Below are positions 1-64,000 of a DNA stretch of 64,000 bases, in pieces. Numbering within the stretch: the stretch's first letter is position 1; every line of letters starts with the position of its first letter. Under the pieces are notes generated by a model. That model was not told the DNA's origin, searched no databases, and saw only the letters and a list, made by a program, of their open reading frames with translations. A program made the position numbers and the translations under genes. Source of the DNA: Gilvimarinus xylanilyticus. Its GTDB lineage: Bacteria > Pseudomonadota > Gammaproteobacteria > Pseudomonadales > Cellvibrionaceae. Location: positions 1 through 64,000 of the forward strand of contig NZ_JAMFTH010000005.1 in assembly GCF_024195295.1 (NCBI RefSeq), in the 5' to 3' direction.

Positions 1-73
1 AACTTCGCTCACGGCGCCTAGCTGGAAACAAAACTGGCTTCCAGCAGGCGCACTTAATTAGCGTGAACAGGCC

Positions 74-2452
74 CTAGTGCGAAGCGCGTGGAATAATGCG
101 GTAACTTTTACCGCCACTGGCCGCAAAGCTAAGGCCGTTGTTGGCACTGGGCTGGGTACGGATGGGATTACCGGTAGCGCCGTCCAACACCTGGTACTGG
201 CGGCCGACCAGCGTCACAGTCTGATCACTATCGGGGGTCAGGGTAGCCTGGGTGAGCTGGCCCTTAGCCCACTGCATAGCCACACCTACATCACCGCGCG
301 CGCGCAACCCGGTAACCGAGCCCGACGGCCAGGCGCTGGGGAGCGCGGGCAGCAGATGCAGGCGCAGATCATGGCTTTGCAGCAGCATTTCGGCGATCCC
401 AGCGGTAGCGCCAAAGTTGCCGTCAATTTGAAAGGGCGGGTGGTTGTCCCACAGATTGGGCAGGGTGCTGCGTTTAAACTGCTCGCCCAGTACCTTGTGG
501 GCGCGTTCGCCGTCGGCCAAACGCGCCCAAAAGTTCACCTTCCAGGCCTGGGACCAGCCGGTGCCGCCATCCCCGCGCGCGTTCAGGCTCACCTTGGCCG
601 CCTCGGCCAGCTTGGGCGTCGCCTCGGGGGTAATCACGCGGCCGGGGTGCAACGCGTACAAATGAGAGACATGGCGATGGTGATTGTCCGGGTCGTCGCG
701 GTCCTCTTTCCACTCCTGCAACTGGCCCCAGCTGCCAATGCGCAGGCCATCGTCCAGCTTGGCCAGCGCCGCTTCCAGCTCGGAGGCAAACGCCGGGTCA
801 GATTTAAGGGTGCGCGCGGCTTCCAAGGTATTGGTGAACAGCTCGGTCACAATTTGCTGGCTCATGGCGGCGGCCACGGTAAAGTCGCCCTGCTCGGGGC
901 TGTAGCTGGGGCTGACCACCAGCTTGCCGTCACGCGGATCGGTCACCAGGGCATCCAGCCAAAACTGCGCGGCCTCTTTCATAATGGGGTAAGCGCGCTG
1001 GCGCAAAAAGGCTTCGTCCTGGGTGAACAGATAGTGCTCGTAATAGTGCTGCATCAACCAGGCGGCCGATTCGGGCTGCCAAAACGCCGTGGGCCAGGCG
1101 ATCACACCGGTAAAGCCGTAAATATTGGTGTTTAAAAACAGCGTCCAGCCGTCGGCGCCCAGCAGCTTTTGCGCCGAGATCCGGCCGGGCTCAACCAAAG
1201 ATTCCACAAAGTCGTAAAACGGTGTGGTGGTTTCTTCCAGGTTGGTGACCAGCGCGGGCCAGTAGTTCATCTGCAAATTGATGTTGACGTGATAGTCGGC
1301 ATTCCAGGGTGGGGTATTGGAGTTGTTCCACACCCCCTGCAGGTTGGCCGGTAGCGATCCCGCGCGCGAAGCGCCGATCAGCAGGTAGCGACCGTATTGA
1401 AAGTAGAGCGCCTCTAAAGTTCGATCCAGGCTCTTATCGCCTTTGCCGTAGTCGGCCAGCAAATCGGCGGTGGTTTGTGAGTAATCGCTTTGCCCCAATT
1501 CCAGAGCTACACGACCAAACAGCGCCTGATGATCAGTTAAGTGACGCTGTTTTAAGGTTTCTATACCGCGTGCCTGGGCCGCTTTTACCCGGGCACTGAC
1601 CACAGGCTGCGGGTCAGCACCCCGGTAATCGGGGTAAGTGGGGGCATAATTGGTAGCCGCCGAGAAAACCAGCGTCAGAGCATCCGCCCCCTCAACCGCT
1701 AACTGGCCCTGTTCCTCGGTAACGCTGGCTGTAACCTCGGCGCCCTCGGCCTGCAATGCCAGCAGACCCTCGTATTTAAGGCCATTGTCGTTAAGTGCTC
1801 CGTGCACCCGTAAACGGTTGGCTTCGGCATTATCGCTGCGCGAGCGGTTGGCGGGAATGACAAAACCGGCTTTCACGCTAAGCTGACCGGGTTCGCTGGC
1901 ACTCCAGTGGCCCACCAATGTCTGGTCGGGGTAGCTGTAAAAGTACTCTCGTTGGTAGTCGATACTATTTTGCGTGTAACTAATCCGTAGGATACCCGTG
2001 GCCAAATCCAGCTCGCGCCGATAATCGCTTACCTCGCCTTCAGCGCTTACCTGCAGCTCGATATAGCCAAAATTCTGGTAGTTGCCGTAACCGGGGTTGC
2101 CGCGCCCCATCAGCTCGGCAGCGGCCTCGGGGGTCATACTGCCCTTTTCTTGCAGGGTTTTACGAACCTGAGCTAGCGCATCGTGCTGGTTGCCTTCTTC
2201 CGGCCAACCGAAGGTATAACCATGGCTGGAGCCGGGGCCGCCCTCCCACAAGGTTTTCTCGTTTAGCTGAATTCGCTCGAGTGCAGGATCGCCGAACACC
2301 ACCGCCCCCTGGGCGCCATTGCCAATGGGAAATGCCTGTTGCTCCCAGTCAGTGACCGGCTGATCAGCCCACAGAGTAAGAGGGCCAGCGGCAATAGCCG
2401 GTAGGGGTAGCGTCAGTAGTAAAGTCAGTCCGGTGCGAAACGAAAAGGTCAT
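74..2452 (-). CDS. GH95 family alpha-L-fucosidase, secreted
   Basis: Glycoside hydrolase of family 95, which removes alpha-1,2-linked L-fucose (some members act on L-galactose) from glycans by inversion. About 792 residues, the usual family length. The start at 2452 begins a clear signal peptide (MTFSFRTGL, a leucine-rich core, then AIAAG); an upstream in-frame start at 2533 would bury it. The N-terminal domain contains [14 protein letters not shown]. The active-site segment at about residues 384-395 reads [15 protein letters not shown] and holds the paired Asn residues known from the Bifidobacterium enzyme. SPSYSPEQG carries the likely acid Glu and [11 protein letters not shown] the second catalytic carboxylate. 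No strong Shine-Dalgarno is visible. It stands alone, facing sodC, and is a likely substrate of the type II secretion system encoded in this window. Confidence 0.93.
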
Positions 2453-2597
2453 AGTGAATGAGGCTCGCCTTGATTTTTTATAGAGATAAATATTTTGGCA
2501 TATGAAAATACCCTGATTTACCTCCAATTCCAACCAATTCCACTCCCTGGCACCGCTTTTGCGTAGGTCGAGTACACCCTGAATAAAGGAGGTTCGT

Positions 2598-3110
2598 ATG
2601 AAAAGCTCTATTCACACTCTGATAGCCGCCGCTATGCTAATGCCAGCCGCTGCCTTTGCCGGCGATTACGAAGTCCCCATGCACAAGGTGACCGAGGACG
2701 GCAAGCTTAACGCCATTGGCACCATCAAAGTGGAAGAGACCGAGTATGGCACCGTGTTTACACCTAAGTTGTCGGGTCTGATGCCAGGCGAGCACGGCTT
2801 CCATGTCCATCAAAATCCAAGCTGTCAGCCCGCTGATGGCAAGCCCGCCGGGGCAGCTGGCAGTCACTATGATCCGCACGAAGCTGGCAAACACGCCGCG
2901 CCCTGGGAAGATGGGCACTTGGGCGACTTACCCACGCTTTCGGTGAATGAAGAAGGCGACGCGACGACTCCGGTACTGGCACCTAAGGTGAAGTTTGAAG
3001 ACTTGGAGGGGCGCGCCCTGATGATTCACAGTGGCGGGGATAACTACGCCGACGAACCTAAGCCGCTGGGTGGCGGTGGCAGCCGCGTGGCTTGCGGCGT
3101 TGTTAAATAG
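2598..3110 (+). CDS. sodC: Cu/Zn superoxide dismutase
   Basis: Periplasmic copper-zinc superoxide dismutase, converting superoxide to peroxide and oxygen. 170 residues with a signal peptide ending in AAFAG. The copper ligands [10 protein letters not shown], the zinc loop [11 protein letters not shown], the metal ligands GHLGDLP and the C-terminal MIHSGGDNY plus [12 protein letters not shown] are all present, including the two Cys of the conserved disulphide. A strong AAAGGAGG ribosome site lies about six bases before the ATG. It is monocistronic and converges with the RDD protein gene; a weak GGCTG/CAGCC hairpin follows the stop. Confidence 0.95.
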
Positions 3111-3146
3111 CCCCAATGGCTGCAAAATTTACAGCCCTTTGCACTT

Positions 3147-4208
3147 TTATCCCAGTTTGCGGGCCTGCTCTGGGGTAAGTGCCGGGCGGTGGTGGTCGAT
3201 TACCACGCTTGCGGCAATCTTATCCTGAATGGCCTGACGATTGGGGTCCCAGTAAATTTGTAAATATCCCAAAAGCCCGGTGGTAATGCCCGCCGCATAG
3301 CCGCCAAAGCGAAAGAAACTGTCCCAGATGGTAAGCGCACTGCCGTCTAGCTTTATCACCCGCGTGCCAAACAACCGCTTGCCTGGGGTACAGCCACCGG
3401 CAACGCAGTGAAACAAGGTGAAATAAAACGCCGTCCAGCTCACCCCCAGCCCCATATCCTTGCCCAAAGCCAATAACCAGCCCAACGGCGAAAAATTCGG
3501 CGCCGCATTTGCGGGCTCCTGAGCGTCCGGGCGATCGCTCATCTGCGCGCCGTAGTGAGCACTTAAATACTCGCTCAGGCTATTACGCTCTGGCTCGGCA
3601 AGGGGTGTCAGCAGGGCAAAACGGCGGTATATCTCGCCCGCACTCGCGCGGGAAATACCCATATCGGGCAGAGCAACCGCCAGGTAGAAAAGCTCATTTT
3701 CCCAGCAATCAAGATCTGTGCAATCGGACAGGCGGATGTCTTGCGAAGCGCCGAATAAAAACGCGTTTACCCCCAAGGCCTGCCCGGCAGACACCTCGTT
3801 GCTAAGGTCTACCCCGTAAAATACCACGTCGGTGGTCAATTGGCGGACGCGCTCGCCGTATTTGAGCCAGACCACTGCACCCAGTAAGGTCGCCAAAAGC
3901 AGCGCAATACCCGCAAGCATTAACACCAGTTTTCCCAGTACACGCATCCGCGCCCTGCCGCTTTGCGGTATAACGGCCAAGTTAATCGAGCGGCGGTTGC
4001 GCCACCCCAACACCAGCAACACCAACGCCAGAAATAGAAAGCCTGCTGGTATTACGCTAAGGGCGAGAATAAAGGCCAAATCTACCGCGATGGCTGCCAA
4101 GCGTTTCCAGGGGGACGCCAGAGTCAAACCGATAAGCGCGGTATTAATATTAAGCGCGTGGGGAGTAATAAACTCCTGGGTGTCGTCGGGCGGGGCGGAT
4201 TGGGTCAT
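3147..4208 (-). CDS. RDD family membrane protein
   Basis: Integral inner-membrane protein of the RDD family, 353 residues. The RDD features are split: PWKRLAAIAVDLAF opens the first membrane pair at about residue 33, and GCTPGKRLFGTRVIKLDG with DPNRQAIQDKIAASVVI closes the C-terminal part. A long extramembrane insert of roughly 130 residues lies between the halves and includes a Cys pair (SDCTDLDCWE), which suggests a periplasmic loop. Most RDD proteins have no assigned role; some act in ion transport. Neighbours give no functional link. Confidence 0.85.
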   Translation of the reverse strand: MTQSAPPDDTQEFITPHALNINTALIGLTLASPWKRLAAIAVDLAFILALSVIPAGFLFLALVLLVLGWRNRRSINLAVIPQSGRARMRVLGKLVLMLAGIALLLATLLGAVVWLKYGERVRQLTTDVVFYGVDLSNEVSAGQALGVNAFLFGASQDIRLSDCTDLDCWENELFYLAVALPDMGISRASAGEIYRRFALLTPLAEPERNSLSEYLSAHYGAQMSDRPDAQEPANAAPNFSPLGWLLALGKDMGLGVSWTAFYFTLFHCVAGGCTPGKRLFGTRVIKLDGSALTIWDSFFRFGGYAAGITTGLLGYLQIYWDPNRQAIQDKIAASVVIDHHRPALTPEQARKLG

Positions 4209-4230
4209 GACATTTTATTGTTATGGGTAT

Positions 4231-4253
4231 AAAAAAGGCGGGTTACCCCGCCT
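4231..4253 (-). terminator. Intrinsic terminator of the YebC-family gene
   Basis: Perfect 7-bp stem AGGCGGG/CCCGCCT (4236-4242 with 4247-4253) followed on the minus strand by six T (A-run at 4231-4236 on the plus strand). It sits just after the stop codon of the YebC-family gene. Confidence 0.85.
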
Positions 4254-4260
4254 GATTGTG

Positions 4261-4980
4261 TTACTGGATTTCGGCGTTGTGATAAACGCGCTGTACATCG
4301 TCTACGTCGTTGAGCATATCCAGCAGTTTCTCCAGGGTCTCGGCGTCGTCGCCGGAAACCTCGGTAATGGTTTGGGGTACAAACTGAATTTCGTCCACAT
4401 CAAAGTCGATGCCGTCGAAGGCGCTGGTTAAGGCGCCGCGCACCTGGGCGTATTCGGTGGTAGGGGCAAACACCGTGACCTTGCCATCTTCGCACTCGAT
4501 GTCGTTCACATCGGCATCGGCTTCCATCAGCGCTTCCAGCACGGCTTCTTCATCGCTGCCGTCAAAGACAAAAATGGCGCAGTGATCGAACATATGGCTG
4601 ACGCTGCCTTCCACACCCAGCTTGCTTTTGGTCTTGTTAAAGCAGGTGCGCACATCGCCAATGGTGCGGTTGGGGTTATCAGTTAAGCACTCCACAATCA
4701 CCATGGCGTTGCCGGGGCCAAAACCCTCGTAGCGCGCGGGGCTGTAGTCTTCGCCGGCACCGCCCTGAGCTTTGTCCAGCGCCTTTTCGATCACGTGGCT
4801 GGGCACCTGGTCTTTTTTGGCGCGGTCAATCAGGCTGCGCAGTGACAGGTTACCGGACGGGTCGGTACCGCCCTGCTTGGCGCAAACGTAAATTTCGCGG
4901 CCGTATTTGCTGTAAACCTTGGTTTTGGCGGCGGCGGTTTTCGCCATGGATTCTTTACGGTTTTGGAAAGCTCTGCCCAT
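4261..4980 (-). CDS. YebC/PmpR family protein (YeeN/TACO1-like)
   Basis: Member of the YebC/TACO1 family (DUF28), 239 residues, the normal length. Family members bind nucleic acid; some act as transcription regulators, and recent work links others to relief of ribosome stalling. Diagnostic stretches are [45 protein letters not shown] and the C-terminal [13 protein letters not shown]. The start MGRAFQNRK matches the YeeN-type branch rather than the MAGHSKW start of the RuvC-linked branch. A terminator follows directly. Confidence 0.9.
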
Positions 4981-5025
4981 TCTGCCCTGCTCTTACTCTG
5001 TTCTGGTTTTAGATGGAGCAGGATT

Positions 5026-5945
5026 TTACCTGTATTGCGGGTCTTGTGGAACCAGCGGCCGCACCTCGCGCTCAGGTTTGGCGTATTCCAGCCGCTCCAG
5101 GGGACACCCCAAGTGGTAGTGGTCCAGCCCCGATACCGCCACGGCGTCCAAAGCGTGAATGGCCACATGACCGTCCTCCGCCACCGCCGTTTCGGGTGCG
5201 ATCACAGTTTGAATTTCCCCGATCACCAGCTCGGTGTCGTTACACAGGGTTTGTACCTCCACCAGCTGCAGCGCCACTTTTAATAAGCTCTCGCCCACAA
5301 AGGGCGCTTTAATGCCGGGCAGGGTTTCGGCCGTTAAGCCGACGGCGGCAAATTCCGAGGTCTCGCGCGGGTAGCGAGCCGAACTTTGATGGGCCTGGCG
5401 GTAGATATCGCCACTTACCTGGTTGAGGGTAAAGTGACCGGTAGCGAGCATATTCTCCAGCGAATGGCGCTCGACACTCTGCGGGCGAAAAATCATACCC
5501 ATCAGCGGCGGGTTGGCCCCCAAGTGGAAAACGGAGCTAACAATCGCCAGGTTGGGGTGGCCGCTGAGGTCCTGAGTCCCGACTAAATTGGCGCTTTTGT
5601 ATCCCGACAGGGAGTTAAGGGCACCTCTATTAATCCAGAATTGTCTCTGCGCGAGTCCAAAACGTTCACTCCGCACGGCGCTTTTCGCCGCTAATGGCCG
5701 TAGCCCTTAGCAAGAAGAGCAACACAGCGGATGGGCGTTTTGGCCGCGCCCTTCGGGGCTTTCAGGGCTTCCCGATCTCTGTGTTGGCTTTACTCGGCGG
5801 GCAACCAGCCCGACGTCGCAAAGCCGCCTTGATCTCGGGAAGCCCTGAAAGCCAGAGGCAACTCTGGATTAATAGAGGTGCCCTTAATAAAGTGGGCCCG
5901 ATAACGCTGGGACATGGCGTTAATGGCGTCGCGATCAAATTGCAT
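5026..5945 (-). pseudogene. Flavin reductase-like gene split by a MITE
   Basis: Encodes a flavin reductase / FMN-binding split-barrel protein (LVGTQDLSGHPNLAIVSSVFHLGANPPLMG, given here in part as HLGANPPLMGMIF). The original start is the ATG at 5945 behind AGGAGG, giving MQFDRDAINAMSQRYRAHFI. After about 20 codons the frame is interrupted by a 265-bp element (5619-5883). Removing the element and one TTAA copy joins HFI to NSLSGYKSAN in frame, so the insertion is the only defect seen. Translation from the native start now ends inside the element after about 50 residues. A GTG at 5676 inside the element reopens the frame to the normal stop, so a protein with a foreign N-terminus (216 aa) is possible but has no clear ribosome site. 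Confidence 0.88.
5619..5883. mobile_element. MITE copy 1 (265 bp, TTAA target duplication)
   Basis: Short non-coding element with terminal inverted repeats of about 28 bp beginning GGGCACCTCTATTAATCC; the ends match in 26 or more positions. TTAA occurs directly on both sides (5615-5618 and 5884-5887). A second, perfect 19-bp inverted repeat lies inside (5757-5775 with 5835-5853), so the right half can fold on itself. No transposase frame. It shares its ends and an internal GAGTCCAAAACGTTCACTCC block with the element at 34535-34895. It disrupts the flavin reductase gene. Confidence 0.88.
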
Positions 5946-5985
5946 GTATTCCTCCTAAATCGTACAGAGGAATACGCCGCCAAGG

Positions 5986-6819
5986 CTAAAAAGGTAAAAT
6001 TTCGCTGGGAAAACCCGACTTGCGCCACAACGCCGCCGAATCCATCGCCAGCGCGACGGTCACATGCACCATCACCCCGCCCCAGATAGAGCGCGAGGCC
6101 AGCGCTAAAATACCCAAAAACAGACCGAACAAAATCGCCCCGGTCGCTTCCAACCACAGCTTGGGAAAGTGAATCATCAAATAGGGCATGCACATTACCC
6201 AGATGGCATTGGCCCCCAAGGCGGGGCGCAGGGCGTTCAGCATAAAACCGCGAAAGAAGAACTCTAAAAAAATAAACTGGCCAATGTACAACCCCCACCA
6301 GCCCAGCAAATCAAACCAACTGCGCGAAGCCTGTTGGTAAAACGGATAGTGATTCACAAAATCGTCGCCCAGGCTGACCAGGTAGACAAAAAACAAAATG
6401 GGAGTGGTCAGCAGCACATAGCCGCGCCAGTGCCGGGGGGTGTCGTTCCAGCGCCAGCCCATATCTCGCACCCGCTCTTTTAGCACCTTGCGAATCAGCA
6501 GCGCGGGAATGAGCACATAGCCCAATAAGTGAATAAAACTCCACCAGGCGTAGGCAATTAAATGCCCGTAGCCTGAACTTTGTACCGGCGCCAGATAGCG
6601 CTCGCTGTTGCCGCTCCATTCGCCCGCCCAGCGCAGCAGGTCCCACAAGGTACGCGAGTATTTGCCATAGTGAACCAGCAGCAAACACACGCACACACAA
6701 GCCAGCACCGCCATGATTCGGCGCAAGGAAGCTTCGCGCGAGAGCGAATGCGAGGGCGGCTCACGATCCAGGCTATCCAATAAGGTAAGAATCTTTTTGG
6801 GGTGCAGGGCGTTAATCAC
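5986..6819 (-). CDS. CPBP family intramembrane protein (CAAX protease-like)
   Basis: Multi-pass membrane protein of 277 residues in the CPBP (Abi/CAAX prenyl endopeptidase) family. The family motifs appear as LEFFFRGFMLNAL, then MIHFPKLWLE and VMVHVTVALAMD, which supply the His residues. The first motif is normally EExxxR; here the second Glu is Phe, so protease activity is uncertain although the Arg is kept. It overlaps the end of the upstream COG3146 gene by eight bases, so the two are co-translated. Confidence 0.85.
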   Translation of the reverse strand: MINALHPKKILTLLDSLDREPPSHSLSREASLRRIMAVLACVCVCLLLVHYGKYSRTLWDLLRWAGEWSGNSERYLAPVQSSGYGHLIAYAWWSFIHLLGYVLIPALLIRKVLKERVRDMGWRWNDTPRHWRGYVLLTTPILFFVYLVSLGDDFVNHYPFYQQASRSWFDLLGWWGLYIGQFIFLEFFFRGFMLNALRPALGANAIWVMCMPYLMIHFPKLWLEATGAILFGLFLGILALASRSIWGGVMVHVTVALAMDSAALWRKSGFPSEILPF

Positions 6820-7954
6820 CGGTATTCCTAAAGGGTAAATGCGCTTGGGCGCCTTGTTGATAGGCCGCTACCATAGCAGCTTCTTGCTCTAAAAAATCCA
6901 CTATCGCCTCGTCGAAGCGTTCATCGGCCAGCCAGTGGTTAGAGTAAGTCAGCACCGGCTCGAACCCACGCGCCAGTTTATGCTCGCCCTGGGCGCCGCC
7001 GTCAAAACGTTGTAGCCCCTCGGCAATGGCATAGTCAATGCCCTGGTAATAGCAGGTTTCAAAGTGCAGAAAATCAAATTCTGCCAACGAGCCCCAGTAA
7101 CGACCATATAAAGTGCGACTATCCCGCAGCAGCAGCGAGGCGGCCACCGGCTGGCTCTCAAGGTAGGCGATAACCATCACGCACTGTTCACTCAAGTGCT
7201 GGCCCAGCAAGGCAAAGAACTCTTCATTTAAATAACCGGTATGGCCGCTGCGCTTTAAATAGGTGCGCGCGTACATCTGGTAAAAAAAGGCCCAATCATC
7301 CGCGCTAATGCCCGCACCGCTCACCGTGCGAAAGCTAAACCCCTGCTCGCGCACCCGGCGCCGCTCTTTTAATACATTTTTGCGCTTGCGCGAGCTAAAC
7401 GAGGCGACAAAGTCGTCAAAGCTCTGGTAGTCGCGATTAAACCAGTGAAACTGACAGGCGGTGCGTTGCCCCAAACCCTGCTCGCGCAGTTGCTCGCTTA
7501 TTTCGCGACTGGGAAACAGGCAGTGCCAGCCGGATAAGTCGCGGCTTTCGCATTCGTTTTTGATGGCCTCCAGCGCATAGGCGTGAACCTCTAGATCATC
7601 GCTACCTAAAAAGCGGGGGCCGTAGCAGGGGGTAAAAGGCACGGCACTGATCAGCTTGGGGTAATACTCCAACCCATAGCGCTGGTAGGCATCCGCCCAG
7701 GCCCAGTCAAAAACATACTCGCCGTAGGAATGGGCTTTGATAAACGAGGGAATGATCAGCGCAGGTGAGCCGTTTTCTTCCACCAACAAATGGAAGGGCT
7801 GCCAGCCGGTGTCGGCAGTGGTGGCCCCCGAGTGCTCCAGCGCCGCAAACCACTGATGGCGATTAAATGGATTGTCACCGACGAGCAGTGAATTCCAGTC
7901 GATGTCGGAGCATTGGTCGATAGAGGTAAGAAAACGGTGGGTCAGTTTGGCCAT
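6812..7954 (-). CDS. COG3146 GNAT-fold protein (peptidogalycan biosynthesis-like)
   Basis: Protein of the DUF482/COG3146 family, related to FemAB/GNAT acyltransferases. The start chosen is ATG at 7954 (MAKLTHRFLTSIDQ); a TTG at 8008 would add 18 residues without support. Recognisable family stretches are WQPFHLLVEENG, AWADAYQRYGLEYYPKLISAVPFTP, SSRKRKNVLKERR and FDGGAQGEHKLARGFEPV. About 380 residues, the usual length. The substrate is unknown in the family. It is first in a two-gene unit with the CPBP protein. Confidence 0.85.
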   Translation of the reverse strand: MAKLTHRFLTSIDQCSDIDWNSLLVGDNPFNRHQWFAALEHSGATTADTGWQPFHLLVEENGSPALIIPSFIKAHSYGEYVFDWAWADAYQRYGLEYYPKLISAVPFTPCYGPRFLGSDDLEVHAYALEAIKNECESRDLSGWHCLFPSREISEQLREQGLGQRTACQFHWFNRDYQSFDDFVASFSSRKRKNVLKERRRVREQGFSFRTVSGAGISADDWAFFYQMYARTYLKRSGHTGYLNEEFFALLGQHLSEQCVMVIAYLESQPVAASLLLRDSRTLYGRYWGSLAEFDFLHFETCYYQGIDYAIAEGLQRFDGGAQGEHKLARGFEPVLTYSNHWLADERFDEAIVDFLEQEAAMVAAYQQGAQAHLPFRNTGD

Positions 7955-8040
7955 AGGGCTATGATACACCGTAACTAAGTTTCTGTTCTTGGTTGCCTGC
8001 ACGTTCAATTATGAGTCTGAAGCCGTGGATTCACTTGGGG

Positions 8041-8240
8041 TTTTCGCCCGTTTACAACTGAGCCGAGCGGAGGCCTATTTTAGGGGGTAAGCAAACAGGA
8101 TGTTTGCGCAAGTATCGCCAGGCCAGGGAAGGCCTGTCGATACGGCCCGCTAAAATAGGCCGGAGTGAGGGGACCCCGCCGGGGCCAGTTGTTGGGCGAG
8201 GTTTTTGGTTACTTTTTGCCGAAAAAAGTAACTCGCCACG
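8041..8240. repeat. Non-coding region with nested inverted repeats
   Basis: The gap between the COG3146 and lyase genes (7955-8297) holds no gene. It carries a perfect 12-bp inverted repeat GGCCTATTTTAG/CTAAAATAGGCC (8072-8083, 8150-8161). This encloses GTATCG/CGATAC (8112-8117, 8138-8143) and CAGGCC/GGCCTG (8119-8124, 8131-8136), so the block can form one long interrupted hairpin. A second hairpin, GTTACTTTTT with its partner at 8223-8232, follows. Both look like dispersed palindromic elements; other copies were not found in this window. Confidence 0.6.
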
Positions 8241-8297
8241 CCCGGCGACGCGGGCAAATTAAAAGAGAAATGACAATTTCTGCAATACATATCTTTT

Positions 8298-9041
8298 CTA
8301 ACGGCCCTTGCCGTGACACCCCAACGGCGTACCCGCATCAAAGGCAGCCAGCAGCTCTTCGGCGTTGTCAGTCTGGCGGGCATTGTCGATCAAGATAGTC
8401 TCGGTGGAATCCTCGCGGGCGCGCAGTATCCCGATTTGGGTAAACATGGCGTCCGTATCGTTCACCCGGGTTTGTAAATGTTCGGCGAAGACTTGTTCGC
8501 CGTCGTGCCAGAGGGTGACATGGCCTTTTTGCGGGTCGCTGGAGAAATGGATGTGCATGGCGACATCGTGCCACACGCCAGCACTGGCGCCTTGGGGCGT
8601 GCTCCAGTGGGCGCTGTCGGCGCTGGAGGTTTGAAAACTGAGCGCCTCGCCGTGGATATTAAAACGTATTTGCTGCTGCCAGGAGTCGCTGGATTCCCAG
8701 TACCCCAGCTCGTGCTTGGCCTGTGACAGTGGCTGGGGTAGATAAAAGCTCCAGCCAAAGTAAACCTCGGCGCCCTCGCGGGTATCGCTCGGTTTAAAGT
8801 TCAGCTCGCTGCGGTTAAGCGCCTCGTTGCCGTGCCAAAGAAACTCCGGGTCACCATCGAGTTGAATCTGCCCGGCATAGTCCCCTTGGTACACACATCG
8901 CGACTGCACGCTAATCCCCTGGGGATTGGCCAGATAGTGCCACTGGGATAAATTACCGGTTTCAAAATCGCCGCGCCAGATTGACTCCGCTGTGGCGGGC
9001 AGACCGCTAAGACCAAGCAGTAAAGCGAGTAAAGGCTTCAT
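8298..9041 (-). CDS. Secreted polysaccharide lyase-like protein (jelly-roll)
   Basis: 247 residues with a signal peptide (MKPLLALLLGLSGLPATAES). The body has the beta-jelly-roll pattern of heparin-lyase-I-like/PL20-like polysaccharide lyases: IWRGDFETGNLSQWHY, RSELNF, VYFGWSFYLPQ, GVWHDVAMHIHFS and a late QIGILRAR segment. The exact substrate cannot be told from sequence; glucuronan- or alginate-type polymers are possible. The upstream region carries two palindromes of LacI-family type, suggesting induction by a sugar. It is a likely client of the type II secretion system encoded next to it. Confidence 0.78.
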   Translation of the reverse strand: MKPLLALLLGLSGLPATAESIWRGDFETGNLSQWHYLANPQGISVQSRCVYQGDYAGQIQLDGDPEFLWHGNEALNRSELNFKPSDTREGAEVYFGWSFYLPQPLSQAKHELGYWESSDSWQQQIRFNIHGEALSFQTSSADSAHWSTPQGASAGVWHDVAMHIHFSSDPQKGHVTLWHDGEQVFAEHLQTRVNDTDAMFTQIGILRAREDSTETILIDNARQTDNAEELLAAFDAGTPLGCHGKGR

Positions 9042-9073
9042 AAGACTCCCAAATCAGTTTGGCTTTTTATTGT

Positions 9074-9104
9074 TGACGTTAACAGCCATATGGTAGCGCT
9101 ATCA
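9074..9104 (-). promoter_or_regulatory. Candidate LacI-family operators before the lyase gene
   Basis: Two palindromes upstream of the lyase start: TTGACGTTAAC (9073-9083) and TGGTAGCGCTATCA (9091-9104), the latter matching its own complement in 12 of 14 positions with the central CG typical of LacI-type operators. Similar TGGTAGCGCTACCA-like sites are known before polysaccharide-use genes of related bacteria. The regulator is not in this window. Confidence 0.5.
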
Positions 9105-9325
9105 TACCTCGGTGTATAACAAAAATGAGACAGGAGCGAACCCAGGGCGCAAAAAAACTGTCACAATGCCCGCGTAGGCTGGCCGGCCTTGGCGCCATTT
9201 CGCTTTTATAGGGGGTTGCAGTACAATCGGTCGGCTCAGTGATAGATGAACGATAAAAAAACAGAAAGTCGTCTAAAGACGATTGATGATGTACCCGCGC
9301 CAGCCGGGATAAACAAAGACCATTT

Positions 9326-10381
9326 ATGCAAAATCTGACAACGCAAGAACCCGGCAACTCGGGCGCCGATCGCCTGAGCGCTTTTGGCCGCCGTTTTAGC
9401 CAGGGCCTGTCACGGGTGCCCACCCGACGCTGGCGGCAGCTGGCACTGCTGATTATTGTGGTGTGGTTGGCGCACACCTTGGCGCAGCTGTTTTGGGCAC
9501 TGACGCCGGCACCCGAGATTCCCGCCGCGCGCATTTCCGCCAATGCCCTAAGCACCGGCGGCACGCAAACCAATACCCGTGAAGTGGATGTGGATTCACT
9601 TAAAGATCTAACCGTATTCGGCGCCAGTAGCGGCGAGGTTGAGCCTCTGCCCGAGCCCGAAGCCGAACCGCTGGAGCCGCAAATTGAAGATCAGGCGGTA
9701 GACACCAAGCTGTCACTGGTGCTGCAGGGGGTGATTAACTCCAGCGATACCAAGGCGGCGCGCGCGATTATCGCCGACTCGAAAAGCCAGGCCATTTACG
9801 GCCCGGGCGACGAGCTCGAGAATATGAACAACGTCAAAGTCGCCAAGGTACTCAACCTGCGGGTGATTTTGGACAACAAAGGCCAGTACGAATCCCTCTG
9901 GCTGTACAAAGACGACCCCAATGCGCCGCGCATCGCTAAGCAGTACTCGACCCCGGTGGACACCCCCAGCCGCAGCTGGGAGGGCGACCCGCAAGAGCTT
10001 TCCGAGGGCAGCGACGCCGACGCCCAGGACGATCAACAGGACGCTGACCAGGGCCCGCGCGAGCGCGACGAGCCCCGCGCCGAAGTAGCGCCCGAACAGG
10101 CCGTGGAGCAGGCGCGGCGCAATTTATCTGACGTGGTGGCGTTTAATATCCACCGCGAGAACGGCAAAATCAAAGGCTACCAGGTGCGCCCGGGGCGCAA
10201 CGCCGCCGCCTTTGAAGCCGTGGGCTTACAAAGCGGCGATGTTGTCACCGCCGTTAACGGTACCGCGCTGGATAATCCCGGCCGGATCATGGAAATCTAT
10301 CGCAATATGAGTCAAGCCACCTCCGCCAGCCTCGAAGTCGAGCGCGATGGCGAAGTCGTGATTATTGACGTCGAGCTGTAG
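9326..10381 (+). CDS. gspC: Type II secretion system protein GspC
   Basis: Inner-membrane protein that links the secretin to the assembly platform. 351 residues: short cytoplasmic N-terminus, one membrane helix (LALLIIVVWLAHTLAQLFWAL, about residues 47-67), the homology region with LQGVINSSDTKAARAIIAD, an acidic Glu/Asp-rich linker of about 60 residues, and a C-terminal PDZ domain (YQVRPGRNAAAFEAVGLQSGD...VNG). PDZ-type GspC proteins take part in substrate choice. It opens the gspC-to-gspN operon. Confidence 0.94.
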   Translation: MQNLTTQEPGNSGADRLSAFGRRFSQGLSRVPTRRWRQLALLIIVVWLAHTLAQLFWALTPAPEIPAARISANALSTGGTQTNTREVDVDSLKDLTVFGASSGEVEPLPEPEAEPLEPQIEDQAVDTKLSLVLQGVINSSDTKAARAIIADSKSQAIYGPGDELENMNNVKVAKVLNLRVILDNKGQYESLWLYKDDPNAPRIAKQYSTPVDTPSRSWEGDPQELSEGSDADAQDDQQDADQGPRERDEPRAEVAPEQAVEQARRNLSDVVAFNIHRENGKIKGYQVRPGRNAAAFEAVGLQSGDVVTAVNGTALDNPGRIMEIYRNMSQATSASLEVERDGEVVIIDVEL

Positions 10382-10397
10382 TCAAGAGAGGTCTTTA

Positions 10398-12437
10398 GTG
10401 AGAGCGTGTTACCAACGAATTCGAGCCACCCTTCTGGTGCTTGCCCTGGCGCTGCCGATGATGGCAACGGCCAACGAGCAGACCTGGGTGGTCAACTTTA
10501 AAGACTCGGATATTCAGGAAGTCATTAAATTCATCGCCGAAGCCACCGGTAAAACCATTGTTATTGACCCCAAGGTGCGCGGCCAGGTTAAGGTGATTTC
10601 GGAAAAACCGGTCAATAGCCAAGAGCTCTACGGCCTGTTTTTATCCATTCTGGATGTGCACGGCTTTACCGCCGTAGAAAACGGCGAGGTGGTACGCATT
10701 GTCCCCAACCGCGATGCCCGCTCGCTGCCCATTCCCAGCCTGGAGGGCGGCCAGGCGGACAACGACGGCTATATGACCCAGGTCATTCAGCTCGAGAACA
10801 TCAGTGCCGCCAAGTTGTTGCCGGTGCTCCGCCCGCTGGTGCCTCAGCACGGTCATATTTCTGCCTACGACCCCAGCAACGCGATTATCGTCACCGACAC
10901 CCGCGGCAACATTAACCGCTTGCTGGATGTGGTTAAACAAATCGATAAATCGGCGGTCATCAGCACCGAGCTGGTGGAGCTGCGCTACGCCCAGGCCGAC
11001 GCCATTGTGAAGGTGATTCAACAGCTGGAAAAACCCGATGCCCAGCGCGGCAACGGCAGCCCCCCGGTTACTGTAGTGGCCGATACCCGCATTAACGGCG
11101 TACTGATTAACGGCGACGATATGCAGCGCGAGCGCATTAAAATGCTGATTCGCCGCCTGGATCGGCCGCAGATCACCAACTCCAATGTCCGGGTCATTTA
11201 CCTTAAGTACGCCAAGGCCGATCAGGTGGCCGAGGTACTCAACGGCGTACTGCAGAATATGCAGAAAATCGAGCAGGCCGAAAGCGGTGGCAATAACACC
11301 AGCTCGCGCAATCAAATTAAAGCCAGCGTACAGGCCGACGAAGACACCAACGCTATTTTAATCACTGCCGATGGCGATACCCTGCAATCGCTGATGGTGC
11401 TGATTGAGAGCCTGGATATTCGCCGCGCTCAAGTCCTGGTTGAGGCGATTATTGTAGAACTCACCGATACCGATGCCGCCGAACTGGGCGTCGAGTGGAT
11501 GTACCGCGATCAGGATATCGGCTTTGGCAGCTCTACTAACGGTGCCGATGGCACCCTGGGTAGCCTGGCGCAAGGCGCCTTTGAGGACGGAGACAGTGGT
11601 TTACTGAGTCTGGCGACGGGTTTATCCGGTATTGCCGGGCAAGTATTTGGCATCGGCCGCCTGGGTGAAACCACCGATATGCTGGCGGTGCTTAAGCTGT
11701 TAAAAGCCAATGGTGCCACCAACATTCTCTCCACACCCAGCTTGCTGACCACCGACAACCACGAGGCCGAGATTTCTGTGGGCCAAAACGTGCCCTTCGT
11801 AACCGGCTCCTACACGGGCACAGGCACCGGCGCCAGCAACCCCACCAACCCTTTCCAGACGGTTGAGCGTAAAGACGTGGGTATTCTGCTGACCGTTACG
11901 CCCCACGTGAACGACGGCGACACGGTCGTCATGGACATCGCCCAGGAAATTTCCAGCGTGGACGATACCGCCGCCACTAACTCAGGCTTAGTAACCAACC
12001 AGCGCAAGATTAACACTCAGGTAATGGCCGCCTCGGGTGAGATCATCGTGCTGGGCGGTCTGATTCAGGACGATGTGCGTACCCAAGAGCGCAAAGTACC
12101 TCTGCTGGGTGATCTGCCGGTGATCGGTAACCTGTTTAAAAGCCAGAGCAGCAACACCACCAAAACCAACCTGATGGTATTCATCCGCGCCAGCGTGGTA
12201 CCGGATGATGAAATGCTGATTGGCGCCACCGCCGAGAAATATCGCCATGTACGCGAAAAGCTGCTGGATCAGCGCAATAACGCGACGCTGATCACCAACA
12301 AAGACGACGTACCCATGCTGCCCGAATGGGAAGAACAGTTGCGCCGGGTGCAGAGCCGTTACAACTACGGCAATGATGACGAGGCGGCCAACGACGCCGA
12401 ACAATCTCAGCCAGAACCCGTAAAGGCCGGAGACTAA
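10398..12437 (+). CDS. gspD: Type II secretion system secretin GspD
   Basis: Outer-membrane secretin ring subunit through which folded exoproteins leave. The GTG at 10398, preceded by AGAGAGG, starts a signal peptide ending MATANEQ, giving about 679 residues. N0-N3 domains (VVNFKDSDIQEVIKFIAEATGK; VIQLENISAAKLLPVLRPLVP) are followed by the secretin core (VLVEAIIVELTD, GATNILSTPSLLTTDN, VPFVTGSYTGTG, VGILLTVTPHVN) and an S-domain-like tail. An Asn/Ser-rich stretch lies in the N3 loop. Confidence 0.96.
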   Translation: MRACYQRIRATLLVLALALPMMATANEQTWVVNFKDSDIQEVIKFIAEATGKTIVIDPKVRGQVKVISEKPVNSQELYGLFLSILDVHGFTAVENGEVVRIVPNRDARSLPIPSLEGGQADNDGYMTQVIQLENISAAKLLPVLRPLVPQHGHISAYDPSNAIIVTDTRGNINRLLDVVKQIDKSAVISTELVELRYAQADAIVKVIQQLEKPDAQRGNGSPPVTVVADTRINGVLINGDDMQRERIKMLIRRLDRPQITNSNVRVIYLKYAKADQVAEVLNGVLQNMQKIEQAESGGNNTSSRNQIKASVQADEDTNAILITADGDTLQSLMVLIESLDIRRAQVLVEAIIVELTDTDAAELGVEWMYRDQDIGFGSSTNGADGTLGSLAQGAFEDGDSGLLSLATGLSGIAGQVFGIGRLGETTDMLAVLKLLKANGATNILSTPSLLTTDNHEAEISVGQNVPFVTGSYTGTGTGASNPTNPFQTVERKDVGILLTVTPHVNDGDTVVMDIAQEISSVDDTAATNSGLVTNQRKINTQVMAASGEIIVLGGLIQDDVRTQERKVPLLGDLPVIGNLFKSQSSNTTKTNLMVFIRASVVPDDEMLIGATAEKYRHVREKLLDQRNNATLITNKDDVPMLPEWEEQLRRVQSRYNYGNDDEAANDAEQSQPEPVKAGD

Positions 12438-12440
12438 GCG

Positions 12441-13994
12441 GTGAATAGCGAAATCTCGGAACCGGCTCAACTGCCCGAAGAGTTCGACGAAACCCTGGGC
12501 GCCGAGGAAGAAGAGCACCTGGCCGCCAGCGCTGGCGAAAGCCCGCGCCTGCCGTTTAGCTACGCCTCGGACCACGGCGTCATGCTGGACCCCGAGCGCG
12601 ACAACACCGTGCTGCACAAACCCGGTTTACGCCTGGAAGTGCTGGCCGAGCTGTCGCGCTACTTTGACGGTGAAATGATGTTGGAAGAGCTGGATGCCGA
12701 CACCTTCCAGCGCCAGCTGACCCGCGAATACCAAAGCAGCGACGGCGCCGCTCAACGCGCCGCCGAAGATTTGGGCAACGAGTTTGATCTGTCTTCCATG
12801 GCGGACGATCTGGCCGATCGCACCGACCTTTTAGCCGGGGATGACGACGCCCCGGTCATTCGTTTGATTAACGCCATTTTGTCCCAGGCGGTGCGCGAGC
12901 AGGCCTCGGATATTCACCTGGAGCCCTTTGAGGATCGGGTATCGGTGCGTTTTCGTACCGATGGCGTGCTCAGCGAAATGCTCTCGCCCAAACCCGAGCT
13001 GGCGCCCGTGCTGGTGTCACGCTTAAAAGTGATGGCGCGGTTGGATATCGCCGAAAAACGCCTGCCCCAGGATGGCCGGATTACCGTGCGCCTGGCCGGA
13101 CACGCGGTGGATATTCGCGTCTCCACCATTCCCTCGGCCCACGGCGAGCGTATTGTGCTGCGCCTATTGGATCAGGCCGCCGGCCAGCTGCGCTTAAACG
13201 AGCTGCAAATGCCCACTCAGGTGGAAGAGCGCTTTGGCAAAGCCCTGCTGCGCCCCCACGGCATTATTCTGGTCACCGGCCCCACCGGCTCGGGTAAAAC
13301 CACCACCCTTTATGCAGGCTTAAGCCACATCAATGTGCCCAGCCGCAATATTCTGACCATTGAAGACCCCATCGAATACCTGCTGCCGGGCATTGGCCAG
13401 ACCCAGGTCAACGCCAAGGTGGACATGACCTTTGCCCGCGGCCTGCGCGCCATTTTGCGCCAGGACCCGGACGTGGTGATGGTAGGTGAGATTCGCGACT
13501 CGGAAACCGCCGACATTGCCATTCAGGCCAGTTTGACCGGCCACTTGGTATTGTCCACCCTGCACACCAACACCGCCATTGGCGCCATTATGCGCTTGAA
13601 GGATATGGGCGTAGAGCCCTTCCTGCTAGCCTCCAGTGTGGAGGTAGTCATGGCCCAGCGCCTGGTGCGCAAGCTGTGCAACGAGTGTAAAGAGGTGTAC
13701 GAGCCCACCGAGTCCGAGCGCGAAATGCTGAAAACTCCCCCTGGGCAGACCATTTTCCGCGCAAAAGGCTGCAACAAGTGCAACCAGATGGGCTATCGCG
13801 GCCGTAAAGGTATTTACGAGCTGATCGAAATCAACGAAGCCATGCGCCACCTGATTCACGAAGAGGCGGGCGAGCAGGAGTTAATTGCCGAGGCGCGCAA
13901 ACACTCCGAGTCCATTAGCGACGACGGCCGCCACCAAGTGGTTACCGGGGTAACCAGCCTGGAAGAAGTTCTGCGGGTCACCACAGCGAGCTAA
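12441..13994 (+). CDS. gspE: Type II secretion ATPase GspE
   Basis: Cytoplasmic hexameric ATPase that drives pseudopilus assembly. 517 residues from a GTG start three bases after gspD. N1E-type region, then Walker A GPTGSGKTTT at about 280-289, Asp box and Walker B (LRAILRQDPDVVMVGEIRD), and His box (TGHLVLSTLHTN). A tetracysteine zinc site is complete: Cys413, Cys416, Cys444 and Cys447. The N-terminal 60 residues are unusually acidic. Confidence 0.96.
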   Translation: MNSEISEPAQLPEEFDETLGAEEEEHLAASAGESPRLPFSYASDHGVMLDPERDNTVLHKPGLRLEVLAELSRYFDGEMMLEELDADTFQRQLTREYQSSDGAAQRAAEDLGNEFDLSSMADDLADRTDLLAGDDDAPVIRLINAILSQAVREQASDIHLEPFEDRVSVRFRTDGVLSEMLSPKPELAPVLVSRLKVMARLDIAEKRLPQDGRITVRLAGHAVDIRVSTIPSAHGERIVLRLLDQAAGQLRLNELQMPTQVEERFGKALLRPHGIILVTGPTGSGKTTTLYAGLSHINVPSRNILTIEDPIEYLLPGIGQTQVNAKVDMTFARGLRAILRQDPDVVMVGEIRDSETADIAIQASLTGHLVLSTLHTNTAIGAIMRLKDMGVEPFLLASSVEVVMAQRLVRKLCNECKEVYEPTESEREMLKTPPGQTIFRAKGCNKCNQMGYRGRKGIYELIEINEAMRHLIHEEAGEQELIAEARKHSESISDDGRHQVVTGVTSLEEVLRVTTAS

Positions 13995-13997
13995 CCT

Positions 13998-15233
13998 ATG
14001 GGCGCCTACAGTTACCGAGCACTCAACGAATCCGGCAAAACCGTCAAGGGCATCCTTGAGGGGGACTCCGAGCGCCAGGTACGCGCCCAGTTGCGCGCCA
14101 AAAAACTTAAGCCATTAGAGGTCGCCGACGCCGGCAACGCCAAGGTTCGCAACACCAGCAAAAGCGGCAGTGGCTTTTCCCTGTTTAGCCCCACCCCCAA
14201 ACTCAAGGGGCGGGATTTAAGCCTGGTGACTCGCCAGCTGGCCTCGTTGCTAAGCTCGGGCCTGCCCTTGGACGAAGCCCTGCAGGCCACCGCCAAACAG
14301 GCGCAAAAGCCCGCGGCAAAGCAGGTGATGCTGCAAATTCGCACCAAGGTGCTGGAGGGGTTTTCGCTGGCCCAGGCACTGGGTGAACACCCCGGCTCGT
14401 TCGACGATATGTATCGCGCCATGGTGAAAGCGGGGGAAAGCTCGGGGTATCTAGGGCCAGTGCTGGAGCGCTTATCCGAGCACACGCTTAACTCGCAGCA
14501 GCTAAAATCGCGCCTTAAAACCGCCATGATCTATCCCATTGTGCTTTTGGTGATGAGCCTGGCGGTGATTATCGGCTTAATGGCTTTTGTGGTGCCCGAC
14601 TTGGTCAACCTGTTCGCCCACTCCCAGCGCGAGCTGCCGGGGTTAACCCGCGCCCTGATCGCCACCAGCGACTTTATTGTCGGCTATGGTATCTGGGTAC
14701 TGGCCGCCGCGGTGGGGGCCGCTTACGGCTTAAAGCAGATGTTAAAAAATCCCGCGCGGCAAAGGCGCTGGCACCAAATTCAATTAAAGCTGCCGGTCAT
14801 TGGCAATGTGGTAAACCAATCTAACTCGGCGCGCTTTGCCTCGACCCTTAGCCTGTTAATGTCCAGTGGTGTACCCCTGCTGCAAGCGCTAAAAATTGCC
14901 GGCCAGGTAATGACCAACCGGGTACTACAAGAAGCCTGCGAAGACATTGCCGCCCAAGTGCACGAGGGTACCGCCCTGCACCGCGCCATGGAAAAAGCCA
15001 ATTGCTTTCCGCCGCTATTGGTACAAATGGTGGCCAGCGGTGAAACCAACGGCACCCTGCCAGTGCAACTGGAACACGCCGCCAAAGACCAGCAGCGTGA
15101 ACTGGAAATGGTGCTGTCGGTCTCACTGGGGTTAATGGAGCCGGCCACCATTGTCTTAATGGGCGGCGCGGTGCTGGTGATTGTACTGGCGATTCTGCAG
15201 CCGATTTTTGAAATGAATCAGATGGTAGGTTAG
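13998..15233 (+). CDS. gspF: Type II secretion inner-membrane protein GspF
   Basis: Polytopic platform protein of the type II secretion machine, 411 residues. Two repeated GspF domains are seen (LVTRQLASLLSSGLPLDEAL at about 76 and FASTLSLLMSSGVPLLQALK at about 281), with three membrane helices (IYPIVLLVMSLAVIIGLMAF; GIWVLAAAVGAAYG; the C-terminal IVLMGGAVLVIVLAILQP). The start is MGAYSYRALNESGK. It follows gspE by three bases. Confidence 0.96.
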   Translation: MGAYSYRALNESGKTVKGILEGDSERQVRAQLRAKKLKPLEVADAGNAKVRNTSKSGSGFSLFSPTPKLKGRDLSLVTRQLASLLSSGLPLDEALQATAKQAQKPAAKQVMLQIRTKVLEGFSLAQALGEHPGSFDDMYRAMVKAGESSGYLGPVLERLSEHTLNSQQLKSRLKTAMIYPIVLLVMSLAVIIGLMAFVVPDLVNLFAHSQRELPGLTRALIATSDFIVGYGIWVLAAAVGAAYGLKQMLKNPARQRRWHQIQLKLPVIGNVVNQSNSARFASTLSLLMSSGVPLLQALKIAGQVMTNRVLQEACEDIAAQVHEGTALHRAMEKANCFPPLLVQMVASGETNGTLPVQLEHAAKDQQRELEMVLSVSLGLMEPATIVLMGGAVLVIVLAILQPIFEMNQMVG

Positions 15234-15249
15234 GGCCCGCAGGCCCCAA

Positions 15250-15306
15250 GTCGGAGGTCTGACGCCAGATGCCGGACGCTTTGCATCAGACCTCAGACAT
15301 CCGACG
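15250..15306. repeat. Inverted repeat between gspF and gspG
   Basis: GTCGGAGGTCTGA (15250-15262) pairs with TCAGACATCCGAC (15294-15306) with one mismatch, and AGGTCTGA pairs perfectly with TCAGACCT (15255-15262, 15286-15293). It lies in the only sizeable gap of the secretion operon, just before the major pseudopilin gene. It could be an RNA hairpin that tunes the high gspG expression or a dispersed repeat. Confidence 0.55.
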
Positions 15307-15368
15307 TCAGACTTGAATTAAAATTTGCCAAGCGTAAAAACGGGCAAAAACACAACGGAGTAACAACC

Positions 15369-15815
15369 ATGCAATACACGTCTCGCCAAACCGGCTTTAG
15401 TTTGATTGAAATTATGGTGGTGGTGGTCATTATTGGCCTGCTGGCCAGTATCGTGGCTCCCATGGTGCTGGACCGCGCCGATGAGGCGCGCATTAACAAG
15501 GTGCAGGCGGATTTTAAAAACATCCAAACCGCCCTGAACCTGTACCGCATCGATAACTATGTTTACCCCTCCAGCGAGCAGGGGCTAGAGGCGCTGGTGA
15601 CTAAACCCACCATCAGCCCGGTGCCGCGCAACTATCGCCAGAGCGGCTATTTGGACCAATTGCCCATGGATCCCTGGGGCAGCCCTTATCTGTACATCAG
15701 CCCCGGCGAAAGCCGCGAGTATGACATCTACACCCAGGGCGCCGACGGTGTTGCCGGTGGTAGCGGCCAGGCGGCCGATATCAGTGTCTGGGATCAGGAC
15801 TTGCCGCAGGACTAA
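15369..15815 (+). CDS. gspG: Major pseudopilin GspG
   Basis: Major subunit of the type II secretion pseudopilus, 148 residues. Type IV prepilin signal: basic leader, cleavage after Gly in TGFSLIEIMVVVVIIGLLAS, with Glu at mature position 5. The C-terminal half has the conserved YPSSEQGLEALV, DQLPMDPWGSPY and calcium-site-like YDIYTQGADG. The GGAG ribosome site lies about nine bases before the ATG. Confidence 0.96.
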   Translation: MQYTSRQTGFSLIEIMVVVVIIGLLASIVAPMVLDRADEARINKVQADFKNIQTALNLYRIDNYVYPSSEQGLEALVTKPTISPVPRNYRQSGYLDQLPMDPWGSPYLYISPGESREYDIYTQGADGVAGGSGQAADISVWDQDLPQD

Positions 15816-16370
15816 ATGATTTGTCGCCCGCGCCAGAGGGGTTTTACCCTAATCGAAATTATGATCGTGGTCATGATCATAGGCCTGAGCGCGGGTATGG
15901 CGACCATCGCCTTTGCCCCGGACGATACCAGCCGGCTGGAAAAAGCCGCCGATAAATTTATGCTGCAGGCGGAGTTTGTCGCCGAGCAAACCACTTTAAC
16001 CGGCGAGGTGATCGGCCTGTTTATGCGCCCCAGCCAAAGCCGGGAGGGGGATCAGTGGTGCTACCGTTGGCGCCGCTTTCGCAACAGCAGCTGGCAGCCG
16101 GTATCGGACTTTTTAGAAGACGCCTGCTTTGCCCCCGGCATGGCCCTGGAGATGATCGTCGAGGGCGAGACCTACGAGTACGACGAGCGCGAAACCACCC
16201 CCCAACCGGTGCTTATCTACTACCCCAGCGGCGAGGCCACCCGCCTGGAGCTGGCGCTGTTCACCCGCTTTGATGACGACGAAGTACAGCGCATTACCGT
16301 GGATATGATGGGCGATGTGGTGTGGGAAAACCGCGAGCAGGAACTGGCCGAGCGGGAGAACGACTGGTGA
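15816..16370 (+). CDS. gspH: Minor pseudopilin GspH
   Basis: Minor pseudopilin, 184 residues, starting on the base after the gspG stop. Prepilin leader RGFTLIEIMIVVMIIGLSAG. The body is acidic and less conserved, as is normal for GspH. Processing requires the prepilin peptidase GspO, which is not in this window. Confidence 0.9.
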   Translation: MICRPRQRGFTLIEIMIVVMIIGLSAGMATIAFAPDDTSRLEKAADKFMLQAEFVAEQTTLTGEVIGLFMRPSQSREGDQWCYRWRRFRNSSWQPVSDFLEDACFAPGMALEMIVEGETYEYDERETTPQPVLIYYPSGEATRLELALFTRFDDDEVQRITVDMMGDVVWENREQELAERENDW

Positions 16371-16741
16371 GGCGCGCGCGCGGGTTTACCCTGATTGAAG
16401 TGATGGTAGCGCTGGCGATTGTCGCCACCGCGCTGCCCGCGCTGATGATGCTGATTACCAGCCAGCTGCAGGGCGCGGGTTTTAACCGCGAAAAAACCCA
16501 GGCCTACTGGATTGCCGAAAACCAGCTCACGCGCATCAAAATGCGCAAACAGCTGGTGGACCAATACAATATTCCCGATACCGAAAGCGGCAATGTCGAG
16601 CGCGGCGGCATTCGCTGGTACTGGGAGCTGGAATCCGAGGACACCGAAGTCGAGGGCTTTTTGCGCCTGGATATCCGCGTTGCCCCGGATGCCGATAAAG
16701 ACAACACGCTGGCGACGCTGTCGGGTTTTATCAATGAGTAG
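16367..16741 (+). CDS. gspI: Minor pseudopilin GspI
   Basis: Minor pseudopilin of about 124 residues. The GTG at 16367 overlaps the gspH stop (GTGA), which decides the start; an upstream frame start would place 15 residues before the leader. Leader RGFTLIEVMVALAIVATALPA, then the GspI signature YWIAENQL. GspI, J and K form the tip complex. Confidence 0.92.
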   Translation: MRRARGFTLIEVMVALAIVATALPALMMLITSQLQGAGFNREKTQAYWIAENQLTRIKMRKQLVDQYNIPDTESGNVERGGIRWYWELESEDTEVEGFLRLDIRVAPDADKDNTLATLSGFINE

Positions 16742-17444
16742 CGCCGCGCACCCACAGCCCCAAGCCGGATTTACCCTGATTGAGGTGGTCATCGCCCTGG
16801 CGATTACCGCCGTGATTATGACCTTTACCTACCAGTCGTTCAGCACCGCCTCGCGCAGCGCCGAGGCCAGCGCCCAGACCCTGGCGCGCATTAACGAGCT
16901 GGACCGCACCTGGCAGATTCTGAATCAGGACTTGCGCCATATTCTGCAACCGGTAGACGCCAGCAACGACCCCAATGTGCCCGGCGGCCTGCGCCGGCCG
17001 TTTCGCGGCGCCAGCCTGTACGGCGATACCAGCGGCGATAAACTGGTGCTGCGCTTTACCCGCGGCGGCTGGCTCAACCCCATGAACCGCCCGCGCAGCG
17101 ATATGCAGCAGGTTATTTACCGCATTGAAGACGGCACCCTGTGGCGCGACTACCGCCCCGAGCGCAACCTGGTGATCGAAGACTGGCTGTACGCCACCGA
17201 CCTGATTCGCCAGCCCATGCTAGAGGCCATCGCCGATATCGACGTACGCTTTTTATCTCAGCAAAAGGCGCAGCAGCAGGGCACTGGTGTGCTCAGCGGT
17301 GAAGACTACGCCCGCGACTGGGTGCAAACCTGGCCCGACAGCTCGGGCGTGGGGGTCGATACCAGCCTGCCGGTGGCAGTGGTGATTCGCATAGAGCTGG
17401 AAGACGGCCTGGTCAGCGAGAGGTTGTATGATCTTGCGCAATAG
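16734..17444 (+). CDS. gspJ: Minor pseudopilin GspJ
   Basis: Tip-complex minor pseudopilin of about 236 residues. The ATG at 16734 overlaps the end of gspI by eight bases. Leader AGFTLIEVVIALAITAVIM, followed by the typical LDRTWQILNQDLRHI and VIYRIEDGTLWRDYRPE segments. It overlaps gspK at its 3' end. Confidence 0.93.
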   Translation: MSSAAHPQPQAGFTLIEVVIALAITAVIMTFTYQSFSTASRSAEASAQTLARINELDRTWQILNQDLRHILQPVDASNDPNVPGGLRRPFRGASLYGDTSGDKLVLRFTRGGWLNPMNRPRSDMQQVIYRIEDGTLWRDYRPERNLVIEDWLYATDLIRQPMLEAIADIDVRFLSQQKAQQQGTGVLSGEDYARDWVQTWPDSSGVGVDTSLPVAVVIRIELEDGLVSERLYDLAQ

Positions 17445-18522
17445 CCAGTCCTTACACCTGCCCCGACGTCAGCGCGGCACCGTGCTGATTATGGCCATTT
17501 TAGTGGTCACTCTGGTGGCAGGTTTTGCCATTAAAGCCTCGCGGGATTACCAACTCAGCATGGCCCGTGCCGAAGCCCGCTGGCACGGCGCCCAGGCACG
17601 CGCTTACCTTTCCGGCGCCGAGAGTCTGGCCATTTACTTTCTGGAGCTGGACGACAACCCCGATGTCGACAGCAAGCTCGAACCCTGGGCCATGGAGCTG
17701 CCCCCGTTTCCCATTGAGGGCGGGGTTATTCTCGCCGAAATAGAAGATGCCAGCGCCAAGATCAACCTGAACGATTTGTCTGGTAACCTCGATATGGAAG
17801 ACGGTAATCCATCCGATCCCGACCGATTTAGCTCGGCGCAAAAGCACTTTTTGCGCCTGCTGCAAAGCTTTGAAGAGATTTACCCGCTCTCGCAGGAAGA
17901 CGCCATTGCCCTGTTGGAAGCGATAAAAGACTGGACCGACAGCGACGATGAAATCACCGGCTTTACCGGCGCCGAGACCGATTACTATCAAAGCCAGGAC
18001 CCGGCCTACCGCGCCGCCAATGCGCCCTTTACCAGCAAAGATGAGCTGCGCCTGGTACGCGGCTTCACCCCCGAGCTGATGCAACTGATCAAGCCCTATA
18101 TCACGGTCTACGAAACCGGCGGTAGCGGCGCAGGCCTTAATGTGAATACCATTAACCCGTTTTTACTGCGCACCTTTAACAATAGCGAAGTGCTGCAGCC
18201 GCTCTCACCCCAGGTGATGGGCCAGGTGGTTTCGGAAAACGGCGAGTATGCCACCATGCAGGAGTTTACCGAGAACACCGGCTGGGGCAGCGCGGTCTCC
18301 GGCGAGCTGGACACCGAGTATGCGCGGGTCACCACCGACCACTTTTTGGTCACCACCCGGGTGCAGCTGGGTGAACAAAGACGCAGTATGCAGAGTGTTT
18401 TATCCCGTGCCGACGGCGATTTTAAGGTAGAAAGTCGCCGCGACGTGTACGATTACATCCTTAACCTGGAACGCGCTGGCATGCAGGCCGGCCAAGCGGA
18501 AGCAATAAATAACAATGAGTGA
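17428..18522 (+). CDS. gspK: Minor pseudopilin GspK
   Basis: Large tip pseudopilin, 364 residues. The leader RQRGTVLIMAILVVTLVAGF lacks Glu5, which is normal for GspK. The body has the helix-hairpin-helix-like insert seen in GspK (DASAKINLNDL, EAIKDWTDSDDE, FTSKDELRLVRGFTPELMQLI, NVNTINPFLL). It overlaps gspJ by 17 bases and gspL by eight. Confidence 0.94.
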   Translation: MILRNSQSLHLPRRQRGTVLIMAILVVTLVAGFAIKASRDYQLSMARAEARWHGAQARAYLSGAESLAIYFLELDDNPDVDSKLEPWAMELPPFPIEGGVILAEIEDASAKINLNDLSGNLDMEDGNPSDPDRFSSAQKHFLRLLQSFEEIYPLSQEDAIALLEAIKDWTDSDDEITGFTGAETDYYQSQDPAYRAANAPFTSKDELRLVRGFTPELMQLIKPYITVYETGGSGAGLNVNTINPFLLRTFNNSEVLQPLSPQVMGQVVSENGEYATMQEFTENTGWGSAVSGELDTEYARVTTDHFLVTTRVQLGEQRRSMQSVLSRADGDFKVESRRDVYDYILNLERAGMQAGQAEAINNNE

Positions 18523-19759
18523 ATCTCTCACCCTATACATAAGCCACTATGGCAGCGACCTGACCTGGCTGGTGCGGCGCCCGGATTTGCCCGAAGAACT
18601 GGGCCGCGGCGATGTTGAAGCCCTGGCCCAGGCCCTGGGCGATGGCAACCACCGGGCCCGTTTAATTGTGGGCGGCTCGCAGGTGGTAGCGCGCAGCCTC
18701 AGTTATCAGGAAAAAGAAAAACGCCATCTGCGCAAGCTGATGCCCTTTCAGCTGGAAGAAGAGGTGATTGGCGATATCGACCAATTCCACTTCGCCCTGG
18801 GCAAGGCCGAAGGCGGTACCGTGCATCTGCTGTATACCGAGCGCGCGCGCCTGAGCGAGTTGTTTGCGCAACTGGCGGACATTAACGTCGAGATTACCCA
18901 AGCCCATCCGGCGGGCCTGCTACCGGAAATCCCCCAGCCCGACAGCGCCGACGACGAACCCGTCGACAGCTGGGCGATTCACTGGCAAGACGGCCAAGTA
19001 AGTGTTCACTATGGCGACAGTGCCGGCTTTACCGTAGACGCCAGTAACCTGCCGGCCGCCCTAGAGCTGCTGCTACAGGCGCAAAACCGAGTCGATAACC
19101 TGCCCCGACTGAGCCTGAGCGCACCGGATGAAAACCAGCTGGAAGCGCTGGAGCAATCGCTACCCGCCAGCCTGGAAGGTGCGGGTGGCGATACCCGCAT
19201 CGCTTCGCTGTGGGACTTTACTCCCGCCGCCGATTGCATTGACCTATGCCAGGGCGAGTTCTCGCAGCGGTTGCCCATTGAGCGCTGGTGGAAAGCCTGG
19301 CGCACCGTGGCCATGGTGGGTGCGGCGGCGGTGGTTATCTATATCGCCACCTTGCTGCTGTCACTGAACCAGCTGCAAAACCAAAACCTGGACATACGCA
19401 AAGACATTGAACAGGTATTTCGCACTGTGGTGCCCAATGGCCCGGCCAATGACCCCGAGCGCCGCCTGCGCATTAAGGCACGCGACCTCGAGCCCCAGGG
19501 CGAAAGCACTCAGGTCATTCCGCTGCTGGGTGATGTTCTGCCCAAGGTGCAGGCCCAAGGCGAGATTACCCTTAAGGGCGTTTACTACACCGCCGACAGC
19601 GACGAGCTGAGCCTAAACCTGCAGGCCGGTACCTTTAACGCCATTGAATCGCTGCGCGGCGCGATTGAGTCCGCCGGCTTAAGCGCCGAGCTGCTCTCAT
19701 CCAGCGCCCAGGGCGATAACTTATCGGCGCGGATGAAAGTCAAACGGGAGCTGCCATGA
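18515..19759 (+). CDS. gspL: Type II secretion platform protein GspL
   Basis: Bitopic inner-membrane protein, 414 residues. The cytoplasmic actin-like domain recruits GspE (start MSESLTLYISHYGSDLTWLV; LMPFQLEEEVIGDIDQFHFA). One membrane helix at about 267-288 (MVGAAAVVIYIATLLLSL) precedes a ferredoxin-like periplasmic domain. Translationally coupled to gspK and gspM. Confidence 0.94.
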   Translation: MSESLTLYISHYGSDLTWLVRRPDLPEELGRGDVEALAQALGDGNHRARLIVGGSQVVARSLSYQEKEKRHLRKLMPFQLEEEVIGDIDQFHFALGKAEGGTVHLLYTERARLSELFAQLADINVEITQAHPAGLLPEIPQPDSADDEPVDSWAIHWQDGQVSVHYGDSAGFTVDASNLPAALELLLQAQNRVDNLPRLSLSAPDENQLEALEQSLPASLEGAGGDTRIASLWDFTPAADCIDLCQGEFSQRLPIERWWKAWRTVAMVGAAAVVIYIATLLLSLNQLQNQNLDIRKDIEQVFRTVVPNGPANDPERRLRIKARDLEPQGESTQVIPLLGDVLPKVQAQGEITLKGVYYTADSDELSLNLQAGTFNAIESLRGAIESAGLSAELLSSSAQGDNLSARMKVKRELP

Positions 19760-20241
19760 ACAAATTATTCGACGCTCTGAGTAAATACAATCGCCGCGAG
19801 CAAACCATTTTGCTGGTGGGCGTTCTGGCGGTGGTGCTTTATATTTTGTGGATGGGCGTGCTCTCGCCACTGAAGGAAAAACGCGAGCAGCAGCTGGTGA
19901 CTAACGCCTCGACCGCCGCCGCGCTTGAGCGCGTCAAGGTACTGGCGGCGCGCATTAACAACGCCGAGTCCGCCGCCAACCAGCAAAGCGCGGCCTCTAG
20001 CGGCAATATCAGCCAGCTGATCGACTCCACCCTGCAGGCCAATGGGCTGCGTATGAGCGGTTTTCAGCCCGGCACCCGTGGCGAGGTACGCGTGCGGCTG
20101 GATAACGTCAACTACGCCGCCATTACCCAGTGGCTGTACGACCTGGAATACAAGCATGATGTCAGTATTAAAGATTTATCCATGGCATCTACCACCACAC
20201 CGGGACAGGTCACAGCCAATGTGCGCCTGAGCAAAAACTGA
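19756..20241 (+). CDS. gspM: Type II secretion platform protein GspM
   Basis: Small bitopic protein of 161 residues that partners GspL. One N-terminal membrane helix (QTILLVGVLAVVLYILWMGVL) after the NRRE cytoplasmic start, then a periplasmic coiled and ferredoxin-like domain. It overlaps gspL by four bases, and its stop shares a base with the next start (TGATG). Confidence 0.92.
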   Translation: MNKLFDALSKYNRREQTILLVGVLAVVLYILWMGVLSPLKEKREQQLVTNASTAAALERVKVLAARINNAESAANQQSAASSGNISQLIDSTLQANGLRMSGFQPGTRGEVRVRLDNVNYAAITQWLYDLEYKHDVSIKDLSMASTTTPGQVTANVRLSKN

Positions 20242-21386
20242 TGCGAGCACTAGTGTTTGCCACCATTTTACTGGCCGGTGTTTGCCAGGCGCAGCAGGCG
20301 CCTATTCGCGCCGCCGAGGGTCTGTTTGATGCCCAGGCACTGAACCTGGGGCTGGAAATGGCAACCGGCGCCGAAACCTTTACCGTGTTTGCCGCAGGCG
20401 GTAACACCTACCAGTACAACCACGGCGCCGTGCCTTTTGCTTTTAAGGGCAAGTTGTATGTGCAGTGGCAGAGCTCGCCTCACGACGAAGACGCCCCCAC
20501 CACCCAGGTACGCTACGCCATGAGCATAGACGGCAAGCGCTGGAGCGATGCCATAGTGCTGGCCCAGCCGCGCGCCGACGCCACGGTAACCAACGGCGGC
20601 TGGTGGGCCTATGGCGATACCCTGGTGGCTTACATTAACGTCTGGCCCCATGACCTAGAGCCGCGCGGCGGCCATGTGGAGTATCGCACCAGTAAAGACG
20701 GCATTCACTGGAGCGCTCCTAAGCCGGTACTGGATGATCAGGGCGAGCCCTTGCAAGGCATTCTGGAGCAGGACATCCGCGCCTTAGAAGACGGCCGATT
20801 GATTTCGGCCGCACACATGCAGCCGGGCTTAAAAGCCAAGCCAGTCTTTACCGATGATGCCACCGGCCTCGGCGGTTGGCAGACGGGCGATATGACCAAC
20901 CTGCCCACAAACTCAGACGTAAGCCGCGAAATAGAGCCCAGCTGGTTCACCCGCGATGGCGAAGTGGTGATGACCTTTCGCGATCAGCAGTCCAGCTTTC
21001 GAATTTTTGCCGCGCTCAGTAAAGATCGCGGGGAAACCTGGAGCAGACCCGCTAAAACCAATATTCCCGACTCGCGCGCCAAACAGAGCGCAGGCAATTT
21101 GCCGGGCGGCGGTGCGTTTATTATTAACAACCCCAGCAACAGCAAAGCGCGCTTCCCGCTGGTCATAAGCACCAGCGCCGATGGCGTGGTATTTGATCGC
21201 GCCTACATTCTGCGCGCCGAAGGCGATAAACTGCCCGCGCAAAAATACCCGGGGCGCTATAAACGCGTGGGCTACAGCTACCCCAAATCAATGGTGCACA
21301 ACGGTTATGTGTACACCGCTTACGGCACGGGCAAAGAAGATATCGACATTACCCGGGTACCGGTCGCCTCACTGCAATACGAATAA
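20241..21386 (+). CDS. Secreted BNR-repeat (sialidase-fold) protein inside the secretion operon
   Basis: 381 residues with a signal peptide (MRALVFATILLAGVCQAQQ). The sequence has the six-bladed sialidase-type propeller pattern: YAMSIDGKRWSDAI, YRTSKDGIHWSAPKP, ALSKDRGETWSRP and ISTSADGVVFD are Asp-box-like repeats. Its start overlaps the gspM stop, so it is translated as part of the type II operon, and gspN follows 13 bases later. No gsp component has this fold. It may be an exo-acting glycosidase or a glycan-binding protein exported by the same machine; the family cannot be fixed from sequence alone. Confidence 0.8.
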   Translation: MRALVFATILLAGVCQAQQAPIRAAEGLFDAQALNLGLEMATGAETFTVFAAGGNTYQYNHGAVPFAFKGKLYVQWQSSPHDEDAPTTQVRYAMSIDGKRWSDAIVLAQPRADATVTNGGWWAYGDTLVAYINVWPHDLEPRGGHVEYRTSKDGIHWSAPKPVLDDQGEPLQGILEQDIRALEDGRLISAAHMQPGLKAKPVFTDDATGLGGWQTGDMTNLPTNSDVSREIEPSWFTRDGEVVMTFRDQQSSFRIFAALSKDRGETWSRPAKTNIPDSRAKQSAGNLPGGGAFIINNPSNSKARFPLVISTSADGVVFDRAYILRAEGDKLPAQKYPGRYKRVGYSYPKSMVHNGYVYTAYGTGKEDIDITRVPVASLQYE

Positions 21387-21399
21387 CGGTTAAGAGTTT

Positions 21400-22149
21400 A
21401 TGATTCGCTGGATTTTATTTGGACTTGTTTGCACCCTGGTATTTGCCGTTACGCAAATTCCCGCCACTTGGGGCGCGCACTTTATGACTCAGGGAACGGG
21501 TCTGGGACTGTCGGGTATTTCGGGCAGTTTGTGGCGCGGCAAAGCGGGCATGGCCTCGGTGCGTATTGACGGGCGCGACTACTCGCTGGGCGAACTCACC
21601 TGGCATTTGCAGCCCATGAGTTTGCTCACCCTCAAACCCTGCGCCGATTTAACCACCAGCCTGGAGCGCCAACAGGTAACAGGCACCGCTTGTGCCAGCA
21701 CCAGTGGCGCGCTGCAGTTAAGCGATACCAACATCAGCATTCCCGCCAGCTTAATTCAGGACTTGCCCGAACCCACCAAGCTGAACGGGCAGGTGTCGGC
21801 GCACATCGACACGCTAAAGCTTGAAGGACAAACCCTGAACGCGCTTAAGGGCAACTTAAGCTGGACCGGCGCACGCCTGCACAACGGCCAAAGCTGGCTG
21901 GACTTGGGGGCCTTTGCCGGCGATCTGTCAGCCACCGATGAGGGTCACATCCGCGCCGATATATTCTCGCTGGAAGGGCCGGTGGACTTAAGCGGTAATG
22001 TAGTCATGCCCTTAAGCGGCGGCGTCATCATCGACACCACCTTCAAATTTACCGACGACTTCGCCCGCGAAGTTCAGGCGGATCAATGGCTGCCCATGCT
22101 GGCCGAACCACTGGATGATGGTCGCAGCCGTTTGCGGATGAGCTTGTAG
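21400..22149 (+). CDS. gspN: Type II secretion protein GspN
   Basis: 249 residues; an N-terminal membrane anchor (ILFGLVCTLVFAVTQIPATW) and the GspN pattern GISGSLWRGKAG...GELTWHLQPMSLLTLKPC with SGGVIIDTTFKF. GspN is found only in some type II systems and its role is still unclear. It ends the operon. Confidence 0.9.
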   Translation: MIRWILFGLVCTLVFAVTQIPATWGAHFMTQGTGLGLSGISGSLWRGKAGMASVRIDGRDYSLGELTWHLQPMSLLTLKPCADLTTSLERQQVTGTACASTSGALQLSDTNISIPASLIQDLPEPTKLNGQVSAHIDTLKLEGQTLNALKGNLSWTGARLHNGQSWLDLGAFAGDLSATDEGHIRADIFSLEGPVDLSGNVVMPLSGGVIIDTTFKFTDDFAREVQADQWLPMLAEPLDDGRSRLRMSL

Positions 22150-22290
22150 GCCAAATCAGCTCTCTGGGTCCGCCTACAAAACTTTACCGTTTCCATTTAG
22201 CTTGGCCGCGGCCTGTCACCGGGGCGCTGCTCTTGCTGTGCTAAAGTGATTTCCCTTGGTTTAACTCATCCGGTATCACAGGTTTACTTT

Positions 22291-23055
22291 ATGTTGCGTA
22301 AATTATCCATTTACCTTTTTACTTTGCTCATTGGAACGCTGTCAGGAGGTTCAGTTATGGCTCAGGGTGCATCCGAGCTGCCTAGGCCCAAGGTTATTAT
22401 CTTTGACGTTAATGAAACTTTGCTGGATTTGGAGTCTATGCGCGCCTCGGTGGGTAAAGCGTTAAACGGTCAGCAAGCGCTGCTGCCGCTTTGGTTTTCC
22501 ACCATGTTGCACAACTCGTTGGTCACCACCGTAACCGGCGAATACCACGACTTTGGCAAAATTGGGGTCGCCTCCTTGCTGATGGTAGCCCAGAATAACG
22601 ACATTGAGCTGAGCGAAGAGCAGGCTAAAGAAGCGATTGTAACCCCCTTGCTCAGTTTGCCCGCGCATCCCGATGTGAAACAGGGGCTGACCCAGATAAG
22701 TGAGCAGGGTTTTAAAATTGTCAGCTTGACGAACTCGTCCAATAAAGGCGTGAAAACCCAGTTCGAAAACGCCGGGTTAATGGAGTATTTTGATGCCCGC
22801 TATAGCATTGAAGACATTCAAATTTACAAGCCAGATTTACGCGCTTACGACTGGGCATTGCAGCAATTGAATGTAAAACCCGAAGAGGCGCTAATGGTGG
22901 CTGCCCATGGTTGGGATGTCGCCGGTGCAAAAGCCGCTGGTTTGCAAACCGCTTTTATCGCTCGCCCCGGTAAAGCACTGTATCCATTGGCAGAAAAGCC
23001 CGATTATATTGTCGACTCTGTGACCGAATTGGCGGCTATTTTAAGCGCCAAATAA
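22291..23055 (+). CDS. HAD family, haloacid dehalogenase type II-like protein
   Basis: Haloacid dehalogenase superfamily protein. Motif I IIFDVNETLLD (nucleophile Asp), motif II LTNSSNKG, motif III Lys in IYKPDLRAYDWAL and motif IV AAHGWDVAGAKAAG match L-2-haloacid dehalogenases. Two starts are possible. ATG at 22291 gives a signal peptide ending in SVMAQG and an exported 254-residue protein. ATG at 22357 (MAQGASELP) has a strong AGGAGG seven bases upstream and gives a cytoplasmic 232-residue protein of normal family length. The longer form is listed because the leader looks functional. Real substrates of such proteins often differ from haloacids. Confidence 0.85.
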   Translation: MLRKLSIYLFTLLIGTLSGGSVMAQGASELPRPKVIIFDVNETLLDLESMRASVGKALNGQQALLPLWFSTMLHNSLVTTVTGEYHDFGKIGVASLLMVAQNNDIELSEEQAKEAIVTPLLSLPAHPDVKQGLTQISEQGFKIVSLTNSSNKGVKTQFENAGLMEYFDARYSIEDIQIYKPDLRAYDWALQQLNVKPEEALMVAAHGWDVAGAKAAGLQTAFIARPGKALYPLAEKPDYIVDSVTELAAILSAK

Positions 23056-23287
23056 TAATACTGGGCGGCCTCGGCATTGGGGCTGCCTATCGATTCTCTT
23101 CGCCATTAACCTCCCTTCACGTTTGCCGATTTTTGTTTTTAACTTTTTATAGACTTGATAGCGCTACTTATCGCTTGGCAAATACACCGCTTTATATAGT
23201 CGCAGTTCTGCACATTTTTATCGCCCATACTACAGCCGCGAAGTAGAGGGCAGTATAGAAAGTAAAGGATTGGATACATAGGCTGGG

Positions 23288-24367
23288 TTATTTGTCCTTA
23301 TAGCTCAGCCACCACCGGTTTTGCGGCCAGGGCTCACCCAGGGTCATAATCTCGCCCACAATCGGGGTGGTTAAAGTAACGCTTTGTTTATCCGCTTCAT
23401 CGGCCACTGTGTCTAACGGGTCATACCAAGCGTGAAAGGCCAGATTAAACGTGCCATTGTGAATGGGCATCATTACCTTCCCTTGCAAATCAATGTGTGC
23501 CTGAACGCTCTCTGCAGGCCTCATATGAACGCCCGGCCACTGCTCATCGTAAGCACCTGTTTCTATCATGGTTAAATCGAAAGGCCCTAAACGCTCACCA
23601 ATGGTTTTAAAGCCGGAAAAATAACCCGAATCACCACTGAAATATAAACTGGCCGAGCGGGTTTTGATTATCCACGACCCCCACAGGCTTTCGTTTGAGT
23701 CCCCCAGACCACGGCCGGAAAAGTGCTGCGTAGGCGCAAAGGTAACCTCGGTGACTGGCGTGCTAAAAGTGTCCCACCAGTCGAAGGTTTGAATTTTATC
23801 CTCGCTCACACCCCAATCACGCAAGCTTTTATCAACCCCTAAGGGCACCGCAAAAACATCCACTTTGGGCGCAAGTACCGCAATAGCTTTCTTATCCAGG
23901 TGGTCATAGTGGTTATGAGAAATCAATACCCGATCAATCGCAGGCAGCTCGTTAATAGAAATGGGGGTAGGCTGGAAGCGTTTGGGGCCCAAAAAGCTAA
24001 ACGGCGATGCTCGCTCGGAAAACACGGGATCAATTAACCAGTAGCTTCCGTGGATTTTAAGCAAGATAGAAGAGTGCCCCAGCTTCACAAGGTGTACTTG
24101 ATCGTCGCTAAGCGCATCGAGTTGGGAACGGCTAAGGGTTTGCAAAGGCAATTCAGAATCCGGTTCCGCATCGGGGCGCTCCTCGGTCATAAACCGCCAA
24201 AAGATCTTCACGGTGCTCCATAAAGAACTAGGCGAAGCCGGTGTTTGATTAACGTACTTACCGTCTTGCCGAGGGGCCGCTGTCGTCGTATTCACTTGTT
24301 CTGCCACCGCGCAGCCTCCCAGAAACCACAAAATTAGAAAAGCAAAAATAGGTTGATACCGCTGCAT
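23288..24367 (-). CDS. MBL-fold lipoprotein (NAPE-PLD/UlaG-like hydrolase)
   Basis: 359 residues with a lipobox (FLGGC) for membrane anchoring. Metallo-beta-lactamase fold of the COG2220 type: GHSSILLKI, DPVFSERASPFSFLGPKRF, metal motif SHNHYDHLD, TQHFSGRG, SGDSGYF and PIHNGTFNLAFH. This arrangement resembles N-acyl-phosphatidylethanolamine phospholipase D and UlaG-type hydrolases. The substrate is unknown. It is divergent from the riboswitch operon, sharing a 317-base intergenic region. Confidence 0.87.
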   Translation of the reverse strand: MQRYQPIFAFLILWFLGGCAVAEQVNTTTAAPRQDGKYVNQTPASPSSLWSTVKIFWRFMTEERPDAEPDSELPLQTLSRSQLDALSDDQVHLVKLGHSSILLKIHGSYWLIDPVFSERASPFSFLGPKRFQPTPISINELPAIDRVLISHNHYDHLDKKAIAVLAPKVDVFAVPLGVDKSLRDWGVSEDKIQTFDWWDTFSTPVTEVTFAPTQHFSGRGLGDSNESLWGSWIIKTRSASLYFSGDSGYFSGFKTIGERLGPFDLTMIETGAYDEQWPGVHMRPAESVQAHIDLQGKVMMPIHNGTFNLAFHAWYDPLDTVADEADKQSVTLTTPIVGEIMTLGEPWPQNRWWLSYKDK

Positions 24368-24593
24368 AAAAAGCTCGATGTAAACGCGTTAGTTTATCGG
24401 GGACGATCCAGGCAAGTAAACCATTCCCCGCTCACCTGGGGCGCAAACAGTGCACAGGCGAAGTTTCGTGCCCAATAATAAGGACTTTGGGGCGCGCCAA
24501 CTACCCGCCCATGTATGAATTGCCTTTAAAGTCAATCGCTTAGAAAACACAATAACATTTGGTATAGGCGTTGCTATATAAACTTGAGAAGTA

Positions 24594-24643
24594 TCCGGGA
24601 CGACCCGGAGCGGTCCGCCGTTTCTTTGTCTGGACGACCAGGC
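24594..24643 (+). ncRNA. Guanidine-II (mini-ykkC) riboswitch
   Basis: Two successive hairpins each with an ACGA loop, the defining feature of the mini-ykkC motif. Hairpin 1 is TCCGGG-ACGA-CCCGGA (24594-24609); hairpin 2 is GTCTGG-ACGA-CCAGGC (24628-24643, one G-T pair). The linker is 18 bases. In the known class each ACGR loop binds one guanidinium and the loops dock together. Downstream is AGGAGG (24670-24675) and a GTG start at 24685. The 5' half of hairpin 2 could instead pair with 24689-24697, covering the start region. The downstream SBP belongs to a family linked to guanidine/urea carboxylase loci, which agrees with the ligand. Confidence 0.88.
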
Positions 24644-24684
24644 GACGTTTTGAATATGACAACTTATTCAGGAGGTTGCCCCCA

Positions 24685-25719
24685 GTGTCAGACAAAGCAC
24701 CATCCACCCACACAGCGTTTACCACGTTGCCCTGTGTTGATATCGCCGGACTTTTTTCCAGCGATGTCGCCGTGCGCTACAAAGTAGCGCAGCAATTAGG
24801 TCAGGCCGCACGCGATGTTGGCTTTTTATACATTACTGGCCACGGCGTTTCCCCCGTTCTACGTCAGCGTTTGGTAGAGCGAGCGCAAGAGTATTTTGCC
24901 CGCCCGCTGGACGATAAAATGCGTTTTTATATCGGTCAGTCGGAAAACCACAGTGGCTATGTTCCCGAAGGTGAAGAAAAACTGGGCGACGGCGCAGTCG
25001 ACTGCAAAGAAGCTTACGACGTTAATTACGACTACCGCTCCGATCTCGGTCGCCGCCCCATGTTGGGCCCAACGCAATGGCCCGATGCGCCGGGCTTTCA
25101 AGAAGATGTGCATGCCTATTATCAAGCTGCACTCAATGTGGCCAATGCGTTATTTCGCGGTTTTGCACTCGCGCTCGAGCTGAAAGAAGACGCGTTAACC
25201 CGTCACGTAAATCACCCGCCTAGTCAACTGCGGATGATTCACTACCCCTATAATTCTAGCGCGCCATCCGATCGACCCGGCATTGGCGCCCACACCGATT
25301 ACGAATGCTTTACGATTTTGCTACCCACCGCTCCCGGCTTAGAAGTGCTAAACGGCGCAGGTGAATGGATTGATGTACCGCTTAAAGAAGACGCTTTTGT
25401 GATTAACATTGGCGACATGCTCGAGGTGTTAAGCAATGGCCAATTTGTCGCGACATCGCACCGGGTGCGTAAAGTAAAAGAAGAGCGTTACTCATTCCCT
25501 CTGTTTTGCGCTTGCGATTACGACACCGAGATTGCCCCGCTTGCATCGCTTACTCACAACAAACCCGAGCGTGAGTACATCAGTCTTAAATGCGGCGATC
25601 ACCTGTACGCTCAAACCATTCAGACGTTTACCTATTTAAAGGAAAGGTTGGCGCGCGGTGAAATCAGTATGCCCGAAAATTCACAGGCTACGGATAGCTT
25701 TGGCTATCACGGACGTTAG
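24685..25719 (+). CDS. 2-oxoglutarate/Fe(II)-dependent oxygenase under guanidine riboswitch
   Basis: Isopenicillin-N-synthase-like oxygenase, 344 residues. The GTG at 24685 has AGGAGG nine bases upstream; a longer frame from 24571 would translate the riboswitch and is rejected. N-terminal DIOX_N domain (LPCVDIAGLF...GFLYITGHGV), then the double-stranded beta-helix with iron ligands His203 and Asp205 (AHTDYECF) and His259 (TSHRV), and the 2-oxoglutarate anchor Arg268-x-Ser270. Relatives in this superfamily hydroxylate arginine or homoarginine and release guanidine, as shown for ethylene-forming enzyme and plant homoarginine hydroxylases. By inference this enzyme makes or consumes a guanidino compound. 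First gene of a three-gene operon. Confidence 0.88.
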   Translation: MSDKAPSTHTAFTTLPCVDIAGLFSSDVAVRYKVAQQLGQAARDVGFLYITGHGVSPVLRQRLVERAQEYFARPLDDKMRFYIGQSENHSGYVPEGEEKLGDGAVDCKEAYDVNYDYRSDLGRRPMLGPTQWPDAPGFQEDVHAYYQAALNVANALFRGFALALELKEDALTRHVNHPPSQLRMIHYPYNSSAPSDRPGIGAHTDYECFTILLPTAPGLEVLNGAGEWIDVPLKEDAFVINIGDMLEVLSNGQFVATSHRVRKVKEERYSFPLFCACDYDTEIAPLASLTHNKPEREYISLKCGDHLYAQTIQTFTYLKERLARGEISMPENSQATDSFGYHGR

Positions 25720-25727
25720 GAGGGCAT

Positions 25728-26675
25728 ATGCATTTACTGGATATTCTGGCAACGCATCCTAAGCCAGCGGACAAAGGTGTACCCGATTGGATGCTGGGTT
25801 ATTTTAAACGCCGCAGCATTAGTTTTGCCAATGGTGATACCGACACTCAAACCCATGTGTGCTGGCTACAGAGTCGTAACTTCACTATAGATTTGCGCTT
25901 GCCCATCGAATCAGAACAAGTGCCTGAAAAAAGGTGGGCCGACTACAGTGCCGCTGAGCTACGAACCTTAGGCAACTATGAGGGCTGGGTAGCCGATAGT
26001 GTCTGGAATGGCGAAACCCTAGCATGGAAAAACGAGGTGGCTTTGCAGCTGCACGGCCGCTGGCAAGAGCCCGCCTATTTACACCGCGTGGGAAATTGCA
26101 TGATGGAGTTTTGCCCCAGTGACGCCTATGCAGAAGACTGGCGGCTACAACCCAGTAAACCCGGACCGCTTGTGGGCTTGCGGCTTACTCGCGAGATTAA
26201 TAAAACCACAGGACAACAAATCCGTCGCGATGGTGGATTAATAACCTGCGGTGACTATGCCGCTTTGGTTTTGGGTCGGCCGAGCAGTATTGCCAGCAGC
26301 GACACAAATGCTTTGCGTGAAATGGCCGAGCAATCAGTCGGCGACCAGAACCGTTTAAGCGCGCTGTTTGAGTTTGAAACCTCGGTGGCAAAAGGCTCTT
26401 TGGCGGATGGCTATACCATTCAATTAAGCACTCGGCCCGACAGACAGGGTAAAACTTTAATCTCACTCGATGGATTTCGCCTAGCAGATGACCCCGATTC
26501 TTTAACGCAAACCTGTACTTCAGAGAACGGGGAAGTTATCGAGCGCCACTATCGGATTGATACGATTGAAACCGAAATACCCTATGCCCAACACACGTCC
26601 ACTACGGCCCAGGCCAGGCAGTGGTTTAACGCAGAAAGTGAAACCTTGTGCCGCTACACCCAACCTTGTTACTAA
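25728..26675 (+). CDS. Uncharacterised protein in the guanidine-riboswitch operon
   Basis: 315 residues with no signal peptide or membrane segment; not recognised. It starts eight bases after the oxygenase with a strong AGGAGG, so it is co-expressed. Visible features: PDWMLGYFKRRSISFANG, a HVCWLQSRNFTIDLRLP segment, NYEGWVAD, LHGRWQEPAYLHRVGNCMMEF, and a C-terminal beta-rich half. The repeated strand-turn pattern (a ligand-type Trp-Leu-Gln strand, an IDLRLP strand) suggests a lipocalin-like or double-barrel fold, which is only a guess. Position between the oxygenase and a solute-binding protein suggests a role with the same small molecule. Confidence 0.75.
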   Translation: MHLLDILATHPKPADKGVPDWMLGYFKRRSISFANGDTDTQTHVCWLQSRNFTIDLRLPIESEQVPEKRWADYSAAELRTLGNYEGWVADSVWNGETLAWKNEVALQLHGRWQEPAYLHRVGNCMMEFCPSDAYAEDWRLQPSKPGPLVGLRLTREINKTTGQQIRRDGGLITCGDYAALVLGRPSSIASSDTNALREMAEQSVGDQNRLSALFEFETSVAKGSLADGYTIQLSTRPDRQGKTLISLDGFRLADDPDSLTQTCTSENGEVIERHYRIDTIETEIPYAQHTSTTAQARQWFNAESETLCRYTQPCY

Positions 26676-26693
26676 TACCGAGAGGTAAATTTA

Positions 26694-27788
26694 ATGTCGA
26701 CTATTTATACCCGAATCAAAAAAAGCGCCTCACGCATAGTCAGCACGCTTTGTGTCGCTACTTGTGTATTAGGCGTTAACCAGGCTTATGCCCAGGAAAG
26801 GGACTCCTTTAAAATCGCCTGGTCAATTTACGCTGGCTGGATGCCCTGGGCCTATGCCGACGATAAAGGCATTATCGACAAGTGGGCCGATAAGTACGGC
26901 ATTGAAATTGAAGTGGTGCAAATGAACGATTACATCGAATCCATCAACCAGTTTACCGCTGGCGAATTCGATGGCTGCACCATGACCAACATGGACGCGC
27001 TGACCATTCCCGCCGCTTACGGCGTTGATACCACCGGATTAATCCTGGGCGACTACTCTAACGGTAACGATGGCTTAGTCCTTAAAAACGCCGACAGTAT
27101 CGAAGACATTAAAGGCCGCAACGTCAATTTAGTGGAACTGTCGGTATCCCATTATTTTCTCGCCCGTGCCCTGGATATGAACGGCATGTCTGAGCGTGAT
27201 GTAACCGTGGTGAACACCTCGGATGCCGATGCGGTATCCACCTTTATGACCAACGATGTTACCGCAGCCGCAGTTTGGAACCCGCAGCTGGGTATTATTT
27301 TGGAACGCGCCGAAGACGCCACCGAAGTGTTTACCTCAGCAGAAATCCCCGGTGAAATCATCGATATGATGGCGGTAAAAACCGAGGTTCTGGAAGCGAA
27401 CCCAGCGTTTGGTAAGGCCTTGGTCGGTGCCTGGTTTGAAACTCTCTCACTAATGCAGGGTGATTCAGAAAAAGCAAAAGAGGCCCGCACCTACATGGCC
27501 ACGCAAGCCGGTACCGACTTGGCGGGCTACGACGCCCAGCTTGACGATACCATGCTGTTCTATACCCCAGACTCCGCCTACGAGTTTGTCAGCAACAAGG
27601 ATTTGATAGGGTTTATGGACAAGGTTCGTCAGTTTTCTTTCGACAAAGGCCTGCTAGGCGAAGCCAGCCCCAGTCCAGACGTGGTGGGTATGGAATTCGA
27701 CGATGGCACCGTGTTGGGCGATAAAAGCAACATTAAGCTTCGCTTTGACGGCAGCTACGTCAAAATGGCAGCAGAGGGCGAGCTGTAA
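26694..27788 (+). CDS. ABC transporter solute-binding protein, urea-carboxylase-region type
   Basis: Periplasmic binding protein of the NMT1/THI5-like (NitT/TauT) fold, 364 residues, with a signal peptide ending YAQER. FKIAWSIYAGWMPWAYADDKGI, DYIESINQFTAGEFDGCTMTNMDAL and AVWNPQLGIILE match the family named for its place beside urea carboxylase genes, now known as guanidine carboxylase loci. GAGAGG lies 6-7 bases before the ATG. No permease or ATPase gene follows; the next gene is on the other strand. It must use membrane parts encoded elsewhere, or act as a sensor. Confidence 0.87.
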   Translation: MSTIYTRIKKSASRIVSTLCVATCVLGVNQAYAQERDSFKIAWSIYAGWMPWAYADDKGIIDKWADKYGIEIEVVQMNDYIESINQFTAGEFDGCTMTNMDALTIPAAYGVDTTGLILGDYSNGNDGLVLKNADSIEDIKGRNVNLVELSVSHYFLARALDMNGMSERDVTVVNTSDADAVSTFMTNDVTAAAVWNPQLGIILERAEDATEVFTSAEIPGEIIDMMAVKTEVLEANPAFGKALVGAWFETLSLMQGDSEKAKEARTYMATQAGTDLAGYDAQLDDTMLFYTPDSAYEFVSNKDLIGFMDKVRQFSFDKGLLGEASPSPDVVGMEFDDGTVLGDKSNIKLRFDGSYVKMAAEGEL

Positions 27789-27800
27789 AACTTAAAATGC

Positions 27801-27825
27801 AAAAAAGGCCCCGCCTAGGCGGGGC
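27801..27825 (-). terminator. Intrinsic terminator between convergent operons
   Basis: Perfect 8-bp stem GCCCCGCC/GGCGGGGC (27808-27815, 27818-27825). The six-base T-run is on the minus strand (A-run 27801-27806), so it mainly ends the BlaR1-like transcript, but the stem may also slow plus-strand read-through. Confidence 0.8.
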
Positions 27826-27836
27826 AAACGCTATGG

Positions 27837-30206
27837 TTAATCAATAGCCTTCTGGATCATTTTCTGTTCCAGCTGGGCAAAAGCAGCTTCCAATCGATCG
27901 CATGTCATGTCATAGCCGTAGAGGTTTATTTCACTATGACTAATCCGGTCGTTCACAATATAGGGCATGCCCGGGCAATACGCTTGTGCCAGGGCAACGG
28001 CCTGAGAAAAATCCGTTTTCTCCACTTCAAAATCAAACGCTTCATCGGCCAACATTGGGTCTGATGAGAGACTAAGCCAGGTATTTTCGTCGACAATATT
28101 GTAAGTTTCGGGGTTATCTATTAAAAACTGGCGGGCTTTTTGATCATCTGCAAGGCCAATTAAGTAGTCCGCTCGCGAACTCTGATATAGACGAGTGAAA
28201 AAATCTCGCAAGCCGCCTTTTAGGCTATCACCAGTGCTAGCGATATGATTTCTAAGTTGATTCTGGATATCCTTATCGGTTAACAGATAAGGTTTAAGAT
28301 CCTGAGGAACCTGATCGATCTTGTGTGCCAACTCTTCCTTAGAGTATCCCTCAAAGGCGCTCGCGGGCAAATATTCGGAAAGCTGATCACTGCTGACACC
28401 ACCAGAGGCCTGCATAACAATATCCACTGTACCTGCTTCGCTTGCCTGTATACCGAGGTTGCTATCGCCCAGCGTGTCCATACTATTATCGATAAAATCT
28501 TGCGCCAGCGATAAGGTTACGTTTGCCTGATATAAGCCCATTTGATAATGAAAGAAAACACCTTTCGATTTAGTACCAGCGGGATGCAGGCTGGTACTGA
28601 AATCGCCAAGGGTATGATTCATGCCTTCCGGTTCTAAACGGAACTTTAAGTGAACTTCATTTGTACTGAAAGTTGACATAGTGACGACTATATCTTCTTG
28701 ATCAATGCGCATAAACAGGCGATCGGTCAACACCTCTAACTTTCCCGAGGCAATATCGGCAAACATTCGGTCAGGAACGCTAAGCTCGACACGTCCTCTC
28801 AGATAGGTTTTTAAAATAATCGGTTGAGAATAGCCGGGCAAGTCAACATTGTAGGTTTCTCTGGAGTTTATGGGACTCTCTAGTAACGCAAAAAACTGTT
28901 GATGATGACTATTAAAAATTATATTTTTTACCTTATCCCACTCAGAATCACTTAGATGTTCCCACTGTTCTCCACGGGGCATATCGGACCAACCGTAATT
29001 TTGATAAATGTTATCTCGCAAATAGTATGAAAAGTAAAATCTTTCATTTATGTCCAATAGTTTAAACTCGTCCAATAATTCTATGCTCGTAATAATTCGT
29101 ATCTTATTATTGCCGCTGTACATACCCTCTTTAAATTCATTCATAAGACTTTCAACAGCGGAATCGCTGAGCGTGGTGATTTCAGGGTATTTCTCTCCAG
29201 CAAGACTGCTGTGGGTATAGAAGCTCGCGCATAGCAGGACGATAATGCTCAGCAAGCTCGACAAGAAACCTTGAGGTGTGGAAGTAACATGATGTTGGGA
29301 ATTAAAAATCCGCTTTACTCGAGCCAGTAAATGCTTGGGCTGGTTATTAAAAGCCATGGCTATTTCTCCTTGTAATGACAGTTCCGAAAATTGTTGCAGT
29401 GATCTTGCGTAAAGCATGGGGTCACCGCAGCAGGCGACAGCGGCATCGTCGCAGGCGTTTTCTCGCTCAGCGTCAAGCTGCTTGCAAATCCATAGAAAGG
29501 GCAGGTTAAAAAAATACAGCGATTTACAGAATTGTTGAATTAATCCAATCAGAAAATCGTGGCGACGAATATGAGCCATTTCGTGCAAAAGAATGGCCTC
29601 AATTTGCTCCTCGGGCAGTCGTGTAAGCATGCCAACCGGTAAAAGAATAACGGGCTTTAAGTGTCCGATAACACAGGGAGTGGCTAGATAATGGCTAATT
29701 TTAAGTATGACCCGTTGGTTTAGCTTGAGTCGCTCGGCGAGGGTGTTGACCCTTTTTTGCCAAAGGTCGGGGGCGCGATAGCTTAGGTGGTTTTTATGGT
29801 GAAAACACTGATAAACATTGACACTGTAGCGAAGTAAAAACACACAGCTACCTACCAGCCACAGCGCTACAACCCAGTTTAAATGCTGGTTTAACGCACT
29901 TACCACTGATGGGGTCTCGGGGGCGGCGGTCACTACAGCGCCCCACGGCATTATCCCAATAACACGAGGCGCCTCTTGCGGGCTGGCTCCAGCGTAATAG
30001 ATAAATGTCGCGATGCTAGACGCCAGGCATACCACCAGCGCCAGTAGTGAAGCGATATAGCGTTTATTCGCCGCCTGGGGGCGGATGAACTTTAACGCAA
30101 CGGCCAACGCGATCGCGGCGGCGGCGCATTGCCATAAAGAGTGCAGAAGGGTCCAACCCAATGCGTACAGCAGTGGCTCGCCCAGCCATTGGCTGAGAAT
30201 ATTCAT
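27837..30206 (-). CDS. BlaR1/MecR1-like M56 membrane metallopeptidase
   Basis: 789 residues. The N-terminal part has four membrane helices and a zinc protease core: VIGHLKPVILLPVGML, ILLHEMAHIRRHD (HExxH-type motif) and ENACDDAAV, as in M56 signal transducers that cleave BlaI-type repressors. After the last helix (LLSIIVLLCASFYTHS) comes an extracytoplasmic region of about 430 residues that does not show the penicillin-binding motifs of BlaR1 and is not recognised. It overlaps the repressor gene by four bases. The signal sensed is unknown and need not be a beta-lactam. Confidence 0.85.
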   Translation of the reverse strand: MNILSQWLGEPLLYALGWTLLHSLWQCAAAAIALAVALKFIRPQAANKRYIASLLALVVCLASSIATFIYYAGASPQEAPRVIGIMPWGAVVTAAPETPSVVSALNQHLNWVVALWLVGSCVFLLRYSVNVYQCFHHKNHLSYRAPDLWQKRVNTLAERLKLNQRVILKISHYLATPCVIGHLKPVILLPVGMLTRLPEEQIEAILLHEMAHIRRHDFLIGLIQQFCKSLYFFNLPFLWICKQLDAERENACDDAAVACCGDPMLYARSLQQFSELSLQGEIAMAFNNQPKHLLARVKRIFNSQHHVTSTPQGFLSSLLSIIVLLCASFYTHSSLAGEKYPEITTLSDSAVESLMNEFKEGMYSGNNKIRIITSIELLDEFKLLDINERFYFSYYLRDNIYQNYGWSDMPRGEQWEHLSDSEWDKVKNIIFNSHHQQFFALLESPINSRETYNVDLPGYSQPIILKTYLRGRVELSVPDRMFADIASGKLEVLTDRLFMRIDQEDIVVTMSTFSTNEVHLKFRLEPEGMNHTLGDFSTSLHPAGTKSKGVFFHYQMGLYQANVTLSLAQDFIDNSMDTLGDSNLGIQASEAGTVDIVMQASGGVSSDQLSEYLPASAFEGYSKEELAHKIDQVPQDLKPYLLTDKDIQNQLRNHIASTGDSLKGGLRDFFTRLYQSSRADYLIGLADDQKARQFLIDNPETYNIVDENTWLSLSSDPMLADEAFDFEVEKTDFSQAVALAQAYCPGMPYIVNDRISHSEINLYGYDMTCDRLEAAFAQLEQKMIQKAID

Positions 30207-30574
30207 TGCTTATCCTCCAGGTCGTCCAGAAACGCCCGAATGTCGTCTATCTCGCGGCGGGAGACCTTTTTATTACCCAGCAGCGACATCACCAAATTCG
30301 ACGCGGACCCCCCAAAAGTGGACTGCACGACATTGTCCAACAAACTCGATTTTGCGTCAGACTCTTCGATAAGGGGCCGGTAAACGTGGCTGCGACCCAC
30401 TCGCTCACGCTCCAGCAGGCCTTTTTGATGCATCAGCTGCATTAGCTTTAGCGTGCCGGTATAGCTCACTTGTTTGTGCTGATTAAGCCTATCGTTAACC
30501 GTCTGCGCAGTCGCTTCCTTCTCAGCCCACAATATGCTGAGAATTTCCCATTCGGACTGAGTGGGTCGCTTCAT
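30203..30574 (-). CDS. BlaI/MecI/CopY family repressor
   Basis: Winged-helix repressor of about 123 residues. The start MKRPTQSEWEILSILW at 30574 has GGGAG upstream and matches family starts; an extension to 30637 would run through the operators. Typical parts: SEWEILSILWAEKEATAQTVNDRL, VSYTGTLKLMQLMHQKGLLERERVGRSHVYRPL, then a C-terminal dimerisation region. By family knowledge it is inactivated by cleavage by the co-encoded M56 protease. Confidence 0.92.
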   Translation of the reverse strand: MKRPTQSEWEILSILWAEKEATAQTVNDRLNQHKQVSYTGTLKLMQLMHQKGLLERERVGRSHVYRPLIEESDAKSSLLDNVVQSTFGGSASNLVMSLLGNKKVSRREIDDIRAFLDDLEDKQ

Positions 30575-30589
30575 GATTTCTCCCGTAAA

Positions 30590-30629
30590 TACGAACATCT
30601 TCGTATTTAATTTACGAAACAGTTCGTAA
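30590..30629 (-). promoter_or_regulatory. Paired operators for the BlaI-like repressor
   Basis: Two perfect palindromes directly before the repressor gene: TACGAA-CATC-TTCGTA (30590-30605) and TTACGAA-ACAG-TTCGTAA (30612-30629). Their centres are 23 bp apart, about two helical turns, suiting two dimers on one face. BlaI-family operators have the form TAC-inverted-GTA, so autoregulation is likely. Confidence 0.8.
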
Positions 30630-30697
30630 TAACGCAAATACGCATTTGGAATAAAAAGAAAGGGCTTTTAGAAGTATTATCCAAAAAAGGGGGGGGA

Positions 30698-31381
30698 TTA
30701 GCGCCGGTCGGTCGGCTCGGCCACCAATATTAGTGATGCGGGTTGCTGAGTATCTGGAAAAAACGGTTCTAACAAGTGGTATAGCGCTAAATCACTGCGC
30801 GTTAGAAGCGCTATCCAGCTTTCGAGGGTGCGAAAGTACCAGGGCGGAGCGTCGCAGAAGTCACGACTAAATCCTTTCCAGGAACCCTCTCGCCAACCAT
30901 CTCGGTATGGCGTATCGCCACAGGCATTACGTGGATGAAGGGTTTGAATCACAAGGTGACCGCCGTCGTTTAATATTCGTGGAATAGCCGCTAGCAACAC
31001 TTCGACCGATTCTTTTCCCAACAGCGAGAAATTACATACCGCCACATCAAATCTTTGGTCGCTTAAGCACTGGCTTATATCCTCATAGCGCGCGGTATAA
31101 AATTCACCATCGCCACTTTGGCGGGCCTGATCAATCAGCGCCTCGGTCGCGTCCACTCCCACCAAACGTGAGGCATGGCCTGCTAGCGCCCGAACCAACC
31201 AGCCCTCGCCACAACCGATATCCAATACCGACTGGGGCTTTAATGCTAAAACCGCGTCAATAATGGCCCTGTTGGTGACCTCAGCTCGGCTGGCAATGGT
31301 TTTATTTCGAACAGCGTCCGTCCAGGCAGTCGCATTTGTACCCCAGCTTTGCAGAATGTGTCTTTCAAATTTGTCAGCGAT
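30698..31381 (-). CDS. Class I SAM-dependent methyltransferase, start uncertain
   Basis: Methyltransferase with SAM motif I VLDIGCGEGW, ARYEDISQCL, FDVAVCNFSLLGKESVEVLLAAIPRIL and GGHLVIQTLHPRN. The first usual start codon (TTG, 31225) lies inside motif I and would cut off the N-terminal helix. The frame stays open upstream to an in-frame stop, encoding ADKFERHILQSWG...TIASRAEVTNRAIIDAVLALKPQS, which resembles the family N-terminus. No ATG, GTG or TTG exists there; an ATC at 31379-31381 has AGAAGG seven bases upstream. Either a rare ATC start is used or the start codon was lost. A run of eight G lies just past the stop. Confidence 0.72.
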   Translation of the reverse strand: MADKFERHILQSWGTNATAWTDAVRNKTIASRAEVTNRAIIDAVLALKPQSVLDIGCGEGWLVRALAGHASRLVGVDATEALIDQARQSGDGEFYTARYEDISQCLSDQRFDVAVCNFSLLGKESVEVLLAAIPRILNDGGHLVIQTLHPRNACGDTPYRDGWREGSWKGFSRDFCDAPPWYFRTLESWIALLTRSDLALYHLLEPFFPDTQQPASLILVAEPTDRR

Positions 31382-31438
31382 AACTAAACCTTCTTAAGCT
31401 TGCAAAGCGATTAAGGTCAAATCCCACAGCACCAGAAT

Positions 31439-31645
31439 CTAAATGTTATGTATTTTATTGGCGTAATAAAAGCCGACAACCACGAAAGCGATGATCAGAC
31501 CGGCCACTGGTGCAATTAGCGAAGCGGGTGATGTATCACCTGCGCTAAGACTGGCGCCAATACCAAGCCCCGCTAAAAACGTAGCAACCGGGAATAAAAA
31601 AATCACCAGCATTAACTCTAATTTCGTATCGCGTTTTTTAGTCAC
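31439..31645 (-). CDS. Small two-helix membrane protein
   Basis: 68 residues from a GTG with AAAGG eight bases upstream. Two membrane helices: LELMLVIFLFPVATFLAGLGIG and LIAPVAGLIIAFVVVGFYYA. The basic start MTKKRDTK fits an inside N-terminus. No family recognised. Confidence 0.55.
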   Translation of the reverse strand: MTKKRDTKLELMLVIFLFPVATFLAGLGIGASLSAGDTSPASLIAPVAGLIIAFVVVGFYYANKIHNI

Positions 31646-31737
31646 TGCAAACCTTTTCGAATTTTGGCCTAGGGAGCATTGTATTATAAAGTCGGCATAT
31701 AGAAACCTATTATCAGGCCTTTCGATGCACCTCTTGC

Positions 31738-31777
31738 ATTAACAACTCCAGCAGGCTGAATAGGAGGTATTGTTAAT
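31738..31777. repeat. Inverted repeat in a 254-base gap
   Basis: ATTAACAA (31738-31745) and TTGTTAAT (31770-31777) are perfect inverted repeats with CTCC/GGAGG further in. The gap between the small membrane-protein genes holds no gene I can support. It could be an operator or a weak transcript end. Confidence 0.35.
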
Positions 31778-31899
31778 ATCTGCACCCTAAACAGATTGGA
31801 GCACGAGAGATTTGGCGATACCCGAGTTTTTATTCTATCGACTTGGCGTTCGCTAATTCCATGACCATGCTTTTCAGTATACCAAGCCCGGTAAAGTAG

Positions 31900-32097
31900 T
31901 TATCGCCCTCTGTCATTTTTAACGGGAGCCAACAATAAATAAAATATCCAGGCAAACCAGGAGATAAAAATCACTGCCAGAATCCAGGCCAATCGCTCAT
32001 CCCGCGATGCCCGATCGGATGAGGCGATCATAGAAATGGGAATAATCCACAAGATCAGGCTAATAACTACTGTGGTTATTAGGATCGTATATTCCAT
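31900..32097 (-). CDS. PLDc_N-like small membrane protein
   Basis: 65 residues, two membrane helices (TILITTVVISLILWIIPISMI and LAWILAVIFISWFAWIFYLLL) separated by a charged turn, ending LAPVKNDRGR. The pattern resembles the phospholipase D nuclease N-terminal (PLDc_N) domain, common in short bacterial membrane proteins of unknown role. AAAGGAAA precedes the ATG. Likely co-transcribed with the 78-residue protein upstream. Confidence 0.65.
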   Translation of the reverse strand: MEYTILITTVVISLILWIIPISMIASSDRASRDERLAWILAVIFISWFAWIFYLLLAPVKNDRGR

Positions 32098-32151
32098 TGC
32101 TTAAATTTCCTTTTGTTTATTATTTTCCAGCCGTCCAATTACCGAAGTATT

Positions 32152-32388
32152 TCAGATATTTTGTGACGGCCAGGCAGAGTGTTTATCCGCCCATTTCATG
32201 GCCGTCCATTGCCACACCGGCAAAAGGAATACCAGCCCCGCCAGGTAATTGCCCGAGACGGCGCTTGCAACGACGATAACAAAGCTAACCATAAGCAGGA
32301 CAATCAGTTGCTGGATGGCGGCGTCTCGGGAACGAATACCGGTTAAGCCAATGTAAGCCCACCAGGGCATGTCGTTCAATTTTTTCAT
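32152..32388 (-). CDS. Small membrane protein
   Basis: 78 residues with a strong AAAGGAGC site seven bases before the ATG. MPWWAYIGLTGIRSRDAAI is followed by two closely spaced membrane helices (LIVLLMVSFVIVVASAVSG, YLAGLVFLLPVWQWTAM). Not recognised beyond that; the same-strand PLDc_N-like gene follows 54 bases on. Confidence 0.65.
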   Translation of the reverse strand: MKKLNDMPWWAYIGLTGIRSRDAAIQQLIVLLMVSFVIVVASAVSGNYLAGLVFLLPVWQWTAMKWADKHSAWPSQNI

Positions 32389-32534
32389 AAAGCTCCTTTA
32401 CATCCGTGCAGGTCTACTACCCCACTGATCACCGTAATAGATAGGCTATATCCTTTAATCTTAACGCTCTTTCGCGGTAACGAAGTAACGGAGACTGACA
32501 AACGCCGTTCCCCTACACCTTGTTCCGTGTTCCA

Positions 32535-33884
32535 TCATACCAAAACGCTAAGCACCAATACGACCGCAAGGCCCACCAGCCCGAGGATGGTTTCCAGCAT
32601 CGTCCAGGACGCCAGCGTCTGCTTCTCTGTCAGCCCCATATACTGCTTCACCAGCCAAAAGCCGGAGTCGTTTACGTGGGATAAGACTGTTGCCCCACAG
32701 GCAATGGCGATCACCACACAGGCCACCACCGGCTCGGAGTAGCCGCCGGCATCGACTAATGGGGCAATTAAACCGGCAGCGGTTACCATAGAAACGGTTG
32801 CCGAGCCTTGGGAAACCCGCACCACTGCAGCCACCAAAAAGGCAAAGAGCACCACCGGCAGGTTAGAGCCACTCATGGCCTCTACCAGCGCGTCGCCAAC
32901 ACCGGCGGTAATCAGTACCTTTCCAAACACGCCACCGGCACCCGTCAGCAGAATAATCATACCCACCGGCTCCATCGAGCGGGTCGCCACGCGCTGAATT
33001 TCATCGCGGCTGAATCCAAGCCTTGTACCCAAAAAATAAAACGCCAGCAGGGCAGCGGTCAGCAGTGCGGTAAAGGGGTGGCCCACAAACGCCATGACAT
33101 TCACCAGAGTATGACCTTCGCCCAACCAGACTTTAGAGACCGTGTTCAGCAATATCATGGCGAGCGGCACCAAAATAATACTCAGCACCAACGCAAACCC
33201 CGGCTGAGGCCGGTCGGATTGCGCCTGTGACTCTAGGTGCGCCTGGGCAAAGTCAGGCAAGGGGGCGTGAATACGCCCACCGATAAAACGCCCGAACACA
33301 ATACCGCCCACAATCGCAGCGGGTATGCCCGCCGTAAGACCAATGAGTATCACCCACCCCAAGTCCGCGCCAATCAGCGAGGCCACCGCCACCGGGCCGG
33401 GTGTAGGCGGTATAAACGAGTGCGCCACCGCAATACCCGCCACCAGTGGTAAGCCGTACAGCAACACCGACTTGCCGGTACGCTTGGCCAGACTGTATAC
33501 CAACGGGATAAACAGAATCAGCGCCACCTCAAAAAACACCGGAATGGCGACAATCAGCCCCAGTGTCATCAAGGCCCAGGGCGCCCGCTCCGTGCCCGCC
33601 TTGCGGGTTAAGGTATTGGCAATCTGTTGCGCCCCGCCGGAGACCTGTAAAATCTCCCCAATCATGGTCCCAAGGCCAATCACAATGGCAATATAGCCAA
33701 GCGTACTGCCCATACCCGCCTGAATGGTACTAGCCACCTCGGGTAAGGGCACACCACCGGCAATCGCTACCACCATGCTCACCAGCAGTAGGGCAACGAA
33801 CGCCTGCAGGCGCAGCACCATAATTAAAAACAGCAGTAGGCCAATGCTGGCGACGGTCAGAAAGAGTAAATAGGTGACGGACAT
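32535..33884 (-). CDS. GntP family gluconate/sugar-acid permease
   Basis: Twelve-or-so-helix proton symporter of the GntP family, 449 residues, full length. Family stretches: LGYIAIVIGLGTMIGEILQVSGGAQQIA, PVFFEVALILFIPLV, AHSFIPPTPGPVAVA, TGAGGVFGKVL, RVSQGSATVSMVTAAG and the ending NDSGFWLVKQY. It imports gluconate or a related sugar acid. No kinase or dehydratase gene is adjacent, so the substrate stays open. It borders the distal end of the integron array. Confidence 0.92.
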   Translation of the reverse strand: MSVTYLLFLTVASIGLLLFLIMVLRLQAFVALLLVSMVVAIAGGVPLPEVASTIQAGMGSTLGYIAIVIGLGTMIGEILQVSGGAQQIANTLTRKAGTERAPWALMTLGLIVAIPVFFEVALILFIPLVYSLAKRTGKSVLLYGLPLVAGIAVAHSFIPPTPGPVAVASLIGADLGWVILIGLTAGIPAAIVGGIVFGRFIGGRIHAPLPDFAQAHLESQAQSDRPQPGFALVLSIILVPLAMILLNTVSKVWLGEGHTLVNVMAFVGHPFTALLTAALLAFYFLGTRLGFSRDEIQRVATRSMEPVGMIILLTGAGGVFGKVLITAGVGDALVEAMSGSNLPVVLFAFLVAAVVRVSQGSATVSMVTAAGLIAPLVDAGGYSEPVVACVVIAIACGATVLSHVNDSGFWLVKQYMGLTEKQTLASWTMLETILGLVGLAVVLVLSVLV

Positions 33885-34058
33885 GGTTATTGTTATCTCC
33901 GATTTTTATTGAGCTTTTAAGTCATATTTTTATGATTTTTTATACACTTTAGCCGCGCGAACTTTGCGGCAATGTTAGGGGCGTAGAATACGCCTGAAAA
34001 AGCGTTTCCAAAAGCATATTATGCGCGGCTATTGAACGACCGCCTTAAATGATTCAAT

Positions 34059-35212
34059 TCAGGTGATGCCAGAACCGTTCATGATTTCGTTGCCAAGCTC
34101 AAGATCCGAGACGTACATATCTGTCGAGATTAGCTGCTTATCGATCACATACTGCAGCAATTTCAACAAGTTTATATTTGCACTCAGCGAATTTTTCGTA
34201 GCTCGGTAAGTGATGTAAGTCCACCGATTTTGGTTTACACCGGAGACATCCTTCCAGTTTCTATTCACCCAAACTTCCCAATCCATACCACCCACCGAAA
34301 TTTCACCGGTTTTCTTGCCAGCAGGATCGAAATGTCCCGGCGTGGAATAAGTCCAGACCATTACCTCGGCGGCTATCGACGACGGGTTTGGCGCATCGTT
34401 ATTAATCGGCTCTTTCGTTATCCACATTGAGGCTGCGAGATTATGAACACCATTGGTAGTCGTTTCAGTATCGAAAGCTAGCTTCAGTGTTCGTAAAGAT
34501 GAGATTCTTGCAGGAAACCTACTATCGGTATTAGGGAACCTCTGATTAAGTCCTCAGCGGCCTCTGCGCGAGTCCAAAACGTTCACTCCTTCGCCGGAAA
34601 ATGCTCCTGCCTTTCCAGCATTCGGGCAATCCATTGCCCTTGGCGCGCTTCGCAGGTAATGGCCATAGCCCTTGGCAAGAAGTGCAAGCCTTCCGCGTCC
34701 TGCTCACGGCCCTTACCTACATCCGTGTAGGCAACACAGTGGAGGGACGTTTTGGCCGCGCCCTTCGGGGCTTGCAGAGCTTTCCGACCTCTGCGTTGGC
34801 TCACCTCACCGGGCCGTCAGCACGCCATCGGCTCGCCGCCTTGATCTCGAAAAGCTCTGTAAGCCAGAGGCTGCTGAGGACTTAATCAGAGGTTCCTTAC
34901 CCAAGGAGAAGCCCCACGCTTAATTTGAGGGTAAGCATAAATGACGCGCTTATCCTGCGGCCAACTCCATGACCACCCGTACTCAACCACTCCATCAACT
35001 GTTTTTGATTCCAGGCATTGGACTGAGGCACCGCTCTCGTCGGCGTGTTTGTTCCAGACGTTGTTGTACAACACCCCCGGCCTCACCTCTATAGACTGAT
35101 AGTCTTCGCACCCCAAGACAGTGGTTTGCGGCTTAATCCATGGCGCTGGCGCTTCGCTTTCGCTGCGGCACGAAACCAGCGCTACCAATGCGATAAGCAT
35201 CAAGGCTTTCAT
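34059..35212 (-). pseudogene. GH12 endoglucanase/xyloglucanase lipoprotein, split by MITE and frameshift
   Basis: The two fragments together make one GH12 enzyme. The N-terminal part starts at 35212 with a lipobox (LVALVSC) and has the GH12 pattern LYNNVWNKH...SVQCLES...YGWSWSWPQDKRVIYAYPQI. The C-terminal part has SRFPARISSLRTLKLAF, AEVMVWTYST (nucleophile Glu), GGMDWEVWV and LELGNEIMNGSG (acid/base Glu). A 361-bp MITE (34535-34895) separates them. Even with the MITE removed the frames differ by one base; the likeliest site is the C-run at 34911-34914, where restoring a base gives RGGFSLGNTDSRFP. The gene starts about 25 bases after a degraded attC, so it sits as the last cassette-like gene. 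Probably non-functional. Confidence 0.85.
34535..34895. mobile_element. MITE copy 2 (361 bp)
   Basis: Terminal inverted repeats start GGAACCTCTGATTAAGTCC and match over about 32 bases with one mismatch. Flanks are TTAG (34531-34534) and TTAC (34896-34899), a near-TTAA duplication with one difference. It shares ends (CCTCTRATTAA), GAGTCCAAAACGTTCACTCC, CGTTTTGGCCGCGCCCTTCG and CGCCTTGATCTCG blocks with the element at 5619-5883 but carries about 100 extra bases. No transposase. It splits the GH12 gene. Confidence 0.86.
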
Positions 35213-35234
35213 GTATTTGATTTCCCTGGCTTCG

Positions 35235-35316
35235 CTGCAAAGCCGGTTAACTGGTTGCCACCGCAATACATTATCCGGCGAAGGCTATAGCGAATTGATG
35301 CGTCTTGTTATGTGAT
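35235..35316 (-). other. attC site 14 (distal, partly degraded)
   Basis: Right core TTGTTATGT (35304-35312) overlaps the stop of the 70-residue cassette protein; left core GGTTAACTGG at about 35235. The arms pair only in part. It separates that cassette from the GH12 gene. Confidence 0.5.
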
Positions 35317-35520
35317 TTTCTTTTTCGCCCAAAACAGCCCGATAAGAATACCAACCACTAACCCAATGGCGGACAACAAAGGTAAAATTAAAGCAATTAA
35401 ACCAGTCGATACGCCCGCAATGACTCCTGCAGTGGTGCCCGATAACAACCCAAAGCAAACGCCAAAAGCAATATACTTGGTCGGTTTTTGTTCTTTACCA
35501 CTCTCGTAGGTCTCACTCAT
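35308..35520 (-). CDS. Cassette protein: glycine-zipper membrane protein
   Basis: 70 residues. After a charged start (MSETYESGKEQKPTKY) come two glycine-rich membrane segments, FGVCFGLLSGTTAGVIAGVSTG and LILPLLSAIGLVVGILIGLFW, ending AKKKIT. Such Gly-zipper proteins may insert into membranes or act as small toxins, but no function can be assigned. Its stop codon is supplied by the attC core, typical of integron cassettes. Confidence 0.65.
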   Translation of the reverse strand: MSETYESGKEQKPTKYIAFGVCFGLLSGTTAGVIAGVSTGLIALILPLLSAIGLVVGILIGLFWAKKKIT

Positions 35521-35525
35521 TCAAG

Positions 35526-35628
35526 GCTCGTTATTCTATACGCTGTCTTTACGCAGCGAAGGGAAGAAAAGGCCATCCGGTGGAGGCCCTTCAGAGCCGG
35601 AACGAACTGAAATGACTGGTTATATTTC
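35526..35628 (-). other. attC site 13 (degraded)
   Basis: Right core TGGTTATAT (35617-35625) overlaps the stop of the 199-residue protein; the expected left TAACG core is replaced by CGTTATTC. Internal arms (CGCTGTCTTTACGCAGCG; GGCC pairs) still fold. Confidence 0.45.
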
Positions 35629-36219
35629 CTTTGCACCGACGGAGGCCACATAGTCATGCCACTCGGTAAGAATGCGACTACGGGTATCGAAATCGCTGGC
35701 ATGCTGCAACGCCCGAAATGTCTCCACGTATTTCTCTCGAACCATCGTGAAGAGTTCACCATCGAATTGTGTTGCAATCCATTTCCTTTCCTGGTTCGTC
35801 GGCTCTTCGAGCAATTCCTTAATCTCATAGATGTAGTCTGGCCCCACCCAGTTGGATGAGTGCCACATGTCCTGCCTCGGCATTGGGCGCGAAAACAAAT
35901 ACGGAAGCATATAGATGTTGCTTAACATAGCATCCAGCAGATAACTCCGCGCTTTTCCCACAGAGCCTACGCGGTAGCAGGCCAGTGCGGCATACAGAAG
36001 GAATGCAGGCTCGCCAATGTCATCGGCAAACTCCTGCTCAAACCACTCTATAAAATCTGCGGCTTTCTCTGGAGCACCACTCAGCACAAAGTAGACGCAC
36101 ACCCGGTAACGTTTTCCTGAGCCGTCTGAAATCGCGCCAAACTTCTCCTTTTCTTTAAAAAGCTCTCTTCGCGCCCGGTTCGCACGGTCTCGATACTTTT
36201 TCTGCTCATCGGTTAGCAA
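35620..36219 (-). CDS. Cassette protein: helical, TPR-like
   Basis: 199 residues from a TTG start with GAGGT six bases upstream. An Arg/Lys-rich start (DEQKKYRDRANRARREL) leads into helical repeats (YRVCVYFVLSGAPEKAADFIEWFEQEF, AFLLYAALACYRVGSVGKARSYLLDAM) that look like tetratricopeptide units. No family named. Possibly a protein-binding partner; cassettes normally carry single self-contained genes. Confidence 0.65.
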   Translation of the reverse strand: MLTDEQKKYRDRANRARRELFKEKEKFGAISDGSGKRYRVCVYFVLSGAPEKAADFIEWFEQEFADDIGEPAFLLYAALACYRVGSVGKARSYLLDAMLSNIYMLPYLFSRPMPRQDMWHSSNWVGPDYIYEIKELLEEPTNQERKWIATQFDGELFTMVREKYVETFRALQHASDFDTRSRILTEWHDYVASVGAKEI

Positions 36220-36237
36220 AATTCTACCTCAAGAAAA

Positions 36238-36284
36238 ATAGAGCCCGCATTCAGCGGCTTGTCCGCTGAAATGCTTTGTTAGCA
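36238..36284 (-). other. attC site 12 (short, left core degraded)
   Basis: Perfect arm CAGCGG/CCGCTG around CTTGT, right core CTTTGTTAGC (36274-36283). The left core reads ATAGAGC where TAACG is expected. The shape closely matches the short attC at 38844-38892. Confidence 0.6.
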
Positions 36285-36508
36285 GCCGCGTCTTCTAAAC
36301 GCTCGGCGAGCCATACTTTTATGATCGACTGCCGAGTGACGCCTAAGCGACTCGCCTCACGGTCGAGCGACTCAATCATCCAAGTAGGAAAGTCTACGTT
36401 GACACGCTTCTGCACTTGATTCGGTCGCTTTGCGGTCTTTAAATCAAGGTGTTCTAGCAGGTCTTCTTCGTTATCGTCGAACCTTTTATCTATCTCTTCA
36501 GCTTTCAT
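36251..36508 (-). CDS. brnA: BrnA-like antitoxin (cassette)
   Basis: 85 residues ending in a ribbon-helix-helix domain: VNVDFPTWMIESLDREASRLGVTRQSIIKVWLAERLE, the arrangement of BrnA/CopG-like antitoxins, which bind DNA and neutralise the BrnT ribonuclease. It overlaps the toxin gene by 11 bases. The last residues (NKAFQRTSR) are encoded by the attC site, a common trait of cassette genes. Confidence 0.85.
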   Translation of the reverse strand: MKAEEIDKRFDDNEEDLLEHLDLKTAKRPNQVQKRVNVDFPTWMIESLDREASRLGVTRQSIIKVWLAERLEDAAANKAFQRTSR

Positions 36509-36761
36509 ACAGTGCTACCTCTGATTTTCGCGCCCTTCTAACCGAGATGATGCGGATGGCGCCCTCTCGGTAGGTAATTATTGCCGACCACAACTTCGTT
36601 CCAATGTAGCCAATAACCAACGTCCGGGGCTCATCGATCGTTTTGGCGTCAATTTCTACAACACCTGAGTCCTGCCAAAGCTCCTGAACATCATCAAAGT
36701 CGATGCCGTGCTTCTCTAGATTCGCTTGGCTCTTAGTAGAGTCGTATTCAAATTGGCTCAT
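36498..36761 (-). CDS. brnT: BrnT-like toxin ribonuclease (cassette)
   Basis: Type II toxin of the BrnT family (DUF497), RelE-like ribonuclease fold, about 87 residues from MSQFEYDSTKSQANLEKHGIDF at 36761. Family marks: SQANLEKHGIDFDDVQELW, EPRTLVIGYIG, AIITYREGAIRIISVRRARKSE. A promoter lies inside the cassette: TTGCAA and TATAAT 15 bases apart just before the start. An upstream extension to 36797 reads through this promoter and is rejected. Self-promoted toxin-antitoxin cassettes are thought to stabilise arrays. Confidence 0.87.
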   Translation of the reverse strand: MSQFEYDSTKSQANLEKHGIDFDDVQELWQDSGVVEIDAKTIDEPRTLVIGYIGTKLWSAIITYREGAIRIISVRRARKSEVALYES

Positions 36762-36818
36762 GGTATATAAATTATACCTTTTCGGGAGGTTTTGCAATTT
36801 TGGGAAGGGACTGGAGCG

Positions 36819-36870
36819 CTGCTAACGCCATTAAGTGAATATTGCATAGCGACGTCTAATTAGGTGCGGC
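36819..36870 (-). other. attC site 11 (remnant)
   Basis: Left core GCTAACGCC (36821-36829) is intact and abuts the toxin cassette. The right part overlaps the 114-residue frame and lacks a TTGTTA core; only ATTGCA/TGCAAT can pair. Probably a degraded site. Confidence 0.4.
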
Positions 36871-37175
36871 AATGCAATACACAATACTGGGGTGAGAACT
36901 AGAAAATAGTGGTTATGAATCACATCGACTAGCTGCAACAAAGGCAAAATATTGACGATTACACCATTTTCTGCCAACTGCGGTATTATTTTAATCACTA
37001 CCAAAGCAATAGGTAACACCGCTAAAGCTAGCAGTGAGTGGACGACAAATGAGACGCCAACCACTGAAGATAAGTAAAATAGCTTATTCGGAACTCTACG
37101 ATAAAAACAATAACCTATTGGATAGAGTAAGCTCCCTGCAAATATCACGGCCAATAGCCATTCAAGTATCTCCAT
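36831..37175 (-). CDS. Cassette protein: four-helix membrane protein
   Basis: 114 residues, nearly all membrane: LLAVIFAGSLLYPIGYCFY, LSSVVGVSFVVHSLLALAVLPIALVVI, IVNILPLLQLV and LVLTPVLCIALPHLI. It overlaps the preceding 74-residue frame by 14 bases, so both share one cassette. Family not recognised. Its stop is close to the remnant attC. Confidence 0.6.
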   Translation of the reverse strand: MEILEWLLAVIFAGSLLYPIGYCFYRRVPNKLFYLSSVVGVSFVVHSLLALAVLPIALVVIKIIPQLAENGVIVNILPLLQLVDVIHNHYFLVLTPVLCIALPHLIRRRYAIFT

Positions 37176-37386
37176 AGATCAAATCCTTTATGAAAAGGTA
37201 AAGAACGTGACAGGAGATGCTCGATACCAAGAAGGAAACGCCACCCGCTAAACCAAGGTAACCAACTAACTTCGGAGATACACCGTCGTTTCCTGGAGTG
37301 GATATTTCCATAAGGTAGCCCAGGACCATGACACTAATGGCCCCGTAGATGAAATATCTCAGATATAAAAGTACTTTCCTAGTCAT
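37162..37386 (-). CDS. Cassette protein: two-helix membrane protein
   Basis: 74 residues, with two membrane segments (FIYGAISVMVLGYLMEI and LGLAGGVSFLVSSISCHVLYLF). First of two overlapping genes in one cassette with the 114-residue protein. The pair may form a membrane complex. No family recognised. Confidence 0.6.
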   Translation of the reverse strand: MTRKVLLYLRYFIYGAISVMVLGYLMEISTPGNDGVSPKLVGYLGLAGGVSFLVSSISCHVLYLFIKDLIYGDT

Positions 37387-37388
37387 TT

Positions 37389-37471
37389 TACTTAACGCCG
37401 TGCTTAGGGGCCGTAGTGAAGCGCAGCGGAACGGAGGTCCCAGCGCAGCGACTAGAGCACCTTGTTAGTGG
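37389..37471 (-). other. attC site 10
   Basis: ACTTAACGCCGTGCT at the left and CACCTTGTTAGTG at the right, with GCGCAGCGGAACGGAGGTCC in the middle as in the other large sites of this array. Confidence 0.8.
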
Positions 37472-37973
37472 TTAACCTCTTACAATCAGAAGCCTTCTTT
37501 TTATTAAGTTCACTATATCCACATGAGTATTTAACGAGAAAGTTTTTCTCTTCGTTACCCATAAAGCCAACTTTTGCATCTACCATATATAAGGTGGGTT
37601 CCTCGCACAATGGGCAAAAATAAGTGACAGACATACCAGATAAATGCATATGAATATCTTGCAACCGGTGATAAAACTCTGTTGCTTGAGTTAATTCAGC
37701 TTCCTTTTTTGAGATTAACTCTCTGTTGGTTTCTTTGTCTTCATTCAGGCGACCAAGCTCCTCATTGAGGTGGGTTACTCTCTTAGACAGAGCTTCATTC
37801 AGTGGATCAAAGCCTTCATTTTCGAGCCGATCTTTAAGAATGGATACCCGCTCTTTTAGGAGCTCAATTGTTGCATCCTTTTGGCTTATCAATATTCGAT
37901 AGACGCCAAATAGCGCTAATAGAAATACAACGACCGAAACAATCTGTGTATAAAATATTACCGTGTTATCCAT
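37452..37973 (-). CDS. Cassette protein: membrane anchor, coiled coil and Cys cluster
   Basis: 173 residues. One N-terminal membrane helix (VSVVVFLLALFGVYRILI), then a long coiled coil (about 32-100, heptad-rich ELLKERVSILKDRLENEG...LNEELGRLNEDKE), then a zinc-ribbon-like part with FCPLCEEPTLYMV and later SCGYS and DCKRL. Not recognised. The layout suggests a membrane-tethered sensor or binding protein. Confidence 0.65.
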   Translation of the reverse strand: MDNTVIFYTQIVSVVVFLLALFGVYRILISQKDATIELLKERVSILKDRLENEGFDPLNEALSKRVTHLNEELGRLNEDKETNRELISKKEAELTQATEFYHRLQDIHMHLSGMSVTYFCPLCEEPTLYMVDAKVGFMGNEEKNFLVKYSCGYSELNKKKASDCKRLTTNKVL

Positions 37974-37987
37974 ATCGGCCCTTAGAC

Positions 37988-38092
37988 CACTAACGCTGCC
38001 ATAATTTGCAGTTTTGGAGTGGAGACTTTTGTGCTATTTTTAAGCACAAAAGGCGCAACGGAAAAACTGTCAAATTGATGGCCTTTTTAGCT
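37988..38092 (-). other. attC site 9 (right core altered)
   Basis: ACTAACGCTGCC at the left; GCCATAATTTG pairs with CAAATTGATGGC; central GTGCTTTT-type arm (TTTTGTGCTATTTTTAAGCACAAAA). The right core reads TTTTTAGC where TTGTTAGC is expected, so recombination there may be weak. Confidence 0.65.
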
Positions 38093-38821
38093 TTCATTAT
38101 TCTTTGGTGGATATTTCTTTTCATTCCAGAACGATATATTCTTTTTAGCCCTAAAATCCGTTTCCATTTCGACCATCTTCGAATGAAGTTCTTTGCTGAC
38201 TAAGCCTTTTTCAGCCATTTGACCAAACGCCTCAATAAGCCCGTCATATGCATTCATCATGTAACTTCTTTTTTGGGTAGTTGCCACTAGAGTGAAGTAA
38301 GCTATGTCAAAAATGTGCTTAATCTTGTCATTCTCAGCAAATAAGGCTCTGTACTCTTCCGTGACATCTTCCCATTCAGAGTCAGTATCAGCGGCTCTAT
38401 CAAAATCCGCAGGGGTAATTTTCCCCGTGTTTTTTCCAAAGAGCTCAATATCACATTTGGCGTATACCTTTGCTACAAGTTCAGAGCAGAATGAAGTCTG
38501 ATCATTACTTTCAAACATGAATTTGTAGTTATACGCTTGTTTTACGAAAAATATGGCGGCCAACTGAAGTTCTTGTGATTTTAAGTCATCTACTCGCTTA
38601 TTTCGTATAACCCTCCAGCCGTCTTCGATTTCACCTAACAGATGATCATAACGCTCAAAATCTACTCCACTAGAAGTTGTTGCATGAACAAATGCTCCAT
38701 CACCTACTGAAATTAGTACGTGGCTGGAAGATGCCTTGGGGTAAATAGCTTTCTGTAGGGCAGATAGCCATTTAGAGTGTTTCTCCGTCCCCTTAACAAG
38801 AAATACGTCACCAGCATTCAT
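38087..38821 (-). CDS. Cassette protein: YiiX-like permuted papain-fold hydrolase
   Basis: 244 residues. The start MNAGDVFLVKGTEKHSKWL, then SSHVLISVGDGAFVHATTSSGVDFERYD with the His and, about 75 residues on, TSFCSELVAKVY with the Cys, match the permuted NlpC/P60 (YaeF/YiiX, C92) amidase fold. Such enzymes cleave peptide or acyl bonds. A C-terminal helical tail of about 100 residues is specific. No signal peptide, so it acts in the cytoplasm. Possible effector or defence role; unproven. Confidence 0.75.
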   Translation of the reverse strand: MNAGDVFLVKGTEKHSKWLSALQKAIYPKASSSHVLISVGDGAFVHATTSSGVDFERYDHLLGEIEDGWRVIRNKRVDDLKSQELQLAAIFFVKQAYNYKFMFESNDQTSFCSELVAKVYAKCDIELFGKNTGKITPADFDRAADTDSEWEDVTEEYRALFAENDKIKHIFDIAYFTLVATTQKRSYMMNAYDGLIEAFGQMAEKGLVSKELHSKMVEMETDFRAKKNISFWNEKKYPPKNNES

Positions 38822-38843
38822 AAAAACTCCGACTCAGATAAGA

Positions 38844-38892
38844 AGCTAACGCCTAAAACAGCGGTTTATCCGCTGATTTTACTTGTTAAATT
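38844..38892 (-). other. attC site 8 (short form)
   Basis: Compact site: GCTAACGCC at the left, CAGCGG-TTTAT-CCGCTG arm, and ACTTGTTAAAT at the right. At under 50 bases it is about half the size of most attC in this array. Confidence 0.78.
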
Positions 38893-39253
38893 CTTGCTGA
38901 CAGTTCTCGACATTCTCATCGAAATCAATCAGAGCATTAGAATAGTTTTCGGATCGCTTTCGATGTTCATCGAAATACATTGGGGAATCTACAAAGGGAA
39001 ATGATTCACCTCTATCAAGCCGAAAGTTGTAGGTTTCAATAGAACTCTCAAAGAAATCTCGCCATCGATCATATCCCTCTATATCGCAGTGCTTGGTATA
39101 AGTCTCCATAAGTAGGCTTTGATAGACGAGAACCTCTGATATTGAGCTTATATCCAAAGCTGCATGCTCGCGGGCATCCCAATAAGCATTGTATGGGTAT
39201 GTACAAAATACACCCAATACAAAAAAGAGCGCGTATCCTACAATTCTCTTCAT
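38879..39253 (-). CDS. Cassette protein: membrane-anchored, unknown
   Basis: 124 residues from MKRIVGYALFF (AGGGAG ribosome site upstream). One N-terminal membrane helix or uncleaved signal, then a soluble helical domain with two Cys (KHCDIEGYDRW, ENCQQEFNK) that could form a disulphide outside the cytoplasm. Not recognised. Confidence 0.62.
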   Translation of the reverse strand: MKRIVGYALFFVLGVFCTYPYNAYWDAREHAALDISSISEVLVYQSLLMETYTKHCDIEGYDRWRDFFESSIETYNFRLDRGESFPFVDSPMYFDEHRKRSENYSNALIDFDENVENCQQEFNK

Positions 39254-39265
39254 GACTCTCCCTGG

Positions 39266-39337
39266 CATTTAACGCCGCAATAAAGGGCGCGCGTAAGCGC
39301 GTCCAGCCGCAGGCGTCTTTAATTGCCTTGTTAAAAC
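39266..39337 (-). other. attC site 7
   Basis: ATTTAACGCCGCAATAAAGG at the left pairs with CTTTAATTGCCTTGTTAAAA at the right; GGGCGCGCGTAAGCGCGTCC forms the central arm. Confidence 0.85.
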
Positions 39338-39338
39338 T

Positions 39339-39626
39339 TTAGAACACAATTTCTAGTGCCTTCCATTCGCGCATATTTCGCTGTGGCGGTGAAACATCAT
39401 TGCATACCAGTCTAATTCGATACTTTTCAGTTTTTAGTAAGTCCACTGCCTCATCGAGCGTTTCAACCCAAATCTTATTTGTAGAACTCTGGAGCGTCTC
39501 GCCAGTGAGCTGCATCTTTTCGTTGCTGTGGAGCTCATAACCTTTGTCAGTTTTATAGGATACGAAATCTAATCCCTTTACTTTTCCGGACTTTCCTTTA
39601 GCGATAATTTCTTTGACGGTTGGCAC
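39339..39626 (-). CDS. Cassette protein, unknown small soluble
   Basis: 95 residues, start MPTVKEIIAKGKSGKVKGLDF, with an alternating beta pattern (DFVSYKTDKGYELHSNEKMQLTGE, YRIRLVCNDVSPPQ, WKALEIVF). No membrane part. Not recognised. Confidence 0.6.
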   Translation of the reverse strand: MPTVKEIIAKGKSGKVKGLDFVSYKTDKGYELHSNEKMQLTGETLQSSTNKIWVETLDEAVDLLKTEKYRIRLVCNDVSPPQRNMREWKALEIVF

Positions 39627-39639
39627 GACACCTCCTGAG

Positions 39640-39715
39640 TTTTAACGCCGTTATAACCGGCGCAGCTTTGCTGCGTCCGGCGCCATAGGCGCGAAGTTGA
39701 TAACCTTGTTATATG
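39640..39715 (-). other. attC site 6
   Basis: TTTTAACGCCGTTATAACCGGCGC at the left pairs with GCGCGAAGTTGATAACCTTGTTATAT at the right; central GCAGCTTTGCTGCG arm. Confidence 0.82.
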
Positions 39716-39718
39716 CTT

Positions 39719-40741
39719 TCACTGCGCCTCTTTGAGTACCTTAACTATAAATGCCACAGCGTCTTCGTTATAAATACTTGGAATAGCCTTTGGCAAAACA
39801 CCCGATTCATTATAAGTGTCTTCCTGACGTTTGTTCCTGAAGTTGTAGACGGAATAATCTGGGTTATTCTTCATGTCATTATCAGCTATTGCATCCCATA
39901 CCTGACCCTGCTTTGCTAAAGGATATGCTTTTTGGACTTCTGCTACTAATTCAAGAGCAGACAGAGGGTATGCTTTAGTTAGATTTTCTTTGACTCGTTT
40001 TACAACTTCTACTCTATCCACTGGCACGACATCACCAACCAACTTCAATGTCGCAGCTCCATTCTTCTCTACAAACTGACCTTCTTTGACGAATTTTAAT
40101 TTACTGGCTAGATCATCATCTAATACAAGAACGCGAGAATCATCTTTCTCTATCAGAGCGCGCTCTGTGTCCAATATGGCTGCATTCTGCGGCCCAGCCC
40201 TACCTATCTTTGACATTAAGTCGAGCCATTGCTGATTGTTTTGCTCTACTCGCTTGTTGATTATATTTTCAAGCTCGGCAGCTTGGATTTTCTGAGTCCT
40301 TCCTCCGTATCGATAATAAATTTCGCCATTTTTTATTATCTGATCTTTACCCTCGTCTTTCTTGGCTATTACTGGCTTAACGGACGCTTCATATATTTTA
40401 AATACCCCAATACTAACTCCGCCTATCTCAAATAATGACTGTTCCCAGCGAATATCTGCCGAAAAAATCTCTAAAAGGTAGCCTGTGATCTTTTCTGGAT
40501 CTATTTTTTCAAATTGCTCGATTGATTTTTCCGAAAGCCCGGTTCTAGTCCTAGGCGTGTCTTTTATGCCATGTATCAAGTATCCACCACGGTTATTTGA
40601 AAATGCGGCGAAGTCCCTGAAATAATCAGCTAGGCCGGCAAGGCTAAATTGTTCTTTGAACTCTAATTCCTGCCCTTCCCGGTGGAAGAGGGTTGTTCCT
40701 TTGAGCCGGACTAACTCTTCAATTTCCTTTTGGTCGATCAT
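39719..40741 (-). CDS. Cassette protein: AlbA_2/Schlafen-like
   Basis: 340 residues from MIDQKEIEELVRL at 40741 (GAGAGA upstream). The N-terminal AlbA_2 domain is clear: EGQELEFKEQFS, DFAAFSNNRGGYLIHGIKD and the later IIKNGEIYYRYGGRTQKI. The C-terminal half (about 180-340) carries winged-helix-like DNA/RNA-binding features (ALELVAEVQKAYPLAKQGQVWDAIAD). AlbA_2 proteins occur as regulators and as parts of anti-phage systems such as Schlafen-type and retron or Abi modules. One of the two longest cassette genes and a fair defence candidate. Confidence 0.8.
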   Translation of the reverse strand: MIDQKEIEELVRLKGTTLFHREGQELEFKEQFSLAGLADYFRDFAAFSNNRGGYLIHGIKDTPRTRTGLSEKSIEQFEKIDPEKITGYLLEIFSADIRWEQSLFEIGGVSIGVFKIYEASVKPVIAKKDEGKDQIIKNGEIYYRYGGRTQKIQAAELENIINKRVEQNNQQWLDLMSKIGRAGPQNAAILDTERALIEKDDSRVLVLDDDLASKLKFVKEGQFVEKNGAATLKLVGDVVPVDRVEVVKRVKENLTKAYPLSALELVAEVQKAYPLAKQGQVWDAIADNDMKNNPDYSVYNFRNKRQEDTYNESGVLPKAIPSIYNEDAVAFIVKVLKEAQ

Positions 40742-40762
40742 TATTCTCTCTATGCTTGGTGC

Positions 40763-40846
40763 ATATAACGCCAATGTAAGCGGCAACAAGGCCGACTATA
40801 ATTTTCTTCAGTTGGCCTTGTTGGCCGTTTAACATTCTTGTTATAT
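40763..40846 (-). other. attC site 5
   Basis: CATATAACGCCAATGTAAGCGG at the left and CGTTTAACATTCTTGTTATAT at the right; GGCAACAAGGCC pairs with GGCCTTGTTGGCC. Confidence 0.85.
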
Positions 40847-40861
40847 TCTGGATTTACAGAC

Positions 40862-41128
40862 CTAAACTTCAGTATCGTTATATATACTCTCAAATACTGA
40901 CCAGGAATTATACATTAATTGAGTGTGTCTGCTTTTGTCAGAACCATTTTTTGAAACATTTATCGCATGGTTAATAGCTTCGCTAAGTTTATCTTTCGCG
41001 TAAGCATTTGCATCCAAATTTGCAGCAAGAAATTTTAATCTTGTAATTTTATCTTTTGCATCACTCATTGAAACTGATCGACAAACACCTTCGATGAGAT
41101 GTTCAATTTCTTCAATTTTATTATTCAT
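40862..41128 (-). CDS. Cassette protein, unknown helical
   Basis: 88 residues from MNNKIEEIEHLIEG (AAAGGT site upstream; an extension to 41164 runs into the attC). All-helical, repeated short helices (SDAKDKITRLKFLAANL, AYAKDKLSEAINHAI). Not recognised. Confidence 0.6.
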   Translation of the reverse strand: MNNKIEEIEHLIEGVCRSVSMSDAKDKITRLKFLAANLDANAYAKDKLSEAINHAINVSKNGSDKSRHTQLMYNSWSVFESIYNDTEV

Positions 41129-41149
41129 GCAATACCTTTTTGATGAAGA

Positions 41150-41234
41150 ATATAACGCCAGCAATAAACGGCGCCCTGAAAAGGGCGTCCGGTGAAGGCC
41201 GCAGGCCGTAACGAATTTAATTGCCTTGTTAGCA
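41150..41234 (-). other. attC site 4
   Basis: TATAACGCCAGCAATAAACGG at the left and CGAATTTAATTGCCTTGTTAGC at the right; central GCGCCCTGAAAAGGGCGTCC arm. Confidence 0.87.
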
Positions 41235-41236
41235 CT

Positions 41237-41635
41237 TCACTCGGCTCGTCTCTGCTTCAGAATCTTATTGATCTCATTCACCGCGTTTCGCTCTTCTATC
41301 TGAAATGGATTTGGCTCAAAGGTGGCCCGGATAGACTGAAAGCCAATTAGAAAAGAGCCTGCTCCCAGTAGGATAGAAACGAGGTTCGTTTTCCCTTCCC
41401 ATGCACCCCAAGCTGCGGCTGCCAACAAAAGTATCAGTGCAACTGCATAGAAAGGCTTCAAGCGTTTGACCTTACGACCCTGTTCGATCTTAATGTTCTC
41501 TTGCCTGAAAGGGCGCTCCCGCAACAATTCTTCATTGGAGCAGTGGATCAGTAACTTATGCTCATTGTGGGAATTGTCAGTGACATTGAAGTCTCCCTTT
41601 ACATTGATGCCACCATTGTTGTTGAAATCTCTCAA
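41237..41635 (-). CDS. Cassette protein: two-helix membrane protein with N-terminal beta motif
   Basis: 132 residues. The N-terminus NNNGGINVKGDFNVTDNS has a repeated N-x-x-G-D/N-x-N-V turn pattern found at the front of some bacterial effector-associated proteins. After a charged linker come two membrane helices (PFYAVALILLLAAAAWGAW and LVSILLGAGSFLIGFQSI) and a charged tail with EERNAVNEINKILKQRR. Function unknown. Confidence 0.63.
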   Translation of the reverse strand: MRDFNNNGGINVKGDFNVTDNSHNEHKLLIHCSNEELLRERPFRQENIKIEQGRKVKRLKPFYAVALILLLAAAAWGAWEGKTNLVSILLGAGSFLIGFQSIRATFEPNPFQIEERNAVNEINKILKQRRAE

Positions 41636-41672
41636 ACTGAATCCCCTTGCTTCAGGCCTTTCTCTTTTTCGG

Positions 41673-41757
41673 TGCTAACGCCGTGGTTTGGGGCTGACAT
41701 GGAGCGCCAGCGGAATGGCAGTCCCAGCCGAAGGCGACAACACCACCTTGTTAAGTG
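41673..41757 (-). other. attC site 3
   Basis: GTGCTAACGCCGTGGTTTGGGGCTG at the left and CACCACCTTGTTAAGTG at the right, with GGAGCGCCAGCGGAATGGCAGTCC as the central arm. Confidence 0.87.
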
Positions 41758-41769
41758 ATGAAACTTTCA

Positions 41770-42003
41770 TTAGCTGCCAAAACCCTTTAAATATATAAGA
41801 CCAGCCATAAATAGATTCATTACTCCGATAATTCGTATGAAAATTGGCCTGGCTTTCGTGTCGGATTCAGAAAATCTAGTAAATTGAAGTTTCGCTGTGA
41901 TTCTCATTAACACCGCAATCATTCTTCCCGCATGGGACGGAAACACCAAACAGTAGAGTCCGAATGGACCTGTAGCAAGCAAAAATATCGATTCACTTGT
42001 CAT
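41770..42003 (-). CDS. Cassette protein: small membrane protein
   Basis: 77 residues, with two hydrophobic stretches at the ends (IFLLATGPFGLYCLVFP and IRIIGVMNLFMAGLIYL) joined by a basic loop. Not recognised. Confidence 0.58.
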   Translation of the reverse strand: MTSESIFLLATGPFGLYCLVFPSHAGRMIAVLMRITAKLQFTRFSESDTKARPIFIRIIGVMNLFMAGLIYLKGFGS

Positions 42004-42014
42004 TTCCTTTACTC

Positions 42015-42092
42015 ACTTAACGCCCGCCATAAGCGGCCGAGTGAAACGAGGTCCGGCGCACAAAGTGCGCGAACTTAATGGCTTGGTTATGT
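42015..42092 (-). other. attC site 2
   Basis: ACTTAACGCCCGCCATAAG at the left pairs with CTTAATGGCTTGGTTATGT at the right; GCGCACAAAGTGCGC forms the inner arm. Confidence 0.87.
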
Positions 42093-42566
42093 GTCTTTAT
42101 CACGAGCGGCCTCCAGAAGCTGACTGTAGTGGTTGGTTTCATTCTCCAACTCTGCTTCGAGCCGAACACGAAGACGACGTATATCTGCTAACGCTTGGTG
42201 GTGCAAAGTGACGTTATTTCCGCCTCCCGCCAATTCGCCAAGCTTGCGTTGCTCTTCCTCTTGACTTTTCAGAGTACGAAGCATGTCAAGGTTGCTATGC
42301 AAGCGCTTCATCTCGCTATCAGTGAAAGATAGTACCGTAGGAAACCGCTGTAAAAGCTCGATCTTTTGAGCAGTAACTAGTGCAAGCTTTCCTATAACAG
42401 CATTTTGATATTCGATTTCAACTAGTACGTCGGTACGCCTCTCCGCTTTCTGAAGAATCCTTACCCTTCTTTCCGCCTGCACTACTCGCCAGTTCGCCAA
42501 TGCAGCCAATATAGCTGCAAAAGCGGCAATTAACTCCGCCGCATACTTTTGTAGAAATTCAATCAC
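42087..42566 (-). CDS. Cassette protein: membrane anchor with coiled coil
   Basis: 159 residues. One N-terminal membrane helix (AAELIAAFAAILAALANW) followed by a long helical, heptad-rich body (RRVRILQKAERRTDVLVEIEY, SEMKRLHSNLDMLRTLKSQEEEQRKL, RRLRVRLEAELENE). Not recognised. Its general form is like the 173-residue cassette protein at 37452 but it lacks the Cys cluster. Confidence 0.63.
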   Translation of the reverse strand: MIEFLQKYAAELIAAFAAILAALANWRVVQAERRVRILQKAERRTDVLVEIEYQNAVIGKLALVTAQKIELLQRFPTVLSFTDSEMKRLHSNLDMLRTLKSQEEEQRKLGELAGGGNNVTLHHQALADIRRLRVRLEAELENETNHYSQLLEAARDKDT

Positions 42567-42584
42567 TGATTAACCACCGAGCAC

Positions 42585-42660
42585 ACATAACGCCGGCGTA
42601 ACGGGCCGATTTGTGGAGCGGCAGCGGAACAAAGCGGTCCCGTTGACGCACTGGTTAACC
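42585..42660 (-). other. attC site 1
   Basis: ACATAACGCCGGCGTAACGGG at the left pairs with CCCGTTGACGCACTGGTTAAC at the right; GGAGCGGCAGCGGAACAAAGCGGTCC is the central arm. It ends the cassette nearest the integrase. Confidence 0.85.
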
Positions 42661-42664
42661 GGGT

Positions 42665-42961
42665 TCAACTAAAGACCCCGGCATCTGCTTCCTCCTCCCA
42701 AATACGATATCCCTCCAACTCGTCTTCTTCTATAGGAAGGCGCCCTACGTATTTAAGCGTTGATATATCCAGGCTTTCTATTGCAATTGGTAGGTGACCA
42801 ATCACCCAAGAATCTTTTTTGAACTTGCTTAACTTAGGCTCAAAAAACGTTTTCTTATAGATGCGAATATGAGCGATGCCATCAGAAACCTTGAGAATCC
42901 TCATCGACTCCCAGCGGAACCTCGTCGCTTTGTATGTGTAGATTTCTCCTTCCAAAAGCAT
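42665..42961 (-). CDS. First integron cassette protein, unknown
   Basis: 98 residues, soluble, acidic C-terminus. MLLEGEIYTYKATRFRWESMRILKV opens a beta-rich small domain. Being next to the attI side, it should be the most recently gained and the most strongly expressed cassette. Family not recognised. Confidence 0.62.
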   Translation of the reverse strand: MLLEGEIYTYKATRFRWESMRILKVSDGIAHIRIYKKTFFEPKLSKFKKDSWVIGHLPIAIESLDISTLKYVGRLPIEEDELEGYRIWEEEADAGVFS

Positions 42962-43286
42962 CTCTATCCCAATCGGTTAACAGCTAATTCAAAAGACAAA
43001 GTAAAATTCCCCGCGGCAATATAACTCCCTTAGAAATGGGGTAACAAGGTGGCCGCAACGTTTTGATTTTAATAAAGATAAAGGCGATTTTTGACATTTC
43101 CTTGTCCGGGGAAAGAAAGACTGATTCTGTATATTCCTGACTTTATGCCATATCACTATTCAGAACAAGCCTTATCTAAGTTGCTGATTTTTTGGACATT
43201 ATCTTCGATGATTATGTCGCTTGGCGTGCCGATCCACTTCAGTCCCTATGAAAACGGCTTTGACAATGCCTGTACAGGCTTCTAGC
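42962..43286 (-). other. Integron attI/leader region between integrase and cassettes
   Basis: About 350 bases without a gene. On the minus strand GTTAACC at 42975-42981 is the junction-like core just before the first cassette, the same core as in attC 1, so attI probably lies at about 42975-43080. The cassette promoter should be here or inside intI; I found no convincing -35/-10 pair. GCCTGTACA is repeated directly at 43268 and 43285. Confidence 0.45.
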
Positions 43287-43302
43287 CTGTACATAAACAC
43301 AG
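43287..43302 (+). promoter_or_regulatory. LexA (SOS) box before the integrase gene
   Basis: CTGT-ACATAAAC-ACAG is a 16-base match to the CTGT-N8-ACAG LexA site, ending 17 bases before the integrase ATG. SOS control of intI is established in Vibrio and mobile integrons. Confidence 0.8.
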
Positions 43303-43318
43303 CTTTTGGGGGTTTTTT

Positions 43319-44338
43319 ATGGATGAGCCCACTGATGTACCCGTTTATGTGCCGGCAAAACCTGTGCGCTTTGTCGACCAGCTTCGCGCCTTTATTCGCT
43401 TTCGGCAACTTTCATATCAAACTGAAAAAACCTACATCCATTGGATACTCAACTATATCCGCTTTCACCGTCGCGCTCATCCGCTGGATATGAACGAATC
43501 TCATGTGGAGGAATGGCTGACCCACTTAGCCAACAGCCGCCACAATTCCGTCGGTACTCAAAAAGTTGCGCTCAATGCTGTGGTATTTTTGTATCGGCAG
43601 TTCTTGCGCCGGCCACTGAAGAATCTTGATTTCCAAAACGCCAAAGTCAACCAGAGAATACCCACCGTGTTATCCACTGCTGAGGCAAAGCAGCTGATCG
43701 GGGCGTCCAGCCAGCCCTACCGATTGATGTTTGCACTAATGTACGGTTCGGGGCTTCGCCAGGCGGAGTGTTTGTCGCTACGTCTACTGGACATCGATAT
43801 CGACAATCAAATTCTCACGGTTCGCCACGGAAAAGGGCGCAAAGATCGCACAACCGTGCTTCCAGAGAGCCTGATCCATGACATTCGCCAACAAGCCAAG
43901 CTGGTTGCGACCGTTCATGAGCGGGATTTAGATTCGGGGCTGGGCGAGGTATTTTTACCAGACGCCCTCGCAAGAAAGTACCCCAGCGCCGCGTCGCAAA
44001 CCAAGTGGCAGTATCTGTTCCCGTCTTCAAAGCCCGGGGCCTGCCCACGTACGGGGGTTGTTCGACGACATCATTTACACGCCACCGCCGTTACCAAACA
44101 CCTCAGAAAGTGTTTGCGAACCACCGGTATTGCCAAACACGTGACCTGCCATACTTTTCGCCACTCTTTCGCGACACGACTGTTGGAACAAGGCTACGAT
44201 TTACGCACTATTCAAAGCCTGCTGGGCCATACCGACCTTAAAACCACCGAAATTTACACGCACGTGGTGAAAAGCGGAAAGCTGGGCGTGATCAGCCCCT
44301 TCGATGCCGTGCGGGAAGACTTCGCTTGCTATGCTTAG
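43319..44338 (+). CDS. intI: Integron integrase IntI
   Basis: Tyrosine recombinase that inserts and shuffles cassettes at attI and attC, 339 residues, normal size. N-terminal SAM-like core-binding domain (VRFVDQLRAFIRFRQLSYQTEKTYIHWI), then the catalytic set Arg147, Lys172, His278, Arg281, His304 and Tyr313. The integron-specific insert at about 209-240 (GEVFLPDALARKYP...WQYLFPSS) separates it from XerC/D. It reads away from the array, the standard arrangement. A GGGGG ribosome site and a LexA box precede it. The gene looks intact, so the integron may be active. Confidence 0.96.
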   Translation: MDEPTDVPVYVPAKPVRFVDQLRAFIRFRQLSYQTEKTYIHWILNYIRFHRRAHPLDMNESHVEEWLTHLANSRHNSVGTQKVALNAVVFLYRQFLRRPLKNLDFQNAKVNQRIPTVLSTAEAKQLIGASSQPYRLMFALMYGSGLRQAECLSLRLLDIDIDNQILTVRHGKGRKDRTTVLPESLIHDIRQQAKLVATVHERDLDSGLGEVFLPDALARKYPSAASQTKWQYLFPSSKPGACPRTGVVRRHHLHATAVTKHLRKCLRTTGIAKHVTCHTFRHSFATRLLEQGYDLRTIQSLLGHTDLKTTEIYTHVVKSGKLGVISPFDAVREDFACYA

Positions 44339-44345
44339 GCCATCT

Positions 44346-45140
44346 TTATAAAAACACCCAACTAACGGCAAAGCCGGCAGTAATATTATGTTCGGTTTCT
44401 ACCAGGGGGCTGTCGGTAAAATCGGCGCCCTGAATGTTGGAGTAGCGGGCGTAAAAGGCGTACCAGTAATCGGAGAAGCGGCGGCTTAATGAGAACTGAC
44501 CATTAAAGCCGTTGTAGCCGCTGCTGGCGTTAAATTCGGGGCGTTCGACGGTTACGTATTCCGGGTCTACCGAATAGTAGTAGTCGTGGTATTTGCCGCT
44601 GGCGAATACCGGGCCGGCGCGCAGGGTAGACTTCCAACCGCCTTTAAAGCTGCGCCGGTAGATTAAAGACGGCGCACTGACCAGGCCAACATAGTCGGGC
44701 GAGCCGTCGCCCAGGGCGATTACCGCGCGTACTGGTAGGGTGACCGAAAGGCCAGTGGAAAAATCGTCGCCGGTTAAGTTCCAGTTAACCGCGGGGCCCA
44801 ACTCCAGGGTGGAGGTAAGCTCGGGCATGCCCTGGCGCAGGGGGTTTTTGTCGCTGTCGGGGGTCACCGATACCGCACCGCTGGCGGTAAACTCGAAGGC
44901 GTTGGTGCGTAAAAAGTCGCCGCGCACGCCATCGCGGTCGGTGCGGATGACCGGGCCGCGATACACCACATAGGGAATGGGCGCTATATAATCGCGATAG
45001 GTTTTTGAACCTTTGTAATCGGGCGAGTAAATGCCGCCCACGCCAATGCCCAGCTCCCAGCGTTTTTCCGCTTCGGTCGTTTCTGCCAGGCACGGCTTAA
45101 TCGCCAGCAGTGCCAGCGCGATAATCCAATACGATTTCAT
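44346..45140 (-). CDS. MipA/OmpV family outer-membrane protein
   Basis: 264 residues with a signal peptide (ALLAIKPCLAE). WELGIGVGGIYSPDYKGS, FEFTASG, GPAVNWNLTG and the C-terminal FAVSWVFL (aromatic last residue) fit the MipA/OmpV barrel family. MipA of E. coli links murein hydrolase and synthase; others have roles in antibiotic or osmotic stress. Its ATG overlaps the hslO stop. Confidence 0.88.
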   Translation of the reverse strand: MKSYWIIALALLAIKPCLAETTEAEKRWELGIGVGGIYSPDYKGSKTYRDYIAPIPYVVYRGPVIRTDRDGVRGDFLRTNAFEFTASGAVSVTPDSDKNPLRQGMPELTSTLELGPAVNWNLTGDDFSTGLSVTLPVRAVIALGDGSPDYVGLVSAPSLIYRRSFKGGWKSTLRAGPVFASGKYHDYYYSVDPEYVTVERPEFNASSGYNGFNGQFSLSRRFSDYWYAFYARYSNIQGADFTDSPLVETEHNITAGFAVSWVFL

Positions 45141-46018
45141 TAGTGCAGGGTACCCGTGCCAAACAGTTCGCGAACATCCTCGGCGTTAAATCGGTATAGC
45201 TGATTACAGAACTGGCAATCGATTTCGATGGTGCCTTTTTCTGCTAACAGTTGTTCTACCTCTTCGCGCCCTAACGATTCCAGTGCGGCGGCGCTGCGCT
45301 CGCGCGAGCAGCTGCAGTGAAAGTGCAACTGGGTGGGGCTGAATAAGCGCACCGGCATTTCGTTAAACAAGCGGTGCAGTAAATCCGGATGGCTCAGGCC
45401 AAGCTGCTCGGCGGGGGTGACGGTTTCGGCCAGCGCGATAGCGGTTTGCCAGTTGTCGCGATTGACCTCGGCGCTGGGGGCAACTTGCAGCGGTAATGCC
45501 TGCAGCAGCAACCCGGCGCAGTGTTGTTCGTCGGCGGCGATCCAAAAGCGGGTTTCCAGTTGTTCCGACTGTTTAAAGTAGTGCTCTAAGCAGCCCGCCA
45601 GGGTGTCGGCATCCAGGGGCACAATGCCCTGATAGCGCTCGCCAATTTTGGGCTCAAGGGTAATCACCAGCACGCCTTTTTCCAACAGTTGCGCCAGGCT
45701 GGGAATGTCCTCAGGTAGGGGCTGGCCGGGGCGTGGACGAATAATACCGCGCACTTGGTTGTCGTGACTGCACTCGGCCATAATCAGTGAAATAGCGCCT
45801 TCGCCGCGCGCCTGCAGGCTGATTAAACCATCGAATTTTAAGCTGCTGGACAGCAGGGCTACCGCCGCTAAAAATTCGCCCAGCAAATGCTGTACGGCGG
45901 GCGGGTAGTCGTTGCTGTCCAACACCTGGCGATAGCTCTCACCCAGGGTAACTATTTCGCCGCGAATATCACATTCATCAAATATAAAGCGGTGCAGTAA
46001 ATCGGTTGAGGTGGTCAT
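45140..46018 (-). CDS. hslO: Redox-regulated chaperone Hsp33
   Basis: Cytosolic holdase activated by oxidation, 292 residues. The C-terminal zinc switch is complete: HCSCSRE and, about 30 residues later, CQFCNQLY give the CxC...CxxC cysteines. N-terminal RFIFDECDIRGEIVTLGESY and GEGAISLIMAEC are typical. Grouped with hslR and yrfG as in enteric bacteria. Confidence 0.95.
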   Translation of the reverse strand: MTTSTDLLHRFIFDECDIRGEIVTLGESYRQVLDSNDYPPAVQHLLGEFLAAVALLSSSLKFDGLISLQARGEGAISLIMAECSHDNQVRGIIRPRPGQPLPEDIPSLAQLLEKGVLVITLEPKIGERYQGIVPLDADTLAGCLEHYFKQSEQLETRFWIAADEQHCAGLLLQALPLQVAPSAEVNRDNWQTAIALAETVTPAEQLGLSHPDLLHRLFNEMPVRLFSPTQLHFHCSCSRERSAAALESLGREEVEQLLAEKGTIEIDCQFCNQLYRFNAEDVRELFGTGTLH

Positions 46019-46462
46019 TCAGGAACAGTGCTCTTTAACGTATTTTTCCATTTCGGCCTGGTGCGCTTTGCGCTCGCGTTCGGAGACGTCCATCATATTG
46101 CCGTCTTCGTCGAGAAACTGCACCGGGCCCGTGATGTCTCGTAAATAGCGTTTTGCCTCGCGGCAATGGGCTTCAATTTGCGCCTGGCGCTGCTGCTTTT
46201 CAGCGTCGCTGGCATTGTCTTTCGGGGGCGGCCGGTCGGGAAAAACCTGGCGCATTGCCCTGGTAGTGTCGCTACTGGTGTCTATATTAACGGCTTTAAG
46301 TTCCTGTTTTTCTACCTCGGGCGCCTCGTCATGGTTGGGCTTGCGGTCACTGTAGTGAACCTTGCCGTCGCTGTCGGTCCAGCGGTATAGCTCGGCCTGT
46401 AGCGGCGCGCACAAACCCAGTATTACCAAGGCGATACATCCTTTTCCCATTAGTCCTTTCAT
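46019..46462 (-). CDS. DUF4124 periplasmic protein
   Basis: About 147 residues. Start MKGLMGKGCIALVILGL with AGGAG just upstream; signal peptide ends PLQAE. ELYRWTDSDGKVHYSDRKP is the DUF4124 signature. The C-terminal part is charged and has the Cys pair AHCREAKRYL...EHCS. Function unknown in the family. It lies between hslR and hslO. Confidence 0.85.
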   Translation of the reverse strand: MKGLMGKGCIALVILGLCAPLQAELYRWTDSDGKVHYSDRKPNHDEAPEVEKQELKAVNIDTSSDTTRAMRQVFPDRPPPKDNASDAEKQQRQAQIEAHCREAKRYLRDITGPVQFLDEDGNMMDVSERERKAHQAEMEKYVKEHCS

Positions 46463-46483
46463 GGTCACTCCTTTTGGTAGTGG

Positions 46484-46876
46484 TTAGTCCTGTTCGTCCA
46501 TCGTTCGCTTAAAACGGTGTATTTGCCGTCGCTGCTTTTTGTTGGGGCGGTGTTCGCTGGCAATAAACGCCCCCAGGCCCGCTTTGCGCTGTGCAGCCCG
46601 CTCTTCGCGCAGCTTGATGCTGGCCTCGGTCTCGGCGTAAAGCCGCTGCGCCTCGGGGGCGCCACGGCGCTTATCCGACAGTGCCAGTACTTCTACGGTT
46701 TTGTCGTCCCAACCCTGGCGAATAGTGAGCATAACCCCGCAGCTTATTTCGCGGCTGGCTTTTATACGCTGGCCATCGGCAGTAATTTTACCGCCTTCGA
46801 TGGCCTGCTTGGCCAGGCTGCGGGTTTTGAAAAATCGCGCCGCCCACAGCCATTTGTCGATGCGCACTTTATCCAT
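46484..46876 (-). CDS. hslR: Ribosome-associated heat shock protein Hsp15
   Basis: S4-domain RNA-binding protein, about 130 residues, that recycles free 50S subunits carrying nascent chains. Start MDKVRIDKWLWAARFFKTRSLAKQAIEGGKI at 46876; basic tail RPNKKQRRQIHRFKR. It overlaps yrfG by eight bases. Confidence 0.93.
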   Translation of the reverse strand: MDKVRIDKWLWAARFFKTRSLAKQAIEGGKITADGQRIKASREISCGVMLTIRQGWDDKTVEVLALSDKRRGAPEAQRLYAETEASIKLREERAAQRKAGLGAFIASEHRPNKKQRRQIHRFKRTMDEQD

Positions 46877-47540
46877 GAGCGGTGGCCTTTGCCGGGGGCA
46901 TGATTTCGCTAAAGTGCTCAATGGCGGGGTACTGATCTATGCGACGCTGTATCTGGCTGTCGGGCTGGTGAATGGCCAGCAGGTGGGCAATGCCGTAATC
47001 GCGGGCCGAATCCAACACCCGCAGGGTATCGTCCACAAACAGGGTGCGCGCCGGGTCAAAGGGCTCGCGCGCCGCCAGTTGCTGCCAGAAGGCTTGCGCC
47101 TCTTTGGGCTGCTGAAATTCGTGGGACGAGATAATCAAATCCAGGTGCTGATCAATGCGGGTTAGTTCAAACTTTAGCGACATGCTCTGCGGGTGGGCGT
47201 TAGTCACCAGCATTGCCTGCTTGCCGTGTTCGCGCAGGCGCCGCAAGAAAAGCTCAACATGAGGGCGAATCTGAATTTTGTGCTGTATTTCCTGCTTGAG
47301 CGCAACGATATCCAGATCCAGCGCCTCGGACCAGAACTCCAGGCAGTACCACTGCAGGCTGCCCTCGTGGGAGGCAATTTGCGCCGCTAACTGGTCGCGC
47401 ACCTCGTCAAAGGGGCGGCCGTGAATTTCGGCGTAGCGCGCGGGCAGGTGCTGGGACCAAAAGTAGTTGTCAAAGTGCAGATCCAACAAGGTACCGTCCA
47501 TGTCCAACATTACGGTGTCTATGGCCTGCCAATCGATCAT
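46869..47540 (-). CDS. yrfG: HAD nucleotidase YrfG (GMP/IMP type)
   Basis: 223 residues. VMLDMDGTLLDLHFDNYFW (nucleophile Asp pair), LVTNAHPQSMSLK and LFVDDTLRVLDSARDYGI are the HAD motifs; the long LHFDNYFWSQHLPARYAE cap start is typical of YrfG. It removes phosphate from purine 5'-nucleotides. Heads the yrfG-hslR-DUF4124-hslO-mipA run. Confidence 0.92.
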   Translation of the reverse strand: MIDWQAIDTVMLDMDGTLLDLHFDNYFWSQHLPARYAEIHGRPFDEVRDQLAAQIASHEGSLQWYCLEFWSEALDLDIVALKQEIQHKIQIRPHVELFLRRLREHGKQAMLVTNAHPQSMSLKFELTRIDQHLDLIISSHEFQQPKEAQAFWQQLAAREPFDPARTLFVDDTLRVLDSARDYGIAHLLAIHQPDSQIQRRIDQYPAIEHFSEIMPPAKATAHG

Positions 47541-47671
47541 GTATTACCTCGTCATTGCGTTTAGCGCGTAATTTTATCATTGTCCCCCAGGCCAGAGACA
47601 ATCTCAATGTTACTGCAGCCGTAAGAGCATATTGCTACCATAGAGAAAATGACGAGCCGAGTTAATCATCC

Positions 47672-48220
47672 ATGCCTGTAAAACCCGACGTTACCCAGCG
47701 CACCACCGTGGCCCAAAGTCGCCTGTTTCGCGCTGAAGAGCTTCATCTGACTTTCTCCAACGGCGAAGAGCGCGTCTACGAAAAGCTGTGCAGCGGCGGT
47801 CCCGGCGCCGTCCTTATGGTGCCTATGGTGGACGACCACACGGTGTTAATGGTGCGCGAGTACGCCGGAGGGCTGGAGGACTATCATTTATCATTGCCCA
47901 AAGGCGCGATGGACCGGGGCGAGACACCCGAGCAAGCCGCCAACCGCGAACTAAAAGAAGAGGTGGGCTATGGCGCCGATAATATCCATTGGCTGAAAAA
48001 GATTCACCTGTCGCCTTCGTATATGGAGCACAAGATAAACGTGCTGATTATGCGTGACCTCTACGCCCAAAAATTGCCCGGCGACGAGCCCGAGCCGCTA
48101 GAGGTGGTGCCCTGCAATATCGATGACCTTATGGACTTGGTCATGCGCGACGACGTAATAGAGGGGCGCACCATTGCCGCTTTGTTTATGGCCAAAGCCT
48201 GGCTGGAACAGCAGCGATAA
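47672..48220 (+). CDS. nudE: ADP compounds hydrolase NudE
   Basis: Nudix hydrolase of 182 residues cleaving ADP-ribose, NADH and Ap3A-type compounds. The Nudix box GAMDRGETPEQAANRELKEE continues as VGYG and is complete. VMVPMVDDHTVLMVREYAGG and LSPSYMEHKINVLIMRDL match NudE. Divergent from yrfG as in E. coli. Confidence 0.94.
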   Translation: MPVKPDVTQRTTVAQSRLFRAEELHLTFSNGEERVYEKLCSGGPGAVLMVPMVDDHTVLMVREYAGGLEDYHLSLPKGAMDRGETPEQAANRELKEEVGYGADNIHWLKKIHLSPSYMEHKINVLIMRDLYAQKLPGDEPEPLEVVPCNIDDLMDLVMRDDVIEGRTIAALFMAKAWLEQQR

Positions 48221-48365
48221 TGGACATATAACACACTTTGGAAATTGCGCGGCAAGCAAAACACCAATTGATATAACAGCCCCCGCAAAAGCGTGCTAAT
48301 CTCAATTTTCTAACGGCAGCCTCAACTATTGATGTTGGCCAGACGTGACCAAAAGGACCATTGTT

Positions 48366-48599
48366 ATGTCACACGCTCGCGCACGCACAACCCCAAGCTT
48401 TGGGGTGTCTATTAACATTAACCACACGGGTGATTTGCGCCAGAAGTTGATCTCGGAAATTACCGGCCTCGAGCGCCAGGTACACGAGCTGAAACTGGCC
48501 GGCCAGGGGGTGGACTTTTCGCTGATGGCCTCTTACAAAGAGTTAATAAGCAGCCGCAAAAAACTACTGAAGCAGCTGCCAAACTCCTGGTGCTGGTAA
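48366..48599 (+). CDS. Small uncharacterised protein
   Basis: 77 residues from MSHARARTTPSFGV with AAAAGGA upstream. A flexible start, then a helical pair (DLRQKLISEITGLERQVHELKL; SYKELISSRKKLLKQLP) ending NSWCW. No family recognised. Convergent with moeA, three bases apart. Confidence 0.6.
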   Translation: MSHARARTTPSFGVSININHTGDLRQKLISEITGLERQVHELKLAGQGVDFSLMASYKELISSRKKLLKQLPNSWCW

Positions 48600-48601
48600 G
48601 C

Positions 48602-49798
48602 CTACCATTGCATAAAGGGTAAAACGGTAAGCGGCTGGCCCGTTTGAACCGACTCGCCCGCCGGCAAATGCACTAGGCAATTGGCCCAAGCCACCGATGA
48701 CAGTGCCCCCGAACTCTGCTGCGGATAGATCGTCACTTCGGTATCGGTAAAACGCCCGCGCGCGTATTCATCGCGCCTGCCGCCACCGGCGCGCTCAAAG
48801 CCGGCCGGCACTTGCCAGCGCACTAGCTCAGTGGCCGCCTGCCCCGACAGAACTTGCAAAACCGGACGCACCAATAACTGAAAGGTCACCCACGCCGAGA
48901 CCGGATTACCGGGCAGCCCCAAAAACATTGCCTCACCCACGCGCCCCGACGCCAGGGGTTTACCCGGCTTCATGGCCACCTTCCAGAAGCTCAACTCGCC
49001 CAGGGACTCAATCGCTGCCTTAACATGGTCTTCATCACCGACCGACACGCCGCCGCAGGTCAGTACCACATCCGCCTGCTCGGCCGCCAGCGTTAAAGCT
49101 TGCCGGGTGGCCTCGGGGGTATCATTTACCTGCTGCGTTAGTACCACCTGGGCGTCCAACTCATTCAACAGCCCCGCAATCATGGGGCGATTGGAGTTGT
49201 AGATTTGCCCGGGCCCCAAAGCCTGGCCAGGCTCGACCAGTTCATCCCCGGTAGACAGAACGGCTACTCGCAAGCGGGGCCGCACCGATACCTGAACGCA
49301 ACCCACCGACGCCAAGAGCCCCATATCCTGCGGGCGCAGGCGGTGCCCGGCGGGTAAAACTCGCTGACCCCGAGGGATATCCTGCCCCTGAGGGCGAATA
49401 TTATCTCCGCGTGAGGCGTCTTCAAGCAGCCGGATGGTATCACCATCGCGCTCGGTATTTTCCTGAATAATCACCACATCCGCACCGGCGGGTATTTCGG
49501 CGCCGGTAAGAATACGCGCGGCCGTGCCGGGCTGCAGCGGTTGGGCCACGCCGCCCGCAGCGATGGCTTGGCTGACACGCAACTCATTGCCCGCTTGCGC
49601 GTCCGCCGAGGCGAGGGCATAGCCATCCATCGCGCTGTTGGCGGCGGGGGGCACGTCCATTGAAGCGTGTACATCGACGGCAAGAATGCGGCCCAAAGCC
49701 TGATCCAAGGGCACCTCGAGCGTGTCGGTTACACGTCTGCGGTACGCCGCCTCTACCAGGTTCGCGCGCGCTTGGTCGAGGCTTAAAGGCGCATTCAT
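48602..49798 (-). CDS. moeA: Molybdopterin molybdotransferase MoeA
   Basis: 398 residues; inserts molybdate into adenylated molybdopterin. SMDVPPAANSAMDGYAL, ILTGAEIPAGADVVI, RPRLRVAVLSTGDELVEPG, NSNRPMIAGLL, TCGGVSVGDEDHV and FLGLPGNPVSAWVTF are all diagnostic. Overlaps moaB by four bases. Confidence 0.95.
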   Translation of the reverse strand: MNAPLSLDQARANLVEAAYRRRVTDTLEVPLDQALGRILAVDVHASMDVPPAANSAMDGYALASADAQAGNELRVSQAIAAGGVAQPLQPGTAARILTGAEIPAGADVVIIQENTERDGDTIRLLEDASRGDNIRPQGQDIPRGQRVLPAGHRLRPQDMGLLASVGCVQVSVRPRLRVAVLSTGDELVEPGQALGPGQIYNSNRPMIAGLLNELDAQVVLTQQVNDTPEATRQALTLAAEQADVVLTCGGVSVGDEDHVKAAIESLGELSFWKVAMKPGKPLASGRVGEAMFLGLPGNPVSAWVTFQLLVRPVLQVLSGQAATELVRWQVPAGFERAGGGRRDEYARGRFTDTEVTIYPQQSSGALSSVAWANCLVHLPAGESVQTGQPLTVLPFMQW

Positions 49799-50298
49799 AC
49801 CAACTGGCCCACAAAATTACAGGGTTTATGCCGGGCATCCAGCTGCGATTCGATAATCCCCCAGCCGGTTTTACAGGCGCCGGTAGAGCCCGGCAGGCAA
49901 AACATTAAAGTTCGGTTGGCGAGCCCGGCCGTGGCGCGAGACTGAATGGTGGAGGTGCCAATCTCGTCAAAAGAGACCTGACGAAACAGCTCGCCAAACC
50001 CGTCCACGGTTTTATCAAACAGAGGCGTCACCGCCTCGACGGTGGAATCGCGCCCGGCAAAGCCGGTGCCACCGGTGATCAGAATCACCTGAATTTCGGG
50101 TTCGGCAATCCAGCGGGAGATGACCGCGCGAATCTGGTAAATGTCATCGGGCACCAGCTCGCGTGCGGCCAGGGTATGGCCCGCTCCGCCCAATAGCTGC
50201 ACAAGGGCCTCGCCCGAGGTGTCGGTCTCGCGGGTGCGGGTATCGGAAACGGTTAACACCGAGATATCAAGGGGAACAAATGTATCGCTGGCAGACAT
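49795..50298 (-). CDS. moaB: Molybdenum cofactor biosynthesis protein MoaB
   Basis: 167 residues; MPT adenylyltransferase-type fold. The start MSASDTFVPLDISVLTVSDTRT at 50298 matches the family; upstream in-frame residues are not typical. ITGGTGFAGRDSTVEAV and FDEIGTSTIQSRATAGLANRTLMFCLPGS (given in part) are the signature segments. Confidence 0.94.
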   Translation of the reverse strand: MSASDTFVPLDISVLTVSDTRTRETDTSGEALVQLLGGAGHTLAARELVPDDIYQIRAVISRWIAEPEIQVILITGGTGFAGRDSTVEAVTPLFDKTVDGFGELFRQVSFDEIGTSTIQSRATAGLANRTLMFCLPGSTGACKTGWGIIESQLDARHKPCNFVGQLV

Positions 50299-50528
50299 GG
50301 CAAACTCTGTTTTTGGGCAATGAAAAAGAAGATGATGATAACGCGGATACCGTCGCGAGTGGGCCATACGTGAAATTAGGTGACAAAGGAGCACAGCCAA
50401 AATGACCAGATCAAGACGGGAAAACGCAGAAATAGTGGGGCTATTTCAAGTTTTTCCAACGCAGAGCTGGGCGTTTTAGCGCAGCGAACTTCTCGGACAG
50501 GACACTAGTTTTGCGGATAGCCCACTAC

Positions 50529-51530
50529 TCAGCCGCCGGTGGTATTCATAAAGCGGACAATTTGCGGCTCGTCGGCGTCTAAATCAAAGGTGTGTTCTTT
50601 GGGTTTAAGAGCCATGGCATCGATTATGGCGCGCTCTAAAATGGCGTCATCGCCCGGGTTATCGCGCAGCACCGCGCGCAAATCGGCGCTGTGCTCCTGC
50701 CCCAAACACAGCAACAGGCGTCCGGTGGCGGTCATACGTACACGGTTGCAACTGGCGCAAAAGTTCTGGCTGTGAGGCGAGATAAAGCCAATGCGCGACT
50801 CATAGCCCGGGCTTATCCAATACCGCGCGGGACCACCGGAGTTAGCACTGCTGGGTAAGAGCGCAAAACGCTCGCCGATCATTTCGCGCAGCTCGTCGCT
50901 GGAAATAAACTCCGCCGCCCGGCCGTGGCTGTCGATCTTGCCCAGGGGCATCTCTTCAATAAAACTGATGTCTAAGCCTTCGTTTAGGGCGTAGTCCACC
51001 AGGGCGACGACTTCGCTGGCATTGCGATTTTTAAGCGCCACGCAATTAATTTTAATGCGTTTAAAGCCCGCACGTTGAGCGGCGCGAATGCCCGCCAAAA
51101 CCTTCTCAACTTTGCCAAAGCGGGTAAGTGCACGAAATTTTTCCTCGTCCAAAGTATCCAGACTGACATTAATACGGTCGAGACCGGCGGTTTTTAAGTC
51201 ATCGGCAAATTGCTCCAGGCGCGTGCCGTTGGTGGTCATGCACAGCTCTTGCAAACCCGGCAATTGGCTCATTCGCGCCACTAAATCCACAATGCCCTGA
51301 CGCACCAGTGGCTCGCCTCCGGTGAGGCGCAGTTTAGTCACGCCCAGGCGAGTGAAGGCGCCGGCCAAGCGCAGCATTTCTTCGTGGCTAAGCACTTCGT
51401 GGCGGGGCAGAAAGGTCATGTCTTCGGCCATACAGTACACGCAGCGCAGATCACAGCGGTCGGTAACCGACATGCGCAAGTAACTGACTGTGCGACCAAA
51501 CTGATCTACCAGAGCGTGCGGAGAAGCCAT
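50529..51530 (-). CDS. moaA: GTP 3',8-cyclase MoaA
   Basis: Radical-SAM enzyme for the first step of molybdenum cofactor synthesis, 333 residues. The N-terminal iron-sulphur cluster is held by Cys26, Cys30 and Cys33 ([13 protein letters not shown]), the C-terminal one by [10 protein letters not shown] plus a later Cys (LLLCLGQ). The essential C-terminal Gly-Gly is present (MNTTGG). Separated by 230 bases from moaB, so moaB-moeA may have their own promoter. Confidence 0.96.
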
Positions 51531-51764
51531 AACACCTTTCTACCTAGTTTTGCGGTTTGGGAACATCAAATATCCCACGTTTGAAGGCAAGTGCGCTGCA
51601 AGTTACAAACCACCATTTGTGATTGTATACCATCAGGCCTTTACTCGCCCTGACGAGAGGGCAACCCGCCCAACTTGGTGCAAGCCAAAAACAATACGCT
51701 CAAATAAAGCCTAAAACGCACCAATTTGGACACACCCCAAGACGCCCACTTAAAACCATATCGG

Positions 51765-51780
51765 TGCACCTGGTGGTGCA
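51765..51780 (+). promoter_or_regulatory. NtrC-like enhancer site
   Basis: Palindrome TGCACC-TGGT-GGTGCA. The NtrC consensus has the same half-sites with a five-base spacer; here it is four. It lies about 150 bases before the expected sigma-54 start site, a normal enhancer distance. Confidence 0.6.
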
Positions 51781-51898
51781 TAACGCCTCATTCCGGGGCG
51801 ATTAAAAAATGTCCTTGCCTTGTCAAGGACCGCAAAATAAATCGATAACCCCTTGTTTTCTTTAAGCTAAATAACTTTATCAAAAAAATTCCGGCGTC

Positions 51899-51914
51899 TG
51901 GCACTCTCTTTGCT
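51899..51914 (+). promoter_or_regulatory. Sigma-54 promoter of the nitrite operon
   Basis: TGGCAC-TCTCT-TTGCT matches the -24/-12 consensus exactly, with GG and GC ten bases apart. It lies 65 bases before cobA. The rest of the 448-base gap (51531-51978) carries the NtrC-like site and a small CAGCG/CGCTG hairpin at about 51938-51953, but no gene. Confidence 0.85.
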
Positions 51915-51978
51915 CAGACCATGGGTAAGTCAACTCAGCGAACGAGCGCTGAATTCAGAATCCAAATGAGATTGCACC

Positions 51979-52818
51979 ATGCACAACCACAGCACACAAA
52001 AAGCCGCTTCGATCATTAGCCTGACGAACAAGGCCCCGAATAATCAGGGCAAGGTCTGGCTGGTAGGTGCGGGCCCCGGTGATGCCGACTTGCTGACGGT
52101 AAAAGCCGTGCGCGCAATTGAACGCGCGGACGTTATTTTCTTTGACCAGTTGGTTAGCAGCGAAATTCGCGAGCTATTCCCCAAGCACACCCCGGCCATT
52201 TATGTGGGCAAGGTGAAAAACTGCCACAGCGTCGCCCAAGGTGATTTAAACCAAATGTTGGTGGAACACGCACAGCGCGGCCTGAACGTGTGCCGTATTA
52301 AAGGCGGTGACCCGTTTGTATTCGGCCGCGGCGGTGAAGAGTTGTTAGAACTGCGCCAGGCCGGCTGTGAGGCCGAAGTGATTCCCGGCATTACCGCTGC
52401 ATCTGGCTGCTCTACCTCGGCGGATATTCCGCTGACCCATCGCGGTGTCTCCCAGGGTTGCACCCTGGTCACCGGCCACGGCGAGAAAGAGCTGAACCTC
52501 AACTGGCAGGCCCTGGCGGGGCTAAACCACACCCTGGTGTTTTATATGGGCGTCACCCGCGCCGGTTTAATTGCCGAGCAGTTAACCCGCGCGGGCCTTA
52601 GCAGCGACACACCGGCGGCGATTATCGAAAACGGCTGCCGCGACAATCAGCGCGTTATTACCACACCGCTAGGTGAGCTAAGCGATGCTGTTACCGAACA
52701 CGCCGTGAAGTCTCCGGCCCTGATTATGGTGGGCGAGGTCGTGAACCTGGCTCAGCAACTTAAATCCATCGAATCACAATTAAAAGACGCAGGGCACCAT
52801 CAGAGCCTAAGCGCCTAA
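51979..52818 (+). CDS. cobA: Uroporphyrinogen-III C-methyltransferase
   Basis: 279 residues; adds two methyl groups to uroporphyrinogen III toward sirohaem, the cofactor of the nitrite reductase encoded next. VWLVGAGPGDADLLTVKAVRAI, VGKVKNCHSVAQ, CRIKGGDPFVFGRGGEEL, GITAASGCSTSADIPLTHRG and the C-terminal ALIMVGEVV match the SUMT family. It lacks the dehydrogenase/chelatase domain of CysG. First gene of the sigma-54 operon. Confidence 0.94.
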   Translation: MHNHSTQKAASIISLTNKAPNNQGKVWLVGAGPGDADLLTVKAVRAIERADVIFFDQLVSSEIRELFPKHTPAIYVGKVKNCHSVAQGDLNQMLVEHAQRGLNVCRIKGGDPFVFGRGGEELLELRQAGCEAEVIPGITAASGCSTSADIPLTHRGVSQGCTLVTGHGEKELNLNWQALAGLNHTLVFYMGVTRAGLIAEQLTRAGLSSDTPAAIIENGCRDNQRVITTPLGELSDAVTEHAVKSPALIMVGEVVNLAQQLKSIESQLKDAGHHQSLSA

Positions 52819-52843
52819 ACCGTATTAGCAGAGGAAGAAAGCC

Positions 52844-55390
52844 ATGAGTAAACAACGCGTAATCGTCGTCGGTAATGGCATGGTCGGTCACAAGTTTATC
52901 GACAGTGTGATCAACAGTGACAATGCCGAAAACTACGAAATTCTGACCTTCTCGGAAGAGCCGCGCCTGGCCTACGACCGGGTAAAGCTGTCCAGCTATT
53001 TTTCCGGCTCGACCGTCGATGACTTAATGCTGACCAGCGAAGAGCACTACCAAAGTGCCGGTGTGATTTACACCCTGAACGACAAGGTCGTGGACATTGA
53101 TCACGACAATAAAACCGTGAAGCTCGCCTCGGGCAAAGTAGAGCGCTACGACAAGCTGGTGCTGGCCACAGGCTCGTATCCGTTTGTACCCCCCATTCCC
53201 GGCAAAGATCAGCCCCACTGCCTGGTCTACCGCACCATTGAAGATTTGGAAGACATCACCGCGTCTGCCCAAGAAAGCAAAGTAGGGGTTGTGGTCGGCG
53301 GTGGTCTGCTGGGCCTGGAAGCGGCCAATGCGTTAAAAAACCTAGGCTTGGAAACTCACGTGGTGGAATTTGCCCCGCGTCTGATGGCCGTACAGCTGGA
53401 CGAGGGCGGCGGTAACCTGCTGCGCCGCAAAGTTGAAGCGCTGGATGTGAATGTTCACACCGAAAAGAACACCAAAAACATCACCGCCGGCGAGAAACAT
53501 CGCTACCGTATGGAATTTGCCGACGGCAGTTATTTAGAAACCGACATGATTTTGTTCTCGGCCGGTATTCGCCCCCAGGACGAACTGGCGCGCAACTGCG
53601 GCATAGATGTGGGCGAGCGCGGCGGTATTGTCATCGATAACTATTGCCGCACCTCGGTCGAAGACATTTACGCCATCGGCGAATGTGCCCTGTGGGACAG
53701 CAAAATTTTTGGCCTGGTAGCACCCGGCTACCAAATGGCCAAAGTGGCGCTGTCGCATATCGATGGCGGCAAAGAAGAATTTACCGGCGCCGATATGAGC
53801 ACCAAGCTGAAACTGCTGGGTGTGGATGTTGCCAGTGTGGGCGATGCCCATGCGCGCACTCCCGGCGCGCAAACCTACACCTACGAAGACGGCGTCAACG
53901 AAGTCTACAAACGCTTAATTGTTAGCGAAGATCGCAAAAAATTATTGGGCGCGGTGCTGGTGGGCGATGTAGAAGCCTATGGCACCTTGCAGCAAATGTG
54001 CGTTAACAGCATGGATTTACCCGAAGCACCCGAGCAGTTAATTCTGCCCGCCTCGGACGGCAGTGCCGGCGCCGCCATGGGTGTGGACGCCCTGCCCGAT
54101 ACCGCGCAGTTGTGCTCCTGCCTGGATGTCACCAAAGGCGATATCGTCGATGCGGTACAGGGCGGTTGCTGCACCATGGGCGACATTAAAGAAAAAACCG
54201 AAGCCTCAACCGGCTGCGGTGGCTGCGCCGCGCTGGTAAAAAGCGTGATGGACAACGAGCTGAAGAACCTGGGTGTGGAAGTGAACAACCACCTCTGCGA
54301 GCACTTTAACTACTCGCGCGCCGAGCTGGCCGATATTGTCCGCGTTAAAAAAATCGAGTCATTCGATGAACTGTTAGACAGCCACGGTAATGGCGGCCTG
54401 GGTTGTGAAATTTGTAAACCGACTGTGGGTTCTATTCTGGCGTCTTTCTGGAACGACTATGTGTTGGAAGACAAGCACATGGGCTTGCAGGACACCAACG
54501 ACATTTACCTGGGCAATATGCAAAAAGACGGCACCTACTCTATTGTGCCTCGGGTTGCCGGCGGCGAGATCACCCCCGATAAATTAATCGTTTTGGGTGA
54601 GGTTGCTAAAGAGTACGACCTGTACACCAAAATTACCGGTGGCCAGCGCATCGACTTGTTCGGCGCGCAACTGCACGAGCTGCCCGAGATCTGGAAAAAA
54701 CTGGTAGACGCCGGCTTTGAAACGGGCCACGCCTACGGTAAATCGGTGCGCACGGTTAAATCCTGTGTGGGCAGCACCTGGTGCCGTTACGGCGTGCAGG
54801 ACAGTGTGGGCATGGCAATCGCCGTGGAGAACCGCTACAAGGGCCTGCGCTCGCCTCACAAACTGAAGTTTGCCGTATCCGGTTGTACCCGCGAATGTGC
54901 CGAGGCGCAGTCCAAAGATATTGGCGTGATCGCCACCGAGAACGGTTGGAACCTGTATGTGTGTGGTAACGGCGGTATGCGTCCGCGCCACGCCGATCTG
55001 TTTGCCACCGATCTGGACGACGAAACTCTGGTGAAATACATCGACCGGGTACTGATGTTCTACATCCGCACCGCCGATCGTTTGCAGCGCACCTCGGTAT
55101 GGCTGGAAAACCTGGAAGGCGGTTTGGATTATCTGCGCGAAGTGGTGATCGATGACAAACTGAATATTGCCCAAGAGCTGGAAGACGAAATGACCAGCAA
55201 CATCGGCAAATACCAGTGCGAGTGGAAAACCACTATCGAGAACCCCGAGAAACTCAAGCGCTTCCGTCATTTCGTTAACAGCGACGAAACCGACAGCAAC
55301 CTGGCCTATGTGGTCGAGCGCGAACAGCGCCGCCCCGCCAACGAACAAGAGCGCGAGAACCAAATTCCCGCCGTCGAAGTAACGGCTTAA
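52844..55390 (+). CDS. nirB: Assimilatory nitrite reductase large subunit
   Basis: NAD(P)H nitrite reductase, 848 residues, full length; reduces nitrite to ammonium in the cytoplasm. N-terminal FAD and NAD domains (VIVVGNGMVGHKFID; VGVVVGGGLLGLEAANAL), a BFD-type 2Fe-2S region (CSCLDVTKGDIVDAV...STGCGGCAALV), then the sirohaem/4Fe-4S half with CVGSTWCRYG and SGCTRECAEAQSKDIG. A good ribosome site (GAGGAAG) precedes it. Confidence 0.96.
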   Translation: MSKQRVIVVGNGMVGHKFIDSVINSDNAENYEILTFSEEPRLAYDRVKLSSYFSGSTVDDLMLTSEEHYQSAGVIYTLNDKVVDIDHDNKTVKLASGKVERYDKLVLATGSYPFVPPIPGKDQPHCLVYRTIEDLEDITASAQESKVGVVVGGGLLGLEAANALKNLGLETHVVEFAPRLMAVQLDEGGGNLLRRKVEALDVNVHTEKNTKNITAGEKHRYRMEFADGSYLETDMILFSAGIRPQDELARNCGIDVGERGGIVIDNYCRTSVEDIYAIGECALWDSKIFGLVAPGYQMAKVALSHIDGGKEEFTGADMSTKLKLLGVDVASVGDAHARTPGAQTYTYEDGVNEVYKRLIVSEDRKKLLGAVLVGDVEAYGTLQQMCVNSMDLPEAPEQLILPASDGSAGAAMGVDALPDTAQLCSCLDVTKGDIVDAVQGGCCTMGDIKEKTEASTGCGGCAALVKSVMDNELKNLGVEVNNHLCEHFNYSRAELADIVRVKKIESFDELLDSHGNGGLGCEICKPTVGSILASFWNDYVLEDKHMGLQDTNDIYLGNMQKDGTYSIVPRVAGGEITPDKLIVLGEVAKEYDLYTKITGGQRIDLFGAQLHELPEIWKKLVDAGFETGHAYGKSVRTVKSCVGSTWCRYGVQDSVGMAIAVENRYKGLRSPHKLKFAVSGCTRECAEAQSKDIGVIATENGWNLYVCGNGGMRPRHADLFATDLDDETLVKYIDRVLMFYIRTADRLQRTSVWLENLEGGLDYLREVVIDDKLNIAQELEDEMTSNIGKYQCEWKTTIENPEKLKRFRHFVNSDETDSNLAYVVEREQRRPANEQERENQIPAVEVTA

Positions 55391-55403
55391 GGAGCAACAG
55401 ATA

Positions 55404-55760
55404 ATGAGTGCAAATGCAGTAAGTGACGAACAACAAACCCAGTGGATAGAAGTCTGTGACAAAAACGCGCTGGATTCCGATACCGGTGTCTGCGCCCTGA
55501 TTAACGGCAAACAGATCGCAGTTTTTTACGTCGGCAAGTTGGATGAAGTTTTTGCCATCGACAACTACGACCCCATTGGCAAAGCCAACGTATTGTCGCG
55601 CGGCATCATCGGCACCCAGGGCGAGCACATTTGCGTCGCCTCACCGCTGTACAAAGAACATTACGATTTAAGGACCGGTGAGTGCCTGGAGAACTCCGAC
55701 ATCAGGGTCACCGCCTACGCGGTAAAAATTGAAAACGGCAAAGTCCTGATTGCTGTTTAA
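55404..55760 (+). CDS. nirD: Nitrite reductase small subunit
   Basis: 118 residues, Rieske-like fold. WIEVCDKNALDSDTGVCALINGKQIAVFYV and EHICVASPLYKEHYDLRTGECLE match NirD, which lacks the cluster ligands of true Rieske proteins. Thirteen bases after nirB, ending the operon as seen here. No nitrate reductase gene is in the window. Confidence 0.94.
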   Translation: MSANAVSDEQQTQWIEVCDKNALDSDTGVCALINGKQIAVFYVGKLDEVFAIDNYDPIGKANVLSRGIIGTQGEHICVASPLYKEHYDLRTGECLENSDIRVTAYAVKIENGKVLIAV

Positions 55761-55979
55761 CGCTTCCGGTGAGCCCCTCTAGGCTGATAATGGCAGTATC
55801 GCGGCACAGGGATGCGCCGCCACCGGTTCTACTACGGGGCACGGTAGAGGGGAAACGGAGAACGGGTCTGAACGCTGAACAAAATGGTAACAACTTAGAG
55901 AGGCGGGTTGCCGAGCAAACAATACGACAACTCGCTTAAACGCTTTCTTCCCCCGATAGCTTCATGATATCGGATTTAA

Positions 55980-56008
55980 GGGTAGCCTCCCCGGCTACCC
56001 ATTTTTTT
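55980..56008 (+). terminator. Intrinsic terminator downstream of nirD
   Basis: GGGTAGCC-TCCCC-GGCTACCC (55980-56000) followed by seven T (56002-56008). It lies about 220 bases after nirD; the gap (55761-55979) shows no gene. Confidence 0.85.
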
Positions 56009-56013
56009 ATCTG

Positions 56014-56262
56014 TTAATCACCCCCGGCGCCGCCATCGCCGCCGGTATGATCGTGGGAGTCCAAGATATCGTAAGCGCTGGGATTGCCACTACCGCCCGA
56101 GCGGTGCGCCGCCAGGGCGAAAGCTGCCCAGACCATCAGCGCAATAAAAAACAACACCCCGCACAGGGGCATAAATAAGTTGTAAAAGCCGCTTGGGGAA
56201 CGAACGTCGGTAAACACCCAACTGACGATTAAGCCGATCACAATCACAGCCAGCGATTTCAT
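56014..56262 (-). CDS. Small membrane protein
   Basis: 82 residues, with two membrane helices (SLAVIVIGLIVSWVF and PLCGVLFFIALMVWAAFALA), then a Gly/Asp/His-rich tail (SHDHTGGDGGAGGD) that could bind metal. GGAG precedes the ATG. No family recognised. Confidence 0.62.
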   Translation of the reverse strand: MKSLAVIVIGLIVSWVFTDVRSPSGFYNLFMPLCGVLFFIALMVWAAFALAAHRSGGSGNPSAYDILDSHDHTGGDGGAGGD

Positions 56263-56445
56263 ACTCCATCTCCATTCAATCTTATCCCCTATTTTGAATT
56301 CAGGTACCCCCGTTGTACACCGCCACTCGTCCCCGTAAACATGGCATCCATCCGATTTTGTGGTGAAGCGTCACTGAAACTGCCGCAATCAGCTGCTAAT
56401 ATGGCCATACAAAAACTACTCAGCAAAACGCAAGGATTAAGGACT

Positions 56446-57321
56446 ATGCATCACAACATTTGGAAAAAACTGGGGTTTATACTGCTAGCACTGGTACTTG
56501 TACCCGCCTCCTGGGCCGCGCCACGCATTGCAGTGGTTGATTTTGAGAATAAAAGCCAGCACGGCGGCTGGGAGTTGGGCCGGGGTGCGGCCGATATGCT
56601 GACGACGTCGCTGGTGAAAGGCACCGAATTCGACATATACGAGCGCGATCAGTTAAACGCCGTATTGGACGAGCAAGACCTGGGGCAATCCGGACGCATG
56701 GACGTCAGCACAGCGGCGCAAATCGGCAAGCTTATTGGCGTTGAATACATCGTAACCGGCGCCGTAACCGAATACGGCGACAGCCGATCCGGCGGTGGCG
56801 GTGGTGGCGTCCATGTGGGCAAAAAAGGCTACTACGCCACCGTAGATATTCGCCTGGTGGACGTTAATACCGCCCGCATTGTGTTCGCCGATAGCGGAAG
56901 TGGTGACAAGGCTTCCATGAATGTGCGGGTGTTCGGCTTTGGCGGCGGTGAAGGCTGGAATGAAAAACACGCCACCGAGGCCATGCGCGGCGCCATCGAG
57001 GAACTGACCCGCAAGCTGGCCAACGCCGACTTGGAAGGCGGTGGCATAGGAGGCGCAGCGAACGCCCAGCCGGTGCTCCTGGCCGACGTCGCTGGCAACG
57101 ATATTATTCTCAACGCCGGTAGCGGTGCGGGCCTTGTCAGTGGCGATACCCTTACTGTTAAGCGCAAAGGCCGCGAAATCAAAGACCCGGCCACCGGGGC
57201 GGTACTCAAAGTCACTTACGATACCCTGGGCACCATTGAGCTGACCAATGTCGAAGCCGCCTATGCCGAGGCTAAAGTGGTCAGTGGCAGCGGCTTTAAA
57301 GTGGGCGATATGGCCGAGTAA
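56446..57321 (+). CDS. CsgG/HfaB family curli-assembly-like protein
   Basis: About 291 residues from MHHNIWKKLGFILLAL (AAGGA upstream), signal peptide ending SWAAP. RIAVVDFENKS, AADMLTTSLVKGTEFDIYERDQL, IGKLIGVEYIVTGAVTEYG and DIRLVDVNTARIVFADSGSG match the CsgG family. There is no lipobox Cys at the cleavage site, unlike CsgG itself, so it may be periplasmic. The C-terminal domain has DIILNAGSGAGLVSGDTLTV, a FlgT-like C-terminal pattern. No curli genes nearby. Confidence 0.85.
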   Translation: MHHNIWKKLGFILLALVLVPASWAAPRIAVVDFENKSQHGGWELGRGAADMLTTSLVKGTEFDIYERDQLNAVLDEQDLGQSGRMDVSTAAQIGKLIGVEYIVTGAVTEYGDSRSGGGGGGVHVGKKGYYATVDIRLVDVNTARIVFADSGSGDKASMNVRVFGFGGGEGWNEKHATEAMRGAIEELTRKLANADLEGGGIGGAANAQPVLLADVAGNDIILNAGSGAGLVSGDTLTVKRKGREIKDPATGAVLKVTYDTLGTIELTNVEAAYAEAKVVSGSGFKVGDMAE

Positions 57322-57342
57322 ACCCCACTAGTCACACACGCT

Positions 57343-57370
57343 AAAAGGGTCGCAAAGCGGCCCTTTTTTA
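57343..57370 (+). terminator. Intrinsic terminator after the CsgG-like gene
   Basis: AAGGGTCGC-AAA-GCGGCCCTT hairpin (one G-T pair) running into six T at 57364-57369. Confidence 0.82.
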
Positions 57371-57412
57371 TGCCCATGATATAATCGACGCCTTTTACAC
57401 AAGGCTTAAACG

Positions 57413-58069
57413 ATGATCAAAGGCGTTATTTTCGACCACGATGGCACCCTGGTAGATTCCGAACGCAAACACTACGGCCTCTGGGTGGATATTCTCAAGC
57501 CCTATGGGATCGACTTTTCCGAGCGCGAGTACAAACAGCATTTAGCCGGCGTGCCGACTCACTTTAACGCCGAGTATCTGGTCGACCACTACCCCATCCC
57601 CTTGAGCGCGGATGAATTATTCGCCAAGCGCGAAATAGCCACCCGCGAAAGCTTGGGTAAAGAAGCCTGTCCGCTGATTCCCGGTGCTCGCGAGTGCGTG
57701 GAATGGGTCGTGTCGCAGAACCTGCAAACCGCGATAGCCACAGGTGCTGCGTTTGCCGAAGTAAAACCCACCCTCGAACAGCACGGTTTTGAGCGCTACT
57801 TCTCCATCGTTGCCTGTCGCGACAATGTCGTGAACGCCAAACCCGCACCGGATGTATACCAACACGCGCTGGATAAAATGGGGCTAATCGCTTCCGACTG
57901 CGTCGCCATTGAAGACAGCCCCACCGGGTTGCAGTCGGCCCTCGCCTGCGGCTTGCGCTGTTTAGTGGTTGAAAACGAATACTCCCAAGGGCATGACTTT
58001 AGTGGCGCTACCGCGATATTTCAGCACATGGATGACGCCCGTCAGTGGCTGGAAAAAAATATTTTGTAA
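57413..58069 (+). CDS. HAD-IA phosphatase (beta-phosphoglucomutase-like)
   Basis: 218 residues. GVIFDHDGTLVDSE, AIATGAAFAEV, NAKPAPDVYQHALDKMG and AIEDSPTGLQSALACGLRC are the four HAD motifs of the phosphoglycolate phosphatase/beta-PGM branch. The substrate cannot be told. Monocistronic after a terminator. Confidence 0.88.
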   Translation: MIKGVIFDHDGTLVDSERKHYGLWVDILKPYGIDFSEREYKQHLAGVPTHFNAEYLVDHYPIPLSADELFAKREIATRESLGKEACPLIPGARECVEWVVSQNLQTAIATGAAFAEVKPTLEQHGFERYFSIVACRDNVVNAKPAPDVYQHALDKMGLIASDCVAIEDSPTGLQSALACGLRCLVVENEYSQGHDFSGATAIFQHMDDARQWLEKNIL

Positions 58070-58216
58070 AACCTCACCCAGCCTTGCAAAGACTGCACTT
58101 ATTTCGTTAAAAAATCCGTCAAACAGACGGCTTTATCCGCCCCACACACCTATTATTAAACCGGCCCACTCTTTGCTACTACCTTAGTGAACACCACTGA
58201 ATTTCAGGAGGTAGAT

Positions 58217-58780
58217 ATGAGTAATTCGGTAAAAGGTAAACGCGTAGCAATTTTAGCGACCGACGGTTTCGAAGAGTCAGAGCTTTCCTCGCCGCGCGAG
58301 GCGCTCAAATCCGCCGGTGTCGAAACCGACATTGTGTCTTTAAAAAGCGGCGAGATTACCGCTTGGGCTAAAACCAATTGGGGTAAAGACTACCCAGTGG
58401 ATAAAGTACTGGATGACGTATCGAGCGACGACTATGACATGCTGATACTTCCAGGCGGTTTATTTAACCCGGACACCCTGCGCGGAGATAAATCGGCGTT
58501 GGAGTTTACCCGCAGCTTCTTTAAGCAACACAAACCTGTCGCGGCGATTTGCCACGGCCCCTGGGTATTGATTAGTGCGGGTGTTGTCGATGGTCGTGAT
58601 CTGACCTCTTACCCCACCGTGAAAGATGATGTGGTCAATGCCGGTGGCAACTGGCACGACAAATCGGTGGTAGTGGACAAAGGCTTGGTTACCAGTCGTA
58701 GTCCTGAGGACTTGGAAGACTTTAACGCGAAGGTGTTAGAAGAGCTTGCGGAAGGTAAACACGACCGTCAGGTCGCTTAA
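58217..58780 (+). CDS. DJ-1/PfpI family protein (glyoxalase/protease-like)
   Basis: 187 residues from ATG 58217 behind AGGAGG. RVAILATDGFEESELSSPREAL holds the conserved Glu; VAAICHGPWVLISAGVV holds the nucleophile Cys of the elbow. NAGGNWHDKSVVVDKGLVTSRSPED (given in part) is typical of the YhbO/PfpI branch, linked to repair of glyoxal-damaged molecules and stress survival. Confidence 0.92.
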   Translation: MSNSVKGKRVAILATDGFEESELSSPREALKSAGVETDIVSLKSGEITAWAKTNWGKDYPVDKVLDDVSSDDYDMLILPGGLFNPDTLRGDKSALEFTRSFFKQHKPVAAICHGPWVLISAGVVDGRDLTSYPTVKDDVVNAGGNWHDKSVVVDKGLVTSRSPEDLEDFNAKVLEELAEGKHDRQVA

Positions 58781-58874
58781 TGACAAGCGCCGCCCTATTA
58801 ACCCGGCAACTATGATTGTCGGGTTAATGGCGGACGGCGCACTCAAAAATGATTAACGTTTAAGGAATTAACTC

Positions 58875-59033
58875 ATGGATATTATTCGGCTCATTCTTTC
58901 CATTCTACTGCCGCCGGTGGGCGTTTTTTTGCAGGTGGGTTTTGGTTTACACTTTTGGCTGAACATACTGCTGACGATTTGCGGCTATCTTCCCGGAATT
59001 ATCCATGCCGTGTGGATTATCGCCCGACGCTAG
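58875..59033 (+). CDS. Pmp3/YqaE family small membrane protein
   Basis: 52 residues, too short for usual gene length cut-offs. It reads MDIIRLILSILLPPVGVFLQ and continues VGFGLHFWLNILLTICGY, LPGIIHAVWIIARR: two helices with the LPPxGVF and LGYxPGxxHAxW pattern of the UPF0057/Pmp3 family, linked to salt and stress response. TAAGGA lies eight bases before the ATG. It follows the stress-type PfpI gene by 94 bases. Confidence 0.9.
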   Translation: MDIIRLILSILLPPVGVFLQVGFGLHFWLNILLTICGYLPGIIHAVWIIARR

Positions 59034-59066
59034 TTCTCACGTGGCACACGTTATCTAGGCTACAAA

Positions 59067-59090
59067 AAAACCCGCTTTGCAGCGGGTTTT
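59067..59090. terminator. Bidirectional terminator
   Basis: AAAACCCGCT-TTGC-AGCGGGTTTT hairpin with A- and T-runs on the two sides, between the convergent Pmp3-like and ThuA genes; it can serve both. Confidence 0.88.
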
Positions 59091-59104
59091 TAACGTGAGG
59101 GCAA

Positions 59105-59872
59105 CTATTTTTTACGTAAGCCCTTACCCGTTGCCGCCCAGTACAAACCGCCGTAAATATGCTCTAGGAACATTTTATCTTCGTAGGTAGAAGGCATATG
59201 CCCCAGGCCGGTGTAAAAGGCGCGGCCACCATCGTATTCGTGGTACCAGGCAATGGGATGAAAACCCATGCCTTTACCCGCCACCTGGCCCCAGTCGGCG
59301 ACCGGGTCGTAGGTGTCTTCGTCCACCGCGAGAATATAATTTAAACTATCAATACGCTCGGCACCAAACTCGTAGTATTCATCGGTCCATAAAAAGCGAT
59401 CGGGCATGCGCTCAAGTCCGGGAAACTTGCGGTTCAGTACTTCTACCTCGGCGGTTTGAATGGCCGGGTGAATGTGGAAGGTGCGCCCCACCATCTTGGT
59501 GTACCAGTCCCAATCGTATTCGGTGTCGGACGCCGAGTGGATACCCACAAAACCTTTGCCCGATTGAATAAACCGCTCCATCGCGGCCTGCTGGTCGTCA
59601 TTCAGAATATCGGCGGTGGTGTTTAAAAACACGATAGCGTCATAGGCTTTTAACTTGTCGTCGGCAAACACGTTAGACATTTCGTGCCAGTCCAGCTTGA
59701 AATGATGGCGCTCGGCCATTTCCTGCATAGCATCCACACCGGCGTTAATCGACTTGTGGTGCCAACCACCGGTTTTGGTAAACAGCAGTACGCTAAACTG
59801 TTCGGCAAGGGCGGGTAAAGCAGCGGTGAGTAGGGCGGCGGTTAGGGCCAACCGCGCGGTAAACGATCGCAT
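59105..59872 (-). CDS. ThuA-domain secreted protein
   Basis: 255 residues with a signal peptide (LTAALLTAALPALAEQ). FSVLLFTKTGGWHHKSINAGVDAM, YDAIVFLNTTADIL, GKGFVGIHSASDTEYDW and HPIAWYHEYDGGRAFYTGLGH are typical of the ThuA-like (glutamine-amidotransferase-fold) family found in sugar use regions. The catalytic role is unknown. Solitary. Confidence 0.9.
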   Translation of the reverse strand: MRSFTARLALTAALLTAALPALAEQFSVLLFTKTGGWHHKSINAGVDAMQEMAERHHFKLDWHEMSNVFADDKLKAYDAIVFLNTTADILNDDQQAAMERFIQSGKGFVGIHSASDTEYDWDWYTKMVGRTFHIHPAIQTAEVEVLNRKFPGLERMPDRFLWTDEYYEFGAERIDSLNYILAVDEDTYDPVADWGQVAGKGMGFHPIAWYHEYDGGRAFYTGLGHMPSTYEDKMFLEHIYGGLYWAATGKGLRKK

Positions 59873-59967
59873 GGTATTTCTCCGTTATTGTAAGTTATAG
59901 CAATGGGTACAGCAGGGGTCTTAACGATAAACTGCGCTCACTAAGGTGACAACCTTGTTAGCAATTA

Positions 59968-61440
59968 TTAACGCTGATCGAGTCCCAGGCTGTCCCAGAG
60001 TGCATCCACCCGGTCTTTAACCGCCTGATCCATCACAATAGGTTCACCCCATTCGCGGTCCGTCTCGCCCGGCCATTTATTGGTGGCATCCATCCCCATT
60101 TTGGAGCCCAACCCGGACACCGGGGAGGCAAAGTCCAAATAATCGATGGGCGTGTTCTCCACCAAAGTAGTGTCGCGGGCCGGGTCCATTCGGGTGGTGA
60201 TGGCCCAGATCACATCTTTCCAGTCGCGGGCGTTAACATCGTCGTCGGTAACGATCACAAACTTGGTGTACATAAATTGGCGCAGAAAAGACCAGACGCC
60301 CATCATCACCCGCTTGGCGTGACCTGGGTACTGCTTTTTCATGGTCACTACCGCCATCCGGTAGGAGCAGCCTTCCGGCGGTAAATAAAAGTCCACAATT
60401 TCCGGAAACTGTTTTTGCAGTAGGGGAATAAATACTTCGTTCAAAGCCAACCCCAGCACGGCGGGTTCATCCGGTGGGCGGCCGGTGTAGGTGCTGTGAT
60501 AAATCGGATCGCGCCGGTGAGTAATACGCGTAACGGTAAAAACCGGAAACGAGTCAACTTCATTGTAGTAACCGGTATGGTCGCCGTAGGGACCCTCGGG
60601 CGCCATGTCGTCCGGAGCAATATGGCCCTCTAGAATAAATTCGGCCGAAGCAGGTACTTGCAGCTCATTGTCGCCCGCTTTAACCACCTCGGTTTTATCG
60701 CCGCGCAAAAGCCCGGCAAAGGCGTACTCGCTTAGAGTGTCGGGAACCGGTGTCACCGCCCCTAATATTGTCGCCGGATCGGCGCCCAGGGCCACCGCCA
60801 CAGGAAAAGGCTCGCCGGGATGCGCCTGCTGCCATTCGCGAAAATCCAAAGCGCCACCACGGTGGCTTAACCAGCGCATAATTAAACGGTTCTTACCGAT
60901 TTTCTGCATTCGGTAAATACCCAAATTTTGGCGCTCTTTATGGGGCCCACGGGTGACCACCAATGGCCAGGTAACCAGGGGTGCAGCATCACCGGGCCAA
61001 CAGGTCTGAATCGGAATCTTATCTAAATCCACCTGATCGCCTTCGTGTACAACCTCCTGACAAGGGGCTTTTTTAAGTACCTTGGGCGCCATGTTCAGCA
61101 CTTGCTTGAAAATGGGCATTTTATTCCAGGCGTCTTTTAAGCCTTTGGGGGGCTCGGGTTCTTTTAAAAACGCCAGTAATTTGCCAATTTCGCGCAGCTC
61201 GTGAACCGAGTCTTCGCCCATCCCCAGGGCGACTCGCTCGGGTGTGCCAAACAGATTACCCAGCACCGGAATGTCATAGCCTTTGGGGTTTTCAAATAAT
61301 ATTGCAGGCCCACCGGCGCGCAGAGTGCGATCGCAGATTTCGGTCATTTCCAGATAGGGATCGACTTCGGCGCTGACGCGTACCAATTCGCCGCGCGCCT
61401 CAAGCTGGGAAATAAAATCGCGAAGGTCTGTGTATTTCAT
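59968..61440 (-). CDS. ubiD: UbiD decarboxylase
   Basis: 490 residues; prenylated-FMN-dependent 3-octaprenyl-4-hydroxybenzoate decarboxylase of ubiquinone synthesis. [67 protein letters not shown] and the Glu/Arg site [15 protein letters not shown] are diagnostic. No Shine-Dalgarno is visible; the leader consists of a GGGTTAC tandem repeat on the plus strand. Confidence 0.95.
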
Positions 61441-61449
61441 GGAGTGTCC

Positions 61450-61505
61450 GGGTTACGGGTTACGGGTTACGGGTTACGGGTTACGGGTTACGGGTTACGG
61501 GTTAA
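61450..61505. repeat. GGGTTAC heptanucleotide tandem repeat
   Basis: Seven perfect copies of GGGTTAC (61450-61498) and an eighth ending in A (61499-61505). It lies 10 bases upstream of the ubiD start codon, within the untranslated leader and after the rho terminator. Confidence 0.95.
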
Positions 61506-61522
61506 CGAAAAGTATAACGAAA

Positions 61523-61549
61523 AACGGGGAACTCTTTACGTTCCCCGTT
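61523..61549 (-). terminator. Terminator of rho
   Basis: Perfect 10-bp stem AACGGGGAAC/GTTCCCCGTT (61523-61532, 61540-61549); on the minus strand it is followed by TTTTTCG. It ends the rho transcript before the ubiD leader. Confidence 0.85.
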
Positions 61550-61573
61550 CACGGTCAACCGTTCACCGATTGA

Positions 61574-62833
61574 TTACTTTCTCTTCATCGAGAGGAAGAA
61601 CTCATCATTGGTTTTAAAGTCTTTCAGCTTATCCACCAAGAATTCGGTAGCGGCAACGTCTTCCATATCGTTGAGCAGACGACGCAAAATCCATACACGC
61701 TGCAACTCGTCTTCTTTCATCAGCAGGTCTTCGCGACGGGTACCTGAGCGACGCACATTAATGGCGGGATAGGTGCGTTTCTCGGCGATTTTACGGTCCA
61801 GATGCAGTTCGAGGTTACCCGTGCCTTTAAATTCTTCGTAAATAACTTCGTCCATTTTCGAGCCGGTATCCACCAGGGCGGTGGCGATAATAGACAGGCT
61901 ACCGCCTTCTTCAATATTACGCGCGGCACCGAAGAAGCGCTTGGGACGCTCCAGGGCGTGGGCATCCACACCACCGGTCAGCACTTTACCGGACGACGGA
62001 ATAACCGTGTTGTAGGCGCGCGCCAGACGGGTAATAGAGTCCAGCAGAATAATGACGTCTTTTTTGTGCTCAACCAAACGCTTGGCGCGCTCGATCACCA
62101 TATCGGCCACTTGCACGTGACGGGCCGGCGGCTCGTCAAAGGTAGAGGCAACCACTTCGCCGCGCACCGAGCGCTGCATTTCGGTCACTTCCTCGGGGCG
62201 CTCGTCAATCAGCAGGACAATCAGGTGACACTCGGGGTTGTTGCGCGTAATGGCCTGCGCGATGTTCTGCATCATGATGGTTTTACCCGCCTTGGGCGGG
62301 GCGACAATCAAACCGCGCTGACCTTTACCAATGGGGCTAATCAAATCGATGATTCGACCGGTTAAGTCTTCGGTAGAACCGTTACCGGCTTCAAGCTTGA
62401 GGCGACTGTCGGGGAAGAGCGGGGTGAGGTTTTCAAACAGAATTTTATTGCGGGAGCTTTCGGGCTTGTCAAAGTTAATCTCGTTAACCTTGAGCAGGGC
62501 AAAGTAGCGCTCGCCCTCTTTAGGGGGGCGAATCTTCCCCGCAATGGTGTCGCCGGTACGCAGGTTGAAGCGACGGATTTGACTGGGCGACACGTAAATG
62601 TCGTCCGGCCCCGCCAGGTATGAACTGTCAGCCGATCGCAAGAAGCCGAAGCCGTCTTGCAGAATTTCCAGCACGCCATCGCCGTAAATATCTTCACCAC
62701 TTTTGGCGTGACGCTTAAGGATATTAAAGATGATGTCTTGCTTGCGCGAACGGGCGAGGTTTTCCTGACCCATTTCGCGGGCGATATCAATCAGTTCTTC
62801 AATGGGTTTCTTTTTTAAATCGGTAAGGTTCAT
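61574..62833 (-). CDS. rho: Transcription termination factor Rho
   Basis: 419 residues, the standard length. N-terminal [25 protein letters not shown]-binding cold-shock-like domain ([18 protein letters not shown]), Walker A ([16 protein letters not shown]), Walker B ([17 protein letters not shown]), Q- and R-loop segments. Hexameric RNA helicase that ends transcripts. Confidence 0.97.
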
Positions 62834-63263
62834 ACAGTTGGACTTGGTTAATTGAAAAGTTTATGCAGGAAGCTAATGCCTGAATGGTTTGTCTGTTAAA
62901 CCGGTCGAAAGCGTTAACAGGTTAGTAAAATGATTGGGCGGCCTTAGGGGCGCCAATTGGGTTTGCGCGTATCTTCTTGTTTTGTGACGCAAACTGCAAT
63001 TACGTTTTTGTTACAAACTCGCGCTGAATTGGATTACCCACGGAACTGTCTTCCAGAGCCATCTTCCTAAAGGGGTAGGTGTCCTAAAGGTGTGGAAAGT
63101 TTCAGGGAATCTGTTTGCCGGCCCAAATCTGGCGGGTGTGTGACGCTGATACTGGGCTGAGCTTTACGAGAGCTGTAACAGGTGCTTGGAGTATAGCGAT
63201 AAAAATCTGAAAGTGCAAAACTTCACGCAGACGGCGTAATGCCGCCTGCGCAAGAGGACCAAA
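62834..63263 (-). other. Intergenic region between trxA and rho
   Basis: 430 bases without a gene. It holds the promoter and leader of rho, which is often autoregulated. A hairpin CGCAG-A-CGGC/GCCG-C-CTGCG at 63226-63250, followed by a short T-run on the minus strand, is the likely trxA terminator. Nothing else recognised. Confidence 0.5.
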
Positions 63264-63593
63264 TTACAGCGACGAATCGATAAACTCGACCAGCTGAGCA
63301 CGGCTTAAGGCGCCAACCTTAGTCGCTTCGGCGTTGCCGCCTTTAAAGATGATCAGCGTGGGAATACCACGAATGCCGAACTTGGCCGGGGTTTCTTTGT
63401 TGGCATCTACGTCCATTTTGGCAATTTTCAGCTTGCCAGCGTACTGATCGGCCAACTCATCCAAAACCGGGGCAATCATTTTACAGGGGCCGCACCAGGC
63501 CGCCCAGTAATCTACCAGAACAGGCAGATCGGACTGCAATACTTCCGCATCAAATGAATCATCGGTAACGTGAACAATGGCGTCGTTACTCAT
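63264..63593 (-). CDS. trxA: Thioredoxin 1
   Basis: 109 residues from [14 protein letters not shown] at 63593; extension to 63662 is not typical. Active site [10 protein letters not shown], cis-Pro loop [12 protein letters not shown]-terminal LVEFIDSSL. General disulphide reductant. Located next to rho as in enteric bacteria. Confidence 0.96.
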
Positions 63594-63795
63594 AGTGAAA
63601 TCGTCTCCAGGTCCGCAATAGGGTGTATGTAAGTGTGCTTGTTCGGGTATATGGGGGCACACGCGCTTAATACAAGCGTGGTGTCCCGCCCGGGCCGTTG
63701 CAGCGCAAACGTCTCTGACGGGGCATTGGCAGCATAATAAGGACTGGACGCAAAGCGATCAAGCGGCCGGGAACTATAAGCGCTATTGCCATCGA

Positions 63796-64000
63796 CTATG
63801 TTCGGGGCAGATTTGCCTCACTCAGCCCGTGTCCCAGCTTATCCAAGGCTTCGCTCAGAGTGGGCAGGGTAATGGGCTTGCACAGAAAGTGATCCATTCC
63901 CGCGGCAAAAACCGCCTCGCGGTGCTCTTCCAGCGCGTGGGCCGTTAACGCCACAATGGCGGTGGCGGGCAGCTTTTGCTCGCGCTCGTACTGACGAATC
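63796..64000 (-). CDS. Receiver-domain protein, C-terminal end (partial)
   Basis: 68 codons open to the right edge. PATAIVALTAHALEEHREAVF, then AAGMDHFLCKPITLPTLSEAL is the end of a CheY-type receiver domain: Thr/Ala switch region and the conserved Lys-Pro. This form usually closes hybrid histidine kinases. The phosphoacceptor Asp and any kinase domains lie outside the window. Confidence 0.85.
   Translation of the reverse strand, partial: IRQYEREQKLPATAIVALTAHALEEHREAVFAAGMDHFLCKPITLPTLSEALDKLGHGLSEANLPRT

Follow-up and report, generated by a model that had tools for sequence, protein, structure and literature searches.

A variant guanidine-II-type element as a candidate translational switch of a probable methylguanidine demethylation operon in Gilvimarinus xylanilyticus

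According to the accessible parts of a 2025 report (PMC12508155), methylguanidine is hydroxylated in Vreelandella boliviensis by MgdH, and the product is split by MgdL, which belongs to no known family and needs D49 and R51, as shown by mutation. The same parts place the mgdH/mgdL pair in an operon with a guanidine-II (Gd-II) riboswitch, and this RNA binds guanidine and methylguanidine alike, with KD values of 93 and 83 uM. The Gd-II pocket has an opening that accommodates a methyl group (PMC5486947, available in part), and the published Gd-II model assigns the anti-Shine-Dalgarno role to the linker (PMC7544219 and PMC9094411, both available in part).

Here we analysed a 64,000-nucleotide stretch of a Gilvimarinus xylanilyticus contig (the window), in which a preliminary description made from the sequence had noticed a mini-ykkC/guanidine-II layout heading an oxygenase operon. 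The direct sequence basis of our reading comprises two ACGR hairpins, a hairpin 3' of the second of them (P2) that pairs with the Shine-Dalgarno (SD) sequence, and the order mgdH-mgdL-substrate-binding protein gene, which recurs in relatives. We consider, with a probability of about 0.82, that the element acts as a translational ON switch of the guanidine-II type and controls a stand-alone operon for methylguanidine demethylation.

The hairpin pair and its relatives

The first hairpin, P1, lies at 24594..24609 on the plus strand and closes an ACGA loop with six pairs (TCCGGG-ACGA-CCCGGA). P2 lies at 24628..24643 on the same strand and has an ACGA loop over six pairs, one of them U.G and the third U-A (GUCUGG-ACGA-CCAGGC). 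Both were read from the sequence and from covariance models, and the gap of 18 nt between them is as first described. Between P1 and P2, a linker hairpin (GCGG/CCGU) is predicted at 24610..24621 on the plus strand by folding and partial covariation. The AGGAGG and the GTG start that had been noted after the hairpins are likewise in place: the SD sequence was read at 24670..24675 on the plus strand, and the GTG at 24685-24687 opens the 344-aa frame of mgdH, which ends at 25719; the mechanical open reading frame list puts the start of mgdH at an upstream TTG at 24571. Two ACGR-loop hairpins, G-C loop-closing pairs and a linker within 7-40 nt, features expected of guanidine-II elements, are present together. 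A search of both strands of the window for ACGR hairpin pairs with stems of 4 bp or longer and 4-bp cores 7-40 nt apart finds P1 and P2 alone; in 100 dinucleotide shuffles, pairs with 4+4 bp arise 0.05 times per window and those with 6+5 bp 0.01 times. With the gap limit raised to 60 nt, one extra weak pair was found at 32127-32209 on the minus strand.

The Rfam model for Guanidine-II (RF01068) gives 24592-24642 a score of 24.2 bits, with an E value of 0.0037 for 221 bases. The score is below the model's gathering score of 32 bits, and a whole-window Rfam scan at gathering score therefore does not list the hairpin pair; the sole match of the window at gathering score is a TwoAYGGAY RNA at 8065-8168 on the plus strand (45.9 bits, cut-off 43). 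Dismissal by the gathering score alone is countered by a leave-one-out covariance model trained on 13 leaders, none of them the window's, which scores 24592-24646 at 67.9 bits (E 2.2e-14) and the runner-up place in the window at 11.5 bits. None of the 17 mgdH leader elements described below reaches the RF01068 gathering score, which 10 further Gd-II elements attained in these scans. Two further matches were rejected for scoring far under their cut-offs, a FourU thermometer (12.2 bits against a cut-off of 60), which coincides with the SD-pairing hairpin, and sR30 (10.2 bits against 38). In the mgdH elements, the ACGR loops and the two loop-closing G-C pairs of the published pocket are unchanged; the loops are invariant but for A or G at the fourth place, and the stems covary. 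The preliminary description had proposed a covariance search and a look at loop conservation as checks: the first gives a match, sub-cut-off with RF01068 and well beyond chance with the leave-one-out model, and the second shows both ACGR loops kept in 16 further loci directly 5' of the same gene. The reading of the element as a member of the guanidine-II class is supported by these comparisons. The standard layout that had been assumed with it did not hold: the third pair of P2 is U-A, the linker is largely structured and the anti-Shine-Dalgarno strand appears to have moved.

An element stands directly 5' of mgdH in 17 of the 27 mgdH-mgdL loci found, the window counted, across several genera (window, L003, L004, L006, L007, L031-L039, L044, L063 and L064); named hosts are Gilvimarinus chinensis (L003), Pseudomonas (L006, L007) and an Acinetobacter plasmid (L044). 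At the other 10 loci (L005, L040, L043, L045, L065, L068, L069, L070, L073 and L074) no element was found directly before mgdH, and four of these loci (L005, L065, L073 and L074) carry Gd-I or ordinary Gd-II elements at other places. The first motif regular expression misses elements with ACGR inside the linker, and the comparison of 17 with 40 elements given below used another method. A scan of 293 genomes of the order with model R1 gave 10 strong matches (at least 50 bits), each of them before mgdH. Since eight of the 10 are members of the model, from which only the window was held out, and G191 has a member's core, this association with mgdH is not independent proof. No strong R1 match without mgdH was found in the 293 order genomes nor, the same three genomes aside, in 349 phylum genomes. 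Weaker matches (30-37 bits) precede gca-like genes in L085 and L086 and what looks by eye like a cgdA relative in L116-L118. R1 gives the L044 element 22.8 bits and shows no convincing element at the remaining mgdH loci tested.

Several of the loci surveyed have features of their own. In each of the Pseudomonas loci L006 and L007, five guanidine-type elements lie in 17 kb: three of Gd-I, the variant before mgdH and a Gd-II element on the gca side. On the Acinetobacter sp. NCu2D-2 plasmid (L044, 6985-9220 and 9266-12093), mgdH-mgdL are followed by an SMR gene (PLSDB: qacG-like, 43% identity), with ABC permease and ATPase genes upstream, binding protein and atzF genes downstream, and a weak Gd-II-like pair before mgdH. 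Two mgdH-like and two binding-protein genes stand in tandem beside an MgdL-like gene at L069 (3753-8929). Distant MgdL-like proteins (24-27% identity) at L041, L042 and L071 adjoin ABC permease/ATPase genes, and no mgdH relative was found in the stretch fetched. The cassette of the window is nearer to that of a genome of another family (L031 in G212; MgdH 79%, MgdL 69%) than to its counterpart in a genome of the same genus (L032 in G057; 71% and 55%). There are hints in the sequences that the switch and the genes may have moved together by horizontal transfer.

Variant structure, expression platform and promoter

The mgdH elements were compared with 40 Gd-II elements before SMR (16), gca (23) and cgdA (1) genes, a set that leans to the consensus because it was drawn mostly from the best-scoring Rfam matches (30 loci kept, L086 dropped as unparsable); both sets are phylogenetically non-independent. 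The third pair of P2 is U-A in 17/17 mgdH elements and in 0/40 of the others, and the contrast holds for gca and mgdH elements within one locus (L006, L007, L034, L036, L063). The P1 core CGGG (CGGGACGRCCCG) occurs in 16/17 mgdH elements versus 4/40 others. The linker can pair with itself over 4 bp or more in 13/17 mgdH, 5/16 SMR, 2/23 gca and 0/1 cgdA elements, and it folds at -4 kcal/mol or better in 12/17, 3/16, 0/23 and 0/1, respectively. In alignment A2 of 13 leaders, the covariation score of the structure was 0.238 against 0.083 in shuffles (0/500 reach it), and pairs with changes in both partners were not notably more numerous than in shuffles (186/500 reach the count). Three of the four linker-helix pairs show changes on both sides in A2 and 65.9% of the cells are paired, with the linker pairing of L037-L039 lying one column off and scored there as unpaired. 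By these sequence features, the 17 elements directly before mgdH are a distinct structural Gd-II variant, new and so far found only there. The accessible literature, which covers subscription papers to a limited extent, yielded no description of this variant or of a stand-alone mgdH operon headed directly by a Gd-II element.

An SD-sequestering hairpin is predicted at 24641..24680 on the plus strand from folding and from covariation of its outer stem (24641-24646/24675-24680; inner stem UUUUGAAUA/UAUUCAGGA). The 5' strand of this hairpin shares bases with the 3' arm of P2. In the outer stem, 91.7% of 60 cells are paired over 10 distinct leaders, with G-C, A-U and U-A at one pair. Its covariation score is 0.470 versus 0.274 in shuffles (0/500), and pairs changed on both sides are not above shuffles (140/500 reach the count). 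By duplex energy with the SD sequence, the stretch 3' of P2 beats the linker in 8 of 10 mgdH leaders including the window (-10.3 versus -4.9), whereas the linker is better in 15/16 SMR elements; gca elements are mixed, the linker being better in 8/13, with 3/16 gca elements lacking an SD sequence by the rule used and L085 counted among gca. The stretch 3' of P2 is longer in mgdH elements than in the other types, and this works in its favour. Judging from the sequences, the SD-pairing strand appears to lie 3' of P2 and not in the linker, a departure from the published model. A fully zipped P2 competes with the SD stem because the first base of the stem is the last base of the P2 core, and P2 is absent from the minimum-free-energy structure in 14/17 leaders, fitting an OFF state. 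When the 4-bp cores of both P1 and P2 were forced to pair, the SD sequence of the window was no freer than before (unpaired fraction 0.17 in either case), and it was not released in most relatives either. As constrained folding gave no SD release, we infer the switching step, in line with the platform of Huang et al. (PMC5486947, available in part).

Whether the departures from the Rfam consensus carry functional meaning is, in our estimate, an even bet, since the window may hold an ordinary guanidine-II riboswitch shaped by lineage drift. Drift would fit the unchanged pocket of ACGR loops and two loop-closing G-C pairs, the V. boliviensis-type loci L073 and L074, in which mgdHL stand under an ordinary Gd-II element, and the kinship of the mgdH leaders, among which L006, L007 and L034 have one aptamer core and L037-L039 belong to one genus. 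It is harder to reconcile with a U-A pair that is in every mgdH leader and in none of the SMR, gca and cgdA elements, even within the same locus, or with an SD-pairing strand shifted from the linker, which pairs better in the SMR elements, to the 3' side of P2.

The -24/-12 promoter consensus of sigma-54 comprises 13 letters with the core GG-N10-GC. An element resembling it, with 10/13 consensus letters, lies at 24559..24575 on the plus strand. Such a site, with 10-11/13 letters and 17-22 nt before the P1 core, occurs in 7/17 leaders (window, L003, L004, L031, L032, L033, L035); the Pseudomonas-type leaders L006, L007, L034 and L063 have it at 37-38 nt, L036 has one with 9 letters at 43 nt, and in five of the 17 leaders the site is poor or none was found. 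A score of at least 10 arises by chance in 2% of 120-nt stretches. The site of the window is weak alone, and its conserved place is the evidence. It is reasonable to suppose that the mgdH operon is under nitrogen control via this sigma-54-like site.

Operon genes and the guanidine pathway

The first gene encodes a 2-oxoglutarate/Fe(II) oxygenase, as had been stated: the 344-aa product of mgdH (24685..25719, plus strand), a probable methylguanidine hydroxylase, has the Pfam domains DIOX_N and 2OG-FeII_Oxy (run from 24688) and is 58-59% identical to the MgdH of locus L074. Its residues H202, D204, H258 and R267 (numbered from 24688) are invariant in 17/17 sequences. L074, in genome G073 of the same order, has the V. 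boliviensis gene order (ABC-cgdA-cgdB-[Gd-II]-gca-mgdH-mgdL-...-atzF, with atzF behind other genes), and the catalytic Asp and Arg of its MgdL fall precisely on D49/R51. The second gene, mgdL (25728..26675, plus strand), encodes a probable N-(hydroxymethyl)guanidine lyase, as judged from D55/R57 and a profile comparison with the short form; it is a long form of 315 aa, compared with 225 aa in the V. boliviensis-type L074. This MgdL matches no Pfam or NCBIfam family at E 0.001 and is about 22% identical to the L074 short form. D55/R57 are invariant in 21/21 relatives and align with D49/R51 of the short form, and the two forms are homologous by hhalign (probability 99.7, E 1.2e-26). Its structure model is beta-rich and confident (pLDDT 93.2), a beta-barrel fold being expected of MgdL; Foldseek found no PDB match at E 0.001 and a partial lipocalin-like match to 4qrl (E 0.017, target TM 0.68).

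The third gene (26694..27788, plus strand) encodes an ABC substrate-binding protein of the guanidine/urea-carboxylase type (TIGR03427, 520 bits, cut-off 333.9). The open reading frame list of the window has no permease or ATPase gene between it and a minus-strand gene at 27837-30206. Downstream of the operon and convergent with it, a large membrane-peptidase-like frame and a small frame at 27837-30637 on the minus strand resemble, by eye, a BlaR1/BlaI pair.

Taken together, the operon very probably demethylates methylguanidine and makes its nitrogen usable. The preliminary description had called an oxygenase an uncommon target for this class. The oxygenase stands, and the target is explained as a very probable MgdH followed by MgdL, because this enzyme pair and its Gd-II operon are already known from V. 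boliviensis, as far as the accessible parts of the source go (PMC12508155). We regard it as very unlikely that the oxygenase instead makes guanidine from arginine or homoarginine, like the ethylene-forming enzyme or plant homoarginine-6-hydroxylase, with no methylguanidine demethylation: these enzymes belong to the same superfamily and the top PDB match, 9ovh, has a chain named ethylene/succinate-forming enzyme (E 3.8e-48), but the identity of 58-59% to MgdH of a V. boliviensis-type operon and the adjoining MgdL relative with its catalytic pair speak against it. The ethylene-forming-enzyme identity was set aside given the L074 match. Less credible still is that the two hairpins are a chance likeness or a protein-binding or RNA-processing site and no riboswitch, as the sub-cut-off Rfam score and the general frequency of hairpins might suggest, since shuffles giving at most 0.05 pairs per window reject a chance origin, the loops are invariant save A/G at the fourth place while the stems covary over the leaders, and the element lies directly 5' of a guanidine-family enzyme gene.

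The rest of the guanidine pathway is encoded elsewhere in the genome. Contig C7 carries genes for a binding protein, a permease, an ATPase, UAAP1/UAAP2, which are cgdA/cgdB-like by position and family, and the guanidine carboxylase gca (1852.5 bits), with Gd-I before the binding protein and Gd-II before gca. The allophanate hydrolase gene atzF is on contig C1 (830.7 bits), and the gene of a SugE-type SMR exporter (134.4 bits, cut-off 126) has the third Gd-II element before it. With Gd-II elements before SMR, gca and mgdH, one cell therefore has such elements for export, carboxylation and demethylation. The variant sits in an operon separate from the guanidine carboxylase, which is new, and we infer that the binding protein of the mgdH operon shares the C7 transporter.

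Proposed mechanism and comparison with known systems

Under nitrogen limitation, a sigma-54 promoter would make the mgdH transcript. Without ligand, the 5' arm of P2 would pair elsewhere and the strand just 3' of P2 would pair with the SD region, leaving mgdH poorly translated. Guanidine or methylguanidine would make the P1 and P2 loops kiss and hold P2, which would weaken the sequestering structure and allow MgdH, MgdL and the binding protein to be made. Because the pocket letters are intact and published Gd-II RNAs bind both ligands about equally well, as stated in the accessible parts of PMC12508155 and PMC5486947, the mgdH-element RNA is likely to bind both guanidine and methylguanidine, and a preference for methylguanidine is possible. 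A bolder proposal, which we consider unlikely, is that the mgdH-linked variant is a subclass tuned to methylguanidine, in which the U-A pair, the rigid hairpin linker and the separate platform shift the response, so that export, carboxylation and demethylation in this cell would each be under a Gd-II switch of its own tuning, three in all. With such tuning, the demethylase would be made on methylguanidine itself and not on guanidine derived from it.

If the main reading of a translational ON switch is right, the variant travels with one enzyme pair and is missed by the standard Rfam model, and guanidine-II counts and gene lists would be incomplete precisely for the methylguanidine branch. Methylguanidine use would then extend beyond halophiles to relatives in sea and soil (Gilvimarinus, Pseudomonas). 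The gca and mgdH elements of one genome would also offer natural paired aptamers for the effects of linker structure and hairpin order on ligand preference and dynamic range.

Like RF01068 elements, the mgdH elements have two ACGR-loop hairpins before the ribosome-binding site and G-C loop-closing pairs, and both are probable translational ON switches. They differ in that the window element scores 24.2 bits against a gathering score of 32 and has a P2 U-A pair absent from the 40 compared elements. The RF01068 linker is described as flexible with a putative anti-Shine-Dalgarno strand (PMC7544219 and PMC9094411, in their accessible parts), whereas the linker of the mgdH elements is mostly self-paired; the distance from P2 to the SD sequence has a median of 19 nt in mgdH elements versus 6-7 nt in the others, and the SD-pairing strand of the former probably lies 3' of P2.

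A similar platform is that of the G. violaceus Gd-II riboswitch (Huang et al. 2017, PMC5486947, available in part), in which a stem-loop over P2 and the ribosome-binding site is exclusive with the folded riboswitch. It was proposed for one RNA, whereas 11 mgdH leaders, 10 of them distinct, conserve the stem and show covariation in it. The guanidine-IV variant Gd4v, with a different ligand of unknown identity (PMC9788692, available in part), is a precedent for a guanidine riboswitch variant with its own gene association; it belongs to another RNA class and binds guanidine weakly, whereas the mgdH element keeps the known pocket letters. With the gca-mgdH-mgdL operon of V. boliviensis, as described in the accessible parts of PMC12508155, the window shares the MgdH and MgdL relatives, the ABC binding protein, Gd-II and a guanidine carboxylase pathway in one cell. 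There, mgdHL lie inside the gca operon with Gd-II before gca; in the window, mgdHL form their own operon with their own element, on a contig other than that of gca.
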